Assembly (NCBI GenBank): GCA_021779195.1
Contig: JAJYBB010000003.1
Span: 1-64,000, forward strand
Source: Bacteroidota bacterium
GTDB taxonomy: Bacteria; Bacteroidota; Bacteroidia; Bacteroidales; Paludibacteraceae
Length of the DNA: 64,000 nucleotides
Direction: 5' to 3'
The translations under genes were made by a program, and so were the position numbers. Below, in pieces: positions 1 through 64,000 of the stretch (its first letter is position 1; every line of letters begins with the position of its first letter). Below the pieces are notes generated by a model. It made no database searches. It was not told where the DNA came from and saw only the letters and a list, made by a program, of their open reading frames with translations.

Positions 1-2
1 TT

Positions 3-1076
3 TCGTACTGGATTACAGAGTACGAATTTATATTGGAAATACCTTCCCTGCTGTGGGGTTTGTGGGCAATTTATCTGGCACTTCGTTATCAACATAAATC
101 CGTAGTATTTATACTTGTTGGGATGATTGCCTCCCTTTCTTTTTTAACGAAACAGTATGGGCTTGGATTCTTTTTCCTGATTTTATATCAGATTGATTTT
201 AACTCGAATCGGTGGAAACAACTATTTTTCTTTATCATTGGATATTTTATTCCGATAATATTTTTCAAACTTCGATTTCCTGAAATGTCAATCGTTTTTT
301 TTGGGAATGGTTATGGTTTGAAAGGAGCCGAACAAACAATGGGTATTTTTTCATATAACATATTGAAACGAATGTTAGAGGCAAGCGGTTATTTTTTATT
401 GAGGGTACCCATTTTTTTGTTTGCCATCGTATTCATAAAGCTTGTTCCACCGGAGCGTCGTAAAAACGTATGGTTTTTATTACTCGGAATTGCTGGGTTC
501 ATGATACAGTTTGTTTTCGCCATTTTTAATCATTATGGACTGTATATTATTCCTTTTGTATCGTTATTTATTTTTTTAATACTCACATATATACCATCCG
601 AGAAATGGGTTTATAAAAGTTATATTGCCCTTTTGATACTTGTTTTCGGTGCAGCGGTTTTTAAAAATTACTACCGAGCCTTCGCCTACGATCATAAATT
701 GAGAACCAGACAAATTCAGTTGGCTGAGAAAATCAAGCAAAATATGGATCCCGGAAAAACACTGTACATTGCCGACACACGATTGGTAGATTTGTATTAT
801 CCCCTTAATGTGAAACCGGCTGGTATGCGATATACATTTGGGTTGACAATGACTGAAAAGTTGCATTACAGGCAAATTCGGATTGCTGATTATATTTTAA
901 CATACAATATCCCTGATTCTTTGAATTTCAATTATTTAAATTCAAAACGCGTACAGTGGTTTTTTAAAACCATTTCGGATAAAACCATTATCGATAATCA
1001 ATATTCTGTAGATAAAGAAACACATAAAACCATTGATAATCAGGTGATATTATTCAGAAATAACCATCTATTTTAA
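3..1076 (+). CDS. GT-C (GT39/ArnT-like) membrane glycosyltransferase, 5'-truncated by window edge
   Basis: The reading frame is open from base 3, so the true start lies before the window; the TTG at 33 is probably internal. The visible 357 residues are a chain of hydrophobic membrane helices (roughly 10 passes) followed by a soluble C-terminal part of about 115 residues. Near the left edge an acidic E-x-P segment precedes a helix, as is common in GT-C enzymes of the PMT/ArnT type that use lipid-linked sugar donors at the inner membrane. The C-terminal tail contains YIADTRLVDLYYPL, which resembles the periplasmic domain of this class. Substrate is unknown. The gene ends 217 bp before the convergent AraC regulator and has no obvious operon partner inside the window. 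Family assignment is by hydropathy and general resemblance only; an O-antigen ligase-like protein is less likely. Confidence 0.55.
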   Translation, partial: SYWITEYEFILEIPSLLWGLWAIYLALRYQHKSVVFILVGMIASLSFLTKQYGLGFFFLILYQIDFNSNRWKQLFFFIIGYFIPIIFFKLRFPEMSIVFFGNGYGLKGAEQTMGIFSYNILKRMLEASGYFLLRVPIFLFAIVFIKLVPPERRKNVWFLLLGIAGFMIQFVFAIFNHYGLYIIPFVSLFIFLILTYIPSEKWVYKSYIALLILVFGAAVFKNYYRAFAYDHKLRTRQIQLAEKIKQNMDPGKTLYIADTRLVDLYYPLNVKPAGMRYTFGLTMTEKLHYRQIRIADYILTYNIPDSLNFNYLNSKRVQWFFKTISDKTIIDNQYSVDKETHKTIDNQVILFRNNHLF

Positions 1077-1111
1077 TGGTTTCGGTTGAAATTTTATGAA
1101 GAATCGGTTTT

Positions 1112-1249
1112 TTAAATTTTTTCGAAATAAGGCAGCCGTTCTACACCGACTTCAATTTGAATGGTCGTATCTCCTTTAAATCCATTTTTCTTTTCGTTGC
1201 GCCAGATTCCGGCACTTACACTCTCACCAAGCAAAAAAGGACAGGACGA
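1112..1249 (-). pseudogene. C-terminal coding remnant of an unidentified protein
   Basis: On the minus strand a 45-codon frame ends in TAA at 1112-1114 and contains a protein-like stretch (VSAGIWRNEKKNGF, then TTIQIEVGVERLPYFEKI). It has no start codon and is preceded by stop codons in its frame. The alternation of charged and beta-strand residues looks like the last strands of a secreted or enzyme beta domain, not random AT-rich DNA. It lies just downstream of the AraC gene on the same strand, so it may be the tail of a gene lost by deletion. The parent family is not recognised. Confidence 0.3.
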
Positions 1250-1293
1250 TCATTATTTTTTGCATAAAAATCAACTGCAAATCTCAACACCCA

Positions 1294-2181
1294 TCACCCT
1301 TTCTTTTTACTTCTGTATTCGGTTGGAGAAACGCCCATTGTTTTAGTGAAAACGCGACTAAAATAAAATGGGTCATCGAAACCAATGGTCATGGCAATCT
1401 GATTAATTTTCATATCGGAGAAATCCAACCAGTGACAAGCCTGTTGAATTTTAAGCTGCGAAAGATAATTGAGCGGCGAAAAACCTGTTTTATTTTGAAA
1501 AAGTGTGGAAAAATGAGAGGGTGAAAATCCAACGTGGTCGGCTATTTCTTTCAATGTGAGCCGCTTGTGAATATTTTCACGCATAAAATGAATCGCATCA
1601 GCCGAAATATCCTCCGTTTGATTTGTAAAAATACTTTCGCGGTAAGCACCAAGGAATTTCAACGAACCTAAAAAATGGAAAAGGCCTGAAATGCTGTAAT
1701 CCAGGTTGTTTTTACTATACCCATTTTTCAACGTTGCAAAAATCTCTTCAAATAACTGCAACCTGTCTTCTATTCTCGAATTCTTTTGAGGAGTCACCGG
1801 GGTTGGTTTGTCAAGTCCTTCGGAGAAAAAACCCGCTTTATCACCATCGAAATGCAACCAATAGATTGTCCATGGATTCGTGGTGCTGCATCCATATGCG
1901 TGAGCTTTTCCTTTCGGAAGAATGAAGAAATGCTCAGGACTGACCTTTTGCCGAACACCTTCAATCTCGAACCAACCGGAACCTTCGATGCAATAAATTA
2001 ATATATATTGCTTTGCTTCCTCTTTGGTTCTCTCTCTGAAATGAAATGTCGCCTTCGGATAATACCCAATATCAGTGATATGTAACAAACTTCCCAGCGC
2101 ATCATTTTTTAATTCTTCAATGATTGGAGCAGGGATGACAATTGCTCTTTCTCCCCGAAACCCACTTTTAAGTTTTGCCAT
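1294..2181 (-). CDS. AraC-family transcriptional regulator with cupin sensor domain
   Basis: 295 residues. Residues about 30-165 form an AraC-type sugar-binding cupin (strand-rich, with FHFRER, YILIYCIEGSGWFEIEG and HFFILPKGKAHAYG). Residues about 192-292 form two helix-turn-helix motifs (LTLKEIADHVGFSPSHFSTLFQ and IAMTIGFDDPFYFSRVFTKTMGVSPTEYR). Proteins of this build sense a sugar in the cytoplasm and activate transport and catabolic genes. The gene is divergent from the MFS sugar porter across a 154-bp AT-rich spacer, which must hold both promoters, so the porter and the DUF5107 gene are the obvious targets. The spacer shows no perfect TAnnTTTG element. The inducer is unknown; a pentose is plausible. 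Confidence 0.9.
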   Translation of the reverse strand: MAKLKSGFRGERAIVIPAPIIEELKNDALGSLLHITDIGYYPKATFHFRERTKEEAKQYILIYCIEGSGWFEIEGVRQKVSPEHFFILPKGKAHAYGCSTTNPWTIYWLHFDGDKAGFFSEGLDKPTPVTPQKNSRIEDRLQLFEEIFATLKNGYSKNNLDYSISGLFHFLGSLKFLGAYRESIFTNQTEDISADAIHFMRENIHKRLTLKEIADHVGFSPSHFSTLFQNKTGFSPLNYLSQLKIQQACHWLDFSDMKINQIAMTIGFDDPFYFSRVFTKTMGVSPTEYRSKKKG

Positions 2182-2335
2182 TTTGATTGTGATTTAATTC
2201 AAGGTTCAAAAATAATTCAAAAAAACGCTATTTCAATATTTTCATAAAATAATCCATGTATTTCGTTAGATTTTCTATTCAATTATCTAATAATATAGAC
2301 TTTCTTTGTACCGTTAATCATCAAACATCAATTTT

Positions 2336-3724
2336 ATGAATAAATTCAATAAATCGTATATCCTCGGTATTTCGTTGGTGTCAGCCATGGGCGGATTGCT
2401 TTTTGGGTACGACTGGGTTGTTATCGGAGGTGCAAAACCATTTTACGAGCGTTTTTTCGATATTGCTCAATCAGCTAATTTACAGGCATGGGCAATGAGT
2501 TGCGCTCTGATTGGTTGTGTAATCGGTGCTGTGATTTCGGGAGTTGTAAGCGACCGGTTTGGCAGAAAATGGCCTTTGTTGGTTTCGGCGTTTCTTTTCA
2601 CCATCGCATCGCTGGGAACCGGAATGGCCGCCAATTATACTATGTTTGTAGTTTTCAGAATAATTGGTGGTATTGGAATTGGATTAGCATCAGCTCTTTC
2701 ACCCATGTATATTGCCGAAGTAGCTCCATCGTCAATGCGTGGACGATTCGTTTCGTTGAATCAAATGACCATCGTAATCGGGATTTTGGCAGCTCAGGTT
2801 ATTAATTTACTGATTGCTCAAAAAGTACCGGTTGGCGCCACCGATGAGTTCATTCGCACCTCGTGGAATGGACAAATGGGTTGGCGTTGGATGTTTTTTG
2901 CTTGTGCCGTACCTGCCGGAGTCTTTTTAATCCTCACATTTTTATTACCTGAAAGTCCGCGCTGGCTGATGAAAGCAGGAAAAACGGAGAAAGCTTTTCC
3001 TACTTTAAGGAAAATTGGTGGTGAAACGTATGCCCGTGAAGAAATGGTTAATATTCAAGCCACTTTAGACGATGTATCGGAGAAAGTAGATTTTAAATCC
3101 ATATTAAGCCCCAAATTCAGAACGGTATTAATTATCGGGATAGTTTTAGCTGTTTTTCAGCAATGGTGTGGCATTAATACGGTGTTTAACTATGCCGAAG
3201 AAATTTTCACAGCTGCCGGATATGGTGTGAGCGATACGCTTTTCAACATTGTGATTACCGGTAGTGTAAATTTGATATTCACCTTAGTGGCTATGTTTAC
3301 AGTCGATAAATGGGGACGAAAAAAACTCATGCTTTTTGGTTCGGTGGGTTTGGCAACAACCTATATTTTGCTTGGAAGTGCCTTTTATTTTCAGCTTAAA
3401 GGAATTGCCGTACTATCGTTGGTAGTAATTGCCATTGGGATTTATGCCATGTCGTTGGCACCGATTGTCTGGGTTATTTTATCCGAAATTTTCCCCAACA
3501 GAATTCGTGGAGCTGCTATGGCATTGGCTACATTTTCGTTATGGATTGCTTGTTTTATTCTCACCTACACTTTTCCACTTCTTAACAAAGGACTTGGAGC
3601 AGCCGGAACATTCTGGGTATATGCCGTTATTTGTGTGATCGGATTTTTATTTGTGATGAAAAAATTGCCCGAAACTAAAGGAAAAAGTCTGGAAGAAATT
3701 GAAAATGAATTGGTAAAGGAATAG
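2336..3724 (+). CDS. MFS sugar porter (sugar:H+ symporter family)
   Basis: 462 residues with 12 predicted membrane helices. Sugar-porter signatures are present: GGLLFGYDWVVIGG in helix 1, DRFGRK at residues 73-78, PESPRW at 205-210 before the central loop, QQWCGINTVFNYAEEIF in helix 7, DKWGRKK in the 8-9 loop, and PETKGKSLEEIE at the C terminus. This matches XylE/AraE/GalP-type proton symporters of the inner membrane. The exact sugar cannot be read from sequence. It is followed after 39 bp by the DUF5107/TPR gene and is divergent from the AraC regulator, giving a compact sensing-uptake-processing cassette. Start is the first ATG after the divergent spacer. Confidence 0.93.
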   Translation: MNKFNKSYILGISLVSAMGGLLFGYDWVVIGGAKPFYERFFDIAQSANLQAWAMSCALIGCVIGAVISGVVSDRFGRKWPLLVSAFLFTIASLGTGMAANYTMFVVFRIIGGIGIGLASALSPMYIAEVAPSSMRGRFVSLNQMTIVIGILAAQVINLLIAQKVPVGATDEFIRTSWNGQMGWRWMFFACAVPAGVFLILTFLLPESPRWLMKAGKTEKAFPTLRKIGGETYAREEMVNIQATLDDVSEKVDFKSILSPKFRTVLIIGIVLAVFQQWCGINTVFNYAEEIFTAAGYGVSDTLFNIVITGSVNLIFTLVAMFTVDKWGRKKLMLFGSVGLATTYILLGSAFYFQLKGIAVLSLVVIAIGIYAMSLAPIVWVILSEIFPNRIRGAAMALATFSLWIACFILTYTFPLLNKGLGAAGTFWVYAVICVIGFLFVMKKLPETKGKSLEEIENELVKE

Positions 3725-3763
3725 GCTAAGACATTTATTAAATTTGAAACAACAAAATTATCA

Positions 3764-6700
3764 ATGGAAGAAATTTCAAAATATCTGATTAAAAGTACAG
3801 TGGAAAAAAGTGAAGTGCGTGCATGGACAGAAGATGTAATCATCCCCACATACGAAATAGGCAAACCGGAAAAGAATCCGATTTTTCTCGAAAAACGTGT
3901 TTATCAGGGAAGTAGCGGCGTGGTTTATCCATATCCGGTTGTAGAAAAAATTGAAGATGAAAAAACTGATAAACTATATCGTGCCGTTTTTCTCGAAAAT
4001 GAGTATATCAAAATAATGATTTTGCCCGAATTGGGCGGTCGGGTACAAATGGCTTACGATAAAATAAAACAACGTCATTTTATTTATTATAATCAGGTAA
4101 TTAAACCAGCTTTAGTTGGACTTACCGGACCCTGGATTTCGGGTGGAATTGAGTTTAACTGGCCTCAGCACCATCGTCCAAGTACTTTTTTGCCGGTTGA
4201 TTATACAATCGAAAACAATAGGGATGGAAGTATTACCGTCTGGGTGAGTGAAAATGAAAAAATGTTCCACCAAAAAGGAATGGCTGGTTTTACACTTTAT
4301 CCGGGGAAAGCATATTTAGAAATAAAAGGAAAATTGTATAATCCGACGCCGGTTCCGCAGACTTTTCTGTGGTGGGCTAACCCTGCCGTGGCGGTAAATG
4401 ACCATTATCAGTCGGTTTTTCCGCCTGATGTGCATGCCGTTTTTGATCATGGCAAGCGTGACGTTTCGACTTTCCCTATTGCCACCGGAACGTACTATAA
4501 AATAGATTATTCGGCTGGAGTTGATATTTCGAATTACAGAAACATTCCGGTTCCAACTTCGTATATGGCTATTAATTCGGAGTTTAACTTCGTTGGAGGC
4601 TATGAAAATGATTCAAAAGCCGGAGTTCTACACGTGGCAAATCATCACGTGTCGCCCGGTAAAAAGCAATGGACATGGGGAAATGGTGATTTCGGGAAAG
4701 CGTGGGACCGAAACCTGACAGATGAAGATGGCCCTTACATTGAATTGATGGCTGGTGTCTTTACAGATAATCAACCCGATTTCAGTTGGATGCAACCATA
4801 TGAAGAAAAAACGTTTACACAGTATTTTCTACCCTATCGAGAGTTGGGTGTGGTGAAGAATGCTTCGCAGGATTTGTTGCTGAATATGGATAAAAAACAA
4901 GAAGATGTTTTTATAAAAGCATTTGCAACTTCAAAAATCACTCAGGCAAAGATTGAACTGATGCACAAAGATAGCAGCATTCTTTTTTCTGAAATCTCAG
5001 ATTTAAATCCGGAAAGAGTTTATTCTCAACAAATCCATGTTGGAAACCTGCCTTTGGAAGAGTTAATTTTGTCCGTTTCAGCACAATCAGGCAAAGAAAT
5101 CCTATCGGTAAGATCTGAGCTGAATGAACGACCTGCAGCTGAGCCTGCCAAAGTTGCTTTATCGCCAGAAAAAACGCCAACCTGTGAGCAATTGTACCTT
5201 ACCGGTTTACATTTGGAACAATACCGTCACGCCACTTACGTAGCCACCGATTATTACAAGGAAGCATTGAAACGCGATCCTACAGATGTTCGAAATAATA
5301 ATGCTATGGGATTGTGGTTGTTACGACGTGGAAAATTTGCCGAAGCAGAAAATTTTTTCCGAAAAGCCATAGAAACACAATTACAACGCAATCCAAATCC
5401 GTATGATGGTGAACCGCATTATAATCTTGGTTTATCGCTCAAATTTCAAGGGAAAAATAAAGAGGCTTACGATGCATTTTACAAATCATGCTGGAATGCT
5501 GCCATGCAGGATGCCGGTTATTTTGGTTGTGCACAAATTTCATGTATAAATGATAATCTGACGGATGCTCTTTACGAAATTGACAAATCATTGATTCGTA
5601 ATTGGCACAATCACAAAGCACGTTGTTTGAAAACTGCTATTTTAAGGAAATCGGGGCGTGCTCAAGAAGCGTTAACATTGATTGAAGATTCTTTGAAAAT
5701 TGATTTGTTTAATTTCGGCTGTCGGTTTGAAAAATATCTGCTGACAAATAATGTTGAAGTTTTGGCGAAAATGAACGAATTGATGCATGGCGAAATTCAT
5801 AATTATGAAGTACTTGCATTGGATTACATTGCTGCCGGAATGTACGACGAAGCAGTTGTGCTTCTGGACGAAGGCATTAAAGTCTGTCAAACCACGCCAA
5901 TGACCTATTATTACATGGGTTGGGCGTTAAATCTTGAAGAAAAATCCTGTGGTAGTGCATTTGCAAAAGCAGCTGCCCATGCACCGGAATATTGTTTTCC
6001 CAACCGATTGGAAGCCATTTTAGCATTGGAATGTGCTCAAAAAGTTAATTCAATGGATTCAAAAGCACCCTATTATCTGGGAAATCTTTGGTACGACAAA
6101 CGGCAATATTCGGAGGCAATTGAGTGCTGGGAAAAATCAGCTCAGATTGACAACACTTTTCCAACCGTGCTGAGAAACCTCTCATTGGCTTATTTCAATA
6201 AATTACATGAAGAAAATAAAGCCGTTGAATATCTCGAAAGAGCCTTTGCACTCGATTCAGCCGATGCACGTATTTTAATGGAATTAGATCAATTGTATAA
6301 ACGAATTTGTCGCCCCCATTCCGAAAGATTGACTTTTTTGGAAAAACATGTTGATTTGGTTGAAAAACGGGATGATGTATATCTTGAATTTGCAACATTA
6401 TACAATCAAACAGGCAATTACAGCAAGGCAAAAGAATTAATTGACAAAAGAAAATTTCATCCCTGGGAAGGTGGTGAAGGTAAGGTTCCAGCTCAATATC
6501 AGTTGGCACGCGTAGAATTGGCAAAACAATCTATTGCAAAAAATGACTTCGTTTCAGCGATTCAATTGCTCGAAGAATGTTTGGTTTATCCTCATAATTT
6601 GGGTGAAGGGAAGTTGCATGGAGCTCAGGAAAATGATTTCCATTACTGGTTAGGTTGTGCTTACGAAGGAATGGAGCAACCGGATGAAGCATATAGAAAC

Positions 6701-7105
6701 TGGGAATTGGCAAACGCTGGAAATACCGAACCCGCAGCAGCTATTTTCTACAACGATCAAAAACCGGACAAGATTTTCTATCAGGGATTGGCGATGTCAA
6801 AATTAGGCAAAAACGGCGAAGCCAAAACATGTTTCGATAAACTGATTGCTTTTGGCGAAAAACATTTGAATGAAGAAATCAAACTCGATTATTTTGCGGT
6901 GTCGCTGCCCGATTTATTAATTTGGGATGACGACCTGACTTTTCGTAATAAAATTCATTGTCATTACATGCTGGGCCTGGGATATTTAGGATACGGAAAT
7001 TTTGAAAAAGCAAATTTCCATTTACAAAAAGCCTCCCAAATGGATGTGAATCATCAGGGAGTGCAGGTACATTTGGCAATGTTGGATATTATAAGTAATC
7101 TGTAA
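3764..7105 (+). CDS. DUF5107 and TPR-repeat protein
   Basis: 1113 residues with no signal peptide, so probably cytoplasmic. Residues about 35-350 match the DUF5107 type (KIMILPELGGRVQMAYDK, GPWISGGIEFNWPQHHRP, TFLWWANPAVAVND), which appears to adopt a galactose-mutarotase-like beta-sandwich. Residues about 475-1110 are many TPR-type helical hairpins (for example NNNAMGLWLLRRGKFAEAENFF and APYYLGNLWYDKRQYSEAIECW). In this family histidine and acidic residues of the beta-sandwich are thought to bind sugar, but no reaction is established. It lies 39 bp after the MFS porter, likely in the same transcript and under AraC control, which suggests work on the imported sugar. A true hydrolase activity is possible but unproven. 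Confidence 0.85.
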   Translation: MEEISKYLIKSTVEKSEVRAWTEDVIIPTYEIGKPEKNPIFLEKRVYQGSSGVVYPYPVVEKIEDEKTDKLYRAVFLENEYIKIMILPELGGRVQMAYDKIKQRHFIYYNQVIKPALVGLTGPWISGGIEFNWPQHHRPSTFLPVDYTIENNRDGSITVWVSENEKMFHQKGMAGFTLYPGKAYLEIKGKLYNPTPVPQTFLWWANPAVAVNDHYQSVFPPDVHAVFDHGKRDVSTFPIATGTYYKIDYSAGVDISNYRNIPVPTSYMAINSEFNFVGGYENDSKAGVLHVANHHVSPGKKQWTWGNGDFGKAWDRNLTDEDGPYIELMAGVFTDNQPDFSWMQPYEEKTFTQYFLPYRELGVVKNASQDLLLNMDKKQEDVFIKAFATSKITQAKIELMHKDSSILFSEISDLNPERVYSQQIHVGNLPLEELILSVSAQSGKEILSVRSELNERPAAEPAKVALSPEKTPTCEQLYLTGLHLEQYRHATYVATDYYKEALKRDPTDVRNNNAMGLWLLRRGKFAEAENFFRKAIETQLQRNPNPYDGEPHYNLGLSLKFQGKNKEAYDAFYKSCWNAAMQDAGYFGCAQISCINDNLTDALYEIDKSLIRNWHNHKARCLKTAILRKSGRAQEALTLIEDSLKIDLFNFGCRFEKYLLTNNVEVLAKMNELMHGEIHNYEVLALDYIAAGMYDEAVVLLDEGIKVCQTTPMTYYYMGWALNLEEKSCGSAFAKAAAHAPEYCFPNRLEAILALECAQKVNSMDSKAPYYLGNLWYDKRQYSEAIECWEKSAQIDNTFPTVLRNLSLAYFNKLHEENKAVEYLERAFALDSADARILMELDQLYKRICRPHSERLTFLEKHVDLVEKRDDVYLEFATLYNQTGNYSKAKELIDKRKFHPWEGGEGKVPAQYQLARVELAKQSIAKNDFVSAIQLLEECLVYPHNLGEGKLHGAQENDFHYWLGCAYEGMEQPDEAYRNWELANAGNTEPAAAIFYNDQKPDKIFYQGLAMSKLGKNGEAKTCFDKLIAFGEKHLNEEIKLDYFAVSLPDLLIWDDDLTFRNKIHCHYMLGLGYLGYGNFEKANFHLQKASQMDVNHQGVQVHLAMLDIISNL

Positions 7106-7118
7106 TAAATTGTTGAAT

Positions 7119-7226
7119 ATGAAAAAGCATTTATTAATCAACCTGCTGTTTTTTAATATCCTTGTATCTGGAATATTTCGTTATAAAATAGTATTATCGA
7201 TTGATAATCGAACAAATAAATTATAA
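7119..7226 (+). pseudogene. Orphan signal-peptide-like ORF, likely head of a lost secreted-protein gene
   Basis: A 35-codon frame starts with ATG 12 bp after the DUF5107 stop and encodes MKKHLLINLLFFNILVSG, a classic lysine-then-hydrophobic signal sequence, followed by a short charged tail and TAA. The position and character suggest that a third, exported gene once continued this operon and was lost, leaving its first codons. A free-standing small membrane peptide cannot be excluded. Confidence 0.3.
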
Positions 7227-7265
7227 AAATTTACTATCAAAACAAAGACTAATTTTAAAAAAAAT

Positions 7266-7411
7266 AACGCAAAGACGCAGCTTTTAAATATCTATCTGAT
7301 AGATAGTCAAAATAAATTTACAATGGACGCAAAGAGAAAAACTCAACAGTTTTTCTTGGCGACTTGGCGACTTGGTAACTTTGCGACTTTGCGACTTTGC
7401 GACTTTGCGTT
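7266..7411. repeat. Intergenic inverted-repeat element built of cgcaaag / ctttgcg units
   Basis: The left part carries AACGCAAAGACGCAG (7266-7280) and GGACGCAAAGAG (7325-7336). The right part is seven tandem 8-mers (7356-7411) of the form TTGGCGAC changing to TTTGCGAC and ending TTTGCGTT. The outer 9-mers (AACGCAAAG and CTTTGCGTT) are exact inverted repeats, so the 146-bp unit could fold into one long hairpin. Two smaller palindromes lie inside (CTATCTGATAGATAG and AAAACT..AGTTTT). Similar cgcaaag-type intergenic elements are common in Bacteroidetes genomes. It fills the 465-bp gap before tag; the rest of that gap is AT-rich without visible genes apart from the 7119-7226 remnant. Confidence 0.6.
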
Positions 7412-7570
7412 CCAAATTTGTTTTTTATAACAAACTATTGTCATATAAAACAATTCAAAAATTAAATTTGATTTTAGTTTAACCATCCATACTCAATAAT
7501 AATTAATTTCAACAATTCCGCCTCAGCATCGTTATAATCTACGAATAAAAAACACTTCAACTGAAATAAC

Positions 7571-8149
7571 ATGACTTCACAACAAGTATGCCCCTGGCCG
7601 GGCGAAGATCTACTCATGCAACACTATCACGATACAGAATGGGGATTCCCGCTTCACGATGACCGAAAACTATTTGAATTTCTGGTACTCGATGCTTTTC
7701 AGGCCGGCTTAAGCTGGCGAACCATTTTGCATAAAAGAGAAAATTTCAGAAAAGTCTTCGACCAATTTGACGAACAGAAAATTGCGCAGTACGACGAACA
7801 AAAAATCAACTCGCTTATTGAGGATGCTTCCATTATCCGTAACAAAGCCAAAATAAGAGCCACTGTGGTCAATGCTCAGGCATTTTTGAAAATAAAGGAT
7901 GAATTTGGAACGTTCGACCGATATATATGGCAATTTTCAGGCGGGCAAACAATTGACCATCAGCCTGAAAACATCTCCCAGATACCTGCAAAAACACCGG
8001 AATCGGATGCCATGAGTCACGATTTGCAAAAAAGGGGGTTTAAATTTGTCGGTTCTACGATCTGTTATGCCTTTATGCAAGCTGCAGGCATGGTAAACGA
8101 TCACTTGAAAGGCTGTCCAATCCGAAAAGAAATCCACCATTTTTCCTGA
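7571..8149 (+). CDS. tag: DNA-3-methyladenine glycosylase I
   Basis: 192 residues, the normal length for Tag. It removes 3-methyladenine from alkylated DNA in base-excision repair. The zinc-site residues keep the spacing known for the E. coli enzyme: C7 and H20 (13 apart) near the N terminus, H178 and C182 (4 apart) near the C terminus. Other family motifs are CPWPG, YHDTEWGFP, FQAGLSWRTIL and FVGSTICYAFMQAAGMVNDH. It appears to be transcribed alone, between the repeat element and a stretch of vestigial DNA, and is unrelated to the sugar genes. Confidence 0.96.
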   Translation: MTSQQVCPWPGEDLLMQHYHDTEWGFPLHDDRKLFEFLVLDAFQAGLSWRTILHKRENFRKVFDQFDEQKIAQYDEQKINSLIEDASIIRNKAKIRATVVNAQAFLKIKDEFGTFDRYIWQFSGGQTIDHQPENISQIPAKTPESDAMSHDLQKRGFKFVGSTICYAFMQAAGMVNDHLKGCPIRKEIHHFS

Positions 8150-8447
8150 AATTAACTCATTGGCAACTTGAGGCGTTTCCGCTGAATTCAAACCCTGAAT
8201 ACGGTCTGAAACGTTATTATTAGCCAATTTATTTTTATCTTTTCGAGTCATTAAAATTGAAGCTTGAATAAAGAGCGTATGATAACTGGATAAGTTTATT
8301 CTGTCCGTAAAAATCAAATATGAAAATCGTCCGGAAGAAGATCGCCATAGCTCAGTCATTCATTTGGAGGGAGTAGAAACATTACTGGATGTTGTCTTGA
8401 TTTAAAGTTGCTGCCACCTCTCAAAGAAGCCACCAATTTCGGGAAAC
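8150..8447. other. 298-bp region with vestigial reading frames, no intact gene
   Basis: No complete gene is visible. On the minus strand an ATG at 8249-8251 opens a frame (MTRKDKNKLANNNVSDRIQG...) that runs about 34 codons before entering the antisense of tag, where it looks like shadow. On the plus strand about 8289-8402 an ATG-less frame encodes a protein-like piece (KIKYENRPEEDRHSSVIHLE). Both may be debris of lost genes. Confidence 0.25.
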
Positions 8448-10139
8448 CTATTGGGATCTAGTGCGCGGATTCAATGTCTCTTGCGATAAATAGGTATTGA
8501 TCCATGTCTCTAAATTAACTTCATCATCAATCCTTAGCCGCATCTTAATCGTTCTTCTTCGAGCATACATAGTATTTTTAGTCATATCTAATAAATTACA
8601 AGCATCTGAAATGCTAACCTTCAAACGAATCAATACAATAACAATTAGGTCTGCAATGGTCAGTTCAGCGTATTCATTTTGTAAACCTGTTATTTTATTT
8701 TCAAAAAGGCTATCTACCTCATTGACATAATCAGGCCATTCTTTTTCTGTAATAATTGATTGTTTAGCTACCTCCTGAATAAATGTTTCCATTTTTTCTT
8801 TTTGCAAATACCCTCCTTTAAGTTTATTGAATTGCAAAGTATTATCTATTTTATTCTGAAGTCTTATACCTAATAGTTCCCGCTTCTGTGTATTTTTTAT
8901 CTGGGTTGTTTCAGCTTCATGTTTAAACCTTTGTTTTTCAATCTCATTGATAGCATGTGTTCTTTTATGTTTGTTATTTATCAATAAAAATACTACTAAT
9001 ATTGAAAGTCCGGCTATAATCAATAAGGTAATCCAAATTACTTTATTTCGATTGTCGATTTTCAATCTGGCGTTTTCTTCTTCCTTTTTAGCTGAATCAT
9101 ACTGTTTGTCAATGCGGTATAAATTACTTCGCATATTCTGTTCATAAGTTGAATCGCGTAGGATATATGATTTTTCCAAATAATCATACGCTTTTTTATA
9201 ATCATTTTTGCTTTTTGCAATTAATGCAGCAGCATGTAAACCAATAATTTTATAAGGAGATTTAGTTGTATCAGCAAGTGATATGTTAAGATAATATACG
9301 GCTGAATCCGATTTACCTAAATTGGAATAAGCATCTGCCAAATAGGCGGCATAGTAGGGTTTATATTCTGGAAAGTGTTTATAACCTTTAAGTAAACATT
9401 CTTTGGAACGGTAAGAATCTTTTTCTAATAATAATTCACCTTCGCTTATCAATATATTATAATAGTTTATAGTATCACCAACTCCTTGAGATAGATTCGA
9501 CGCTAAATTGAGGTAATGAAATACACTATCAAAAGGATAATTCATTTGATTATACATATTTGCAATTTCCCGATATGCATAAGCTCTGTATTTATCATCG
9601 TTCGCTTTTTCAAAATATTTTAATGATTTTCGGAAATAGCTTAGGGAATGGCTATACAATTCATCTTGCATAGATGTATATCCTATATTGAAAGCTACCA
9701 ATCCATTAAGTTTATTCTCGTTTGAATTTTTCAAAATATCTTCAGCTCTTTTAAAGGCTGATACTGCCTCCGGTTTTTTATTATGCAAACTATTCATACA
9801 GCCCAACAAATACCAAGCAGTTCCGCTGTATTTAGGCAAGCTACCATTTGAATAATATTTTATTGAAATCTGTATCAAGTTATCCGACTCAATCTTCTTT
9901 TGTAATTTATACATGGCATGGGTATAATGCAGACACCAAGCCGCATAATCAGCTTTAGATAATTTTTCAGGGTTTTTGATGCCTATCAAAAGAGAATATG
10001 CACTATCTGGAGAAGTGTTTAGCAATTTCTCTGCTTTTAAGATGGTTCTATTTTCTGTATAGTTGGATAAACAAGAGCTAAACAATCCAACAAAAATAAA
10101 TAATGAAAAGAATTTTATGTAGTTCATATTTGTATTCAA
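8448..10139 (-). CDS. TPR-containing membrane regulator with C-terminal HTH-like domain
   Basis: 563 residues. The N terminus has a lipoprotein-like signal (hydrophobic run then LFSSC, Cys23). Residues about 30-345 are TPR-type repeats (LLGCMNSLHNKKPEAVSAFKRAE, YREIANMYNQMNYPFDSVFHYLN). A membrane helix spans about 367-388, then a long coiled coil to about 470 and a cytoplasmic C-terminal domain (about 493-538: LTIADLIVIVLIRLKVSISDACNLLDMTKNTMYARRRTIK) that looks like a helix-turn-helix. Proteins of this build are frequent in Bacteroidetes, often next to DUF3244 genes, and are regarded as membrane-bound regulators. Here it is divergent from such a gene. Start could be the second Met, four codons downstream. 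Ligand is unknown. Confidence 0.75.
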   Translation of the reverse strand: MNTNMNYIKFFSLFIFVGLFSSCLSNYTENRTILKAEKLLNTSPDSAYSLLIGIKNPEKLSKADYAAWCLHYTHAMYKLQKKIESDNLIQISIKYYSNGSLPKYSGTAWYLLGCMNSLHNKKPEAVSAFKRAEDILKNSNENKLNGLVAFNIGYTSMQDELYSHSLSYFRKSLKYFEKANDDKYRAYAYREIANMYNQMNYPFDSVFHYLNLASNLSQGVGDTINYYNILISEGELLLEKDSYRSKECLLKGYKHFPEYKPYYAAYLADAYSNLGKSDSAVYYLNISLADTTKSPYKIIGLHAAALIAKSKNDYKKAYDYLEKSYILRDSTYEQNMRSNLYRIDKQYDSAKKEEENARLKIDNRNKVIWITLLIIAGLSILVVFLLINNKHKRTHAINEIEKQRFKHEAETTQIKNTQKRELLGIRLQNKIDNTLQFNKLKGGYLQKEKMETFIQEVAKQSIITEKEWPDYVNEVDSLFENKITGLQNEYAELTIADLIVIVLIRLKVSISDACNLLDMTKNTMYARRRTIKMRLRIDDEVNLETWINTYLSQETLNPRTRSQ

Positions 10140-10300
10140 TTAAATTTTAATGCCCTAATTGTTCATTTCAGTTTGCCAAATATCATGGTATTTGGGCTCA
10201 AAAAATAAGCCTTACAAAAATATTTTATGAGTTGTCTCGAATATGACTGTAATTCAAGCACTTGCACTTAGCAATATTAGCCATCCTTACAACACTTTTT

Positions 10301-10332
10301 TTTGGTAAAATGAATCAAACAAAATAACTTTG
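10301..10332 (+). promoter_or_regulatory. Bacteroidetes-type promoter of the DUF3244 gene
   Basis: TTTG at 10301-10304 (-33 element) is followed after 20 bp by TAACTTTG at 10325-10332, an exact match to the Bacteroidetes -7 consensus TAnnTTTG. The expected start of transcription is near 10339, giving a leader of about 40 nt before the ATG at 10381. Confidence 0.65.
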
Positions 10333-10380
10333 AAATACAAAAATAGTAAAATATATCCAAACATTTAAAAAACAATCATT

Positions 10381-10746
10381 ATGAAACGATTTGCCTTTAT
10401 TGCATTTTTGCTTGTACTACTTACAAGTAGTATTGGAGCAGCAACAACAGAAATTCATTTATCTGAAGACCCAAAACCTCCTGGTCCAAGACCCTTATCT
10501 CTTACATACATTCCTGTAAGCGCAACTATAAGTGAAACTGATTTGTCTGTCTATTTTGAAGAGTCGGTTGGTACAGCGATAATCACTGTTTATAATGCAT
10601 CAAATCAAATAGTAGATCAGGAAGTTGTGAATACTAATAATACAACTGACGTATATATTCCTGTTTATTTATTGGCTAATGGAAATTATACAATAACTAT
10701 TTCATATGGGAATACTATTTTAAGAGGCGTATTCGACATATCTTGA
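10381..10746 (+). CDS. DUF3244-family small secreted protein
   Basis: 121 residues with a clear signal peptide (MKRFAFIAFLLVLLTSSIGA) and a mature beta-rich domain of about 95 residues of the DUF3244 type: SLTYIPVSATISETDLSVYF, then TAIITVYNASNQIVDQEVVN, VYIPVYLLANGNYTITISYG and a closing strand. The fold resembles the short beta-sandwich also seen in T9SS sorting tails, but here it stands alone. Function in the family is not known. It is divergent from the TPR membrane regulator; this pairing recurs in Bacteroidetes and suggests the small protein may be the regulator's target or ligand. A strong promoter and a downstream hairpin make it a single-gene unit. Confidence 0.8.
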   Translation: MKRFAFIAFLLVLLTSSIGAATTEIHLSEDPKPPGPRPLSLTYIPVSATISETDLSVYFEESVGTAIITVYNASNQIVDQEVVNTNNTTDVYIPVYLLANGNYTITISYGNTILRGVFDIS

Positions 10747-10752
10747 AAAAAG

Positions 10753-10813
10753 GCAGCACACTCATTTAGTTAGGGTATAGTGATATTGAGTATTCCTCAA
10801 ATGAATGTGCTGC
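10753..10813 (+). terminator. Stem-loop downstream of the DUF3244 gene
   Basis: GCAGCACACTCATTT (10753-10767) pairs with AAATGAATGTGCTGC (10799-10813) with one G-U pair, leaving a loop of about 31 nt. No U-run follows, so it may be a processing or attenuating hairpin rather than a classical terminator. The rest of the 283-bp gap to 11029 is AT-rich with no visible gene. Confidence 0.5.
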
Positions 10814-11029
10814 TAAACTCATTTCTTATAATTTGCAACAAAGTATAGTTAATTATCATCATACATGAATAACATACAAATAATTTTTCAATAAAAAGAA
10901 CGTGGTAGAGGAAATTTAACCATTCTATATTCAGTATTTAAGCAGTAGAAGTAATTAATGGCAAAGAATGATATTGACAAAATAGAATCGACAGAATAAT
11001 AAATTCATCTAGTATAATTTCTAAAAGAC

Positions 11030-11485
11030 ATGAAACAAACAATAATTCTATTCTTCGTTTTAATTACAAATTTAGGATGTAAAAATAACGAAATTGCACA
11101 AAACAATATTCATTTTGGCGAATCGTTCACATTGAAGTCAAACGAAAGTGTCTCTATTTCATCTGCAACAAGTGATATTAGGAATATCAAAATATATTTC
11201 AAAAAAATTAATTTTGATTCCAGATGCCCCAAATCGATGTGTTATTCATGCTACGGCAGTACAGCCAACATTAATGTTGTGTTGATTAATCAAAAAGATA
11301 CATCAGATATATCTTTAACTATTTTAGGTTGTAGGGATGAATATGATTGCAATGATCAATTGTATTACCGTAAGGATACATTAGGATTCAGATTCTGTCT
11401 TTTAAGATTAGATCCATACCCTGATGGCAATACACCTGTTAATTCATCAGATTATTCGGCAAAACTTAATATCGTAGAATTATGA
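11030..11485 (+). CDS. Cysteine-rich lipoprotein of unknown function
   Basis: 151 residues with a lipoprotein signal ending in NLGC (Cys17), so probably anchored in the outer membrane or periplasm. The mature part has several cysteines: a C-x4-C-x2-C cluster in SRCPKSMCYSCYGS and two more in GCRDEYDCND. These could form disulfides. No family is recognised. The stop overlaps the start of the metalloprotease gene by 4 bp (ATGA type), so the two are co-translated. This context suggests a partner of the protease, for example an inhibitor, anchor or maturation factor, but that is inference only. Confidence 0.6.
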   Translation: MKQTIILFFVLITNLGCKNNEIAQNNIHFGESFTLKSNESVSISSATSDIRNIKIYFKKINFDSRCPKSMCYSCYGSTANINVVLINQKDTSDISLTILGCRDEYDCNDQLYYRKDTLGFRFCLLRLDPYPDGNTPVNSSDYSAKLNIVEL

Positions 11486-12543
11486 AATATGTTAAATGTA
11501 AGATTGTTTTACTGCTTTTAGCTAATTGGCTGAGTGCTTCTTCTCAATCGCCGGGCTTCTGTGGTACTCCAGCGAATATTCCAGATTTTTTAACCAACTT
11601 AAGTGGTCGATTTCAGGCAGCTCAGAATAGTTATATTATTGGAATATATTTACATGTGATGCGCAATAGCGATGGTACAGGTGGACAAACTCAGACAGAA
11701 GTAAACACAGCGTTCAACACGTTGGTGTCTGACTATCGACCATACAATATTACTTTTGAATTATTAGGTACAGATGAAATCAATGATAACACGTACAACA
11801 ATCAAACAAATTTCACAACAGATAATAATGGGGATGGAAAATTTGATAATTTTACAGTCAACTCACATTCAAATGCCATTGATATTTATTTATTTGGAAA
11901 TGACAAATTGAATTTTGGGTTAGCATCAAATATACCTGGAACCGCATTGGTTATAGGTGGGAATGCTTTTGGTATTAACCTTGCAAGTTCGCATGTACTG
12001 TCTCACGAAGTAGGCCATTGCTTAGGTCTTTTTCATACTTTTCATGGCACTTGGATTTATGAAGCATTTGGTTCTTGTCCTGAGTTAGCTAATGGTAGTA
12101 ATGGTGCGACATGTGGTGATTTCGTTGCTGATACACCTGCTGATCCGGCACGTATTTTTGATTGCGGTTCACAGGGTACATGTACCTGGAATTGCTCAGG
12201 TTCATATGTTGATGCTAATGGACAGCAATATAATCCAGACACACATTTATTTATGGCATATACGTTTCCAAATTGTATGAATCACCATACTCAAGGTCAA
12301 GTTTCTAGAATGTTAAGCACAATAGCCAATTCTTCCCTGTTAAGTAATACAGTTATTCCTTGCCAGACAAGAACAATTAGCAATGAAGTATTTTCTAATA
12401 GTATATTGATTACGGATTGTAAAATAAATATTAGTAATTCATCCATTGTGAATAATTCATCTGTGGTAATTGATGCAATCTATGGTACAACTATCAATGG
12501 ACTATTTGAAGTTACATTAGGTTCTACTCTTGAAATAAAGTAA
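11482..12543 (+). CDS. Secreted M43 (pappalysin/cytophagalysin-like) zinc metalloprotease
   Basis: 353 residues with an N-terminal signal peptide (hydrophobic run ending near SASSQS). The zinc motif HEVGHCLGLFH (H175, E176, H179, G182, H185) is the extended metzincin signature HExxHxxGxxH. The downstream Met-turn region is probably the MAYTFPNCMNHHT stretch, as in M43 proteases. Substrates of such enzymes are secreted or matrix proteins. The last 80 residues form beta repeats but lack a recognisable T9SS tail, so the enzyme may stay periplasmic or be surface-attached. It is translationally coupled to the preceding lipoprotein. Confidence 0.82.
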   Translation: MKYVKCKIVLLLLANWLSASSQSPGFCGTPANIPDFLTNLSGRFQAAQNSYIIGIYLHVMRNSDGTGGQTQTEVNTAFNTLVSDYRPYNITFELLGTDEINDNTYNNQTNFTTDNNGDGKFDNFTVNSHSNAIDIYLFGNDKLNFGLASNIPGTALVIGGNAFGINLASSHVLSHEVGHCLGLFHTFHGTWIYEAFGSCPELANGSNGATCGDFVADTPADPARIFDCGSQGTCTWNCSGSYVDANGQQYNPDTHLFMAYTFPNCMNHHTQGQVSRMLSTIANSSLLSNTVIPCQTRTISNEVFSNSILITDCKINISNSSIVNNSSVVIDAIYGTTINGLFEVTLGSTLEIK

Positions 12544-12682
12544 TTGTACTTTCAAGCCTTTGTGTTTAAACATTTGCATTTCTATATTTTGTGTTTTTTA
12601 TTGCCCTATGCTGGGATAAACTTCTGAACAGTATTATGTTAAAGAATTGAAGATAATCATATAAAACAAAAAAAATAAAATT

Positions 12683-13723
12683 ATGAAGACAATTAAGATT
12701 ACATTTTTAGCTCTTATTCTTGTTAGTTCAATAAGTACTAACGCTCAATTACAAGTTAGAACAGATGGCTCAGTATGGCAAGGTTATTCTGGGTATGCAA
12801 ACTTTTGGTTAGGAACATATTCCAGCGGAGGATATGATAATGGACATTGGGGTATTGAAGTTTTAAATGGAGGGCTAAATTTTTGGAAGCCATGGCCAAG
12901 CCCCAATGCTGGAAATTATATGTTATACTTAGCTCAAGATGGTAATGTGGGAATAGGTAGAGTACCTAGCTCAAAACTAGATGTTGCTGGTTCTATCGCA
13001 ATTTATGGAACAGTGAAAGTTTCATCTGATGAAAGATTAAAAACAAATATAACTCAGTTGACTGAAAACGAGACAAGTAAGCTTTATATGTTAAATGGAA
13101 AATCATACCAAAAACATCAACCAGAAGAAACAACAGAAATAGTTTCAAAAGATAAAAATGGGAATATTAATCCAGCTAAAAATTTCAGTAAAAACAAGAA
13201 TAAGCAAAAAGAAACAACTGAATATGGTTTTCTAGCACAAGAACTGAAAGATGTTTACCCTGATTTAGTAAGTCAGGATTCTGCTGGTTATTATTTAGTT
13301 GATTACATTGGATTAATTCCGGTTTTAGTTGAGGCAATTAAAGAACAAAAGATTACTATTGATGAATTATCATCTAAAATAAATGGTTCAAATTCTTCGT
13401 CTGGACCTAAGAAAATAGGGGCAACGAAACCAATAGCCGAAAACTCAACAGACCTGTTAACTTATCCGGTACTCGACCAAAACGTTCCGAATCCTTTCAA
13501 TACAACAACTACTATAAACTACTTCTTACCTTCTACTGTTTCATCTGCAAGCATTTATATTTACGACATGAACGGAACTCAATTAAGAAGTTATTCAATT
13601 TCTCAACGCGGTAAAGGAAGTATCATTATCCAAGGTTCTGAATTAAATGCTGGCATGTATTTATATGCATTAATTACTGATAATAAAGTAATTGACACAA
13701 AAAGGATGATTTTAACTAAATAA
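12683..13723 (+). CDS. Secreted protein with S74 intramolecular-chaperone domain and T9SS sorting tail
   Basis: 346 residues. A signal peptide (ends near STNAQ) is followed by a repetitive aromatic/glycine-rich beta region (about 25-105). An S74-type domain (about 112-225) has the hallmark SSDERLKTNI, with Ser and Lys of the autoproteolysis site, and YGFLAQELKDVYPDLV. Residues about 256-346 are a T9SS C-terminal sorting domain (NVPNPFNTTTTINYFLP ... GMYLYALI ... RMILTK). S74 domains are known from phage tail fibres, where they chaperone trimeric fibre folding and cut themselves off. Here the protein is likely a surface-displayed or secreted trimeric fibre. It is followed after 11 bp by a small lipoprotein. 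Confidence 0.78.
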   Translation: MKTIKITFLALILVSSISTNAQLQVRTDGSVWQGYSGYANFWLGTYSSGGYDNGHWGIEVLNGGLNFWKPWPSPNAGNYMLYLAQDGNVGIGRVPSSKLDVAGSIAIYGTVKVSSDERLKTNITQLTENETSKLYMLNGKSYQKHQPEETTEIVSKDKNGNINPAKNFSKNKNKQKETTEYGFLAQELKDVYPDLVSQDSAGYYLVDYIGLIPVLVEAIKEQKITIDELSSKINGSNSSSGPKKIGATKPIAENSTDLLTYPVLDQNVPNPFNTTTTINYFLPSTVSSASIYIYDMNGTQLRSYSISQRGKGSIIIQGSELNAGMYLYALITDNKVIDTKRMILTK

Positions 13724-13734
13724 CCAAACAAATT

Positions 13735-14304
13735 ATGAAACGTAACAAATATATAATATTATGCTCGTTTTTAGTGCTGGTATTATCTTCTTTTTCTTCG
13801 TGTGATAAAACTGAGGATTTTTCAGTTTTACCTGCTGAAACTCAATCAGGCAATAACACTTTTGGGTGTTATGTTGAAGGAAAGAGATTTTTTGGAGGTT
13901 ATCTTATTCATTTCGGCATTCCTCCTTTGTCTGCGGTTTATCATAGCAAACAGGAACTTTTAAATATAAACGCTGACGGTAAGTTCGAAGATAACAAACA
14001 AGGTAGTATGGGTATACAAATATTTAATCCTAAAGTTGGTGTAACTATCAAAATGCAAAGAGCTATATTCGAATATTATCCTCGAATCTTTCCAGGAGCA
14101 AGTTCTGTATTCACAGAATTTGGAGTATCTGACGGTGGAGAGGTAATAATAACTAAATTGGATACTATCAATAAGATTGTAAGCGGCAGATTTAGCATGA
14201 TTGGTAAAGGTGCTGTTGATATAAATAATTTTACTGGTAGTGATTCAATAACAATTGCCGAAGGCAGGTTTGATTTAAAAATATCTCAAATTTCTAACAA
14301 CTAA
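13735..14304 (+). CDS. DUF6252-like lipoprotein
   Basis: 189 residues. The signal ends in a lipobox (SSFSSC, Cys23). The mature part begins with a poorly conserved linker and then NTFGCYVEGKRF, which resembles the entry strand of DUF6252-type beta-barrel lipoproteins of Bacteroidetes. The remainder is about ten beta strands. It lies 11 bp after the S74 protein and 3 bp before the truncated gene at 14308, so all three were probably one operon. Function is unknown; an outer-membrane accessory role for the S74 protein is conceivable. Confidence 0.6.
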   Translation: MKRNKYIILCSFLVLVLSSFSSCDKTEDFSVLPAETQSGNNTFGCYVEGKRFFGGYLIHFGIPPLSAVYHSKQELLNINADGKFEDNKQGSMGIQIFNPKVGVTIKMQRAIFEYYPRIFPGASSVFTEFGVSDGGEVIITKLDTINKIVSGRFSMIGKGAVDINNFTGSDSITIAEGRFDLKISQISNN

Positions 14305-14307
14305 AAT

Positions 14308-14487
14308 ATGAGAAATAAATATAAGATTGAATTTTTAGTTTTTTGCTTGTTTTTACTATTTGGGTCTGTTACTGCTCAAACGTATAATGAAACCATAAAC
14401 ACTATTTTTGAGCATGTTGATAAAAGTAAAATCGCCCCTCTTCGCCCAAGTCTATTAAATGCGCCAATGCGCCTAGTTCAAGTTTAG
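14308..14487 (+). pseudogene. N-terminal fragment of a secreted protein, interrupted by repeats
   Basis: The first ~39 codons encode a signal peptide (VFCLFLLFGSVTAQ) followed by TYNETINTIFEHVDKSKI, which resembles the mature start of large secreted Bacteroidetes proteins with this signature. After KSKI the frame enters repeat DNA (KIAPLRPSLLNAPMRL) and stops at 14485-14487. The rest of the gene is missing. It follows the DUF6252-like gene by 3 bp. Confidence 0.6.
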
Positions 14488-14924
14488 CGAAGCGTAACTT
14501 GGACTGGAAACCAAAGCAGTTTGCAACTGATTATAAAAGTTATAAACTTTTCTGATTTCCAGCACAAGTCTCCGTTTCACTCAGACTTGCGCTAGACACC
14601 CACTGCAACTGTACAGACTTGGACGAAGAAGCGGATAATTATAGATTATTTGGGTTTCCAGTTCAAAATACACTTCGTTAATCCTGAACTATGCAGCAAG
14701 TGAATGCTTGGAATAAATGGAGAATTAATAAAAATACAATATATTTTCAATTGATATTGAACTGGACTATTTTCATATAGAACTCTCGTTAAAAAACAGT
14801 AAAATAATTAACGAAGGTATAATTATGTCATTAACTTAATTATATTTGCAAATAAAATCATACCCTGTCGTACCGGAGCTAGACACCCACTGCAACTGTA
14901 CAGACTTGGACGAAGAAGCGGACT
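14442..14924. repeat. Repeat-rich scar with inverted repeats and a 45-bp direct repeat
   Basis: Two copies of an exact 45-bp sequence (14591-14635 and 14878-14922) begin GCTAGACACCCACTGCAACT and end GACGAAGAAGCGGA. They are 287 bp apart. Before the first copy are palindromes: AGTTCAAGTT/AACTTGGACT (14475-14505) and GCACAAGTCT/AGACTTGCGC (14562-14592). The heptamer CAAGTCT or its complement occurs at least five times. The stretch is noncoding, interrupts one gene at its left and touches a gene tail at its right. It resembles REP/BIME-type or Rhs-linked repeat DNA of Bacteroidetes and probably formed by recombination between dispersed copies. Confidence 0.6.
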
Positions 14925-15146
14925 GAGCCTTTAAAATTTGAGCTTAGTTTGGAGAAAGGAAAGTTTGATGATGGGACAACCAAAAGATCCTTTTCTTATT
15001 CTGATATTCAAGTGGATAACTTACATGTTAAATGGGACGATATTTCAACAGATACTGCTTATAATGCAAAAATTAACTATATATCGCCGGTTTCTCCGAA
15101 TATTTTTTCTGGAATAAATTTCAAAGCCGCTTACACATTTAAATAA
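14925..15146 (+). pseudogene. C-terminal fragment of a paralogue of the next two genes
   Basis: A frame without its own start emerges from the 45-bp repeat (EPLKFELSLEKGKF...) and ends INYISPVSPNIFSGINFKAAYTFK-like. The 257-residue protein at 15806 ends with almost the same residues (YLSPVSPNLFQGINIKAAYTFK), so this is the tail of a third family member whose front was removed at the repeat. It may still be transcribed with the following gene 4 bp downstream but has no signal peptide. Confidence 0.65.
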
Positions 15147-15150
15147 ATAT

Positions 15151-15798
15151 ATGACAAAACACATCGTCTCAACTCTAATATTATTTGCAGTTATCTTGCA
15201 CACTTCTGCCCAAAAAGAAGTCTATTTTGCAGATAAATCCCGTGATTCAATCGCTATATCAGCTGTTCAGGGCATTCAGGTTGGTGCTACATTGTCATCT
15301 GGTTTTAATGGTTTAAATGTGCCTGTAAGTATTGGATATTTTAATGAATTAAAGTTAGGTAGTACAACAAGTCTTATTTTATCGGGCGATATTAGCATGG
15401 TAAAAGCCACGAAGAGTGTTACTATTACCTATATAACCAATGATTATGGCACTTATCCTGTTTCAAATATTGTTTATGAAACAGCTTTAAAATTAGATAT
15501 AAAAGCAGAACCAAGATGGTATTTTAATTATAAAAACCGATATATGAAAGGTAATAATATCAAACTAAATTCAGGTTTCTTTTTGAGTTTGCCTTGTGAA
15601 ATATCCACTAATCCATTAACGAAGGTTTATCCATTTCAGCTTAATTTATCGACTGCGGCATCATTCGGATTTCGTTATGCACTTACAAAAAATTTCTTCA
15701 TTGAACCCGCAGCTAATTTAGGCATTGGTTTATACAATTTTAGATCTCTTTCTACATTAACTCCATATTTAAGTCTTAAAGCCGCTTACACATTATAA
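15151..15798 (+). CDS. Putative outer-membrane beta-barrel-like protein, paralogue 1
   Basis: 215 residues with a signal peptide (IVSTLILFAVILHTSAQ). The mature start EVYFADKSRDSIAISAVQGIQVG matches that of the next gene. Amphipathic strands such as FNELKLGSTTSLILSGDI, LDIKAEPRWYFNYKNRY and FGFRYALTKNFFIEPAANLGIGL suggest a small eight-stranded barrel, and the final residues form a barrel-like closing strand. It has about 40 fewer residues than its neighbour and ends in AAYTL rather than AAYTFK. It lies 7 bp before paralogue 2. Family and function are unknown. Confidence 0.65.
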   Translation: MTKHIVSTLILFAVILHTSAQKEVYFADKSRDSIAISAVQGIQVGATLSSGFNGLNVPVSIGYFNELKLGSTTSLILSGDISMVKATKSVTITYITNDYGTYPVSNIVYETALKLDIKAEPRWYFNYKNRYMKGNNIKLNSGFFLSLPCEISTNPLTKVYPFQLNLSTAASFGFRYALTKNFFIEPAANLGIGLYNFRSLSTLTPYLSLKAAYTL

Positions 15799-15805
15799 TA
15801 AATGT

Positions 15806-16579
15806 ATGACTAAACATATCCTTGCAATTCTATTATTATTGTTATTTACAATAGCTTTGCGCATCTCTGCTCAAAAAGAAATTTATTTTTCCTCTACTCC
15901 TAAAGATTCTATTAAAGTTGAATCAATACGTGGAGTCGAAATTGAATCAGGGATGAATACCTCTAAATTGTTTAATACATCCTCTCATGATAAATCGTTT
16001 ACTATTCCTTTATATATGGGTTATTTCAATGAGAAACGCATTGCTCCAAGCTGGACATTAATTGCCCGGATTGGATTGAGTAATAATTTTATGAATAGTG
16101 CCCATTATGTTCTTGTTAAAGATTCAATGCAAATGAATGGCCCAATATATTATTACAATACTACAAAAGTTGATTATTATAAATTTGAATATCAGCTTAA
16201 TTTAGGTATTAGTATTGAACCGCGTTGGTATTTTGGTTATAAAAACCGGTATCAGAGTGGGAAAACAAAACTTAATTCCGGTTGGTTTTTATCATTTCCG
16301 CTTTCAGTCTCCACATTACTTATAAACACCTATAAACCCGAAGTTCCACCTGGATATACCACCTATTATCAAGACTATAAAAGCTATTGTTCTTTCGGAC
16401 TTTACGGCCATTTAGGCTATCGTCAGGCTATCTCCAAACAATGGTTTTTGGAAGGTGATGTTGCGATTTTGGGGATAGAATCAGGTCTGTTTAGTTATAA
16501 AAAACAATTATATCTATCGCCGGTTTCTCCAAACCTTTTTCAGGGAATAAATATTAAAGCAGCCTACACATTTAAATAA
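15806..16579 (+). CDS. Putative outer-membrane beta-barrel-like protein, paralogue 2
   Basis: 257 residues with a signal peptide ending RISAQ. It shares with paralogue 1 the mature start (KEIYFSSTPKDSIKVESIRG), the central EPRWYFGYKNRY block, LNSGWFLSFPLSVST, and the terminal strand. Tyrosine- and tryptophan-rich alternating strands point to an outer-membrane barrel of about eight to ten strands. The gene is packed between paralogue 1 (7 bp) and the DUF4249 lipoprotein (7 bp), implying co-transcription with the TonB receptor pair. The role is unknown; an accessory barrel for the receptor is one possibility. Confidence 0.65.
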   Translation: MTKHILAILLLLLFTIALRISAQKEIYFSSTPKDSIKVESIRGVEIESGMNTSKLFNTSSHDKSFTIPLYMGYFNEKRIAPSWTLIARIGLSNNFMNSAHYVLVKDSMQMNGPIYYYNTTKVDYYKFEYQLNLGISIEPRWYFGYKNRYQSGKTKLNSGWFLSFPLSVSTLLINTYKPEVPPGYTTYYQDYKSYCSFGLYGHLGYRQAISKQWFLEGDVAILGIESGLFSYKKQLYLSPVSPNLFQGINIKAAYTFK

Positions 16580-16586
16580 TAATTCA

Positions 16587-17447
16587 ATGATTATTAAATC
16601 CGAAAAACTCACCTTTTTTTTATTGTTGATTATTTTACTGTCTTCGTGTGCTAACTCGATGATTGAAAATGCGCCCTGGAATAACACGCCGGTTCCGGTG
16701 GTTTTTTCTGTTATTTCGCCGAATGAACCTGTTCAGGTGTATTTAAACAAAACGTATAGCCAGAACTCTCCGGCTGTCAAAAATCCATACCCAGAGGCAC
16801 AGGTATATATGTGCGGACCCGATAATAACTGGATAAAACTGACCCGTTTATCGCCTGATACCTGTATTTTTGAAGATAGTCAGAAACAGTTGATCGTTGA
16901 AAAAGGGAAAACCTACTCGTTAAAGGTTGAATTGAGCGACCGGACTGTTTATGCTCAAACCACGGTTGTTCCTGAACCCGCGCTTATTATCGACGCCAAT
17001 TGTATCCTGACAGGTGATAGCGATATCAGAAATATATTTGATTCTCAACGGTATGATACTTTATTAGTCAATAATCTATCTATTAAATACTCACCTCCGG
17101 GAAATAAGGACTGTGAATACTTATTCTCTGCCAATTCTGAACAAATTTATGGAACAAGGTTTCCGAATCAAGGGAGTTTTCAGTCAACTGATTTCGGAAC
17201 ACCAAAAGATTCTACTTCCTTTACATTAGAATTAACCACTGTAGATCCTTATTATAAAAAGTATTTGGACGCAGAATCTATTAATTCACTTTCAAATAAT
17301 TATAGTAATAATTCTCCCATTTTGGCATTGATTCAGTCATTTGGAGGAGTATTGCCACAATTCTCCAATATCGTGAATGGCGTAGGGCTATTTGGAAATA
17401 CGGTGACGGATAGAAAACGAATAACAATTAAGCCCTTAGCAAAATAA
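16587..17447 (+). CDS. DUF4249 lipoprotein, partner of the TonB-dependent receptor
   Basis: 286 residues. The signal ends in ILLSSC (Cys21). The mature protein shows the DUF4249 pattern: PVVFSVISPNEPVQVYLNKTY, then YPEAQVYMCGPD and GKTYSLKVELSDRTVYAQTTVVP, with Ig-like strands. DUF4249 genes regularly stand next to TonB-dependent receptors in Bacteroidetes, and the product is believed to sit at the outer membrane as a surface component of the uptake machine. The stop is 1 bp before the receptor start codon, which indicates tight coupling. The substrate is not apparent. Confidence 0.82.
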   Translation: MIIKSEKLTFFLLLIILLSSCANSMIENAPWNNTPVPVVFSVISPNEPVQVYLNKTYSQNSPAVKNPYPEAQVYMCGPDNNWIKLTRLSPDTCIFEDSQKQLIVEKGKTYSLKVELSDRTVYAQTTVVPEPALIIDANCILTGDSDIRNIFDSQRYDTLLVNNLSIKYSPPGNKDCEYLFSANSEQIYGTRFPNQGSFQSTDFGTPKDSTSFTLELTTVDPYYKKYLDAESINSLSNNYSNNSPILALIQSFGGVLPQFSNIVNGVGLFGNTVTDRKRITIKPLAK

Positions 17448-17448
17448 G

Positions 17449-19845
17449 ATGAAGAAAAAAGTTGTTCTTTTAAAATCATTTGGTTGGTTGTTGCTTTGGG
17501 TTAGTTGCTTTACAATACTGAATGCGCAAGAAACAGAACTCCGTTATAAAGTTCTTGGAAAAATCATCGATGCCAAAACCAAAAAAGGAATAAAGAAAAT
17601 TCCGATGAAAGTACTTCCTTTCAACCGGGTAGTTGAAACCGATGATAACGGGGCGTTTCTGTTTAATATGCCAAAAGGCAAGTATTCGTTTGTAACGGAT
17701 TATTACCCATTTGTAAAACAGGAAGTAAAACTTAATTTACAGTCGGATACTACTATTTTAATTGAACTTCATACCATTCAGGGTGTAAACTACCTGAGCG
17801 AGGTAGAAGTTCTCAGCTCCAAACCGGCCACTGAAAAACCTGCATCATTGGAACAAATTGAAGGTAGGCAACTTAAAACTCTACCCGCCATAATAGGTGA
17901 ACGTGATATTCTGAAAGCATTCGGACTTACAGCCGGTGTTACTTCAAGCAGTGAAGGATCTGCCGATATGCAGGTAAGAGGTGGCTTGCATGGACAAAAC
18001 CTGTATCTGTTGGATGGTATTCCGTTGTATTCTACCGAACACTTTTTCGGAATGGTTTCGGTCTATAACCCTACCATTATTAAAAGTGCCAAATTGTATA
18101 AATCTGATTTCCCGGCAGAATATGGTGGTAAAATATCTTCGGTGGTCAATGTTCAGACAGAAGATGCCAATTTAAAGAAATTCAAGGGAGAAGTTGAAGT
18201 AGGTATGCTTACCAGCAAACTGGCGTTGAATATCCCACTGGTATCTGATAAACTGGCATTATCAGTTGCCGGACGTATTTCAAATTATAGTATTATCGAT
18301 CTGGTTTCCCCGCTTCTTCCTGAATCTGCCGGAACTCGGTTTGCAGTTCACTTTGGGGATATTAATGCGAATCTGGTTTGGAAATTGTCGAATACGGATA
18401 AACTAAAACTGACTTTTCTGAGCAATACGGATGGTATTGAAGTGCAAAATAAGTATGATAATGAAAAAAACAAGTTTTGGACCAAAAATAATCAACAAAA
18501 TCTTGGATTAAACTGGTACAAAACAATTTCCGAAAAAGCGGACAACCATTTACTGGTTTATGCCGATAATTATGGATATGATACAGGTAATTCAGTACAG
18601 TATATTTCAACTAACCAAAATCTGATTGGACAAGTGCTGACGGGTATAAACTCTATGGGATTAGTTGATAAATTTAATTATCATATCTCTGACAAATTGA
18701 ATCTGAATGCCGGTGCATCCTTTAAATCCTATGGCTTTTCACCTATTCAAGTAAATGTTAATGATTCAACGGTAAATGCGGTGAAACCTTCAGACCAAGT
18801 CATGTTAAACGAAGAAGTTGTTTTTACAGAAGGTAATTATCAATTGGCAAAACAACAGCAACTTACAGTTGGATTACGCTTAAGTGCTATTGGAAATAAG
18901 GATAAAACCTTTACCAACCTTGAACCCCGGATTGGTTATCATGGCATATTTGCCAATGACTTTTCCATCAGTGCATCCGTTGGGAGAATGACCCAGCCTG
19001 TTCATCGGGTTGCCAATTCAGGATTAGGTTTCCCTTTCGAAATGTTTTATCCATCGAGTGCTATTCTTTCGCCTGAAAGTTCCTGGAACTTTTCACTTGG
19101 AGGTGCGAAGGATTTTTCGTGGAATAACAGACAGTTGTCAATAAAAGTAGATGCATGGTACAAAACCATGGAAAACATAGTTGAATTTCAGGATGGTTAC
19201 GATATGAATTATGTAACTAATTATGCTATGCAAGCAAATACTACCCTGAGTACAGATAAATTTCTCGCGCAGGGTAATGGAAAAGCGTACGGAATTGATT
19301 TCTCTGCAAATTATACTATCAAAAAACTGAAACTGACTGCCGATTATACGTTGATGAGAGCAATATGCCAGTTTGACCAGTCAAACTATGGACGACCATT
19401 TGACGCTTCAACAGATATAAGGAATTCACTTTCGCTTACTTCGGAAATTAAGCTTTCCGACTCGTGGTCATTTTGTGCCACTTGGCAATATAATTCAGGA
19501 AAACCAATAACAGTACCAACTTATATTTTTGCTAATCCGACGACCAATCCGCACTTTTATGATTACACGGATATTAATTTTCAGCAAGTCATAACCGAGC
19601 GAAACAATTACCGGACAAAACCCTTTCATCGGTTGGATGTTTCGTTTAATCACAATTACAAAACCCGAAAGAAACATTTGGATGCAAGCATCTCATTAGG
19701 TATTTACAACGTATATAATCAGGCAAATCCATTCATATACTATATAGACAATGTTCAAAACCCAGACAAAACCTATACCCCGGTATTGAAATCAATGTCT
19801 TTGTTCCCGATATTACCTTCATTTAGCTGGTCGGTGAAGTTTTAA
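17449..19845 (+). CDS. TonB-dependent outer-membrane receptor
   Basis: 798 residues. A signal peptide ends near LNAQ. Residues about 30-105 are a carboxypeptidase-regulatory-like beta-sandwich (KVLGKIIDAKTKKGIKKIPMKV). The plug follows at about 125-230 (MQVRGGLHGQNLYLLDGIPLY). The 22-strand barrel ends with PSFSWSVKF, an aromatic C-terminal residue as in outer-membrane barrels. It is shorter than SusC (about 1000 residues) and lacks the SusC plug signature, so it belongs to the DUF4249-linked receptors rather than to a PUL. Coupling with DUF4249 supports energised uptake of an unidentified ligand. Confidence 0.9.
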   Translation: MKKKVVLLKSFGWLLLWVSCFTILNAQETELRYKVLGKIIDAKTKKGIKKIPMKVLPFNRVVETDDNGAFLFNMPKGKYSFVTDYYPFVKQEVKLNLQSDTTILIELHTIQGVNYLSEVEVLSSKPATEKPASLEQIEGRQLKTLPAIIGERDILKAFGLTAGVTSSSEGSADMQVRGGLHGQNLYLLDGIPLYSTEHFFGMVSVYNPTIIKSAKLYKSDFPAEYGGKISSVVNVQTEDANLKKFKGEVEVGMLTSKLALNIPLVSDKLALSVAGRISNYSIIDLVSPLLPESAGTRFAVHFGDINANLVWKLSNTDKLKLTFLSNTDGIEVQNKYDNEKNKFWTKNNQQNLGLNWYKTISEKADNHLLVYADNYGYDTGNSVQYISTNQNLIGQVLTGINSMGLVDKFNYHISDKLNLNAGASFKSYGFSPIQVNVNDSTVNAVKPSDQVMLNEEVVFTEGNYQLAKQQQLTVGLRLSAIGNKDKTFTNLEPRIGYHGIFANDFSISASVGRMTQPVHRVANSGLGFPFEMFYPSSAILSPESSWNFSLGGAKDFSWNNRQLSIKVDAWYKTMENIVEFQDGYDMNYVTNYAMQANTTLSTDKFLAQGNGKAYGIDFSANYTIKKLKLTADYTLMRAICQFDQSNYGRPFDASTDIRNSLSLTSEIKLSDSWSFCATWQYNSGKPITVPTYIFANPTTNPHFYDYTDINFQQVITERNNYRTKPFHRLDVSFNHNYKTRKKHLDASISLGIYNVYNQANPFIYYIDNVQNPDKTYTPVLKSMSLFPILPSFSWSVKF

Positions 19846-20453
19846 ACGCATCATCATTTTCGTCTAATGGCAATTAAATTTTATTTTATACTTTTGAAGA
19901 AAAAAGCAAATTTCAATTATCTAGTCTCCTTCGAAACATCAATTTATTTATTTTGGATGCTAAGACCTAAAGTCGCAAAACCTTGAATTACAATGCATAT
20001 TATTTGAAACGTCTTAGTAAACCTTGTCCTTACGGATATGTTTATTCAATGAGCAAAAAGTGGCGCTGGTTGGTAGGAACCCATGCGAATAGTTGTGAAT
20101 AAATCCGAGGGGACGAAGATTTCAAAGTATTATACAAATATTTTTACACCTATTTCCTGCAATTTTTCCCGTATCTTTCCTGAAATTTTGCAAGTTGTTT
20201 TCAAATAAACATATTAATTTTTTAAATCATTACAAAATAGTTCACTAAAGTGATGTTTTGTATGAGATCAACTCTGACAAACTAAAGGAACAACTTAAGT
20301 TTGCCGATTTTAAAAATATTCGGTCAGTTATCAGAAATGACAAACAAACCGATATTTTTGTTACAATAACAAAAGTATTTGGTAAAAAAGAAACCTACCA
20401 TTTAGAGGCAATGCACTACATTTGAAGCATCTTAAATTCTATTACAAGCAACA
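19846..20453 (+). other. 608-bp gap containing a short orphan coding remnant (20258-20425)
   Basis: Most of this gap is AT-rich with no clear gene. At 20258-20425 a 55-codon frame (TTG at its left, TAA just upstream at 20246-20248) encodes a strongly protein-like sequence: LYEINSDKLKEQLKFADFKN, IRSVIRNDKQTDIFVTITKV and GKKETYHLEAMHYI, ending TGA 29 bp before the GH2 start. It may be the tail of a deleted gene or a tiny gene. No family is recognised. The GH2 promoter must lie in or just after it. Confidence 0.35.
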
Positions 20454-23279
20454 ATGAATCACGAATTTTTAAAATCAAACGCTAAAAAAATATCCATTCG
20501 GTTTATTCTCCTTTCCGTCCTCTCATTTTGCATAATATTTTCGGGATTTGCCGCCGAAAAAAAAATTGATCTAAGTGGAAAATGGTCAGTAAAGCTCGAT
20601 TCAGCTGATATTGGAATTTCACAGAAGTGGTTTTTGACTACTTTTTCTGAAAAAATGGATCTTCCGGGAACAACCGATGACGCCCAAATGGGAATTCCAA
20701 ACACGCTTCTTCCCAAATTGGAGAAGCCTCAAATATTGCATCTTACCCGTAAAAATAGCTATGTGGGTGTAGCTTGGTATAGTCGAAGCTTTTCTATTCC
20801 TGCCGATTGGAAAAACAAGCAAATTACACTAAAACTTGAACGGGTAATTTGGCAAACCCGCGTCTGGATAGATGGGAAAGAAGTGCCAACAATGCAGGAA
20901 AGCCTTACCACACCTCATTATTTTGACTTGTCAAAATATTTGCCGGCAGGAAATCACAAGATTACCATTCGAGTTGATAATCGCAAAAAATACGACATTT
21001 CGGTGAATGACATGGCGCATGCCTATACCAATGAAACACAGATTATGTGGAATGGAATTATAGGTGAAATAAGCTGTACCTCGGCGGATAAAATCCATAT
21101 TTCAGATATTCAGATTTATCCTGATATTGATAAAAAACTTGTCAGGGTTAAAGTTTCCATTTCAAATTCCACTGATTTGCCATCAAATGGTGTAATGAAG
21201 CTATTTGTTGCATCGAAGAAAATAAAATTAACTTCACTTTCATTTCCATTTCATACCAATAAATCAACTTCAATTGTTGAAATGACTTATCCGATGGGCA
21301 AAAACCCGTTGTTGTGGGACGAATTCAATCCTAATTTATATACGCTTTCAGCAGAAATAAAAGGGAAAGGCTATCAATCGACCAAAACCGCAACTTTTGG
21401 AATGCGATCATTAACGAATAAAAATGCACACATTCAAGTAAATGGACACGACATTTTTTTACGTGGCACGTTGGAATGTTCTATTTTTCCTTTGACCGGT
21501 CATCCGCCAATGGATAAACAAGGTTGGCAAAAGGTTTTTGGAACAGCTCGTGAATGGGGATTAAATCACCTGCGTTTTCATTCGTGGTGTCCGCCTGAGG
21601 CTGCCTTTGAAGTAGCTGACGAAATGGGTTTTTATTTACAAATCGAATTGCCACTTTGGTCTTTAACCGTAAACAAAGACAAGGCCACCAATGAATTTTT
21701 GTATGCCGAAGCCAATCGGATCAGCACGGCATATGGCAACCATCCATCATTTTGTTTCTGGAGTTTAGGAAATGAACTACAGCCTGATTTTAAGTTTCTG
21801 AATGCATTCGTCGATAAACTAAAATCACAGGATTCGAGACATTTATATACCTGTACAAGTTACACTTTTGAAAAAGGACATGGCGATTGGCCTGAACACA
21901 ATGATGATTATTTTATAACTCAATATACCAAAAAAGGTTGGGTTCGGGGTCAGGGTATCTTTGGCAGTGAATCACCGCGGTTTGATAAAGATTATTCGAC
22001 CGCCATCGACAGTATTCCGGTACCCATTATCACGCACGAAATTGGTCAGTATTCGGTATATCCAAATGTCAAAGAAATAGACAAATATACCGGAGTACTT
22101 GATCCTCTCAATTTCAAAGCAGTCAAAGCCGACCTCCAACATAAAAATCTTCTGAACAAAGCAACTGATTATTTGATGGCATCAGGACAATTTGCAGCCA
22201 TCCTTTATAAAGAAGAAATTGAACGTGCCTTAAAAACGAAAGGATTGAGCGGATTCCAGTTGCTCGATTTGCAGGATTATCCCGGGCAGGGAACGGCTTT
22301 GGTTGGATTAGTGGATGCATTTTGGGATAGTAAAGGAATAATTTCACCAACTGAATTTCGTGAATTTTGCGCTTCGGTTGTGCCTTTGGCTCGTTTTCCA
22401 AAGGCGGTTTTTCTGAATAACGAAACATTTCATGCTGAACTTGAGTTGGCAAATTATTCTAACGAAGAATTTAAAGGGAAAAAAGCAGTTTGGGAATTGA
22501 CTGATAAATCCGGTAAAGTTTTAAAAACAGGTTTTTTGATCATTCATAATTCAGGATTGGGTAACGTGAACAAAATTGGGGATGTTTCATGTCCGTTATC
22601 ATTTGCAATTGAAGCTAAACAGCTGAAATTTAGTCTAAAAATAGAGGATACAGCTTATCAGAACAGTTGGAAATTGTGGGTTTATCCCGTTGATGCAAAA
22701 CCCGAATTGGGGAACGTGGTTTACACACGTGTTGCTTCCGAAGCCGAAAAGGCATTGGCACAAGGCAAAACCGTGCTTTATAATCCCGATTGGAAAAAGT
22801 TGAAAGGCATTGAAGGCAAATTTCTTCCGGTATTTTGGAGTCCGGTTCACTTTCCAAAACAAGCGGCAACTATGGGTGTACTTTGTAATCCGAATGATCC
22901 GGCTTTGGCAGAGTTCCCAACCGATATGCATTCCGATTGGCAATGGTGGGATTTGAACACAAATTCTACTACTTTGGTTATTGACAGCATTCCACAGGTA
23001 CATCCCATCGTCGAAATGATTGATAACTGGGTGAATAATCGCCGTTTGGCATCGGTTTTCGAAGCAAAAGTCGGCAATGGGAAACTGCTGTATTCTACAA
23101 TCGATTTGAATACAAATTTAGATCATCGCCCGCAAGCCAAACAAATGCTGATCAGTCTTTTAGATTACATGAATAGTCCGGCTTTCCATCCTTCCGGCAA
23201 AGTCCCATTTTCAGAACTACTTCAATTTGAATCCGAAGTGAGTTTGGATAAAAAAACGCAGGCAACGGATATTTATTAG
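20454..23279 (+). CDS. Glycoside hydrolase family 2 enzyme
   Basis: 941 residues with a signal peptide ending near SGFAA. Domains in order: jelly-roll sugar-binding (about 35-210: SGKWSVKLDSADIG, VGVAWYSRSF, HKITIRVDNRKKYD), Ig-like (about 215-325), TIM barrel (about 330-600) and a C-terminal beta region. The barrel carries GH2 hallmarks: RGTLECSIFP, GLNHLRFHSWCPPEAAFE, acid/base Glu441 in WSLGNEL and nucleophile Glu529 in THEIGQ. Exo-acting retaining enzymes of GH2 include beta-galactosidases, beta-glucuronidases and arabinopyranosidases; this subgroup cannot be specified. No T9SS tail is seen, so it is probably periplasmic. It opens the PUL. Confidence 0.9.
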   Translation: MNHEFLKSNAKKISIRFILLSVLSFCIIFSGFAAEKKIDLSGKWSVKLDSADIGISQKWFLTTFSEKMDLPGTTDDAQMGIPNTLLPKLEKPQILHLTRKNSYVGVAWYSRSFSIPADWKNKQITLKLERVIWQTRVWIDGKEVPTMQESLTTPHYFDLSKYLPAGNHKITIRVDNRKKYDISVNDMAHAYTNETQIMWNGIIGEISCTSADKIHISDIQIYPDIDKKLVRVKVSISNSTDLPSNGVMKLFVASKKIKLTSLSFPFHTNKSTSIVEMTYPMGKNPLLWDEFNPNLYTLSAEIKGKGYQSTKTATFGMRSLTNKNAHIQVNGHDIFLRGTLECSIFPLTGHPPMDKQGWQKVFGTAREWGLNHLRFHSWCPPEAAFEVADEMGFYLQIELPLWSLTVNKDKATNEFLYAEANRISTAYGNHPSFCFWSLGNELQPDFKFLNAFVDKLKSQDSRHLYTCTSYTFEKGHGDWPEHNDDYFITQYTKKGWVRGQGIFGSESPRFDKDYSTAIDSIPVPIITHEIGQYSVYPNVKEIDKYTGVLDPLNFKAVKADLQHKNLLNKATDYLMASGQFAAILYKEEIERALKTKGLSGFQLLDLQDYPGQGTALVGLVDAFWDSKGIISPTEFREFCASVVPLARFPKAVFLNNETFHAELELANYSNEEFKGKKAVWELTDKSGKVLKTGFLIIHNSGLGNVNKIGDVSCPLSFAIEAKQLKFSLKIEDTAYQNSWKLWVYPVDAKPELGNVVYTRVASEAEKALAQGKTVLYNPDWKKLKGIEGKFLPVFWSPVHFPKQAATMGVLCNPNDPALAEFPTDMHSDWQWWDLNTNSTTLVIDSIPQVHPIVEMIDNWVNNRRLASVFEAKVGNGKLLYSTIDLNTNLDHRPQAKQMLISLLDYMNSPAFHPSGKVPFSELLQFESEVSLDKKTQATDIY

Positions 23280-23658
23280 GAAAATTTGCAGGTTATCATT
23301 CTGAAAAATAATAATATTGCTTGGTTCGCTTCTCATTGTTATTTTCCGGATTCAAGTGAGAATAAAGCGTATCAGTAATGCATCATGTACAAATCGAGAA
23401 TTTAGATCTCGACAAAAGCGAACCCGTTGACGCTGTCCATCTTGGGCTAACAAAAAAAACTAAATACTTGAAATTAAATAGATTGAATTCTTGTTTTAGA
23501 TTTTTATGGAAAGCAAATGGGTCGAAAGGAAGCAATAAGATAGTCTTGAAAAAAGAATTATCCTAATCAGTGTTACAACATTTATATCAATTGGTAGAAT
23601 AACGAAAATTTCGTCAGGGTAATACATCTATTTTTGCAACAACTAATACTGTAAAAAT
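23280..23658 (+). promoter_or_regulatory. 379-bp leader of the esterase gene with a -7 element at 23629-23636
   Basis: TATTTTTG at 23629-23636 matches the Bacteroidetes -7 consensus TAnnTTTG and is preceded by CATC, giving CATCTATTTTTG. The same 12-mer occurs upstream of the GH30 gene. No well-spaced -33 TTTG is visible. The rest of the gap is AT-rich without a convincing gene; a 62-codon frame at 23378-23566 is not protein-like. Confidence 0.45.
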
Positions 23659-25890
23659 GTGAAAAAACACTACCGTTTCCTCATACTTCTTGCATTTGTT
23701 TTTTTCAGTCTCACGAAAGCAACAGCACAAGCAATTAATTACGGTCCGTATAAATTGTTTTCGTCCTGTTCGTTCAATACCGATGGCACTGATTCGTTGG
23801 GGAATGATAATTTATTGATTAAAAATGCCACCATTATAGATGATCCGCAACGGGGGAAAGTGGTTTCGATCAGCAAATCGAATATGGGCTATTTGGAATA
23901 CGAAAAAACACCTTTATTAGTTGATACTTTTACGGTTGCTTTTTGGTACTATTGGGATCAGGAAAACAATGACACACAGTGGCAAAGCATTTTTATATTT
24001 ACTAAACAAGCGATAACAAATACTCATTTTTATTTAACTCCCTGTGCTTGGAATACTACCGGAGTATCCATGGTAGTGGGCAGTAAAGCTTCAGCCAATG
24101 TATGGCAATCGTTAAATGCAACTTCATATCATCTTCAGACCAACCATTGGTATCACATTGCCGTTACAGTTCAAGGAAGTACAGTAAGTACCTACATTGA
24201 TGGTGAATTAACAGCTACGGGAACTATAACGGCTACTCCTGTTAACGTGGGAGCTGAGAAATACTATTTTGGTGCCGATCCTGATTTGAATAAAATACCA
24301 CAAACTGCCCGTTTTGATGATATAAAAATATTTCATCAGGTTTTGCTTGGGAATCAGATAAAAGCACTTTTCAAAGGGCAACCCATTCCGGCACCGATTG
24401 GTCCCTTGGATTTTGTAAAACTGACAGTCAATTTAAAAGCAAATGATGCGGATTATATTTTCCTGTCACCGAATCCGATAAGCACAACTGTTTCAGTTTA
24501 TAGTATTTTATCCCAGCCGGTTTCAGTTGTTTTGAAAGAAATGATTACTACCGATGATTACAAGCCCATCAGGGTGGACAGTTCATTGGTGGTTGTCAAT
24601 CCTGGAAATAATACGTTTAATTTCAGTTACAAGGCCACCAATCCTGGTTTTTATCGTTATACAGCTTATCTCGAAAAAGACGGTTACAAAGGCGATTCGA
24701 GGAAAATGAATGTGGGATTTGAACCTGAAAAAATTATTTCGCCGGTTGACACTTTGCCTGGTTTTACCGCATTTTGGGATGATACACGGAAACAACTTGA
24801 TGCCATTGCCCCCAATTATGTTGTAACCAAAGATGCAACTTTGTCCAGCGCACAACGGAATATCTATGTTGTTGAAATGACTTCATTCAATAACGAGCGT
24901 ATAAAAGGATATTATGCAGAACCCACGAAACCGGGTAAATATCCGGTAAATATGGTTTTTATGGGCTACGGTGTAGCCGCTTTTGCACCCTCAAATGTTG
25001 ATAATGGTTTTGCCGAATTTATTGTTTCAGCCAGAGGTCAGGGGCTAAATGTACCTTCAGGGCAAAATTACTGGCAAGGTAAGTATGGTGATTATCTGAC
25101 CTATGGCCTTGATTCAAAAGAAAATTATTTTTATCGTGGTGCATTTATGGATTTGATCCGGGCGGTTGATTTTGTTTGTACCAGAGCCGAGGTTGATACA
25201 ACACAAATTGTTGCTCAGGGAATCAGTCAAGGTGGTGGATATACTTTTGCTGTTTCGGCACTCGATAAACGTATCAAAGCTTGCGTTCCTCAGATTCCAT
25301 TTCTCTCCGATTGGCGTGATTATTTTAATATCGTGCCCTGGCCTGCAAGTAATTTCAGCACCTATCTGAGTCAACATCCTGAATCTTCGTGGGATAAAAT
25401 CTTTTCGGTATTAAGCTATTTCGATATTAAGAATTTAGCAGGAATGATTAAGTGTCCGTTACTTATGTGTACAGGGGTGCAAGACGAAACTTGTCCCGAT
25501 CATATCAATTTTGCGGCATATAATCAGGTGAAAACCGATAAAAGTTACATTTCATATCCATTAAACGGACATGCTGTGTCTTCGGATTTTACCACGTACT
25601 CATGGCAATGGTTAAGGTCAAAATTAGCAGTGCTTTCGCCAAATGCACTCCCTCTCACACAAGAAGAAAAAATACATGTTTTTCCCAATCCATTCACCGA
25701 TAGTATTTCAATATCAGGATTAGCTATGAAAACAGTCAAACTTCTCGATGAAAAAGGAGTTGAACAACCGATTAAGATTTCTTCGGTAAATAATGGTTGG
25801 AAAATAAATACTTCAGCTTTAAAAAAGGGGGTTTATTTAGTCTCTGTTCAAACTGATACAGGCATTGTTTCGAGAAAAATTCTTAAATAG
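23659..25890 (+). CDS. LamG plus acetyl-xylan-esterase-like (CE7-type) secreted esterase with T9SS tail
   Basis: 743 residues with a GTG start (the nearby ATG is followed at once by a stop). A signal peptide ends near TATAQA. Residues about 45-250 are a LamG/concanavalin-like lectin domain (TVAFWYYWDQEN, NHWYHIAVTVQGSTVSTYIDG, ARFDDIKIFHQVL). A linker beta domain (about 255-370) precedes an alpha/beta hydrolase (about 375-665) with RGQG, GISQGG (nucleophile Ser523), Asp609 in GVQDE and His638 in NGHAV, which is the CE7/AXE1 pattern. Residues about 670-743 form a T9SS sorting domain (VFPNPFTDSISI ... KKGVYLVSV). It probably removes acetyl groups from the target glycan outside the cell. Confidence 0.88.
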   Translation: MKKHYRFLILLAFVFFSLTKATAQAINYGPYKLFSSCSFNTDGTDSLGNDNLLIKNATIIDDPQRGKVVSISKSNMGYLEYEKTPLLVDTFTVAFWYYWDQENNDTQWQSIFIFTKQAITNTHFYLTPCAWNTTGVSMVVGSKASANVWQSLNATSYHLQTNHWYHIAVTVQGSTVSTYIDGELTATGTITATPVNVGAEKYYFGADPDLNKIPQTARFDDIKIFHQVLLGNQIKALFKGQPIPAPIGPLDFVKLTVNLKANDADYIFLSPNPISTTVSVYSILSQPVSVVLKEMITTDDYKPIRVDSSLVVVNPGNNTFNFSYKATNPGFYRYTAYLEKDGYKGDSRKMNVGFEPEKIISPVDTLPGFTAFWDDTRKQLDAIAPNYVVTKDATLSSAQRNIYVVEMTSFNNERIKGYYAEPTKPGKYPVNMVFMGYGVAAFAPSNVDNGFAEFIVSARGQGLNVPSGQNYWQGKYGDYLTYGLDSKENYFYRGAFMDLIRAVDFVCTRAEVDTTQIVAQGISQGGGYTFAVSALDKRIKACVPQIPFLSDWRDYFNIVPWPASNFSTYLSQHPESSWDKIFSVLSYFDIKNLAGMIKCPLLMCTGVQDETCPDHINFAAYNQVKTDKSYISYPLNGHAVSSDFTTYSWQWLRSKLAVLSPNALPLTQEEKIHVFPNPFTDSISISGLAMKTVKLLDEKGVEQPIKISSVNNGWKINTSALKKGVYLVSVQTDTGIVSRKILK

Positions 25891-25987
25891 TCGTTTTACA
25901 TTTATTTTAAAATAAACAATATGAAGTTAGTATTTATTGGGTGCCGCTTATTTTTTGAAAGATATTCCATATGATAGAAATATCATC

Positions 25988-25995
25988 TATTTTTG
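25988..25995 (+). promoter_or_regulatory. -7 promoter element of the first GH30 gene
   Basis: TATTTTTG fits TAnnTTTG and lies within CATCTATTTTTG, identical to the esterase leader. It is 60 bp before the ATG at 26055. A TTG at 25955-25957 is 30 bp upstream, wider than usual spacing. The shared 12-mer suggests common control of the two genes. Confidence 0.45.
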
Positions 25996-26054
25996 AGTCA
26001 TTATCTTTAGTATATCAAAAAACCATATAAGTGTTACAACTAAAAACAAAAAAA

Positions 26055-28223
26055 ATGAAGAAATTATCACTTTTTTTCTTTTCTTTGACCCTAATATCTC
26101 CTTTGTGGGCTGTTAATACCGTTTTACTTGATTTTGAATCAAGTACAGTCCCACCAAGTGTTTCATCGTGGTTAAATTATTCAAATCTCGGGACAGCTGC
26201 TTCGGTTTGGTCTGCTCCAAATCCTGCACCGACCGATCCTGTAAATTCTACGGCAAACTGTTATCAAATTACTAAACAAGTCAATGATCCTTACTGGACA
26301 GGATTGGAGGTAAATTTAACGACACCCATAGCTATAACATCTACCAATCAATATCTTCATGTATTGGTTTTTAAAAATTCAACATCGCGAATTGCACTTA
26401 CCTACACTCCTGTTGGAGGGACACAAAGCGCTGATACATGGGTTTCGAACAGCACCGCCGGTTCTTGGATAGATTACGTGTTAAGCATTCCCGTTGGAAC
26501 GAATTTAAAAACATTTGCCATTAAAATTGCCGATGATCCGGGTGTGTATTATTTCGATCAAATCATGCTTTCCGATAATCCGGCATCATTGACAAAAACA
26601 CCACTCAGCATTGATCCGACTATAAAAAGTCAGGTCATAGAAGGTTGGGGAGCATCACTCTGTTGGTGGGCGAATATCATGGGCGGATTTTCTGATTCAA
26701 AGATTAAAACTATTTGCGATTGGGTTACCGATCCGGTGAACGGATTGAATATGAATATTTTTAGATTTAATATTGGTGGTGGTGATGATCCTACCCATAA
26801 TCACATGCGTACCGATGGTGGCGCCATGCCCGGTTATAAAGCTTCATTGACGGCACCATATGATTGGACACAGGATGCTAATCAGCGAAAGATTTTGCAA
26901 CAACTTATTGCATCTCGCATTGCCAAGGCAGGTGTAAACGATATTCAGATTATTGGTTTCTCGAATTCACCTCCTTACTGGATGACCGTAAGTGGCTGTT
27001 CAGCAGGAAACACGGCTGATAATTCGACCAATCTAAGGTCGGATATGTTTGGGGAGTTTGCTGATTACTTAACTGAAGTTGTAAAACATTACCATGATAG
27101 TCTGGGAATTACCTTTAATTATATTGAGCCTTTTAACGAACCTGATGTAAATTGGAAAGCATTTGGAGGTCAAGAGGGTTGTTATATATCAAATACTGAC
27201 CAATTAGCAATAATTCGTAATCTATATACTAAACTTTCTGACAAAAATATGTTGTCCTATTGTCAGATTACAGCCAATGATGCAAACAATATAGATAATT
27301 GCTATAATACACTCGGAGTATATAATTCAGCCGGTGATATTTTGTCAAAATTTGGACTAGTATCTGTTCACACTTATGGAGGTAACAATAGACAGTTATT
27401 AGCAAGTTGGGCAAAAACAAATAATAAAAAACTTTGGCAATCGGAATCTGGACCTATTTGGGTGGGTGGAACCAACGAACACCAAATTATGGTTATGTCC
27501 GATCGAATAATAACCGATATGCGCGACTTAAAATGCACGACTTGGAATGATTGGCAAATAGGGGGAGATGGAGCTACGAATAATCCTTGGGCACTGATTG
27601 TGAGCACGTATAGTAATAATTTAAACCCAATAACAAAAGGAATTGCATTCTATATCCGTTCGCAGTTTAGCCGCTATCTTAAACCTGGTTATACAGTTAT
27701 TTCTAATAATCTAAGTAATGTTTTAACGGCAATGAGTCCTGATGAAAAAACTTTGGTAATCGTTGTGAGCAATCAAAATACGTACACACAAAAATATGCG
27801 ATTGATTTATCTAACTTTTCCAACTTTGGAAAAGTGCAAGAAATTCGCACGTTTGTTCAGGAAACATTGAACGTTAAGAATTACTTGACACTTTTTAATC
27901 TCACTGGAAATTCTTTTGATTATGATGCCTCGTCCGAATCAGTAACAACCTTTGTAGTCCCCATAAATCAAACCCCACAGGCAATAACTGACGTAAAAAA
28001 TGACATTGGGAATTTTTATTATTCAAACCGAGTTTTATATACGAACTTTCAGACAAGTGAACCAGTAAATTTCTCCATATACAATAGTTTAGGACAGATG
28101 GTAACCAAATTGAATCAAGTGCCGCCAATGGGAAACATGCCCTTAAATTTAAAAAACGGATTTTATATCCTTAATTTAAAGATTGGAAATGAATTCATTT
28201 CAAAAAAAATTCAAGTATTTTGA
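26055..28223 (+). CDS. GH30 glycosidase with N-terminal binding-like module and T9SS tail
   Basis: 722 residues from ATG 26055; an in-frame GTG eight codons earlier is less likely because the signal peptide (KKLSLFFFSLTLISPLWA) begins here. Residues about 20-180 form a beta-sandwich module (YWTGLEVNLTTPI, NQYLHVLVFK, YYFDQIML) also found in the next gene. The GH30 TIM barrel (about 185-560) has QVIEGWGASLCWWAN, FRFNIGGGDD, acid/base Glu362 in PFNEPD and nucleophile Glu464 in QSESGP, followed by the GH30 side beta domain. A T9SS tail ends the protein. Arrangement and residues resemble endo-beta-1,6-galactanases and related GH30 enzymes, but glucanase activity is possible. Confidence 0.88.
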   Translation: MKKLSLFFFSLTLISPLWAVNTVLLDFESSTVPPSVSSWLNYSNLGTAASVWSAPNPAPTDPVNSTANCYQITKQVNDPYWTGLEVNLTTPIAITSTNQYLHVLVFKNSTSRIALTYTPVGGTQSADTWVSNSTAGSWIDYVLSIPVGTNLKTFAIKIADDPGVYYFDQIMLSDNPASLTKTPLSIDPTIKSQVIEGWGASLCWWANIMGGFSDSKIKTICDWVTDPVNGLNMNIFRFNIGGGDDPTHNHMRTDGGAMPGYKASLTAPYDWTQDANQRKILQQLIASRIAKAGVNDIQIIGFSNSPPYWMTVSGCSAGNTADNSTNLRSDMFGEFADYLTEVVKHYHDSLGITFNYIEPFNEPDVNWKAFGGQEGCYISNTDQLAIIRNLYTKLSDKNMLSYCQITANDANNIDNCYNTLGVYNSAGDILSKFGLVSVHTYGGNNRQLLASWAKTNNKKLWQSESGPIWVGGTNEHQIMVMSDRIITDMRDLKCTTWNDWQIGGDGATNNPWALIVSTYSNNLNPITKGIAFYIRSQFSRYLKPGYTVISNNLSNVLTAMSPDEKTLVIVVSNQNTYTQKYAIDLSNFSNFGKVQEIRTFVQETLNVKNYLTLFNLTGNSFDYDASSESVTTFVVPINQTPQAITDVKNDIGNFYYSNRVLYTNFQTSEPVNFSIYNSLGQMVTKLNQVPPMGNMPLNLKNGFYILNLKIGNEFISKKIQVF

Positions 28224-28304
28224 TTATTAGGTTAAATACAAGACTTTGATACAATTCTAATATCTTTTGATACAATACTGAAATCGGAATACATATGGAT
28301 ATCA

Positions 28305-28312
28305 TAACTTTG
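28305..28312 (+). promoter_or_regulatory. -7 promoter element before the two-module secreted protein
   Basis: TAACTTTG matches TAnnTTTG, 68 bp before the ATG at 28381. A correctly spaced -33 TTTG is not obvious, so activation by a regulator is likely if this is the promoter. Confidence 0.4.
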
Positions 28313-28380
28313 TATAACATTTTATCAATAAAGATTCGAAATTAAATAAACAGAACTATTAATTTAAAATTCTACATTTT

Positions 28381-29832
28381 ATGAAAAAACTAATTCTACT
28401 TTCGATGGCAATTTCTTGCCTTGGTGTACTCTCAGCTCAAACTGAGACTAAACTCTTTACTGGAGATACAACTCCCAGTCAATTCTCATATATGGATTTA
28501 GATCCATGGTCGTTAACCCAAATGAAGACCGAAGGTGACTATGTTAATTTCGGAACAGATGCTGCTCCCGCTTTTACAGAAATAGCAACAAATCCAGACA
28601 AAACCGGATTGGATGCAACAGACAAAGCTCTGCATTTGACTTCACTAAAAGGACACAGTTGGTGGCCTGATTTTTTAGAATTCACGTTGACCGCACCAAT
28701 TACTATTACCGCAAGCAACCGGTATTTGCACTTTTATCATTACCGCGAAAACCTGAATGCAGGTTTTAGTGTAAATATAAATGTTACAGAGCCGTTACAA
28801 GATGCAGACAAAGGTACTAAACGTTTTGATATGCAACTTACAACTGCAGGAAAATGGGAAGATGTGGTTGTAGATTTAAACTGGTTTTTAACCAATAATG
28901 TTCCGCTTTCATCGATTTGTATTTTGATGGATACAAACTGGGGTGCAGCAGCAGAACCTGTAACAAACTATTATTTTGACGAAGTAGTATTGAACGACAG
29001 TAAACTACCACGTGGAATTAATATTTTACCCGACAGCACTATGTCTCTATTTTATGGGAATACCAGTTCGTACAATAAATGGGTAAAAGCATTGGATACT
29101 CAGAATGCTGAGAATACTGATACAATAATAGCCAATCCATTTACAACTCAGACTGCTGTTCTGAATTCTCCTAAAGTATTGAGATTCAATAAAAGTGCAA
29201 ATGCAGCTTGGTGGCAAGGTCTGCGAACTGTGTTACCTGGAGTTTTACCTGTTGGTGTTAATGGAGCAACCAATTATTTGCACGTGATGGTCAATATTCC
29301 GACAATGGATCCGCTTCAAGATCCTTATGTAGTTCAATTAAATGCTAAGGATTTTTCCGGAAATCAAATAGATAGTGGAGACTTTCTGAAGTATTATAGC
29401 ACAGATGCAGGCAATTGGGTTGACATGGTGTTGGATGTTACCTCGCTCGGTTATATTCAGGAATTTACGGTTCGGTTTGATTTACGACGCGATGCTTCGG
29501 CAAATCTTATAAATTCTCCGGCTGGTACATTCTATATGGATGCGGCGTCAATTAATACTGATCCAAATCAGCGAACAGTAGTAACGGCTCCAACTGCAGT
29601 AAAAAATCCACTCAACAATCCGATTAAAGTATATGCTGCTCAACGGAACATTTACGTTGAAGGTCCAAATCTATCTTCAATTACAGTCTTCGATGTTTTA
29701 GGAAAATTCGTAGCACAAATACAAGTAAATCAACTCAAATCGCAATTACCTGTTGTTCATGGCGGTATTTATTTAGTTAAAACTACTACCAACAATGGAG
29801 AAATATCAACTTCAAAAGTTTTAGTAGAATAA
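28381..29832 (+). CDS. Secreted protein with two binding-like modules and T9SS tail
   Basis: 483 residues. A signal peptide (CLGVLSAQ) is followed by two similar beta-sandwich modules of about 190 residues. The first has HSWWPDFLEFTLTAPITI, RYLHFYHYRE and YYFDEVVLND; the second has AAWWQGLRTVLPGVL, NYLHVMVNI and GTFYMDAASI. Both match the N-terminal module of the GH30 upstream. Residues about 410-483 are a T9SS sorting tail (VFDVLGKFVAQI ... HGGIYLVKT). There is no catalytic domain, so it most likely is a surface or released carbohydrate-binding protein that keeps the glycan near the cell. The conserved WW/W, YLH and YxDE/YMDA spots are candidate binding or folding residues. Transcription ends at the hairpin after the gene. 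Confidence 0.75.
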   Translation: MKKLILLSMAISCLGVLSAQTETKLFTGDTTPSQFSYMDLDPWSLTQMKTEGDYVNFGTDAAPAFTEIATNPDKTGLDATDKALHLTSLKGHSWWPDFLEFTLTAPITITASNRYLHFYHYRENLNAGFSVNINVTEPLQDADKGTKRFDMQLTTAGKWEDVVVDLNWFLTNNVPLSSICILMDTNWGAAAEPVTNYYFDEVVLNDSKLPRGINILPDSTMSLFYGNTSSYNKWVKALDTQNAENTDTIIANPFTTQTAVLNSPKVLRFNKSANAAWWQGLRTVLPGVLPVGVNGATNYLHVMVNIPTMDPLQDPYVVQLNAKDFSGNQIDSGDFLKYYSTDAGNWVDMVLDVTSLGYIQEFTVRFDLRRDASANLINSPAGTFYMDAASINTDPNQRTVVTAPTAVKNPLNNPIKVYAAQRNIYVEGPNLSSITVFDVLGKFVAQIQVNQLKSQLPVVHGGIYLVKTTTNNGEISTSKVLVE

Positions 29833-29852
29833 AAAAGATGGTTGGCTTTTTA

Positions 29853-29880
29853 TTAGGGAGAGTTTTCAGACTCTCCCTAA
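29853..29880 (+). terminator. Rho-independent-like terminator
   Basis: Perfect 10-bp stem TTAGGGAGAG / CTCTCCCTAA with an 8-nt loop, followed by TTTAAAAG. It separates the T9SS-protein gene from the lipoprotein-SusC operon. Confidence 0.7.
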
Positions 29881-29942
29881 TTTAAAAGTATATTGAATAT
29901 TTGAGTTCTCTGTAGTATTATTTCATTAAATTTTAGATACTT

Positions 29943-30395
29943 ATGAAAATTGCACACGAAAGAAATTTCTTTCAGGTTTTTCTTTTTGCCTTTTCCTCCT
30001 TTTTTTTTATATTTTCGGGAACTTCATGCCAAAAAGACCCTGTAAATGACACCACTACTAAGCTTATTGGAACTTGGCATCAAACTGCCCGTTTAGTTGG
30101 CGGTACTTCGGCAACAATAGATAGCACCCGCCTGTTAATGCAAATCAATGCAAATCAAATTTGCGTGCTTTGTGATTCTTCTGCTTTAGCAGTCAAGAAC
30201 AAAACAATTGTTTCACGTTCAGGATGGAGTTTTAGCGGAGGTTTATTTAACTTAGCTGTCGATTTACCCGCATCTTGGAAACCGACTTTCAACAGCAACA
30301 CCCTAATTTTAGAACGAACCGACTTTAGCACAACCGGCTCCATTATTAAAACCTCACTCACCTTTCAACGAGTACCAAATATCCTTTTCAATTAA
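29943..30395 (+). CDS. Small lipocalin-like lipoprotein
   Basis: 150 residues. A long hydrophobic signal ends in a lipobox-like FSGTSC. The mature part starts LIGTWHQTARLVGG, the typical first strand of Bacteroidetes lipocalin-like domains, and continues with about eight strands to LTFQRV. It is separated by 14 bp from the next lipoprotein and both precede the first SusC gene. Such small lipoproteins at the head of PUL operons may be surface accessory or binding proteins. No residue assignment is possible. Confidence 0.6.
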   Translation: MKIAHERNFFQVFLFAFSSFFFIFSGTSCQKDPVNDTTTKLIGTWHQTARLVGGTSATIDSTRLLMQINANQICVLCDSSALAVKNKTIVSRSGWSFSGGLFNLAVDLPASWKPTFNSNTLILERTDFSTTGSIIKTSLTFQRVPNILFN

Positions 30396-30409
30396 TCAAA
30401 ATAATATAC

Positions 30410-31078
30410 ATGAAAACAGTATTTAAACTTTTGATTCTTTCCGTACCATTCATCTTTTCAGCGTGTAAGCAGGATAATTTTAATCAAAATCTCGTTTCAG
30501 GCTTGTGGAAACAGGTTTCAGTTACCGAAGATGGAGTTGAAATGACCCTAAAACCGGAGCAATCCGTATGTGAATTATTAATTGATGCGAATGGAGCATA
30601 TCGTTGTTACCATCAATCCTTCAAATCGTATAATAATGGCAACGGACCCACTTCGTTTTACGGCACCTGGAGCGTGCTTGATGGGAAATGGATCAATTTC
30701 AGCACCGATAAATGGCAATTAATCGCTCCTTTAAGAACTGACAGCGATAAAGTGATACTAACCTATAAAAATGGAGTCATTGATACGTTAACAACGGTTC
30801 AAAAACAATGGGCGCAATATCATATTCAATCCCGTTTCACCATCCTGCAATTATCAAATACAGATATGGAAATACGATTGAAAACGTTTGTTGGAGAAAA
30901 GAAATATGCGCTACTCTTTGCTCCTGATCCTGCTGATTTTATTGAATTAAAACCGGCTCCGGCAGGTAAAGCTATTTATATTCCAAAATTAGTTACAGAC
31001 CAGAATTATTGGATGATCAAAAATGAATTACAGACCTTGAAAACGTATGTTTTCAAGTTCAAGAAAGAAACCTATTGA
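30410..31078 (+). CDS. Lipocalin-like lipoprotein, second of the pair
   Basis: 222 residues with a lipobox at FIFSAC (Cys19). The mature start LVSGLWKQVSVTEDGVEM again resembles a lipocalin entry strand, and FYGTWSVLDGKWINF a second one. The protein is longer than its neighbour, with an added C-terminal beta region. The stop codon overlaps the upstream end of the SusC reading frame, so the genes are co-transcribed. It may form part of the SusCD surface complex, but this is inferred from position alone. Confidence 0.6.
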   Translation: MKTVFKLLILSVPFIFSACKQDNFNQNLVSGLWKQVSVTEDGVEMTLKPEQSVCELLIDANGAYRCYHQSFKSYNNGNGPTSFYGTWSVLDGKWINFSTDKWQLIAPLRTDSDKVILTYKNGVIDTLTTVQKQWAQYHIQSRFTILQLSNTDMEIRLKTFVGEKKYALLFAPDPADFIELKPAPAGKAIYIPKLVTDQNYWMIKNELQTLKTYVFKFKKETY

Positions 31079-31101
31079 CAAAAATGCAAAAGATCATATT
31101 T

Positions 31102-34100
31102 ATGAAGAAAATCATATTTCTTTCACTAATTAGCCTTCTTTTCATAAGCTCGGTTCAGGCTCAGCAGTTACAAAAAGTTACCGGCAAAGTAACTGACATA
31201 AAAACCGGAGATGAATTAATTGGAGTCAATGTGAAAATTAAAGGAACGAGTACGGTAACTATCACAGATTTGTCAGGAAATTTTTCGATTGAAGTAAAAA
31301 ATCCTGCCACTGATATTTTAGTTTTTTCATATGTAGGTTATGAAGAATTAGAAATTCCTATAAAAAGCAAAGCGACTATCAACGTTCAAATGAGTGATGA
31401 AAGTAAACAATTAAACGAACTTGTTGTCGTTGGTTATGGTTCGCAAAAGAAGGAATCAGTAGTAGGTTCCATTTCATCTATCAGCAACAAAACACTTGTA
31501 AGCTCGCCTGTATCCAATATATCTCAGTCATTAGCGGGTAAATTAGCAGGCGTACAGATTGTTCAACCTTCAGGTGAAGTTGGTAGTGATGCAGCCAGCA
31601 TATATATTCGTGGTATGGCAACCTGGAATGATGCCTCTCCGTTGATAGTTGTGGATGGCATTGTCAGAGCTTCGTTTGATAAAATTGATCCAAACGAAAT
31701 AGGATCCATTAATATACTTAAAGATGCTTCAGCCACAGCAGTTTATGGCGTAAAAGGAGCAAACGGCGTAATAATAATTACTACCAAAAGAGGTGAATTA
31801 GGGAAACCAAAAATTTCAATCACTGCTCAAACCGCCATTACGCAACCAATCAATATTCCCCAGCCACTTGGAGCTTACGATGCTACAAGTCTTTTGTATT
31901 TACAAGATTGGGGGCAATACAGAGCTAGAACTCCACAGACTAAAGGTGGTACATTGGCTTATGATTTATTGTTGTATCGCACTGGAGCTTCTCCTTGGAC
32001 ACATCCTGATATAAATTGGGTGAATGCCATTATGAAACCTGCTTCAACTCAGCAACAATACAATATTAATATTTCGGGAGGCACTAAAACGGTTCGATAT
32101 TTTGTATCCGGTGGATTTATTAATCAAAACGGGTTTTACAAAAACGATAATATGACGGATTATTCCCGTTTCAATTTCCGGAGTAATTTAGATGTTGATG
32201 TAACTAAAGAGTTTTCAGCCTCAATAAATATAGGTTCACGCGTGGAAAATCTTAATTCACCTACCAGCACCATTTGGAATAGTTGGGGCATTTATCGAGG
32301 TGCATTTGCTACATCGGGACGTATATATCCCATATATAATCCTGATGGTTCTTATGCAGGAAACGGGAGCAACCTCGAAGCAAGCTTATTGGAATCAGGT
32401 ATATACAAAGATGTGAAAAGTACACTTGAATCAAGTATTAGCTTAAATTATAAACTTGATTTTATCACAAAAGGGCTTTCGGCTAAAGCACAAGTTTCAT
32501 TCGATACACAGGGAGAGAATGGTCGTTCATGGACAAAATCGGTTGCTCAATATGTCTATACCCAAAGCACAGATTCTTATCAACAATTTGGTGAAAACCG
32601 TCCGCTGTCTTATAACGGTGTTCAACAAAACAACAGTTGGTACAAGTTTTACATGGAAGCCGGATTGAATTATAACCGCACTTTTGGTAAACATTCCGTT
32701 ACTGGGCTGCTTTTGGCTGATAGAAACGAATTGGTTAATAATGCAGAAGTCCCCTATCGCGATCAGGGATTAGTGGGTCGTATTACGTATGATTACGATA
32801 AACGTTATTTTGGGGAATTTAACGTAGGGTATAATGGTTCCGAAAATTTTCCAAGTAACAATCGGTACGGACTTTTTCCTGCTTTTGCAGCCGGTTGGCT
32901 TATCAGTAATGAAGATTTTATTGCCAATGGTTCACTTTCAAATATTATTACCAATTTAAAGCTCAGAGCATCATTGGGTTGGGTTGGTAACGACAAATTA
33001 TCAGTTAATGGTGTACCTCAACGATTTATTTATTTGCAACAATTTAATAACGGAGGAGGATATACTTTTGGTACCGGAGATAATTATTACCCGGGGATTC
33101 AACAAGGAACAATTGCAAATCCAAATGTACAATGGGAAGTAGCTCGCAAAGAAAATATTGGGTTGGATGCCGAATTTTTCAAAGGATTACTTGGACTTAC
33201 TTTTGATTATTTTTACGAGTACAGAAATAATATTTTAACAGACATCTCAGCAGTTATGCCACAATATGTAGGAGCATCATTTTATGCTGCAAATATTGGA
33301 GAAACGAATAACCAAGGAATTGAAATTGAATTGAAACATAATCTGAGAGTAAATAAGAATTTCAATTACTTCGTGACTGGTAATTTTACATACAATGTAA
33401 ATAAGGTGCTGAAAAAAGCTGACCCGCTAGGTTTATTGCCTTATCAAAAAGAAGAAGGGTATCCAATTGGAACACCCTTAATGTGGACAAATACTGGATA
33501 CTTCAATAGTTATCAAGAGATTCAAAATAGCCCAACGCAATTAGGCGTTAACAATGGAATACCTGGGAATATTGAAATAATCCCGGGTGACTTGAAGTTT
33601 CTTGATTTTAACCATGATGGTGTCATCAATCAGGCTGATGCGTATCGTCAGGGTTATGGCACTGTACCTCAAATTCAATATGGTGTAACATTGGGATGCA
33701 ACTGGAATTCATTTGATTTTTCTATTCTTTTTCAAGGATCTGCCAATGCATTATTTATGAAACAGTGGGAAATTATGTGGGCATTTTCAAACAACGACAA
33801 TGTATTCGAAAAACATAATTATTATTGGGCACCCGAAATTGCAAGCTCAGCTCAATTTACACGCTTTTATGGAAAATCATGGGTAAATAACGAACGTTAT
33901 TATTCGACTTATGAAGCCGGTTCGGGTAATTACCTGCGGATTAAAAATGTCGAAATAGGATATACATTACCCTCACCACTTATTAGAAAAGTTGGAATGA
34001 CAAGTGCCCGACTGTATCTTTCGTCTATTAATACTTATATGTGGTCGGTTGAAAAATATCTTGATCCCGATAACAGAAACACACGTGGGGGCCAAATGCC

Positions 34101-34143
34101 TGCAACCAGAGCCTTTAATATAGGGTTAAATCTTAATTTTTAA
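31102..34143 (+). CDS. SusC-like TonB-dependent transporter, pair 1
   Basis: 1014 residues from ATG 31102; TTG 31075 and ATG 31084 are alternatives but this one gives a normal signal peptide (KKIIFLSLISLLFISSVQAQ). Residues about 20-110 are a CarboxypepD_reg-like domain (KVTGKVTDIKTGDELIGVNV). The plug carries the SusC signature KDASATAVYGVKGANGVIII at about 208-227. The barrel of about 22 strands ends RAFNIGLNLNF. SusC proteins import oligosaccharides through the outer membrane with TonB energy and are capped by SusD. The partner SusD begins immediately downstream. Confidence 0.95.
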   Translation: MKKIIFLSLISLLFISSVQAQQLQKVTGKVTDIKTGDELIGVNVKIKGTSTVTITDLSGNFSIEVKNPATDILVFSYVGYEELEIPIKSKATINVQMSDESKQLNELVVVGYGSQKKESVVGSISSISNKTLVSSPVSNISQSLAGKLAGVQIVQPSGEVGSDAASIYIRGMATWNDASPLIVVDGIVRASFDKIDPNEIGSINILKDASATAVYGVKGANGVIIITTKRGELGKPKISITAQTAITQPINIPQPLGAYDATSLLYLQDWGQYRARTPQTKGGTLAYDLLLYRTGASPWTHPDINWVNAIMKPASTQQQYNINISGGTKTVRYFVSGGFINQNGFYKNDNMTDYSRFNFRSNLDVDVTKEFSASINIGSRVENLNSPTSTIWNSWGIYRGAFATSGRIYPIYNPDGSYAGNGSNLEASLLESGIYKDVKSTLESSISLNYKLDFITKGLSAKAQVSFDTQGENGRSWTKSVAQYVYTQSTDSYQQFGENRPLSYNGVQQNNSWYKFYMEAGLNYNRTFGKHSVTGLLLADRNELVNNAEVPYRDQGLVGRITYDYDKRYFGEFNVGYNGSENFPSNNRYGLFPAFAAGWLISNEDFIANGSLSNIITNLKLRASLGWVGNDKLSVNGVPQRFIYLQQFNNGGGYTFGTGDNYYPGIQQGTIANPNVQWEVARKENIGLDAEFFKGLLGLTFDYFYEYRNNILTDISAVMPQYVGASFYAANIGETNNQGIEIELKHNLRVNKNFNYFVTGNFTYNVNKVLKKADPLGLLPYQKEEGYPIGTPLMWTNTGYFNSYQEIQNSPTQLGVNNGIPGNIEIIPGDLKFLDFNHDGVINQADAYRQGYGTVPQIQYGVTLGCNWNSFDFSILFQGSANALFMKQWEIMWAFSNNDNVFEKHNYYWAPEIASSAQFTRFYGKSWVNNERYYSTYEAGSGNYLRIKNVEIGYTLPSPLIRKVGMTSARLYLSSINTYMWSVEKYLDPDNRNTRGGQMPATRAFNIGLNLNF

Positions 34144-34155
34144 ATGAAACACAAC

Positions 34156-35892
34156 ATGAAGACTATTAAATATATTTTCTTTTTGCTGGTATTGGGAATT
34201 ACTGCCTGCGATAATTTTCTAAATGTTGCACCCGATGTAAACCTGAATGAGGACAAAGTCTTTACCAATTTTGTTAATGCTCAGGCTTTTCAGGCAGATA
34301 TTTACAGCGGGTTAACCCAACGGTTCAATGCAATTGGGTCCTATTTACCTGTTCCCATGTCATCTGCCTCGGATGAATCTGAGTCAAATGCCGGATATTT
34401 CGGTACAAAACCATTCAATATGGGAAATTACGATGGCGTTGATGCCAATATTAGCTTTTATTATACAGCAATTCGGAAAGCCAATTTATTTTTGAAAAAT
34501 GCAAATCGGATACCTTATCCCGATGCGCTGACAAGACAGAAGATGGTTGGTGAAGTATATTTCTTGCGCGCCTTTTATTTTAATGAAATGCTAAAGCGAT
34601 TTGGTGGAATGCCTATCCTCACTGAAAAGGATGGATTGTTTGTTCCGGGAGATAATTTAATGCGCCCCCGAAACACCTATCGCGAATGCTTTGCTTTTAT
34701 CATGAATGATTTAAAAATGGCCATAGATTCATTACCGGTTACATTGAATACCAACGACTATGGACGGGCTACCAAAGGAGCCGCCATGGCATTAAAAGCT
34801 CGCGTATTATTGTATGCTGCAAGCCCGCTCTTCAGCAAACCATCTGGGATATGGGGAATGGGTGGAACGATAGATGACTGGTACGAGAAAGATGGAAAAA
34901 CATGGTGGCTGAAGGCAGCTGAAGCAGCTAAAGCAGTGATCGATCTGAAAGATGCAAATGGGACTCCTGTTTATGCACTTTACCAGACCGGAGCAGCGAA
35001 TAAAGCAGATGATTATCAAAATTTATTTTTTAAACGGAGGGAACAAGGCAATAACGAGATTATTTTTTACAAACACGAAGCACCTGTAGGATTTGGCGAC
35101 CCACAAATTAATGTCTGGATGCCCAATGGGGATTTTGGAGGTAGTGGCGCGGTAGAACCTACCAATAATTTTGTGAAGCTTTTCGAAATGTCGAATGGAA
35201 AATATATCGATGAGCCCGGTTCGGGCTACGACCCTGCAAATCCATACATAAACAGAGATCCAAGATTCTATAAAACAATCATTTATCAGGGATGTACTTG
35301 GCAGGGAGCAAAGGTGGACATGTCGACAACTACCACTCAATTCCCTGCAGGAACTTTTTTAACAGGCTATTTTGTACGTAAATATTTGCCAGAAGAAGTG
35401 AAAAAAAATACCACCACGACCTCGTATCACAATTGGATTTATTTCCGGTTAGCCGAAATGTATCTGGATTATGCCGAAGCGCTCAACGAAGTGTACGGAC
35501 CTGATAATAACGGAGGATTAGGTTTAACAGCCCGTCAAGCTGTTAACACGGTTAGAAGTCGTTCAGGCGTCGTTGATTTACCAGTTGATTTAACAAGTGA
35601 TAAGCCAAGCATGCGGATAAGAATTCAACGCGAAAGGGCAATTGAACTCAGTTTCGAAGAGCAACGATGGTGGGATGCCCGCAGGTGGAGCACCGGAGAT
35701 CAGGGCGAACTAGCTTCTAAATGGTTTGGGTGCCCGTTTTATCGTGTTACCATAACGAAGACGGGCAATAATGTTTCCTATAATGAAGATACATACTTTA
35801 CACGTATTTATCAGCCTCACAATAATTTGTACGAAATACCAACCGGAGAGATGTACAAGAATCCATTATTTGTACAAAATCCGGGTTATTAA
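34156..35892 (+). CDS. SusD-like glycan-binding lipoprotein, pair 1
   Basis: 578 residues from the ATG at 34156 (an ATG at 34144, directly after the SusC stop, is the alternative). The lipobox is GITAC (Cys18). SusD features are present: DNFLNVAPDVNLNEDKVF at the mature start, YFLRAFYFNEMLKRFGGMP in the TPR core, and a C-terminal RaGB-type end with RIQRERAIELSFEEQRWWD and NPGY. It closes the SusC pore like a lid and binds the glycan at the cell surface. The particular glycan cannot be read. Confidence 0.95.
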   Translation: MKTIKYIFFLLVLGITACDNFLNVAPDVNLNEDKVFTNFVNAQAFQADIYSGLTQRFNAIGSYLPVPMSSASDESESNAGYFGTKPFNMGNYDGVDANISFYYTAIRKANLFLKNANRIPYPDALTRQKMVGEVYFLRAFYFNEMLKRFGGMPILTEKDGLFVPGDNLMRPRNTYRECFAFIMNDLKMAIDSLPVTLNTNDYGRATKGAAMALKARVLLYAASPLFSKPSGIWGMGGTIDDWYEKDGKTWWLKAAEAAKAVIDLKDANGTPVYALYQTGAANKADDYQNLFFKRREQGNNEIIFYKHEAPVGFGDPQINVWMPNGDFGGSGAVEPTNNFVKLFEMSNGKYIDEPGSGYDPANPYINRDPRFYKTIIYQGCTWQGAKVDMSTTTTQFPAGTFLTGYFVRKYLPEEVKKNTTTTSYHNWIYFRLAEMYLDYAEALNEVYGPDNNGGLGLTARQAVNTVRSRSGVVDLPVDLTSDKPSMRIRIQRERAIELSFEEQRWWDARRWSTGDQGELASKWFGCPFYRVTITKTGNNVSYNEDTYFTRIYQPHNNLYEIPTGEMYKNPLFVQNPGY

Positions 35893-35925
35893 ATCTATTC
35901 AGTCACATCGAAAATAAAATTTATT

Positions 35926-38900
35926 ATGATGACCATAAAGAAAAAACCGGAAATACTACTCTTGTCAATATTTTTCCTGTTCTCAATTGTTACTCACGCG
36001 CAGGATAACACTACTGTAAAAGGTAGAATTACCGATAAATCGGGTAATCCTATCGGCAATGTTGTCGTATCCGTTTTGGATGATTTTACGCAGGTTTCTT
36101 CGGATAATGTAGGAAATTTCTCAATAACTTCCGCACCGGGAAAAGTACTGTTATTTAGTAAAATAGGATTTAAGAGCTTAAGATATGAGGTTAAAAACCG
36201 AACAGGCAATGAAATTCAACTTGAGCGTCAAACTCAGGAGCAGGAATATCAGGTAGCCTATGGAATGAGAACAAAATCATCACTTACTGGAGCTATCTCT
36301 ACTATTTCAGCAGAGGATTTATCAAAAGCACCAGTTTCAACCTTAGGAAATGCCATTCAGGGACTTGGATCAGGTTTAACCGTTTTGCATACCGTTGGAG
36401 CAGAACCGGGATGGGATCAACCTAACATTTACATTCGCGGTGTTCAAACATTTGGAAGTGGTTCCACACCGTTGGTAATGGTTGATAATGTGGAACGCGA
36501 CTTTTCCCAGTTAGACCCACAGGAAATTGAGTCATTCACAGTGCTAAAGGACGCTGCCGCAACAGCCATGTACGGAATGCGCGGTGCAAATGGTGTAATT
36601 TTAGTAACAACTAAAAAAGGGTACATAGGCAAATCGGTCATTTCATTAACTGCACAATATGGAATGCAATCACCTACACGTCTACCACAGTATGTTGGTT
36701 CTCAAGACTATGTAAGATATAGAAATCTCGCATTAAGGAATGACTACAACAAATTGTCTGATGCTGATTTTAGTACATTGTTCTTGAATAATCCTCAAAA
36801 TAATCCGGCAAATTACAATGGAACAAATCCCTATTTATATCCGAATACCAATTGGTATGATTCATTTTTAAGTAATACTGCCCCACAGCAATCGTATAAT
36901 TTATCATTCCGAGGAGGTTCGGAAACGGCACAATACTTTGTAATGTTGGGTGCTGTTGATCAAAAGGGTTTGTATAATTTTACCAATGTAAATCCGGGAT
37001 TTTCTACCCAGAATGATTTTTCGCGCTATAATTTCAGATCGGTGGTGGATGTGAACCTAACTAAAGAGTTGAAAGTGGGCGTAAATTTGGGTGGTCGTGT
37101 TGAAAACAGACACACTCCTGGCCCTGGAGCCGGTACGATTATATCTGCACTTTCCAAATTACCGCCTACAATGCCCATTTTTAATCAGGATAATTCAGTT
37201 GCAGGTTCATCGGTTTACAATTACAACCCGTACGGAATGATTGCACAATCAGGCTTTCAGGATCGGTTTGCACGTTATTTACAAGGTACAGTTACAGCAG
37301 ATTTGAAGTTGAATGTCATTCTGAAAGGACTTTCAGCCAATGGTTTATTTGGATTTGATGCCTCAAAACTTTACGGTCGCTCAAAAAGTCAAAGTTATGC
37401 TGTTTTTCAACAGAATGCCGATAACACCTATACTCAATTTGGACAAAGTACCAGTATCGATTTGAATTATTCGGGCTGGGATAGCAGTTTTGGTTTGATG
37501 CTAAATTACATGTTTGGGCTGTCGTACGATCGAAGCGTTGGGAAAAACCATTTTGCTGCGGATGTGAAATATATGCAATCGAGCATGTCAACAGATGGAG
37601 ACAATCCCGATTATCGTAATCAAGGTACTTTTGGTAGAGCTACTTACACTTTTGACAAAAGGTATACTGCTGAATTTGGATTTGCATATAACGGTTCGGA
37701 AGATTTTGCAAAAGGGAAACGATTCGGTTTCTTTCCAACAATTTCTGGTGCATGGGTTATTTCCAATGAAGATTTTCTTAGGAACAACAATGTATTGAGC
37801 TTTTTGAAATTAAGAGGTTCGTATGGGAAAGTGGGAAATTCCAACATTGGAGTCGGGTATCGTTTCCCTTTTGAAACAAAATTCTATGGTGGTGGTGGTT
37901 ACTATTTTGGAACAGCATCGACCGATGGATCATATGAAGGTAGAATTGCGAACCCTAATATATCATGGGAAGAAGCTTTGGATGCTAATATCGGGGCAGA
38001 AATTGGACTGTTTAAAAAATTGGATATTGACATTGATGTATTTAGCAATAATCGAACTCAAATTATTACTGACCCATCCAATATTCTGCCAAGTTTTATC
38101 GGACAGGATTTGCCTTATGTCAATAATGGTTCGGTGCTTAGTCAGGGTTTTGAAATTAGCCTAAAACACAACGATAGAATCGGTGATTTCTCGTACACCA
38201 TTCAGGGAAATCTTTCATTTGCAAAAAATAAAATAACCGCCAAACAAGAAGTAGCCGGAATGAATCCATGGGAGTACCGGACTGGGCAAGCGGTCATGCA
38301 ACAATGGGGATTGCAAGTAGCTCCCGATAAATTCTTTAAAGATCAGGCGGACATCAATAATTCAGCAAAATCATCCTATGGTACTGTTCAACCGGGCGAT
38401 GTGAAATACGTTGATCAAAATCACGATGGAGTGATTGATAGTCAGGATTATGTTCCACTTGGGAATCCTTCTATTCCTGAATGGAATCTTGGTCTGACAT
38501 TGGGATGTGAATACAAAGGATTTGATTTTAATGTTTTATTTACTGGCATTGCAAATCGTAGTGTATTTATGAATAACAATGTTTTCTGGGGAATGCAGAA
38601 TAATAATAATATTACAGCTCAGGTTGCAGAAAATTCGTGGGGAGTAAGTTCAAACCCGCTCTATCCACGATTGACAACACTACTCAATCTGAATAATTAT
38701 CAGCCTTCATCATTATGGTTGAAAAATGCTGATTTTTTAAGGATTCAAACGATGGAAATTGGGTATAGCTTACCAAAAAAATTGTTGAGCAAAGCCAATA
38801 TCACTGAAGTAAGATTCTTTGTGAATGGATATAATCTTTTTTCGTTTGATAGTTTGGGGAAATATAACCTGAGTGCCGAAATACCAAATGCAGGTGTAAC

Positions 38901-38952
38901 GCTTTATCCCGAAACCAGAGTAATCAATATCGGTACAAGCCTCAAATTCTAA
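35926..38952 (+). CDS. SusC-like TonB-dependent transporter, pair 2
   Basis: 1008 residues with a signal peptide ending VTHAQ. The regulatory-like domain (TTVKGRITDKSGNPIGNVVV) and the plug signature (KDAAATAMYGMRGANGVILV at about 208-227) identify it as SusC. The barrel closes with VINIGTSLKF. It is clearly diverged from the first SusC of the locus, so the two pairs probably take up different fragments of the same polysaccharide. It follows SusD 1 after 33 bp and is followed by SusD 2. Confidence 0.95.
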   Translation: MMTIKKKPEILLLSIFFLFSIVTHAQDNTTVKGRITDKSGNPIGNVVVSVLDDFTQVSSDNVGNFSITSAPGKVLLFSKIGFKSLRYEVKNRTGNEIQLERQTQEQEYQVAYGMRTKSSLTGAISTISAEDLSKAPVSTLGNAIQGLGSGLTVLHTVGAEPGWDQPNIYIRGVQTFGSGSTPLVMVDNVERDFSQLDPQEIESFTVLKDAAATAMYGMRGANGVILVTTKKGYIGKSVISLTAQYGMQSPTRLPQYVGSQDYVRYRNLALRNDYNKLSDADFSTLFLNNPQNNPANYNGTNPYLYPNTNWYDSFLSNTAPQQSYNLSFRGGSETAQYFVMLGAVDQKGLYNFTNVNPGFSTQNDFSRYNFRSVVDVNLTKELKVGVNLGGRVENRHTPGPGAGTIISALSKLPPTMPIFNQDNSVAGSSVYNYNPYGMIAQSGFQDRFARYLQGTVTADLKLNVILKGLSANGLFGFDASKLYGRSKSQSYAVFQQNADNTYTQFGQSTSIDLNYSGWDSSFGLMLNYMFGLSYDRSVGKNHFAADVKYMQSSMSTDGDNPDYRNQGTFGRATYTFDKRYTAEFGFAYNGSEDFAKGKRFGFFPTISGAWVISNEDFLRNNNVLSFLKLRGSYGKVGNSNIGVGYRFPFETKFYGGGGYYFGTASTDGSYEGRIANPNISWEEALDANIGAEIGLFKKLDIDIDVFSNNRTQIITDPSNILPSFIGQDLPYVNNGSVLSQGFEISLKHNDRIGDFSYTIQGNLSFAKNKITAKQEVAGMNPWEYRTGQAVMQQWGLQVAPDKFFKDQADINNSAKSSYGTVQPGDVKYVDQNHDGVIDSQDYVPLGNPSIPEWNLGLTLGCEYKGFDFNVLFTGIANRSVFMNNNVFWGMQNNNNITAQVAENSWGVSSNPLYPRLTTLLNLNNYQPSSLWLKNADFLRIQTMEIGYSLPKKLLSKANITEVRFFVNGYNLFSFDSLGKYNLSAEIPNAGVTLYPETRVINIGTSLKF

Positions 38953-38966
38953 ATATATTGAAAAAT

Positions 38967-40688
38967 ATGAAAAAACGTATTCTAATTTTAGTAGCTGTCG
39001 GAACGGCATTTATAACACAGTCGTGTTCCGATTATCTTACAAAAGATGCCAATGTTAACACTACATTGAGTTATCAACAAATATTCGCTGATGTTCATTA
39101 TGCCCCCGGATTTTTAGATAATATTTATAACAATATTCCAGATGGATATTCACGTTTTGGAGGGGCTATGTTGGCTGCGGCTTGTGATGAAGCAGTTTGT
39201 TCGGATGCCGGTTCTCCAATTCAATTGTTTAACACGAATGCCATTAATTCAACTACAAACCCTGATGATCAGTGGAGTAATATGTATCGTGGAATTCGTA
39301 AATGCAATATGTTCTTAAAAGAATTGGGACCTGATGGTATTATTACAAAAACAAATAGTATTCCGATGGTCGAAAATATTGGGAATACTTCTGTGAATAC
39401 CCGAAATTATTATAAAGGGCAAGCATTATTTTTAAGAGCTCTGTTTCATTTTGAATTGTTGAAAAGATATGGAAATATATTTTATGTAAGTAAGGTTCTT
39501 GATCCGTTTAACGAAAATGAATTGTTTTCAGGAACACAATTGCCTTATGATCAGGTAGTAGATTCAATTGCCAATGATTGTGATTCAGCTGCCAGTTATA
39601 TGCCTGCGAGCTATCCCGATGTTAGTTACGGAGGCAGGCCAGTAAGTTGGACTGCATTAGCACTGAAATCAAGGTTGTTCCTCTACGCAGCAAGTCCTCT
39701 AAATAATCCAACAAATGATTTATCAAAGTGGAAACGCGCCGCTGATGCTTCAAAGGTAATAATTGATTCAAAAAAATATTCATTGGTATCATTTAACACG
39801 ATATTTTCATCGCTTTATAATTCTGAAATTATCTTTGCAACAAAAGCAACAAACAGGAATGACATTGAAACTTTTAACTATCCCGTAAGTTATCAGGGGG
39901 AAGGTTTAATGAATCCTACCGAAGATTTGGTTGAAGCTTTTGGTATGGGAGTAACCACTTATAAAAACCGGTATCTTAATTATAATCCAAATGATCCATA
40001 TTGTTTAAATAGCATAAAGAAGCGAGAGGACAGATTTAAATACTCAATTTTTTACAATACCAGCAGGTTAGTGAATTTGAGTAATAAAAAAGATACCATT
40101 GTAGCTACTTATGTTGGAGGAAAAGATGGGTTGTTTTCCACACCAACAGCCACCAAAACAGGTTATTATATGAGTAAATTTATCAATTCATCAATTGATT
40201 TGAGCAAAGGTACTACGAGTTACAGGGCTTGGGTATATATGCGTTATGCAGAGATTCTCCTGAATTATGCCGAAGCACTCAACGAATATAACAATACCGG
40301 TGCAAATTTTACGGCAATTATTAATGCACTGAATTTAATTCGAAATAGGGCAAATTTGAGACCTTTTGATACTGCCGACAAGGCATTACTGCAGGATCAG
40401 AATGAAATGCGCAAATATATTAAACTAGAACGAAGACTGGAATTTGCTTTTGAAGAACAACGTTTTTGGGACTTGCGACGTTGGAAAGATGCCGAAACAG
40501 TGTTGAATCAACCTGTTCAGGGCATGCGGATAACTAAGGATGCTCAGGGAAACTATGTTTATACCGTGTTCACTGCTCAAACACGTATCTTTGAAACTAA
40601 AATGTATTGGTATCCTATTCCACGAGCAGAGATATTGAAATACAGAAGTGCCGGTAAAACGATTGTACAAAATCCGGGTTGGGAATAA
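38967..40688 (+). CDS. SusD-like glycan-binding lipoprotein, pair 2
   Basis: 573 residues from ATG 38967 (TTG 38958 is less likely). The lipobox is FITQSC (Cys20). The core LFLRALFHFELLKRYGNIF and the C-terminal region EMRKYIKLERRLEFAFEEQR, then YPIPRAEI and VQNPGWE, fit SusD. It begins 14 bp after SusC 2 and shares with SusD 1 the family pattern but little else, which suggests a distinct ligand. Confidence 0.94.
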   Translation: MKKRILILVAVGTAFITQSCSDYLTKDANVNTTLSYQQIFADVHYAPGFLDNIYNNIPDGYSRFGGAMLAAACDEAVCSDAGSPIQLFNTNAINSTTNPDDQWSNMYRGIRKCNMFLKELGPDGIITKTNSIPMVENIGNTSVNTRNYYKGQALFLRALFHFELLKRYGNIFYVSKVLDPFNENELFSGTQLPYDQVVDSIANDCDSAASYMPASYPDVSYGGRPVSWTALALKSRLFLYAASPLNNPTNDLSKWKRAADASKVIIDSKKYSLVSFNTIFSSLYNSEIIFATKATNRNDIETFNYPVSYQGEGLMNPTEDLVEAFGMGVTTYKNRYLNYNPNDPYCLNSIKKREDRFKYSIFYNTSRLVNLSNKKDTIVATYVGGKDGLFSTPTATKTGYYMSKFINSSIDLSKGTTSYRAWVYMRYAEILLNYAEALNEYNNTGANFTAIINALNLIRNRANLRPFDTADKALLQDQNEMRKYIKLERRLEFAFEEQRFWDLRRWKDAETVLNQPVQGMRITKDAQGNYVYTVFTAQTRIFETKMYWYPIPRAEILKYRSAGKTIVQNPGWE

Positions 40689-40728
40689 GCTGGAATCCAC
40701 AATTCATAATTACTTAAAATAGAACAAT

Positions 40729-41292
40729 ATGAAACAAATACTAAATATAGCCATTTTGATTAGTGTACTTGGACTGTTTTCATGCCAATCAGCTAATGAT
40801 ATTAGCAACAGTCTTGATCATCAGGTTCCGGATTGTAAATCGCTTACCCTTAGTGCAAATGGAAAAACCGTAGTGATTCCTGATTCAATATCCTCTTTAT
40901 TGTTGTGGGGGGTGATTCCACAAACTAATCTGCAAACCATAATACTTCCAACCTTAACAGTTTCAAAAGGTGATACACTTAATGTTAGTGTTGTGATTAG
41001 TGATAATGTGGCTCTTAAAACGGCTGATTTGAGCTATACACCCTGGTTGTACGATAAGTATATTAATTTTGCAAATCCACAGGGAGATATACCTAAAACA
41101 CCGAAAAGTTTTACTTTTACAGTCAAGGTAGGTGTTCCGGCGACAGCCGTTACAACTCCATGGCTTGAAGATTATTATTTTAATGATGGTTCTTCAATGA
41201 AAATAACCCAATCGTACCATAAATTAGTGTTGACGGTTATAGATGTGAATATGAATCAGCGCATAATTCCGATATTTGTAAAGGTGCAATGA
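40729..41292 (+). CDS. Surface lipoprotein of the SusCD operon, unknown family
   Basis: 187 residues with a lipobox at GLFSC (Cys19). The mature part is a beta-sandwich-like domain with TLTVSKGDTLNVSVVISDNV and KLVLTVIDVNMNQRIIPIFV, resembling DUF4625-type Ig-like domains. It is the last gene of the operon before a strong hairpin, the usual place of surface glycan-binding proteins in PULs. It is smaller than most of those, so an accessory or short binding protein is most likely. Function is inferred from position. Confidence 0.6.
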   Translation: MKQILNIAILISVLGLFSCQSANDISNSLDHQVPDCKSLTLSANGKTVVIPDSISSLLLWGVIPQTNLQTIILPTLTVSKGDTLNVSVVISDNVALKTADLSYTPWLYDKYINFANPQGDIPKTPKSFTFTVKVGVPATAVTTPWLEDYYFNDGSSMKITQSYHKLVLTVIDVNMNQRIIPIFVKVQ

Positions 41293-41318
41293 GAATAATG
41301 GGGCACAAAAGCTCCATT

Positions 41319-41361
41319 CAACAAAAAACAGAATATTAAAATAATATTCTGTTTTTTGTTG
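41319..41361. terminator. Bidirectional terminator between the SusCD operon and the regulator
   Basis: Perfect 19-bp inverted repeat CAACAAAAAACAGAATATT / AATATTCTGTTTTTTGTTG with a 5-nt loop. The T-rich arms provide U-runs for both strands, which suits the convergent gene ends on either side. Confidence 0.85.
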
Positions 41362-41387
41362 CACGTTATCAGCTTGAAATATTGCCA

Positions 41388-44300
41388 TCATTCTGTTTTA
41401 ATGCTTCTAACATACTCACTTGGAGTCATTTTATATGTTTCTGTAAAACAAGTGGTAAAATAGGATGGAGAATTAAATCCAACATCATAACAAACTTCCG
41501 AAATGTTTTTGCCTTGAATACTTAATAACTCGCAAGCCTTTTTAAGCCGGATATTGCGTATAAATTCTCCGGTACTTTGTCCAGCAAGGGCTTTGATTTT
41601 ACGGTGTAATCCCATCCGGCTGATTCCTAATTCATAAGCAAGTGAATCTCCATTGAATTCAGTCTCCATCATTCTATCTAAAATAATTGAAATCATTTTT
41701 TGCAAAAATAACTCATCAGGCGAAGCTGAAGATAAGTCGGGTTTGTGCAAATCGCCCAACGAGATTTTACGGCTGTATCTGTCTTTTAGCAATTCACGCA
41801 GTTCAATGAGTTTCGAAACCCTGACAAACAAGTGCTCAGGATGAAAGGGTTTCGTAATATAAGAATCAGCACCAATTTTCAAACCCTCAATTTTGTTTTC
41901 TATTTCCGATTTGGCGGTTAGCAAGATAATGGGAATGTGATCTGTTTCTACGGAGCTTTTAAGTCGACGGCACAGTTCTATTCCATCCATTTCGGGCATC
42001 ATAATATCGCTTATAATCAAATCGTACTCATTCAACGCTATCATCTCGAGTGCAATAATTCCATTTTCGGCTTCTTCGGTTTTATAATCTATGGACAAAA
42101 TACTATTGATATAACTTCGAATGTCTGCATTGTCCTCAACAATCAATATCCTTTTTTTATTTTGATTTGGGGCCTTTCGTATTGAATCATTTTCAATTGC
42201 AATTGCATCGATTTCAATCGAATGCTCGATTCCATCCTGATTCGAACTTATTTCCGATTCATCCATAAATTCACCATTTAAATACGCATTTTTCTCGATT
42301 GGGAGTGTTATTTTAAAGTTAGTTTCAACATTTGGAGTGCTTTCAACCTCAATGGTTCCATGATGTAATTCAATCAATTTTTTTGTGAGATGCAGCCCAA
42401 TTCCTGAACCTTGTTGAATGGAACCTTGATCTTTCCCTTGAAAAAATCGTTCAAAAATACTTTCTATTTCCAATGCCGGAATTCCTTTTCCGTTATCAGT
42501 TACAAGAATTTCGACGATTCTATTGTTCATCAAATCGTTTGTTAAGGAAAGCGAAAGTGTAATGCGACCATTATTTGGCGTAAATTTAAACGCATTTGAA
42601 AGTAAATTGAATAAGGATTTGTTTAAAAAATCTACATCGTACCAAGCCATCAATACTGGTTCGTGATGAAAAAATTCAAAGAGGATATTCTTCTGGATTT
42701 TTAATTCATTAAATGAAGTTACAATTTCATTCAAATTTTCTATCATATCCCGCCATTGAACTTTTAGTTTGAGTTGTCCCCGTTCCGCTTTCCTAAAATC
42801 GAGCAATTGATTTACCATTTCCAATAACCTTTTGGCATTGCGAAGAATTAAGTTTATGTGGGCTTTCTTTTCAACTTGGGTTTCCTCTTTGTGCATAATT
42901 TCGAGCGGTCCGATAATTAATGTCAATGGAGTGCGAAATTCATGCGAGATATTGGTGAAAAATTGTAATTTTTCCTGATGCAATTCTTCGTCTTTTTCAC
43001 GTTTTGCCCGTTCAATTTTTAGATCATTTGAAGTCCGAATTCGTATTGTCAGAAAGACCCACACAAAATAGATAATAACGCCAGCGATACTAACGTAAAT
43101 TAAATACGCCCACCAAGTTGCCCACCACGGAGGACGGATAACGATAATTATGGAAGCAATATTGGCATCGCTCCATACGGCATCGGGACTTGACGCTTTT
43201 ACTTTGAAAACATATCTCCCGGGAGGTAAGTTTCTGAATGTTACATTATTTTGAACGCCTAAATGATTCCACCGCTGATCCGATCCTTCCAGAAAATAGG
43301 CATACTGAATTTTCTGATTGGCGTTGTAATTTATACCTATAAATTCTATTGTAAAAACGGATTGATTGTAATTTAACACAATTTTAGTTGCCAATGATAT
43401 ATTCTCTTTCAAGGGCGAAAATTTATGTCTCGATTCAGATGGCGTAATTAACTCATTAAATACCATTAATTTAGTGAAAATGACAGGAGGACATTTGTCG
43501 TTTTTAGTCACATTTGTCGGGTCAAAGATATTCAATCCGCCAAACCCGCCAAATGCCAATAATCCGCCTGCTAATTTGGTCGACGACCTGTCTGAAAATT
43601 CTCGAGCCTGTATGCCATCCTGGGTGTTGAAATTTTCAATTTCATTGGTTTTGGGATTAAGTTTCGAGATTCCCTTTGGAGTTCCAAGCCAAATACGTCC
43701 ACGATTATCATTTTCTAAAGAATTGATATAATTACTGATAAGCCCATTAGAGGTCGTATAAATCTTTCCGGTCTTATTCCGTTGATTGTAAACCATCAGT
43801 CCTTCACCCGGTGTTGCCAACCATATCGTATCGCCAACGATTAAAATATCTGAAATAATATGTGGCGAAAAAATGGTTGGATGATAGTTTATCTGGTTAT
43901 TCTTTTGGGAATAAGTAATGACCCCTGAACCATAAGTTCCTAACCACAATGTTCCATCTTTCGATTCTTTAATAGAACGAGTATTTATTCGGTTTATACT
44001 GGTAACTAACAGTTTACTTTGTCCGATTTTATAGAGTCCACCGCTGGTTCCGACCCAAATATTACCATCCCTTGTTTGGTAAATGCATCGAACATCGTTT
44101 TCCTGAAGTGAATTCTGATTCGTTGGGTCAGAAACAAAATGAATAAATCCCGAACCTTCCTTGTTGGTTTTAATTAATCCGCTATTATACGTACCAAACC
44201 ATAAATTTTGATTGGAGTCAAGAAAAATAGCTTGATAAATTAGCCCTGGAATTTTCTTTTCGAACGGGAAAGCATTTATTTTTCCCGTTATCACATTTAA

Positions 44301-45485
44301 ACTGCAACTACCTATTTTATCTGTTCCCATTGTCCCGATATACAGATTTTCACCCCCATCAGAACAAAGAGCTGTAATGGGTGAAGCGGGTAAGGTGTTG
44401 CGTGAACCGGAATCATGTTTTAAAAGTTTAAACTTATTGGGTGTCCCTTTCAACATATTTACACCTCCCCAAGCCGTTCCAATCCATACGTTATTGTCCT
44501 GATCGGTAAATAGCGAGTTGATCGATGGGCAATTTAGTTGTTCCGATGATTCGCCATAAGAGTTAATTTGATACGGAAATTTCACATTCATGGAAAACGA
44601 ACGTACCGAAAAATGCATTAAAAAGCCTTCAGTCCCTATCCATAAATTTCCCGAATGGTCTTCAGCAATGGCTCCAATCGAAATAGTTGAAAGTGGTGTC
44701 GGATAATTAACTAATTCCAAACTATTGGTTGTTTCGTTGTATAAATAAATACCTTTTGAAGTACCAAACCAAATTCTGTGGAAACTATCCTGAAAAATTG
44801 TTCGAATAAAAAGCGCATTATCGGGTAAAGGATAATGTGTTAATCTCTTCGTTGATAACTCGTACATAAACACACCGTCATTTTGTGTGCCAATCCAGAG
44901 ACGTTTGTTGTCATCTTCTAACAAACTCATGACTAACAAAGGTGCAGCATGACCAATTTTAGGCAGACGTAAAGCAAAAAACTTTTGTTGCTTCCAGTCG
45001 AAATAATTAATGCCATTCCCATAAGTTCCAATCCATGTTTTTAATTGGTCGGCACTTAACGTCAATGATGTTATATCGTTGTAAACCAATCGTAAAGGAC
45101 TGGTATTGGTTCTGACTTTAACAATACTGTCTGCTTTATAATCATAAATATTTAATCCATCCGATGTTCCTGCCCAAATATTTCCATCGGGGGTTAAAAG
45201 TAGTGCTTGAGTTCGATTATGAGAAAGACTGTATCTACCTGAGTTAACCGAAAAATGAGTGAAATTTTTGCCGTCAAATTTATTCAACCCCTCTTCGGTC
45301 GCTACCCAGATAAATCCCTTTCGGTCTTGTAAAATAGTGTGTACCGTATTACTGGAAAGACCCTGCTCTGTAGAAAATTTATTAATTTGATTCGACTCAA
45401 TTTTTTGAGACGGCAACTGTGTCGTTATTCCAAAAAGTGAAATAAATAAAACGATTCCGATTTTGAAAATAGGTATTGTTTTCAT
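41388..45485 (-). CDS. Hybrid two-component system regulator (HTCS) of the PUL
   Basis: 1365 residues. After a signal peptide, two beta-propellers of Reg_prop repeats (LLTPDGNIWAGTSDGLNIYD and many similar, about 35-700) and a Y_Y_Y domain (about 700-785) form the periplasmic sensor. A membrane helix lies at about 790-815. The cytoplasmic part has a histidine kinase (FFTNISHEFRTPLTLIIGP; ATP-binding N, G1, F and G2 boxes such as LVTDNGKGIP and GSGIGLHL), a response receiver (about 1110-1230, phospho-Asp in LIISDIMMPEMDG) and an AraC-type HTH (about 1265-1360). HTCS proteins bind a released oligosaccharide in the periplasm and activate their PUL. It is convergent with SusCD and divergent from the DUF5054 operon, so it sits centrally. 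Confidence 0.96.
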   Translation of the reverse strand: MKTIPIFKIGIVLFISLFGITTQLPSQKIESNQINKFSTEQGLSSNTVHTILQDRKGFIWVATEEGLNKFDGKNFTHFSVNSGRYSLSHNRTQALLLTPDGNIWAGTSDGLNIYDYKADSIVKVRTNTSPLRLVYNDITSLTLSADQLKTWIGTYGNGINYFDWKQQKFFALRLPKIGHAAPLLVMSLLEDDNKRLWIGTQNDGVFMYELSTKRLTHYPLPDNALFIRTIFQDSFHRIWFGTSKGIYLYNETTNSLELVNYPTPLSTISIGAIAEDHSGNLWIGTEGFLMHFSVRSFSMNVKFPYQINSYGESSEQLNCPSINSLFTDQDNNVWIGTAWGGVNMLKGTPNKFKLLKHDSGSRNTLPASPITALCSDGGENLYIGTMGTDKIGSCSLNVITGKINAFPFEKKIPGLIYQAIFLDSNQNLWFGTYNSGLIKTNKEGSGFIHFVSDPTNQNSLQENDVRCIYQTRDGNIWVGTSGGLYKIGQSKLLVTSINRINTRSIKESKDGTLWLGTYGSGVITYSQKNNQINYHPTIFSPHIISDILIVGDTIWLATPGEGLMVYNQRNKTGKIYTTSNGLISNYINSLENDNRGRIWLGTPKGISKLNPKTNEIENFNTQDGIQAREFSDRSSTKLAGGLLAFGGFGGLNIFDPTNVTKNDKCPPVIFTKLMVFNELITPSESRHKFSPLKENISLATKIVLNYNQSVFTIEFIGINYNANQKIQYAYFLEGSDQRWNHLGVQNNVTFRNLPPGRYVFKVKASSPDAVWSDANIASIIIVIRPPWWATWWAYLIYVSIAGVIIYFVWVFLTIRIRTSNDLKIERAKREKDEELHQEKLQFFTNISHEFRTPLTLIIGPLEIMHKEETQVEKKAHINLILRNAKRLLEMVNQLLDFRKAERGQLKLKVQWRDMIENLNEIVTSFNELKIQKNILFEFFHHEPVLMAWYDVDFLNKSLFNLLSNAFKFTPNNGRITLSLSLTNDLMNNRIVEILVTDNGKGIPALEIESIFERFFQGKDQGSIQQGSGIGLHLTKKLIELHHGTIEVESTPNVETNFKITLPIEKNAYLNGEFMDESEISSNQDGIEHSIEIDAIAIENDSIRKAPNQNKKRILIVEDNADIRSYINSILSIDYKTEEAENGIIALEMIALNEYDLIISDIMMPEMDGIELCRRLKSSVETDHIPIILLTAKSEIENKIEGLKIGADSYITKPFHPEHLFVRVSKLIELRELLKDRYSRKISLGDLHKPDLSSASPDELFLQKMISIILDRMMETEFNGDSLAYELGISRMGLHRKIKALAGQSTGEFIRNIRLKKACELLSIQGKNISEVCYDVGFNSPSYFTTCFTETYKMTPSEYVRSIKTE

Positions 45486-45682
45486 AGGATAAAAATATTA
45501 TACAAAGTAAAGAATTTAGTATTAATCTACCAATATTGAAACTGATAAATTCAATGATTTGAGAAAATATCAATAAAATGTTACAATATCAAAAGGAAAT
45601 TATCTTATACAGAAAGCGAAATTATCAACTTGTTTCGAAATTTGCAAAAAAAATCAGGTTACCTTCAATTTAATTAAAGTCT
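45486..45682. promoter_or_regulatory. Divergent promoter region of the regulator and the enzyme operon
   Basis: 197-bp AT-rich spacer between divergent starts. It must carry the regulator's promoter and that of the DUF5054 operon. On the minus strand TTACTTTGT lies near 45500 and is a near miss to TAnnTTTG. No perfect -7 element or clear inverted operator was found. Confidence 0.4.
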
Positions 45683-48130
45683 ATGCAAAGATTATTTTTC
45701 GCTGTAGTTGAAATATTTTTTTCGTTATCCGTCTTTGCTATTCAATCAACAGATGATCTCCCCATCAAATCAATTGAATTAGTGCATTGTTCGCACACCG
45801 ATTACGGCTTTACCGATCATCCTATAATTACTGAAGATTTACAACAACGGTATTTAGATATCGCTCTTGATGCCATTATTGCCACGGCTGATAGCGTGCC
45901 CGAAAAAAGATTTTACTGGACTGCCGAAGTACTCGAACCAGTTTACCGATGGTGGCTCGATGCTTCGCCCGAAAGAAGAGCGGAATTGCTTAAAGCTATA
46001 AAATCAGGGCAGTTGACCGTAAATGCACTTCCCTATAATTTACAACCTTTCGTTACCCAACGCCAGTCAAAAACGATTGAAAGCTGGATTCCGGATGCTT
46101 TGTGGAAAGAATTACATCCAACCGTTGGCATTCAGGACGATGTGAACGGATTCCCGAGAATATTGGCAAAAGTACTATTAGACAAAGGGATAACACATAT
46201 TTGGTCGGGAATAAACGAAGGTTGGGGCGGTGCACCATTCAGGCAACCTTATGCTTTTTGGTGGAAACAACCCGATGGTCGTAAATTATTGGTTTGGTTA
46301 GCGCAATCGTACTGGATGGGATATGATCTTTTTGCCGAAAACAGTTGGCGGTTCGATCAACGCGAAGCCAGCGACACTCAATTCAGAACTCCCAGAATAA
46401 ATGATATTTTGGCTGCCGATGAAAAATCGGTTCGTGAAGCGCACAGGGTTTGCGTGGAACGTCTTAAGAAAATGGTTGACGAAGGCTATCCTTACGATTT
46501 TTTAGCTATTTCGTTCACCAATCAATGGCGCATTGATGTGGATGGACCATTTCCACCTCTTCTTGATTTTGTAAAAAAATGGAATGAACTCGGTTTAAAA
46601 CCGGAATTGCACCTGACAACAGCTTCAAAAGCACTCGATTTGGTTGAAAAACGCGTTGGGAATAAAATTAAAACTTATGAAGGAGAATGGCTTGACTGGT
46701 GGGCGTTTGGACTGGCTGCAACCCCACGCGAAGCTGCTGCGGCAAGAATGGCAACTAATTATCTGGAGGCTGCAAGCTCTCCATTCTGGGGCATTCCCGA
46801 CGAAAATAAAATAGAAAACATCAATAAAATAGAAAAACAATTGTGCCGGTTTAATGAACACACATTCGCATCAAACGAATCGTTATCAAAACCATTTAGT
46901 TTGTTTAATCAGGGTTCTCTCGCCGAAAAGTCCATTTACGCCTATCGTCCTTACGAAGAAGCCAAATGGTTATTAGCAAGAGAAATGAGACGAAAATTTA
47001 CGAACCAGCCCGAAGGTGTTTTTGTGGTTAATACTTCAGAAACAACATTTACCGGATGGATTGATATGGATCAGGTTGCACTTCGTGGCGTGAAATATTC
47101 ATCGTTAACTAATCCCGAGAGCAACCAAAAAATTCCACTCTATTATAATCAGGGGAAATGCCGTTTCTGGGCACAAAATATGCCCAAACTTCACTCCGAA
47201 AGATGGTTGTTTTCGCAAGACTCTGTGAATTCCAATCCCGGAATATCAAAACCGACCATTGAAACGGATGCCAACGGTTGGCCTGTTGCAATACAGTGGC
47301 CCGGCATGGAAAAGCCACTTTTCTCGAAAGGAACAGGAGATTTTGTGTCGTTGGAATCCACTGTTGGAAGAAATATAAATGCGTGGTCTCCAATCGGAGA
47401 AAAAGACAGTGTGGCAAGACAGAAAAAAGTAACTGAAAATACCCGTCAGGTGTACGCAACAAATTCAGGGAAAGTGAAAGTAACAGAAACGCCTTATACG
47501 ATTGAATATGAGCAAAATTTTGAACATCCACGGCTAAAAAATGCAGTTCGGATTTTAGAAGTTTGGAAAAATGAACCAAGAGCGAAGTTAAAAGTAAAGT
47601 TCTATCGTTTATCTTCCACAAATCCGGAGATATTTTATATTGGATTTAATTTCCCCCAAAGCAATACCTTTCCACTGACGAGTAACGGTAACATTCCCTT
47701 CTTACCTTATAAAGAACAACTTCCGGGCACTTGCACCGACTTTATGACCATTGATGGCTGGATACAATATCCATCAAGCTCCGGAAGTTGGATTTGGTCA
47801 AGCAGAGAATCGCCACTGGTCGCTTTTGGGCGACCTCAACTTGCGGTTAAAACAATGAATCCACCACAAAATATGAATCAGATTTATTCAATGGTTTATA
47901 ATAATATGTGGGAAGTGAATTATCTGGATGATTGCCCCGGAGATATGGAATTTACATACAATCTGGTTTGGAAAAAACAAAACCCGAATGCCCAACATGT
48001 CGCTCAACTTGTTCAAACTTATTTCCTTCCTCCAACGGTGATGATTAATCCAAAAAACAGAGAAGATAAATTTACTTTTAAACGAATGAATGAAATAAAT
48101 TATGAATTTAAATCGCAACAGATTAAATGA
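45683..48130 (+). CDS. DUF5054 protein with GH38-like (alpha-mannosidase) N-terminal fold
   Basis: 815 residues with a signal peptide ending near VFAI. The N-terminal segment ELVHCSHTDYGFTDHP carries the His-x-Asp pair (H38, D40) of the GH38 zinc site. QDDVNGFP (D152, D153) is at the position where GH38 enzymes have the nucleophile. AISFTNQWRIDVDGPFPPLL and YEGEWLDWW are further DUF5054 blocks. The remainder is a GH38-type beta superdomain. The family has no settled activity known to me; by fold it should act on an alpha-linked sugar with a divalent metal. It heads an operon with the isomerase-like gene 28 bp downstream and GH106. Confidence 0.75.
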   Translation: MQRLFFAVVEIFFSLSVFAIQSTDDLPIKSIELVHCSHTDYGFTDHPIITEDLQQRYLDIALDAIIATADSVPEKRFYWTAEVLEPVYRWWLDASPERRAELLKAIKSGQLTVNALPYNLQPFVTQRQSKTIESWIPDALWKELHPTVGIQDDVNGFPRILAKVLLDKGITHIWSGINEGWGGAPFRQPYAFWWKQPDGRKLLVWLAQSYWMGYDLFAENSWRFDQREASDTQFRTPRINDILAADEKSVREAHRVCVERLKKMVDEGYPYDFLAISFTNQWRIDVDGPFPPLLDFVKKWNELGLKPELHLTTASKALDLVEKRVGNKIKTYEGEWLDWWAFGLAATPREAAAARMATNYLEAASSPFWGIPDENKIENINKIEKQLCRFNEHTFASNESLSKPFSLFNQGSLAEKSIYAYRPYEEAKWLLAREMRRKFTNQPEGVFVVNTSETTFTGWIDMDQVALRGVKYSSLTNPESNQKIPLYYNQGKCRFWAQNMPKLHSERWLFSQDSVNSNPGISKPTIETDANGWPVAIQWPGMEKPLFSKGTGDFVSLESTVGRNINAWSPIGEKDSVARQKKVTENTRQVYATNSGKVKVTETPYTIEYEQNFEHPRLKNAVRILEVWKNEPRAKLKVKFYRLSSTNPEIFYIGFNFPQSNTFPLTSNGNIPFLPYKEQLPGTCTDFMTIDGWIQYPSSSGSWIWSSRESPLVAFGRPQLAVKTMNPPQNMNQIYSMVYNNMWEVNYLDDCPGDMEFTYNLVWKKQNPNAQHVAQLVQTYFLPPTVMINPKNREDKFTFKRMNEINYEFKSQQIK

Positions 48131-48158
48131 ATTATTATTCAGACAATACTAAAATTCA

Positions 48159-49583
48159 ATGAAAAATCAACGCATAAAAGTCGGGTTATTTGGAGTCGGT
48201 TTGGATACATACTGGGCTCAGTTTGAAGGATTGTTAGACAATCTCAAAAAATATCAGCAACAAATCAAAAGCAGGATCGAAGATTTTGAAGTGGAAGTGA
48301 TCGATGGCGGCATGGTTGACAATCCGGTTAAGGCACGCGATGCCGCCACCCTTTTCAGAACAAGTGATATCGAGATCTTGTTTTTGTATGTATCCACTTA
48401 TGCCCTGTCGTCCACCATTTTACCCGTTGTGCAAAAAGCAAAAGTGCCGGTTATCATTCTCAATCTTCAGCCTGTTGCCGCATTGGATTATGCCAAATTC
48501 AACAACCTGAACGACCGAGGTAAAATGACAGGCGTATGGTTGGAGCATTGCCAGGCTTGTTCTGTACCCGAATTTGCCTCGGTGCTTAACCGCGCAGGCA
48601 TAGGTTACCAACTAGTAACCGGATATTTGCAACAAGAAGAAGTATGGACCGATATTGCGTCCTGGCTCGAAGCTGCCCGCGTGGCTGCTGCTATGCGCAA
48701 CAACCGCATGGGAATTCTGGGACATTACTACGGCGGCATGCTCGATGTTTATACCGATGTAACCCGGCAATCGGCCGTTTTTGGCACTCATTTCGAAATA
48801 CTGGAAATGTGCGAACTGAAAAAATACAGGGATGAAGTAACTGATACAGAAATTGCTGCGAAAATTGAAGAATTCAATACAGCATTCGATGTCGTTGCTG
48901 AGTGTGAACAGGGTGAAATTGAACGTGCAGCACAAACTTCCGTGGCATTGGATAGATTAGTAAAGCACCACCAACTTGGCTCGATGGCGTATTATTACGA
49001 AGGCGAATCGGGGAACGATTACGAAAATATAGTTACGTCGGTAATTGCCGGAAATACTTTATTGACGGGGAAAAATATTCCTGTGGCGGGAGAGTGCGAG
49101 GTAAAAAATGCACAAGCCATGAAAATTATGGCCGAATTTGGCGCGGGAGGTTCGTTTTCAGAGTTTTATCTGATGGATTTCAACGATGATGTAGTCATGA
49201 TGGGTCATGATGGACCTGCCCATTTTGCCATCGCGCAAGACCAGGTCAAATTAGTGCCATTACCCATTTATCACGGGAAACCAGGCAAGGGATTATCCAT
49301 TCAAATGACTGTAAAACAAGGAGATATAACGCTACTTTCAGTGGTTGAGGGCAAGGATGAGGTGTTTCTATTGGTTGCCGAAGGGCAATCGGTAGCCGGT
49401 CCGATACTCGAAATTGGGAATACAAATAGCCGTTATCGCTTTGCCATTGGAGCCAAACGGTTTATGGACGAATGGTCGAAACAGGGTCCGGCTCATCACT
49501 GTGCCATTGGCTTGGGACATATCGCACATAAAATTGAAAAACTCGGAAATTTGATTGGGGTGAAAGTAATAAAAATTGGTTAG
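48159..49583 (+). CDS. L-fucose/L-arabinose-isomerase-family protein
   Basis: 474 residues without a signal peptide, so cytoplasmic. The N-terminal Rossmann-like domains (KVGLFGVGLDTYWAQFEGLL, EILFLYVSTYALSSTILPVV, RMGILGHYYGGMLDVYTDVT) and the catalytic region (YYYEGESGN, PVAGECEVKNAQAMKIMAEFGAGG, ALDRLVKHH) match the FucI/AraA-like fold, in which metal-bound glutamates convert an aldose to a ketose. It is shorter and more diverged than standard AraA or FucI, so the sugar is uncertain; L-arabinose, L-rhamnose or L-fucose are candidates. It lies between the DUF5054 and GH106 genes (28 and 25 bp), tying intracellular sugar conversion to the PUL. Its codons are slightly more G+C-rich than its neighbours'. 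Confidence 0.8.
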   Translation: MKNQRIKVGLFGVGLDTYWAQFEGLLDNLKKYQQQIKSRIEDFEVEVIDGGMVDNPVKARDAATLFRTSDIEILFLYVSTYALSSTILPVVQKAKVPVIILNLQPVAALDYAKFNNLNDRGKMTGVWLEHCQACSVPEFASVLNRAGIGYQLVTGYLQQEEVWTDIASWLEAARVAAAMRNNRMGILGHYYGGMLDVYTDVTRQSAVFGTHFEILEMCELKKYRDEVTDTEIAAKIEEFNTAFDVVAECEQGEIERAAQTSVALDRLVKHHQLGSMAYYYEGESGNDYENIVTSVIAGNTLLTGKNIPVAGECEVKNAQAMKIMAEFGAGGSFSEFYLMDFNDDVVMMGHDGPAHFAIAQDQVKLVPLPIYHGKPGKGLSIQMTVKQGDITLLSVVEGKDEVFLLVAEGQSVAGPILEIGNTNSRYRFAIGAKRFMDEWSKQGPAHHCAIGLGHIAHKIEKLGNLIGVKVIKIG

Positions 49584-49608
49584 GTATTTTTATTAAGAAA
49601 AATAGATT

Positions 49609-52600
49609 ATGAACAGATTATCAATAAAATTATTTATTGCAATTATTTTTTGGGGAAGTTTTAATACAGGAAAAGCACAAAATTCCGATTCTCTTTCCTT
49701 CAACTTCAAAAATCCGCCAGCTACAACCAAACCATGGGTGTATTGGTATTGGATGAGTGACAATATTTCCAAAGAAGGTATTACCAAAGATTTGGAAGCC
49801 ATGGCCAAAGTGGGAATTGGAGAAGCAATGATTGGCAATATTGATCAAATAGCCCAAAAAGGAACCGTTAAAGCATTAACTGAAGAATGGTGGCAGATGA
49901 TTGAATTTGCCATACGCGAAGGGAAGCGTACTGGTGTAAATATCGGCGTTTTCAACTCTCCGGGCTGGAGTCAATCGGGTGGACCGTGGAACAAACCCGA
50001 TAATTCGATGCGCTACCTAACCATGTCGGAGCTAAAAGTGAAAGGACCACAAAAATTTACAGTTAAACTCCATCAGCCAACCGATCAGTTTCAGGATGTG
50101 GCCGTTATTGCTTATCGTAAGCCGCTTGATGATACAGATTACTTGTCAACAACAAATTCCTCCATTACTTGTTCTCCTGAAATAGGCGACATAAAATCCT
50201 GGTTTGACGGAAAGCAGTCTTTGGAAATTTATTTACCTGCTTCTCCTGCAAATTCATTTAGTTTAAATTTCAAACAAACTCAACCATACACCGCCCGCAG
50301 CTTAACATTATATCCTTCGCATACCGGTTTCAGCGCGAAATGCGAACTGCAGTTCAAACAAAGCGATGGCTCTTTTAAAACAGCCAAAACTTTCACAATT
50401 GAACGAACGAATAATAGCACCAACGTTGGTTTTCTGCCTTTTGCACCCATATGCGAAACGTTTGCAGCCGCTTCGTCAACACAATTCAGATTGATTTTTA
50501 GCGATATTAACGGAAAAGCCGGTTTCACGGGGATTTCGCTCTCGGCTGCAGCCCGCACCGAACGATATATTGAAAAGCAATTGGCAAAGCTCTGGCCTAC
50601 GCCTGCTCCTCAATGGGATGCTTATTTGTGGAAAAGGCAAACCGAAATTAACAACAATGCTTTGGTTATCAATCCTCAAAATGAACTGAACCTATCTTCC
50701 AAAATGAAAAGCGATGGCACAATGGAATGGGATGTGCCTGCCGGTGAATGGATTATTGAGCGAATTGGCATGACACCTACCGGACAAAAAAATGTTCCTG
50801 CATCGGTTGAGGCTACCGGATTGGAAGTCGACAAAATGAATAGCAAATGGGTCGCCCGACATTTTGATGCCTATATCGGTGAAATACTCAGACGAATGCC
50901 AGCTTCTGAAAGAACTGCATTCAAAACCGTTGTGGCTGATAGTTACGAAACGGGCGCTCAAAACTGGACGGATAATTTGGCTACTGATTTTGAAAAGCAA
51001 TATGGATACGACCCCATCCCGTATTTACCGGTTATTAATGGACGCGTAGTAGGAAATGCCGACTTATCCGATCGATTTTTGTGGGATTTGCGACGAATGA
51101 TTGCCGACCGTATCTCGTATCAATACGTTGGAACTTTGCGGGAGAAATCGAACGAGAACGGGCTGAAGCTTTGGCTTGAAAATTATGGGCATTGGGGTTA
51201 TCCGGGTGAATTTTTACAATACGGTGGGCAAACGAATGAAGTCAGTGGTGAGTTTTGGACCGGTGATACAAATGATTTAGGGAGTATTGAGTTGCGGGCT
51301 GCATCGTCAGCGGCTCATGGCTATGGAAAAAATATTGTTCACTCCGAATCATTTACTTCTTCGGGTCCAATGTGGTACTGGTCTCCCTGGAGTTTGAAAA
51401 AAAGAGGTGATTGGGCTGCCACTCAAGGCATCAACCATTTCATTTTACACGTGTATATTCATCAACCTTACGACAATAAAATACCGGGGATCAATGCCTG
51501 GTTTGGCGTGGAATTTAATCGTCTTAATACCTGGTTTTTTCAATCGAAAGAATGGATTGATTACCTGCGAAGAACACATTACCTGCTTCAGCAAGGCAAA
51601 TACGTAGCTGATGTGGCATATTTTATTGGAGAAGATGCTCCTAAAATGACTGGAATTCGTAATCCGAAATTACCGGATGGGTACGATTTTGATTTTGTGA
51701 ATGCCGAAGTTGTTGAAAAAATGGTTATTAAAGATGGTCGGATTGTATTGCCCGATGGCATGTCGTACCGCGTGCTTGTATTGCCCCCACTAACGACCAT
51801 GCGTCCTGCTTTTCTTGCAAAATTGAAGCAATTGATTGCCGATGGAGGTATTGTGGTTGGACCTGCTCCAACTCAATCTCCAAGCCTCCAAAATTATCCT
51901 CAATGCGATAGGCAGGTAAAGAAAATGGCAAAGGAAATATGGCAAACCTGCGATGGAGTAAATGTAAAAAAGATACATTTTGGCAAAGGTACAGTTTACA
52001 ATGGTTTAACCCTGACAGCAATATTCAACGACTTAAAGATTATTCCTGACATAGGAAATATTGATGCAAATTCATTCCCATGGATTCATCGTTCAGCGGC
52101 TGATGCCGAAATATATTACATTTCAAATCAAACCGACCAAACTGCGACTTGTTTTCCAGCATTCAGAGTTAAAGGATTGCAACCCGAACTTTGGGATCCG
52201 GTAACGAAAGAGCAACGTGATTTGCCCAATTTTAGAATTGAAAACGAGAAAACCATTGTTCCTTTGGAATTTGCTCCTCGTCAATCCCTTTTTATTGTTT
52301 TCAGAAAAAAGGTTACAACTTCGGGGAAAGATCCTATCAATTTTGTAAGAAAGAAGACAATTGGAGAACTAAGCGGTACGTGGACAGTTTATTTCGACAA
52401 AAAATGGGGAGCGCCCGATTCAGCTGTATTCGATACGTTGGAAGACTGGACTAAACGTTCTGAAATAGGAATTAAATATTACAGTGGAACAGCGCGTTAT
52501 AAAAAAGTTTTTGACGCTCCGGCCTGCAATTTTGAGACGCCTGTTTATCTTAATCTGGGCGCTTTAAATTCATTGGCAGTGGTTAAACTTAACGGTCAAT

Positions 52601-53517
52601 CGCTTGGATTAGTTTGGGCAGAACCCCGAATTGTAGACATTTCAAAATACCTGAAAATGAAAAATAATTTATTGGAAATTGATGTGACCAATACCTGGAA
52701 CAACCGATTGGTGGGCGATGCAACTTTGCCAATTGACAAACGGTTGACAAGTGCAACTACTTCGCCCGATGCCAATGCACCTTTGATGCCATCCGGTTTA
52801 ATTGGTCCGGTTGTTTTCCAGATTACCGACCCTGATCCCTATGTTCAAAAAGTGGATATTTCGGTAAATAAACCAGTCATTTTAAAACCTGAAAAAGCAT
52901 TGGTAACGATGGAAACTTTGAACCGAAATGCTAAAATATATTACACTATCGATGGCTCAATTCCTACAGAAAAGTCGACTTTATATTCAACTCCGTTTTA
53001 TTTATCGGAATATTCCCTGATAAAAGCAAGAGCATTTCAAAAAGGGAAAAAGTCGAGTGAAATATCACAATTCGAATTGGAAGCTTTTGACCCTAAAATG
53101 AACAGCTTTAATTACGAATACTTTGAGGGCGAATGGACTAAACTTCCCAACTTTGACAAGATGACACCTCTAAAAAAGGGGACAACAATTACGCTCGATC
53201 CCTCAAAACTAAAAAATCGAGAGGACCATTTTGGATTAAAATTTTATGGGTCAATTAGTCTGCCGACTTCAGGTGATTATACGTTTTATCTACTTTCCGA
53301 CGATGGAAGCAAGTTATATATTGATGGAAAACTAATCATTGATAATGATGGCTGTCATGGAGACCTGGAAAAATCAGGAAACACTCAACTTGCTGAAGGA
53401 AAACACGAAATCAGGATAGATTATTTTGATAATATTAACGGGGAGAGTCTTCAATTATTTTATGGTTTGAGAGGTTCAAAAAAGGAAATTCCCATGCGGT
53501 GGTTCACTCATGAATAA
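49609..53517 (+). CDS. GH106 alpha-L-rhamnosidase-like enzyme 1, with CHB_HEX_C and PA14 tail
   Basis: 1302 residues with a signal peptide ending near GKAQ. The GH106 catalytic region (about 30-880) has KPWVYWYWMSDNISKEGI, IGVFNSPGWSQSGGPWNKPD, VVADSYETGAQNWTDN, LKLWLENYGHWGYPGEF and SESFTSSGPMWYW. A galactose-binding-like domain (about 920-1070) follows, with GTWTVYFDKKWGAPDSAVF and IKYYSGTARY. Residues about 1087-1155 are a chitobiase-type CHB_HEX_C domain (AKIYYTIDGSIPTEKS) and about 1165-1300 a PA14 domain (YTFYLLSDDGSKLYIDG). GH106 enzymes remove L-rhamnose with inversion, as in rhamnogalacturonan. The C-terminal domains are probably for binding. Confidence 0.88.
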   Translation: MNRLSIKLFIAIIFWGSFNTGKAQNSDSLSFNFKNPPATTKPWVYWYWMSDNISKEGITKDLEAMAKVGIGEAMIGNIDQIAQKGTVKALTEEWWQMIEFAIREGKRTGVNIGVFNSPGWSQSGGPWNKPDNSMRYLTMSELKVKGPQKFTVKLHQPTDQFQDVAVIAYRKPLDDTDYLSTTNSSITCSPEIGDIKSWFDGKQSLEIYLPASPANSFSLNFKQTQPYTARSLTLYPSHTGFSAKCELQFKQSDGSFKTAKTFTIERTNNSTNVGFLPFAPICETFAAASSTQFRLIFSDINGKAGFTGISLSAAARTERYIEKQLAKLWPTPAPQWDAYLWKRQTEINNNALVINPQNELNLSSKMKSDGTMEWDVPAGEWIIERIGMTPTGQKNVPASVEATGLEVDKMNSKWVARHFDAYIGEILRRMPASERTAFKTVVADSYETGAQNWTDNLATDFEKQYGYDPIPYLPVINGRVVGNADLSDRFLWDLRRMIADRISYQYVGTLREKSNENGLKLWLENYGHWGYPGEFLQYGGQTNEVSGEFWTGDTNDLGSIELRAASSAAHGYGKNIVHSESFTSSGPMWYWSPWSLKKRGDWAATQGINHFILHVYIHQPYDNKIPGINAWFGVEFNRLNTWFFQSKEWIDYLRRTHYLLQQGKYVADVAYFIGEDAPKMTGIRNPKLPDGYDFDFVNAEVVEKMVIKDGRIVLPDGMSYRVLVLPPLTTMRPAFLAKLKQLIADGGIVVGPAPTQSPSLQNYPQCDRQVKKMAKEIWQTCDGVNVKKIHFGKGTVYNGLTLTAIFNDLKIIPDIGNIDANSFPWIHRSAADAEIYYISNQTDQTATCFPAFRVKGLQPELWDPVTKEQRDLPNFRIENEKTIVPLEFAPRQSLFIVFRKKVTTSGKDPINFVRKKTIGELSGTWTVYFDKKWGAPDSAVFDTLEDWTKRSEIGIKYYSGTARYKKVFDAPACNFETPVYLNLGALNSLAVVKLNGQSLGLVWAEPRIVDISKYLKMKNNLLEIDVTNTWNNRLVGDATLPIDKRLTSATTSPDANAPLMPSGLIGPVVFQITDPDPYVQKVDISVNKPVILKPEKALVTMETLNRNAKIYYTIDGSIPTEKSTLYSTPFYLSEYSLIKARAFQKGKKSSEISQFELEAFDPKMNSFNYEYFEGEWTKLPNFDKMTPLKKGTTITLDPSKLKNREDHFGLKFYGSISLPTSGDYTFYLLSDDGSKLYIDGKLIIDNDGCHGDLEKSGNTQLAEGKHEIRIDYFDNINGESLQLFYGLRGSKKEIPMRWFTHE

Positions 53518-53542
53518 TTAAAGCTATAATGGCAAAGTTATT

Positions 53543-53551
53543 ATATTTTTC
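53543..53551 (+). repeat. Target-site duplication, left copy
   Basis: ATATTTTTC directly flanks the left end of the insertion sequence and recurs directly after its right end at 54852-54860. Confidence 0.85.
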
Positions 53552-54851
53552 CATTGCTGTCCACTTAAAATAAGCTGAGTGATAGCTGGTTATAATTTTG
53601 TTCTTTGACATCACTGGTATCTATATTGGTAAATAGCTCATTCATAGGAGTTTTATCTAAAAGAGAAATTCCTAATATTTGTAAAATTTCGTAGGTTGTA
53701 CGGTCTATTTGTAAATCGTGTCCCACAATGGCAACCAGACAATATGCGATAATTGCACAATATATTTGTATTCTAACGGCATTTTCAGATGTTCCCCAAA
53801 AGGATTTGATCTTAAGATGCTGTTTGATCCATTTGAAGAACAGTTCTATTTGCCAACGGTTTTTATAAAGCAATGCTATTTGAGCTGCCGAGAGTTCAAA
53901 GTTATTTGTCAGGAATATGAATGTTCTGTTCATATCCTTGTCATAATAAGCAATTCTTCGAAGTTTATCCGGATAATATTTTGAGGGGTAATACCCTTTC
54001 AAGAGTCCAGTTTGATCAGATAATACTCCGGTAGATTCATCTACATCGTTGGAAGCTGTCACTTCAAACTGAAGATTCTTTTTGGCTCTCACCACAAAGT
54101 ACGAATCCAGTTGCGTAATCTTATAAAGTCGGGTAAAGTCAACGTATCCTCTATCGAAGATATAGTAAGCACCCACCTCGTATGGGATTACATCCATTGC
54201 ATTCATATCGTTCACCGTAGCTGTTGTAATATGCAAGAAAGCAGGAATTTGTGTAGTAATATCATAAAGCGTGTGGATCTTTATTCCACCTTTGTGCTTT
54301 CTGAATTTAGCCCACCAAAATACTGACAGACACAAATCGATTGTCGTTGAATCGAAAGCGTAAACTTTACCTTTTATCTCAAAATCATTGTGGCTTCGCT
54401 TTTGTCTGGCAACATCAATCAGGTAATAGGCAAATTCCTCAAAGATTCTGCAATCCCGATTCTCGTTTGCTTTTGAAAGATTACTGCGGGTAACGCTTTT
54501 GCCGAAACCAAGATGGTAACTTTTCTTACTGTGAGCATCAATTGCCACAATAAGATCACGCAAACTATCACGGTTAGTCAGTTGACCGAAAATCATCACC
54601 AGAAGTTGATTCCAACAAGTAAAATGTTTTACATATTTGTTGCCATTGTACTTCATAACAAGATTATCGAATAGCCACTGTGGTAAAAACTCAACGATTT
54701 GCGCATACACATATTTGCCTTTATTCATTGTTCCTAAATTTAATAAGGAACAAAAATATATTTTCAAATCGTCACCTGTAAATTTTATTCGTAAAATATA
54801 GAATATCAGCTATTTCAAAGAACGTTTATTCGTTTTTAGTGGACACTAATG
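53552..54851 (-). mobile_element. IS4-family insertion sequence, complete, 1300 bp
   Basis: The ends are imperfect inverted repeats: CATTGCTGTCCACT on the left (53552-53565) and the complement of CATTAGTGTCCACT on the right (54838-54851). A 9-bp target duplication ATATTTTTC is present on both sides. The single gene is an intact transposase read right to left. Full ends, full gene and perfect duplication indicate recent insertion, splitting the enzyme operon between GH106 and GH127. Confidence 0.9.
53565..54728 (-). CDS. IS4-family DDE transposase
   Basis: 387 residues from the ATG at 54728 (an earlier in-frame start 13 codons upstream lies close to the right terminal repeat). An N-terminal region of the DUF4372 type (YAQIVEFLPQWLFDNLVMKY) is followed by the catalytic core: Asp126 in YAFDSTTIDL, Asp192 in YYIFDRGYVDF, and the IS4 signature Y-x2-R-x3-E-x6-K (Y288, R291, E295, K302) in YKNRWQIELFFKWIKQHLK. 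The enzyme cuts and pastes its element. No frameshift is visible, so the copy may be active. Confidence 0.93.
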   Translation of the reverse strand: MNKGKYVYAQIVEFLPQWLFDNLVMKYNGNKYVKHFTCWNQLLVMIFGQLTNRDSLRDLIVAIDAHSKKSYHLGFGKSVTRSNLSKANENRDCRIFEEFAYYLIDVARQKRSHNDFEIKGKVYAFDSTTIDLCLSVFWWAKFRKHKGGIKIHTLYDITTQIPAFLHITTATVNDMNAMDVIPYEVGAYYIFDRGYVDFTRLYKITQLDSYFVVRAKKNLQFEVTASNDVDESTGVLSDQTGLLKGYYPSKYYPDKLRRIAYYDKDMNRTFIFLTNNFELSAAQIALLYKNRWQIELFFKWIKQHLKIKSFWGTSENAVRIQIYCAIIAYCLVAIVGHDLQIDRTTYEILQILGISLLDKTPMNELFTNIDTSDVKEQNYNQLSLSLF

Positions 54852-54860
54852 ATATTTTTC
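54852..54860 (+). repeat. Target-site duplication, right copy
   Basis: ATATTTTTC, identical to 53543-53551, immediately after the right terminal inverted repeat. Confidence 0.85.
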
Positions 54861-54865
54861 AATAA

Positions 54866-55123
54866 ATAAAATGAAACCCACATGATAATAAATTGACGCC
54901 AGAGAGAATGAAAATTTGGCGCAAACAGGCCGGACTTTAGTAATTAGAAGTTTTGTATTTTTTGTAGCATAAGCTACAACATAAAACAAAACAATAATGG
55001 AAACACCTCAAATATCCTTTAAGCAAGTCGTATCGCGTGGATGCGGACTTTATGTACACAAGAAAATACAATATTTAAATAAAAATCAGGCGTTTCGCCT
55101 TAATATTAACAAATAATTTACGT
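54866..55123 (+). repeat. IS110-derived leader repeat, copy A (before GH127)
   Basis: 258-bp sequence repeated upstream of the second GH106 (57455-57710), about 85% identical by eye. It ends at the start codon of GH127. Inside, 54997-55116 encodes METPQISFKQVVSRGCGLYV followed by HKKI, the N terminus of an IS110-family transposase (normally GCGLDVHK); the catalytic Asp is Tyr in this copy. The rest of the transposase is missing: after HKKI comes a short hairpin (AGGCG-TTT-CGCCT). Before the ATG two stems are visible: TTGACGCC/GGCGCAA (54893-54924, one bulge) and TTGTAGC/GCTACAA (54962-54979). IS110 elements can carry a guide (bridge) RNA in this upstream region, so a structured RNA relic is possible. 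Confidence 0.65.
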
Positions 55124-57430
55124 ATGAAAAACTTTAATTTAAAATTCTTTTATATTTTGTTTTTTTTCTGTTTTATTTTGCAGACTTCTTCCGGGAAAAG
55201 TCATGCCTTAAAAGCAATTCCATTTTCATTAAAGGATGTAAAGCTTACTGAAGGTGCTTTTCTGAAATCAGAACAATTAAACGAAAAGTGGTTGAAAGAA
55301 ATCAACCCGGATGCCCTTCTGAGTGGTTATAGAACAGAGGCCGGTTTGACACCAAAAGCTCCTAAATATGGTGGTTGGGAGTCTAGTGGTTTGTCAGGTC
55401 ACTCGCTAGGTCATTATCTTTCAGCACTGTCACTCACGTATGCATCTACTGGCGATACTTTATATAAAAACCGGATTATCTACATTGCAAAAGAGCTTGC
55501 CGAATGCCAAAAATCAAATAAAAATGGTTTTATAGCTGGTTTTCCAAATGCCAACAAAGTGATGAACCAAATATCGAAGGGTGAAATTCAATCCACGCCA
55601 TTTGATATTAATGGGGCATGGGTACCTTATTATAACTTGCATAAATTGTTTGCAGGACTAATTGATGCCTATAATTACACGCATAATTCAGAAGTTAAAT
55701 CTGTTCTGTTGAAATTCAGTAACTGGTTTTACGATGTGCATAAAAACCTTTCCGACATTCAGATTCAAACAATATTAACCTGTGAACCCGGTGGAATTAA
55801 TGATGCGCTCATGGATATTTATGATATTACCGGCGATAAAAAATTCCTTCAGTTGTCATTTCGGTTTAATCACAAAGCTATTCTTGATCCACTATCAAAA
55901 AACATTGATAGCTTAGATGGAAAACATGCGAATACTCAGATTCCCAAAATCATTGGTGTAGCTAAACAATATCTTGCTACAAATAACGACACTTTATGGA
56001 AAATTGCAAACTTCTTTTATAATGAGGTTGTTCATAAACACAGTTATTGCATAGGAGGGAATAGCTCTTATGAGTATTTTGGAATACCTGGACAATTACA
56101 GGATCGCATTACGGATGGTACCTGCGAAACTTGCAATACATACAATATGCTCAAGTTAAATAAGTTGTTGTTTGAGATCAACCCGTCATCTGAATTAGGT
56201 GACTTCTACGAATTAGCATTGTTCAATCACATCCATGCTTCTCAAAATCCGGAAACAGGTATGTTTCTGTACTTTTCCCCATTGAAAACCGGCAGTCAAA
56301 AAACAGATCATAACGGATTTAGTTCCAAATTCAATTCATTTTGGTGCTGTGTTGGAACCGGCTGGGAAAGCCAAAGTAAATACAACGATGCCATTTATTT
56401 CAAAACTCCCAAAGGAGATCTAATAGTCAATCTGTTTGTTCCCAGTAAGTTAAACTGGAAAGAGAAAGACCTTATTGTCGAACAAAAGACATCTTTCCCC
56501 GAGTCGGACGAAACAGAATTAAAGTTAACCATGCGTACAGCAAAAAGAATGAGTTTATTGTTCAGAATGCCGTCATGGACAAATCAAAATAGCAAAATCT
56601 TTGTCAATGGAAAAATGGTCAAAACAACAATTGGTGAAGGAAAATTCCTGTCAATTAATAGATTGTGGAAAAATAATGATGTTGTTCGTTATGTTGTTCC
56701 AATGCAAATTACTTCAAAATCTATTCCCGGAGATGAAAATCAGAAAGCATTAATGTATGGCCCAATAGTTCTTTCAGCACAATTGAAAAATAAAGAATAT
56801 GGTGTTTTGTTATGCAATGATTCAATCGAAAAACATATTGTTCAACAGTCAAGTCATCCATTGAGATTCTTGACCCAAAACATTGGGGAGCCATCCGATT
56901 ATCAACTATTACCATATAGTGAAAATTTTGGAAAACTGGCAGTTTATTTTAAAGTGTTTACAAAGGATAATTGGGCAGTTGTAAAAGGATCGTTCCTGCT
57001 TAAAAATAATATTCAGGAGTATCTCGAAAAAAACACCATTGATCTGCTTCGTTTGGGTGAAATGCAGCCCGAGAGAGATCATAATTTTAGAGGTGAAAAT
57101 CTGTTAGTTGGTGAGCGAATGGGCAAGAAAATACGAGAAACTAAAAAAGACGGTTGGATGGAATTTAATCTGAATGTCAATCCTGAAGGGTCTAACCATT
57201 TGAGAGCTTCATTTTATGGAAATAACGGAAGTAGGGTGTTTGATATTTTTATTGAAAACCAACTGATAACTACCGAAGTAATTCATTGGATGGGTAATAC
57301 CTTCATTGACAAGGAATACGACATTCCACAAAGCCTAACAAATGGGAAAAAGAGTATTACCGTTAAATTTGTTTCCAAAGGAGACGGGCTTGTAGCTCCG
57401 GTTACCGAGGTTAGGACATTAAAGTATTAA
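55124..57430 (+). CDS. GH127 beta-L-arabinofuranosidase-like enzyme
   Basis: 768 residues with a signal peptide ending near TSSGKS. The (alpha/alpha)6 barrel of GH127 (formerly DUF1680) is recognisable from VKLTEGAFLKSEQLN, LSGHSLGHYLSALSLTYAST, INGAWVPYYNLHKLFAGLID and CEPGGINDALMDIYDITGD. The zinc-thiolate catalytic residues are in place: Glu335 and Cys337 in CETCNTYNMLKL, Cys408 and Cys409 in SFWCCVGTG, with the same pattern as HypBA1. The C-terminal beta domains end VAPVTEVRTLKY. The predicted role is removal of terminal beta-L-arabinofuranose in the periplasm. Related DUF1680 families with other specificities exist. Its leader is the IS110-derived repeat. Confidence 0.9.
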   Translation: MKNFNLKFFYILFFFCFILQTSSGKSHALKAIPFSLKDVKLTEGAFLKSEQLNEKWLKEINPDALLSGYRTEAGLTPKAPKYGGWESSGLSGHSLGHYLSALSLTYASTGDTLYKNRIIYIAKELAECQKSNKNGFIAGFPNANKVMNQISKGEIQSTPFDINGAWVPYYNLHKLFAGLIDAYNYTHNSEVKSVLLKFSNWFYDVHKNLSDIQIQTILTCEPGGINDALMDIYDITGDKKFLQLSFRFNHKAILDPLSKNIDSLDGKHANTQIPKIIGVAKQYLATNNDTLWKIANFFYNEVVHKHSYCIGGNSSYEYFGIPGQLQDRITDGTCETCNTYNMLKLNKLLFEINPSSELGDFYELALFNHIHASQNPETGMFLYFSPLKTGSQKTDHNGFSSKFNSFWCCVGTGWESQSKYNDAIYFKTPKGDLIVNLFVPSKLNWKEKDLIVEQKTSFPESDETELKLTMRTAKRMSLLFRMPSWTNQNSKIFVNGKMVKTTIGEGKFLSINRLWKNNDVVRYVVPMQITSKSIPGDENQKALMYGPIVLSAQLKNKEYGVLLCNDSIEKHIVQQSSHPLRFLTQNIGEPSDYQLLPYSENFGKLAVYFKVFTKDNWAVVKGSFLLKNNIQEYLEKNTIDLLRLGEMQPERDHNFRGENLLVGERMGKKIRETKKDGWMEFNLNVNPEGSNHLRASFYGNNGSRVFDIFIENQLITTEVIHWMGNTFIDKEYDIPQSLTNGKKSITVKFVSKGDGLVAPVTEVRTLKY

Positions 57431-57454
57431 AGAAATATCCCTAAAAAATATTTG

Positions 57455-57710
57455 ATAAAATGAAATTCACATGATAATAAATTGACGCCCGAGAGAATTA
57501 TAATTTGCCGCAAGCAGACCGGATTTTAGCAATTAGAAGTTTCTTTTTTGCGGAATTAGCCACAACATAAAACAAAACAATACTGGAAGTGCCTCAAAAA
57601 TCCTTTAAGCAAGTCGTATCTCGTGGATGCGGACTTGATGTACACAAGAAAATACAGATTTTTTAATAAAAACGAGGCGTTTAGCCTTATTATAAACAAA
57701 TAATTTACGT
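57455..57710 (+). repeat. IS110-derived leader repeat, copy B (before second GH106)
   Basis: 256-bp partner of copy A, ending at the GTG start of the second GH106. The transposase fragment (57583-57666) has CTG in place of ATG, encodes EVPQKSFKQVVSRGCGLDVH then KKI, and retains the catalytic Asp of the IS110 DVHK motif. It stops at 57664-57666. The truncation point and the following AGGCG-like hairpin are the same as in copy A, so the deletion predates the duplication. Confidence 0.65.
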
Positions 57711-60700
57711 GTGAAAAAATATTTTTTAATTTCATTTTTCATTTTAATATTGACATTTAATAGTCAGGCTATAAACCAGATTTCACAAATTAAAACAAAT
57801 TTCGAATGTCCTGGTAATGACTATAAACCATGGGTTTATTGGTATGTGATGGATGGATATCTAAATAAAGAAGGTATTACTGCTGATCTTGAAGCCATGG
57901 CAAAAGTTGGTATCGGTGGCTTTATTTTGATGGAAGTAAATCTGGGAGAGAAACCGGGAAAAACTAAATTTATGAGTCCGGAGTGGCGTGATTGTTTTCA
58001 GCATGTATTGAATGAAGCTGAACGGTTGAAATTGCAGATGGCTCTTGGGTCAGGCCCTGGTTGGGCAGGTAGTGGCGGACCCTGGATAAAAGCAGATCAG
58101 TCAATGTTACAGTTGATTTCATCGAAAATAAATGTAAAAGGAAAGGTGGATGTTCTACTTCCAAAACCAACTCCCGAAGTACCCTATTTTGGTATGGAAA
58201 GTTTAAATGAGGAAATGAAAAAGGAACGAGCCGATTATTATCAGGATGTTTGTGTATTGGCATTTCCGAAGATGGATTCCATCCCTCAAATTTCCGATAT
58301 AAAAGAAAAGGCGCTCTATATTCGTAAACCGTACTCTTCAACGAATGGATCAAAACCTTTATTGAAATTTTCAACTATAGATAATGAATCAAAAACTACC
58401 GGACTTCAAATGAAACAAATGATTGATGTTTCTAAATTTATGCAACCTGATGGCCGTTTAGTTTGGACAGCTCCTGCTGGTGAGTGGACAATTTTCCGTT
58501 TTGGAACGGCTACTACAGCCGCTAATACACGTCCGGCACCAATACCGGGTTATGGTTTCGAATGCAGCAAACTTGACACTTCGGCATTGAATTATCATTT
58601 AGATAATTATATCAATAAGCTAATAAAGGATTCGGGTACAAAAATTTCAGATACAAGACGTTCTGTTGGTTGGAATATGCTTCATATTGACAGTTGGGAA
58701 ATGGGATCCCAAAATTGGAGTCATAATTTTGCTGCCGAGTTTAAGAAACGCAGAGGATATGATATTGAGCCTTTTTTGCCTGTTTACAGCGGATTTGTTG
58801 TATCTAATAAAAAAATAAGCGAACGATTTTTGTGGGATATGCGAATCACAGCTCAAGACCTCTTGCTGGAAAATCACGCCATTCATTTGCGGAAAATTGC
58901 GCATGAACATGGTTTTGGTTTATCAATTGAACCGTATGATATGAATCCGACTTCTGATCTTGCGCTTGGGGCAATAGCTGATGTTCCTCAATGTGAGTTT
59001 TGGGCAGAAAAACAAGGATTTAATACGACTTTCAGTTGTTTCGAAGCCACTTCTATCGCTCATACCTGTAATAAAAATATTGTAGCGGCTGAGGCTTTCA
59101 CAACGAATTGGGGTAATACCCCATGGTCAAGAACTCCTGCTAATTTAAAAGATCAAGTCGACTGGGTTTTTGCTGCTGGAATTAATCGAATTATTGTTCA
59201 CCGTTATGCTTTTCAACCCTGGAAAGACAAATTTCCAGGAATGACGATGGGACAATACGGCATTCAGTATGAACGAACCCAAACTTGGTGGAACTTTACG
59301 ATTGAATGGCATGATTACATTACCCGTTGTCAATATCTTTTACGACAAGGGAAACCGGTAGCAGATATCCTTTTCTTAAATCCGGAAGGTGCCCCAACCG
59401 TATTTGAACCACCGGTTTCGGCTTGTACCGGGAATTCGTGGATGCCTGACAAAAAAGGGTACAGTTTTGATGGTTGCGATCCAATTAATTTAATCGAAAA
59501 TGCCGATGTAAAAAATGGGAAAATCATTTTTCCGGGAGGCATAGAATACCGGATACTCGTTTTGCCTACTACTGAATACATGACTCCAAATTTATTGCAG
59601 AAAATCAATACTTTAATTGAAAAAGGAGCAACTGTAATGGGATTTGCACCCAAATATTCACCCAGTCTGACAGATTATCCGCATTGTGATGAAGAAGTCT
59701 GGAATCTTGCCCAAAAAATGTGGGGAAACGACCCCTTACCTAAAAAGATTGGGAAAGGAATGCTTTACCCTTGTACTGCTATCGACACATTAAATTTATT
59801 GCCTAACTTTCAAAGTGATGGAAAAAATCTTTTCAAAGGTTTTATTCCTCCTTTTGTGAAATATAGTTCAATTGAAGCAGTATTAAAGAAATTAAATATT
59901 AAAGAAGACTTCAAATGCGATAATGCTTTCAGGTATATACATCGAAAATTGGAAAAGGGTGATATTTATTTTGTTTCAAATACGAAAAACACTTCTGAAA
60001 ACGGAATCTGTACATTTCGTACCAAAGGCAATGTGAGCTTTCTGAATCCCATTGACGGAAAAGAATATCAGGCTGAAGTACTTACACAAACCGGTGAAAC
60101 CACAACAGTTAAAATTCCATTGGAAGGGAATGGTTCTGTTTTCGTATTATTCAAAAAAGGAATTTCATTGTTTCCCAAAAGGTTGCCTGTTCTGCCATTT
60201 CACATGAAATCAATTTTAAAAGTTAATTCAAAATGGACAGTTAGTTTTGATAAAAAATGGGGAGGTCCCGAAGAAGTGGTGTTCGATTCATTGAAAGATT
60301 GGTCGTTATCCGATAACTTGGGAATTAAATATTACAGTGGGACAGCAAAATATAAAACAACTATCAAATTAAATTCCCAACAGATTCAGGGAAGAACATT
60401 TATTGATTTAGGGAATGTCCAAGTGATGGCTCGCGTCAAAATAAATGGAAAAGAATTGGGTGTTGCATGGTGTTCACCGTACCGCGTTGAGACTACAGGC
60501 TGTTGGAATGAAGGAGATAATACCGTTGAAATAGAAGTAGTTAATCTCTGGATAAATAGACTGATTGGAGACCAGACCTTGCCAGAAGATAAAAGATTTA
60601 CCTGGAGTACATGGATGCCATTTAAAAAAACAGATAAACTTGTTCGTTCCGGTCTTCTTGGACCGGTTACAATACAAGTTATTGACGACAAACCCTATGT

Positions 60701-61370
60701 CTCAAAACCAATCATTTCAGTTGATAAAACTTTTATTGTCAAACCCGATACGGTTACGTTATCAGTCGGTTGTTCTACCGAAAATGCTGAAATTCATTAT
60801 ACATTGAATGGAACAACACCTACTGAAAATTCGCCAATTTACAACACTCCGTTGAAAATCAACGATTACGCCAATATTGCTGTAAAAGCATTTAAAAACA
60901 ACTTCGAAAGCAGTGATGAGGCAAATGTGTTAATTGATGGTTATGACCCTAAAGTGAACGGCTTAAATTACGAATATTTTGAGGGCGAATGGACTAAAAT
61001 TCCTGACTTTGACAAGATGACACCTCTAAAAAAGGGGACAACAATTACGCTCGATCCGTCAAAACTAAAGAATCGCGAAGACCATTTTGGATTAAAATTT
61101 TATGGGTCAATTAGTCTGGCGACTTCAGGTGATTATACATTTTATCTGCTTTCCGACGATGGAAGTAAATTATATATTGATGGAAAACCGATCGTTGATA
61201 ATGATGGCTGTCATGGAGACCTGGAAAAATCAGGAAACACTCAACTTGCTAAAGGGAAACACGAAATCAGGATAGATTATTTTGATAATATCAATGGTGA
61301 AAGTCTTCAATTATTTTACAGTTTGACAGGTTCAAAAGAAGAGATTCCGTTGCGTTTGATGAAATATTAA
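57711..61370 (+). CDS. GH106 alpha-L-rhamnosidase-like enzyme 2, with CHB_HEX_C and PA14 tail
   Basis: 1219 residues with a GTG start and signal peptide ending near NSQA. The catalytic region (about 25-830) shows KPWVYWYVMDGYLNKEGI, MALGSGPGWAGSGGPWIKAD, HIDSWEMGSQNWSHN, LSIEPYDMNPTSDLALG and AAEAFTTNWGNTPW. The galactose-binding-like domain (KWTVSFDKKWGGPEEVVF), CHB_HEX_C (about 1000-1070, AEIHYTLNGTTPTENS) and PA14 (about 1081-1219) follow as in enzyme 1. The two share architecture but the catalytic parts differ strongly, so they may cut different rhamnosyl linkages. The PA14 part is almost identical in DNA. The second GH30 follows after 14 bp. Confidence 0.88.
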   Translation: MKKYFLISFFILILTFNSQAINQISQIKTNFECPGNDYKPWVYWYVMDGYLNKEGITADLEAMAKVGIGGFILMEVNLGEKPGKTKFMSPEWRDCFQHVLNEAERLKLQMALGSGPGWAGSGGPWIKADQSMLQLISSKINVKGKVDVLLPKPTPEVPYFGMESLNEEMKKERADYYQDVCVLAFPKMDSIPQISDIKEKALYIRKPYSSTNGSKPLLKFSTIDNESKTTGLQMKQMIDVSKFMQPDGRLVWTAPAGEWTIFRFGTATTAANTRPAPIPGYGFECSKLDTSALNYHLDNYINKLIKDSGTKISDTRRSVGWNMLHIDSWEMGSQNWSHNFAAEFKKRRGYDIEPFLPVYSGFVVSNKKISERFLWDMRITAQDLLLENHAIHLRKIAHEHGFGLSIEPYDMNPTSDLALGAIADVPQCEFWAEKQGFNTTFSCFEATSIAHTCNKNIVAAEAFTTNWGNTPWSRTPANLKDQVDWVFAAGINRIIVHRYAFQPWKDKFPGMTMGQYGIQYERTQTWWNFTIEWHDYITRCQYLLRQGKPVADILFLNPEGAPTVFEPPVSACTGNSWMPDKKGYSFDGCDPINLIENADVKNGKIIFPGGIEYRILVLPTTEYMTPNLLQKINTLIEKGATVMGFAPKYSPSLTDYPHCDEEVWNLAQKMWGNDPLPKKIGKGMLYPCTAIDTLNLLPNFQSDGKNLFKGFIPPFVKYSSIEAVLKKLNIKEDFKCDNAFRYIHRKLEKGDIYFVSNTKNTSENGICTFRTKGNVSFLNPIDGKEYQAEVLTQTGETTTVKIPLEGNGSVFVLFKKGISLFPKRLPVLPFHMKSILKVNSKWTVSFDKKWGGPEEVVFDSLKDWSLSDNLGIKYYSGTAKYKTTIKLNSQQIQGRTFIDLGNVQVMARVKINGKELGVAWCSPYRVETTGCWNEGDNTVEIEVVNLWINRLIGDQTLPEDKRFTWSTWMPFKKTDKLVRSGLLGPVTIQVIDDKPYVSKPIISVDKTFIVKPDTVTLSVGCSTENAEIHYTLNGTTPTENSPIYNTPLKINDYANIAVKAFKNNFESSDEANVLIDGYDPKVNGLNYEYFEGEWTKIPDFDKMTPLKKGTTITLDPSKLKNREDHFGLKFYGSISLATSGDYTFYLLSDDGSKLYIDGKPIVDNDGCHGDLEKSGNTQLAKGKHEIRIDYFDNINGESLQLFYSLTGSKEEIPLRLMKY

Positions 61371-61384
61371 CAATAATAAATATT

Positions 61385-63019
61385 ATGAGAATCATAAAAA
61401 ATAAATTGCGGCAAAAATTATTGCTTTTACTAATGGCTTCAGCTACTTCCGTTTTTGCAGCTGAAGTTGGACTTGGGAAACATGCTCCTTCGAAGCCCGA
61501 TGTTTGCAAATTCGTGATAGAAAGTAATGTGAAATATCAAACAATCGACAATTTCAGTGCTTCTGATGGTTGGAGTATACAGTTTATTGGATTATGGCCC
61601 AAAGAAAAACAGACAAAAATGGCCGACTGGCTTTTCAGTACCGAAAATGATGCACAAGGGAAACCAAAAGGTATTGGATTGTCGTTATGGCGTTTTAATA
61701 TCGGAACAGGTAGTGCCGAACAAGGCGATTCAAGTCAGATTGGTAGTGTGTGGACACGCTCAGAATGTTTTCTGAAGTCCGATGGAACTTACGATTGGAG
61801 TAAACAGAAAGGACAACGGAATTTTTTACAATTAGCCAAGGAACGCGGTGTAAATCAATTCCTTGGTTTTATCCTTTCAGCACCTGTTTACTGGACTCAA
61901 AACGGATTAGCAACCAATACCGGAAGGGATGCAACATTTAATTTAAAAGAAAATCATTATCCTGATTTTGCACGGTTTATGGCAAATGTCGTTCAGGGGT
62001 TAGAAAAAAACGATGGAATTAAACTCAACTATATTTGTCCGTTTAATGAGCCTGATGGACATTGGAACTGGACAGGACCGAAACAGGAAGGCACACCGGC
62101 AACAAATCAGGAAATAGCAAAAACGGTTCGATTAATAGGAAATGAACTTGCCAACAGAAAATCGGATACAAAAATCTTAGTTACAGAGTCATCCGATTAT
62201 AATTGCATGTTTCGCAAACATCCTTATACAAAGGCAGATCGGGGTTTTCAGATTCAGTCATTTTTCAATCCGGATAGCATTTCAACCTTTATCGGGAATG
62301 TACCAAACGTTCCAAGATTGATGGTGGGACACAGTTACTGGACAGACACGCCACTCGCTGATTTGCGACAAATTCGTATAAAGCTGAATAATGAATTGAG
62401 AAAGAACAACGTACACTTCTGGGAAACGGAACTGTGTGTCATGGGAAACGATACCGAAATCGGAGGTGGAGGAGGAAAAGACCTGACTATGAAAACGGCT
62501 TTGTATGTGGCACGGGTTATTCATCACGATTTGGTATATGCCAATGCTTCGGCGTGGCAGTGGTGGCGTGCGGTTGCAACTGGCGATTACAAAGATGGCC
62601 TGATTTACACTGAACCCGATAAAAGCAGGCTGGACGGAACTTTTACTGATTCAAAATTGATGTGGGTCTTGGGAAATTACAGCCGCTTTATCCGTCCGGG
62701 AGCTGTACGTCTTGGAGTCTCGGCATTCAACAGCAAAGGGAAACTCGTTCCAGAGGGCGATACCGATCCATATTCATTAATGATTTCGGCTTACCAGAAT
62801 ATTGATAAAACACCGGTTGTGGTAGTGATAAATTACAGTGATAAAGATAGAAATTTTGAATTGAAGTGGAAAGGAAATGCCCCTAATGAATGGACACCCT
62901 ATTGTACCGATGATGTAATAGAGGACAACCTTCGGCCAAAGAAGAATATTAAATACGGTCAGGAAATTACCGTACCTTCGAGATCAGTAATCACTTATGT
63001 TGGAAATAATTTTAATTAA
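61385..63019 (+). CDS. GH30 glycosidase 2 (possible beta-1,6-galactanase)
   Basis: 544 residues with a signal peptide ending TSVFA. A TIM barrel with side beta domain: YQTIDNFSASDGWSIQFIG, GLSLWRFNIGTGSAEQGDSS, acid/base Glu222 in CPFNEPDGHW and nucleophile probably Glu349 in HFWETELC. The ending TPYCTDDVIEDNLRP ... RSVITYVGNNFN is the beta domain. There is no T9SS tail and no extra module, unlike the first GH30, so this enzyme is likely periplasmic. GH30 enzymes of this general look occur in arabinogalactan loci as beta-1,6-galactanases; the exact activity is inferred. Confidence 0.87.
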   Translation: MRIIKNKLRQKLLLLLMASATSVFAAEVGLGKHAPSKPDVCKFVIESNVKYQTIDNFSASDGWSIQFIGLWPKEKQTKMADWLFSTENDAQGKPKGIGLSLWRFNIGTGSAEQGDSSQIGSVWTRSECFLKSDGTYDWSKQKGQRNFLQLAKERGVNQFLGFILSAPVYWTQNGLATNTGRDATFNLKENHYPDFARFMANVVQGLEKNDGIKLNYICPFNEPDGHWNWTGPKQEGTPATNQEIAKTVRLIGNELANRKSDTKILVTESSDYNCMFRKHPYTKADRGFQIQSFFNPDSISTFIGNVPNVPRLMVGHSYWTDTPLADLRQIRIKLNNELRKNNVHFWETELCVMGNDTEIGGGGGKDLTMKTALYVARVIHHDLVYANASAWQWWRAVATGDYKDGLIYTEPDKSRLDGTFTDSKLMWVLGNYSRFIRPGAVRLGVSAFNSKGKLVPEGDTDPYSLMISAYQNIDKTPVVVVINYSDKDRNFELKWKGNAPNEWTPYCTDDVIEDNLRPKKNIKYGQEITVPSRSVITYVGNNFN

Positions 63020-63033
63020 AATAACAATATAGT

Positions 63034-64000
63034 ATGCGAAAAATCAAACTTTCACTTCTGATAATCACAATGTTGATTCTCAGAATTAACTCACAAACCA
63101 CTATCAATTTGCATGTCGATCAGGCAAAAACAAAAATCAATAAGGAGATTTACGGCCAGTTTGCCGAGCATTTGGGGAATTGTATTTATGGAGGAATCTG
63201 GGTGGGACAACATTCTGATATACCCAATATAAACGGATACAGAGCCGATGTTTTGCAAGCTCTTAAAGAACTACACATACCCGTTCTGAGATGGCCAGGA
63301 GGCTGTTTTGCCGACGAATATCATTGGATGGATGGAATCGGTCCCACAGATAAACGCCCTAAAATGGTCAATACAAACTGGGGAGGAGTTACCGAAGACA
63401 ATAGTTTTGGAACGAACGAATTTCTCAACTTATGCGAAATGCTTGGTTGCGAACCGTATATCAGTGGAAATGTTGGAAGCGGAACTGTAAAGGAGCTGGC
63501 ACAATGGATTGAGTATATGACTTCGGATAGCGACAATCCTATGGCACAGTTGCGCAGACAAAACGGACGGGAAAAACCATGGAAAGTGAAATACATTGGT
63601 GTTGGAAACGAAAGCTGGGGATGTGGAGGAAATATGACCCCCGACTATTATTCGGATTTATTCCGACGCTATTCGACCTATTGCCGGGAATACAACGGGA
63701 ATCATCTTTTTAAAATTGCCAGTGGAGCAAGCGATTACGATTACAACTGGACTGAAACTCTGATGAAAGATGTCGGTACACGAATGAACGGGCTCTCACT
63801 TCATTATTATACCGTAAAGGGATGGAATGGAAGCAAAGGCTCAGCCACGGATTTTGATTTACAAGATTACTATTGGACAATGGAAAAATGCTTAGAGATA
63901 AAAGATGTTATCAAAAAACATATGGCTATAATGGATAAATACGATCCGCACAAAAATGTTGGATTAATGGTTGATGAATGGGGTACCTGGTGGGACCAGG
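63034..64000 (+). CDS. GH51 alpha-L-arabinofuranosidase, 3' end beyond window
   Basis: 322 codons are visible and the frame is open at the right edge. A signal peptide ([18 protein letters not shown]) is followed by the GH51 start ([34 protein letters not shown]) and barrel motifs: [16 protein letters not shown], acid/base Glu193 in [16 protein letters not shown] and nucleophile Glu315 in MVDEWGTWW. The C-terminal beta domain is missing. It removes terminal alpha-L-arabinofuranosyl residues in the periplasm. It lies 14 bp after the second GH30, in the same operon. Confidence 0.93.

What the first reader, a model, noticed from the sequence alone, without database searches (positions are those of the whole stretch)
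54866..57710. IS110-derived leader duplicated upstream of two PUL enzyme genes
Two ~257-bp copies (54866-55123, 57455-57710) hold the upstream noncoding region and first ~24 codons of an IS110-family transposase (KQVVSRGCGLDVHK). They share the same truncation point and then the same short hairpin, and each ends exactly at the start codon of a glycosidase gene. One reading is a non-autonomous, MITE-like IS110 derivative now serving as promoter or 5' leader. Because IS110 elements can encode a bridge RNA in this region, the leader might still make a structured RNA. In copy A the transposase Asp has become Tyr and two clean stems are visible.
Basis: partly seen in the sequence, partly recalled or inferred. 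Interest (0 to 1): 0.72.

Follow-up and report, generated by a model that had tools for sequence, protein, structure and literature searches.

The report
Mini insertion elements targeting start codons
Two neighbouring sugar-degrading enzyme genes each carry, right up to the start codon, the same shrunken remnant of an RNA-guided type of jumping element, and full-length relatives in this and related bacteria mostly land exactly on gene start codons, so the protein stays whole while its upstream leader is swapped.

Summary
Two 87% identical units (54871-55123, 57460-57710) end at the start codons of a GH127 and a GH106 gene. They are internal-deletion derivatives of IS110-family elements: left end plus ~24 transposase codons joined to the last ~54 bp of the right end, with the same junction. 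Full-length parents exist in related genomes, and ends of a multi-copy relative lie at contig ends of the window's own genome. 35 of 46 non-tandem right ends open a gene there, against 29 of 98 ATGAAA sites in the window, and one empty site was found by comparing orthologs. A conserved 3' non-coding region looks like a bridge/seek RNA with two loop strands reading NN-ATGAAA. One NN matches the element's right end (20 of 28); the last base of the other matches the DNA left of the insertion (14 of 16; 11 of 13 without doubtful flanks). Both window copies have lost that region, so the leader itself is not a bridge RNA. Promoter function is untested. IS900 is the known precedent. I rate it a new variant of a known kind.

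The parts
54871..55123 (+). Copy A: internal-deletion derivative of an IS110-family element (left end + about 24 transposase codons + right end)
   Evidence: alignment with five full-length elements; repeats; own-genome BLAST
57460..57710 (+). Copy B: second derivative, same deletion junction
54871..54876 (+). Left copy of the target sequence ATGAAA at copy A; in frame it opens ATG AAA CCC ACA TGA
   Evidence: constant across elements while upstream flanks differ
57460..57465 (+). Left copy of the target sequence ATGAAA at copy B
55063..55070 (+). Deletion junction in copy A (transposase codon ~24 joined to the right end, A/T-rich overlap)
   Evidence: placed by eye
57649..57656 (+). Deletion junction in copy B, same place
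   Evidence: placed by eye
55070..55123 (+). Right-end remnant of copy A, with hairpin about 55088-55100, ending TTTACGT
   Evidence: alignment with right ends of L037-L042
57657..57710 (+). Right-end remnant of copy B, ending TTTACGT
54893..54993 (+). Two predicted left-end stems in copy A (about 54893-54923 and 54949-54993); weak support in relatives, not predicted in copy B
55124..57430 (+). Target gene of copy A: GH127 beta-L-arabinofuranosidase, starts ATGAAA, signal-peptide-like N-terminus
   Evidence: ORF; Pfam PF07944
57711..61370 (+). Target gene of copy B: GH106 alpha-L-rhamnosidase with PA14, starts GTGAAA
   Evidence: ORF; Pfam PF17132
53552..54851 (-). IS4-family element 19 bp upstream of copy A, 9-bp target duplication ATATTTTTC, 19-bp imperfect inverted ends (a separate event, not part of the unit)

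Best explanation
The two units are non-autonomous remnants of an IS110-family lineage that inserts at gene start codons (ATGAAA) in Bacteroidales, most likely by an RNA guide. Shown by sequence: the units keep both element ends, lack nearly all of the transposase and the whole candidate guide RNA, share one deletion junction, and group together in the left-end tree. Full-length relatives lie co-directional with the gene, mostly with an intact ORF beginning right after the right end and ATGAAA on both sides; in the one case with an empty site, promoter and 5' UTR are on the left. Inferred: a circular form with the junction TTTACGT-ATGAAA-CCCACATG recombines with a genomic ATGAAA chosen by a bridge/seek RNA. 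The deletion derivative arose once and was moved in trans, or copied, to a second start codon of the same cluster. Because Bacteroidetes generally lack Shine-Dalgarno sequences (PMC3155529, abstract), the A/T-rich right end can serve as a translatable leader, so insertion replaces a gene's 5' leader without damaging the protein.
For: Parents and deletion; no listed match in another genome reaches past query position 197 of 258, the deletion point. Own genome: 4 further left ends and 5 exact right ends, all at contig ends; all 5 right ends open an ORF of 75 codons or more. Start-codon targeting: 35 of 46 non-tandem right ends against 29 of 98 ATGAAA in the window, Fisher P 1.6e-7. Empty site: the own genome's left flank L006 matches by blastn the region upstream of the dcp-like gene in 12 of the relatives' loci, and that gene is the right flank L076; 17 of 17 relatives' starts that could be placed read ATGAAA (16) or ATGAAG (1). 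Guide RNA: conserved 3' region with two-sided changes in 3 of 21 pairs. Donor-loop dinucleotide equals the right-end dinucleotide in 20 of 28 RNAs, shuffle mean 5.3, max 15 of 20,000. Target-loop base before ATGAAA equals the base left of the insertion in 14 of 16, mean 4.9, or 11 of 13, mean 4.7, P 0.0003, when flanks that look like another element's right end are dropped. A and B: 99% ultrafast bootstrap.
Against: No experiment shows transposition, guide RNA or leader function. The own-genome element body is not assembled: PF01548 finds nothing and the RNA model finds nothing in the own genome. No right donor guide was recognised. No sub-terminal inverted repeats. L042 and L116 break the target-guide match, and three-base agreement is weak (donor 6 of 28, target 4 of 13). 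11 of 46 right ends open no ORF of 50 codons. The right-end motif list was written after seeing data; related sequences inflate the shuffle tests. With up to 2 mismatches the right-end pattern is not clearly enriched in the own genome (47 places against 33 for the pattern read backwards); only the 5 exact places are used.
Confidence: 0.86

Rival explanations
1. The element recognises only ATGAAA plus A-rich context and hits start codons because ATGAAA is common there in A/T-rich Bacteroidales; nothing aims at starts as such. (Compatible with the main reading of the window copies.)
For: The guide-like loops contain ATGAAA itself. 11 of 46 right ends open no gene, and one element sits in what looks like another copy's RNA region (L039/L011). 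L133 joins an ORF starting ATGAAC.
Against: 35 of 46 against 29 of 98 for ATGAAA at large, though selection against disruptive insertions could explain part of the gap.
Confidence: 0.45
2. The second unit arose by local duplication or gene conversion within the cluster rather than by transposition in trans.
For: Same junction and sister grouping. The two nearby GH106 genes share a 93% identical 300-bp block (D1), so local exchange seems to occur. No third copy with this junction in the own genome or in the other genomes.
Against: A and B have different genes on either side, and both end at the element boundaries, as transposition gives. The ungapped repeat D6 does run 35 bases into the two A/T-rich gene starts at 80% overall, which could be chance or exchange.
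Confidence: 0.3
3. The units are ancient promoters of a duplicated gene with no mobile origin.
For: None found.
Against: The downstream genes are different families (GH127, GH106). Full-length IS110 elements share both ends.
Confidence: 0.01
4. The leaders have been kept because they act as promoter or 5' leader for the two enzyme genes (a functional addition to the main reading).
For: Both genes remain open and start immediately after the unit. Copy A keeps predicted stems and has a short branch.
Against: Stems are not predicted in copy B, which has a longer branch. No sigma-70-type promoter excess. No expression data.
Confidence: 0.3

Closest known systems
IS900 (IS110 family, Mycobacterium avium subsp. 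paratuberculosis)
   Same: Targets translation initiation signals: target motif CATGNNNNNNTCTCCTT (PMC8141618, passages read); title of Doran et al. 1997 seen only in its reference list.
   Different: IS900's motif reads as Shine-Dalgarno plus start codon (my reading). Here the target is start codon plus second codon, ATGAAA, in a phylum that generally lacks Shine-Dalgarno, with ATGAAA left on both sides and a candidate guide RNA downstream of the transposase.
IS1111-type elements with a seekRNA downstream of the transposase (PMC11187229, passages read)
   Same: DEDD-type transposase, longer non-coding region downstream, target-specific, fixed orientation.
   Different: No sub-terminal inverted repeats found; target is gene starts.
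IS621 and its bridge RNA (PMC11208160, passages read)
   Same: Two loops, one agreeing with target and one with donor, including the shared core.
   Different: RNA lies in the right, not the left, non-coding end; right donor guide not identified here.
MITEs and other internal-deletion IS derivatives (recalled)
   Same: Short, both ends kept, transposase lost, more than one copy.
   Different: Ends are not inverted repeats; the derivative sits as a leader at start codons.

Membership tests
IS110 family (source of the units) | DEDD transposase with IS110 N-terminal and Transposase_20 C-terminal domains in full-length relatives | tested here: met
   PF01548 and PF02371 above cut-off for L038 and L010; NF033542 above cut-off for both
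IS110 family (source of the units) | Coding capacity for the transposase in the window copies | tested here: not met
   about 24 codons remain; Asp to Tyr in A, ATG to CTG in B
IS1111 group | Longer non-coding region downstream of the transposase | tested here: met
   about 290 nt after against about 130 nt before the transposase in L010/L037 and L009/L041
IS1111 group | Sub-terminal inverted repeats (7-17 bp per PMC11208160) | tested here: not met
   13 end pairs (11 elements, 2 window copies), 45 bases each, ungapped; best case 9 of 60 shuffles reach the observed score
Bridge/seek RNA | Conserved structured region in the long non-coding end | tested here: met
   21 consensus pairs in 11 sequences, 3 with two-sided changes; model R1 matches 21 of 393 order, 11 of 300 family, 1 of 395 phylum-level genomes; no Rfam match at gathering score in 5 loci
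Bridge/seek RNA | Left donor guide agrees with the element end; left target guide agrees with the target | tested here: met
   20 of 28 dinucleotides (19 of 27); 14 of 16 single bases, 11 of 13 in the stricter set
Bridge/seek RNA | Right donor guide pairing with the left element end | tested here: inconclusive
   none recognised by eye; no systematic search made
Bridge/seek RNA | RNA is expressed, binds the transposase and directs insertion | not testable with these tools
   needs experiment
MITE-like non-autonomous derivative | Both element ends kept, coding region deleted | tested here: met
MITE-like non-autonomous derivative | Mobilised in trans | tested here: inconclusive
   two copies, one junction, different flanks; no other copy with the junction among 300 genomes
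Start-codon targeting like IS900 | Insertions at translation starts more often than the motif alone predicts | tested here: met
   35 of 46 against 29 of 98; own genome 5 of 5

The most novel reading that the evidence does not exclude
A Bacteroidales lineage of RNA-guided IS110-type elements has its guide set to the start codon itself (ATGAAA with A-rich flank), so insertion swaps a gene's 5' leader while keeping the protein. Short derivatives of it spread as portable leaders, here to two secreted carbohydrate-active enzyme genes, exploiting the Shine-Dalgarno-free translation of the phylum.
Probability: 0.35. Interest if true: 0.82.

Novelty: new variant of a known kind. Interest (0 to 1): 0.68.

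Why it matters
It offers a natural example of RNA-guided recombination aimed at a functional landmark of genes, the start codon, in a phylum whose translation start signals differ from the textbook case. It makes directly testable whether a guide alone directs start-codon insertion, and how an element can insert next to conserved genes (by my reading of the sequences, dcp-, elongation-factor- and phosphoglycerate-kinase-like) without breaking them. The guide region matched no Rfam family in the five loci tested and may interest those building programmable recombinases.

Tried and rejected
Bridge RNA inside the ~257-bp leader: rejected. The candidate RNA is in the 3' non-coding end, missing from both copies; model R1 gives one chance-level match elsewhere in the window (14983-15059, E 1.5), and Rfam only matches far below gathering scores.

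Membership in IS1111 proper: not claimed, because no sub-terminal inverted repeats were found. Ancient duplicated promoter: rejected. Empty site for the GH127 gene itself: the closest ortholog found is 48% identical, so it is uninformative about the exact site. Plasmid collection: no match. Viral contigs, transposase query: none. Right donor guide: looked for by eye, not found. Left-end stems as a conserved attenuator: weak, 9 pairs, -2.3 kcal/mol. Outside the order: 1 of 395 phylum-level genomes; its right end (L184) opens only 44 codons, counted by eye.

Rows dropped or changed before counts; 47 right ends, the script counting 34 as gene starts. L022 was added as a success because its locus ends after 14 open codons while the same insertion in L136 opens 290; the tandem case L125 was set aside; hence 35 of 46. 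Loci repeating an insertion were merged by their 40-base flank (number not printed). Fifteen further RNA-like places had no right end in the motif list ('noRE') and are outside the count; some look spurious, while others (L119, L054) show an ATGAAA right end. Two of the 11 failures lie near a likely start (L150, 8 nt; L053, 5 nt; by eye); a slicing slip merged L127 with L143 (19 of 27); one search mends it (20 of 28). Right ends there were picked by ORF, and at least L141, L142, L143 and L118 look mis-picked; they were left in. L117's pick is doubtful too, though both of its candidate sites give AG. L117 was left out because its left flank is another element's right end. On re-checking, L051, L053 and L140 have such flanks too; one search drops them (11 of 13), and L039 as well (10 of 12). 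These mendings do not change my odds.

Full report
What is there. The window holds two direct repeats, 54866-55123 and 57455-57712, 87% identical by BLAST. Copy A ends at the ATG (55124) of a GH127 gene, copy B at the GTG (57711) of a GH106 gene. Both encode KQVVSRGCGL(D/Y)VHKKI and then pass into an A/T-rich block with a small hairpin.

Where it comes from. A DNA search of 300 genomes of the family matched 11, the own genome included. No listed match in another genome passes query position 197 of 258, where the window copies leave the transposase. Full-length elements were read in L010/L037, L009/L041, L011/L039, L038 (Tangfeifania diversioriginum, a named isolate record) and L042. The two proteins tested (L038, L010) are IS110-family transposases. 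L010 is cut by a frameshift, and L009 and L039 contain stops (by eye). The alignment shows copies A and B as left end plus ~24 codons joined to the last ~54 bp of the right end; about 1.4 kb is missing. The junction is the same in both. A tree of 12 left ends separates A and B from the rest with 99% ultrafast bootstrap; their branches are 0.03 and 0.11. Copy A has Tyr for Asp in the GLDVHK motif, and copy B has CTG for the transposase ATG.

The own genome. Four more left ends and five exact right ends TATTTACGT-ATGAAA all lie at contig ends, as expected for a multi-copy element collapsed by assembly. With two mismatches allowed the pattern gives 47 places against 33 for its backwards control, so only exact ones are used. 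The internal part was not assembled: PF01548 finds nothing, nor does the RNA model. All five right ends open an ORF at its first codon, 75 codons in one and 457 or more (or open to the locus end) in the others. By my reading of the sequences these are a small membrane protein, a dcp-like lipoprotein, two other exported proteins and a SurA-like protein.

Start-codon insertion. In the elements with readable ends, the left flank stops just before ATGAAA and the right end TTTACGT (or a lineage variant) is followed by ATGAAA, once by GTGAAA (copy B) and once by ATGAAC (L133). Right ends anchored on the conserved 3' region, plus own-genome and window sites, gave 47 places. Setting aside one tandem case, 35 of 46 open an ORF of at least 50 codons or open to the contig end, against 29 of 98 ATGAAA sites in the window, internal methionines included (Fisher P 1.6e-7). 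Families with several copies fix the boundary without using ORFs: own genome 5 of 5; G349 5 of 6 non-tandem among the 7 copies fetched of 8; G170 3 of 5, a fourth 8 nt from a likely start.

An empty site. The left flank on contig C20 (L006, ribF-like by my reading) matches by blastn the DNA upstream of the dcp-like gene in 12 relatives' loci, while the other three left flanks matched none; the right flank on C26 (L076) is that gene. Of 19 relatives' loci held, 17 reach upstream and have a placed start (L202 is cut by its contig, L204 was not placed). 16 start ATGAAA and one ATGAAG, and all 17 have TATCTTTG upstream, as does the own left flank. The insertion therefore sits between promoter/5' UTR and ORF, with ATGAAA on both sides. 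I take TATCTTTG as a Bacteroidetes -7 box (recalled consensus TAnnTTTG).

The guide. Full-length relatives share a conserved 3' non-coding region. RNAalifold gives 21 pairs in 11 sequences, 3 of them with two-sided changes, including the CAGCTAAG/CTTAGCTG stem. Two loop strands read NN-ATGAAA. In the second loop the NN equals the dinucleotide before ATGAAA at the element's right end in 20 of 28 distinct RNAs (GT, GG, AG, AT, AC and TG all occur), shuffle mean 5.3, maximum 15 (first computed as 19 of 27). Three bases agree in only 6 of 28. In the first loop the base before ATGAAA equals the base left of the insertion in 14 of 16 elements, mean 4.9, maximum 13. Dropping three whose flank looks like another element's right end leaves 11 of 13, mean 4.7, P 0.0003. 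L042 and L116 do not agree. The same loop carries a U-rich strand (TTTTTTC) that could pair with GAAAAAA of lysine-rich starts; this is inference. These are the properties described for left donor and left target guides of bridge RNAs (PMC11208160, passages). The shuffles ignore relatedness, so true significance is lower. No right donor guide was recognised. Rfam gave no match in the five loci tested. The model finds the RNA in 21 of 393 order, 11 of 300 family and 1 of 395 phylum-level genomes, with a first look that scores only a few candidates per genome, so these are lower bounds.

What the window copies do. They lack this RNA and the transposase, so they cannot move themselves. One junction at two different start codons is best explained by one deletion followed by movement in trans, but local copying is not excluded. 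Their right ends supply an A/T-rich leader directly before each start codon; Bacteroidetes generally lack Shine-Dalgarno sequences (PMC3155529, abstract read). Whether they carry a promoter is unknown. Apart from the insertions, copy A sits in a gap of about 44 nt between two genes, which also received an IS4-family element with a 9-bp target duplication. Copy B begins 29 nt after the GH127 stop. They may simply be tolerated spacers inside an operon.

Known and new. IS110-family elements, bridge/seek RNAs and their varied targets are known (PMC11208160 and PMC11187229, passages read). IS900 is a precedent for targeting translation initiation signals (PMC8141618, passages; Doran 1997 seen only as a title). 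An IS110 insertion in a pyrE promoter region is reported in Frankia (PMC11946415, passages). My searches of the open library for IS110/IS1111 with start or initiation codon, with Bacteroidetes, and with MITE showed no report of this lineage in their listings; subscription papers are not held. I file it as a new variant: a start-codon-directed IS110 lineage with a downstream RNA and no sub-terminal repeats, plus a deletion derivative of it.

Noticed in passing
window 53552-54851: IS4-family element (NF033592; DUF4372 + DDE_Tnp_1) with 19-bp imperfect inverted ends and an exact 9-bp target duplication ATATTTTTC, 19 bp upstream of copy A.
   Followed up: yes
window 53080-53379 and 60936-61235: 93% identical 300-bp block shared by the C-terminal parts (PA14 region) of the two GH106 genes; another shared block near their starts is only 75% identical (D1 and D5), which suggests recent gene conversion.
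   Followed up: no
window 14591-14635 and 14878-14922: A perfect 45-bp direct repeat 287 bp apart, near other ~70-bp repeats at 15078-16618.
   Followed up: no
L039 about 1140-1215 (same as L011): An element inserted at ATGAAA inside what looks like another copy's guide RNA region (self-targeting).
   Followed up: partly
L125 about 100-160: Right end directly followed by a left end (ATGAAACCTCCATGG): tandem copies or a circle-junction-like arrangement.
   Followed up: no
L051 about 1000-1450: Upstream of this relative's full element lie at least two ~200-bp units that begin ATGAAACCCTCATGCACTATCG and end in right-end-like sequence before the next ATGAAA: possibly further mini-derivatives, in tandem.
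   Followed up: partly
left ends, e.g. window 54871-54885, L038, L040, L048, L174, L183: The captured start codon at the left end often opens a four-codon ORF (ATG AAA NNN NCA TGA); a minicistron, or just a conserved CATGA binding site.
   Followed up: no
L010:1631-2587 translation: Weak, below-cut-off match of the transposase C-terminal part to the TIGR-Tas endonuclease model NF052498 (E 0.00088).
   Followed up: no
L053 about 2840-2915: This relative's donor loop reads GTGAAA and its right end reads GTGAAA too, 5 nt before an ATGAAA gene start: a core variant with a matching change.
   Followed up: partly
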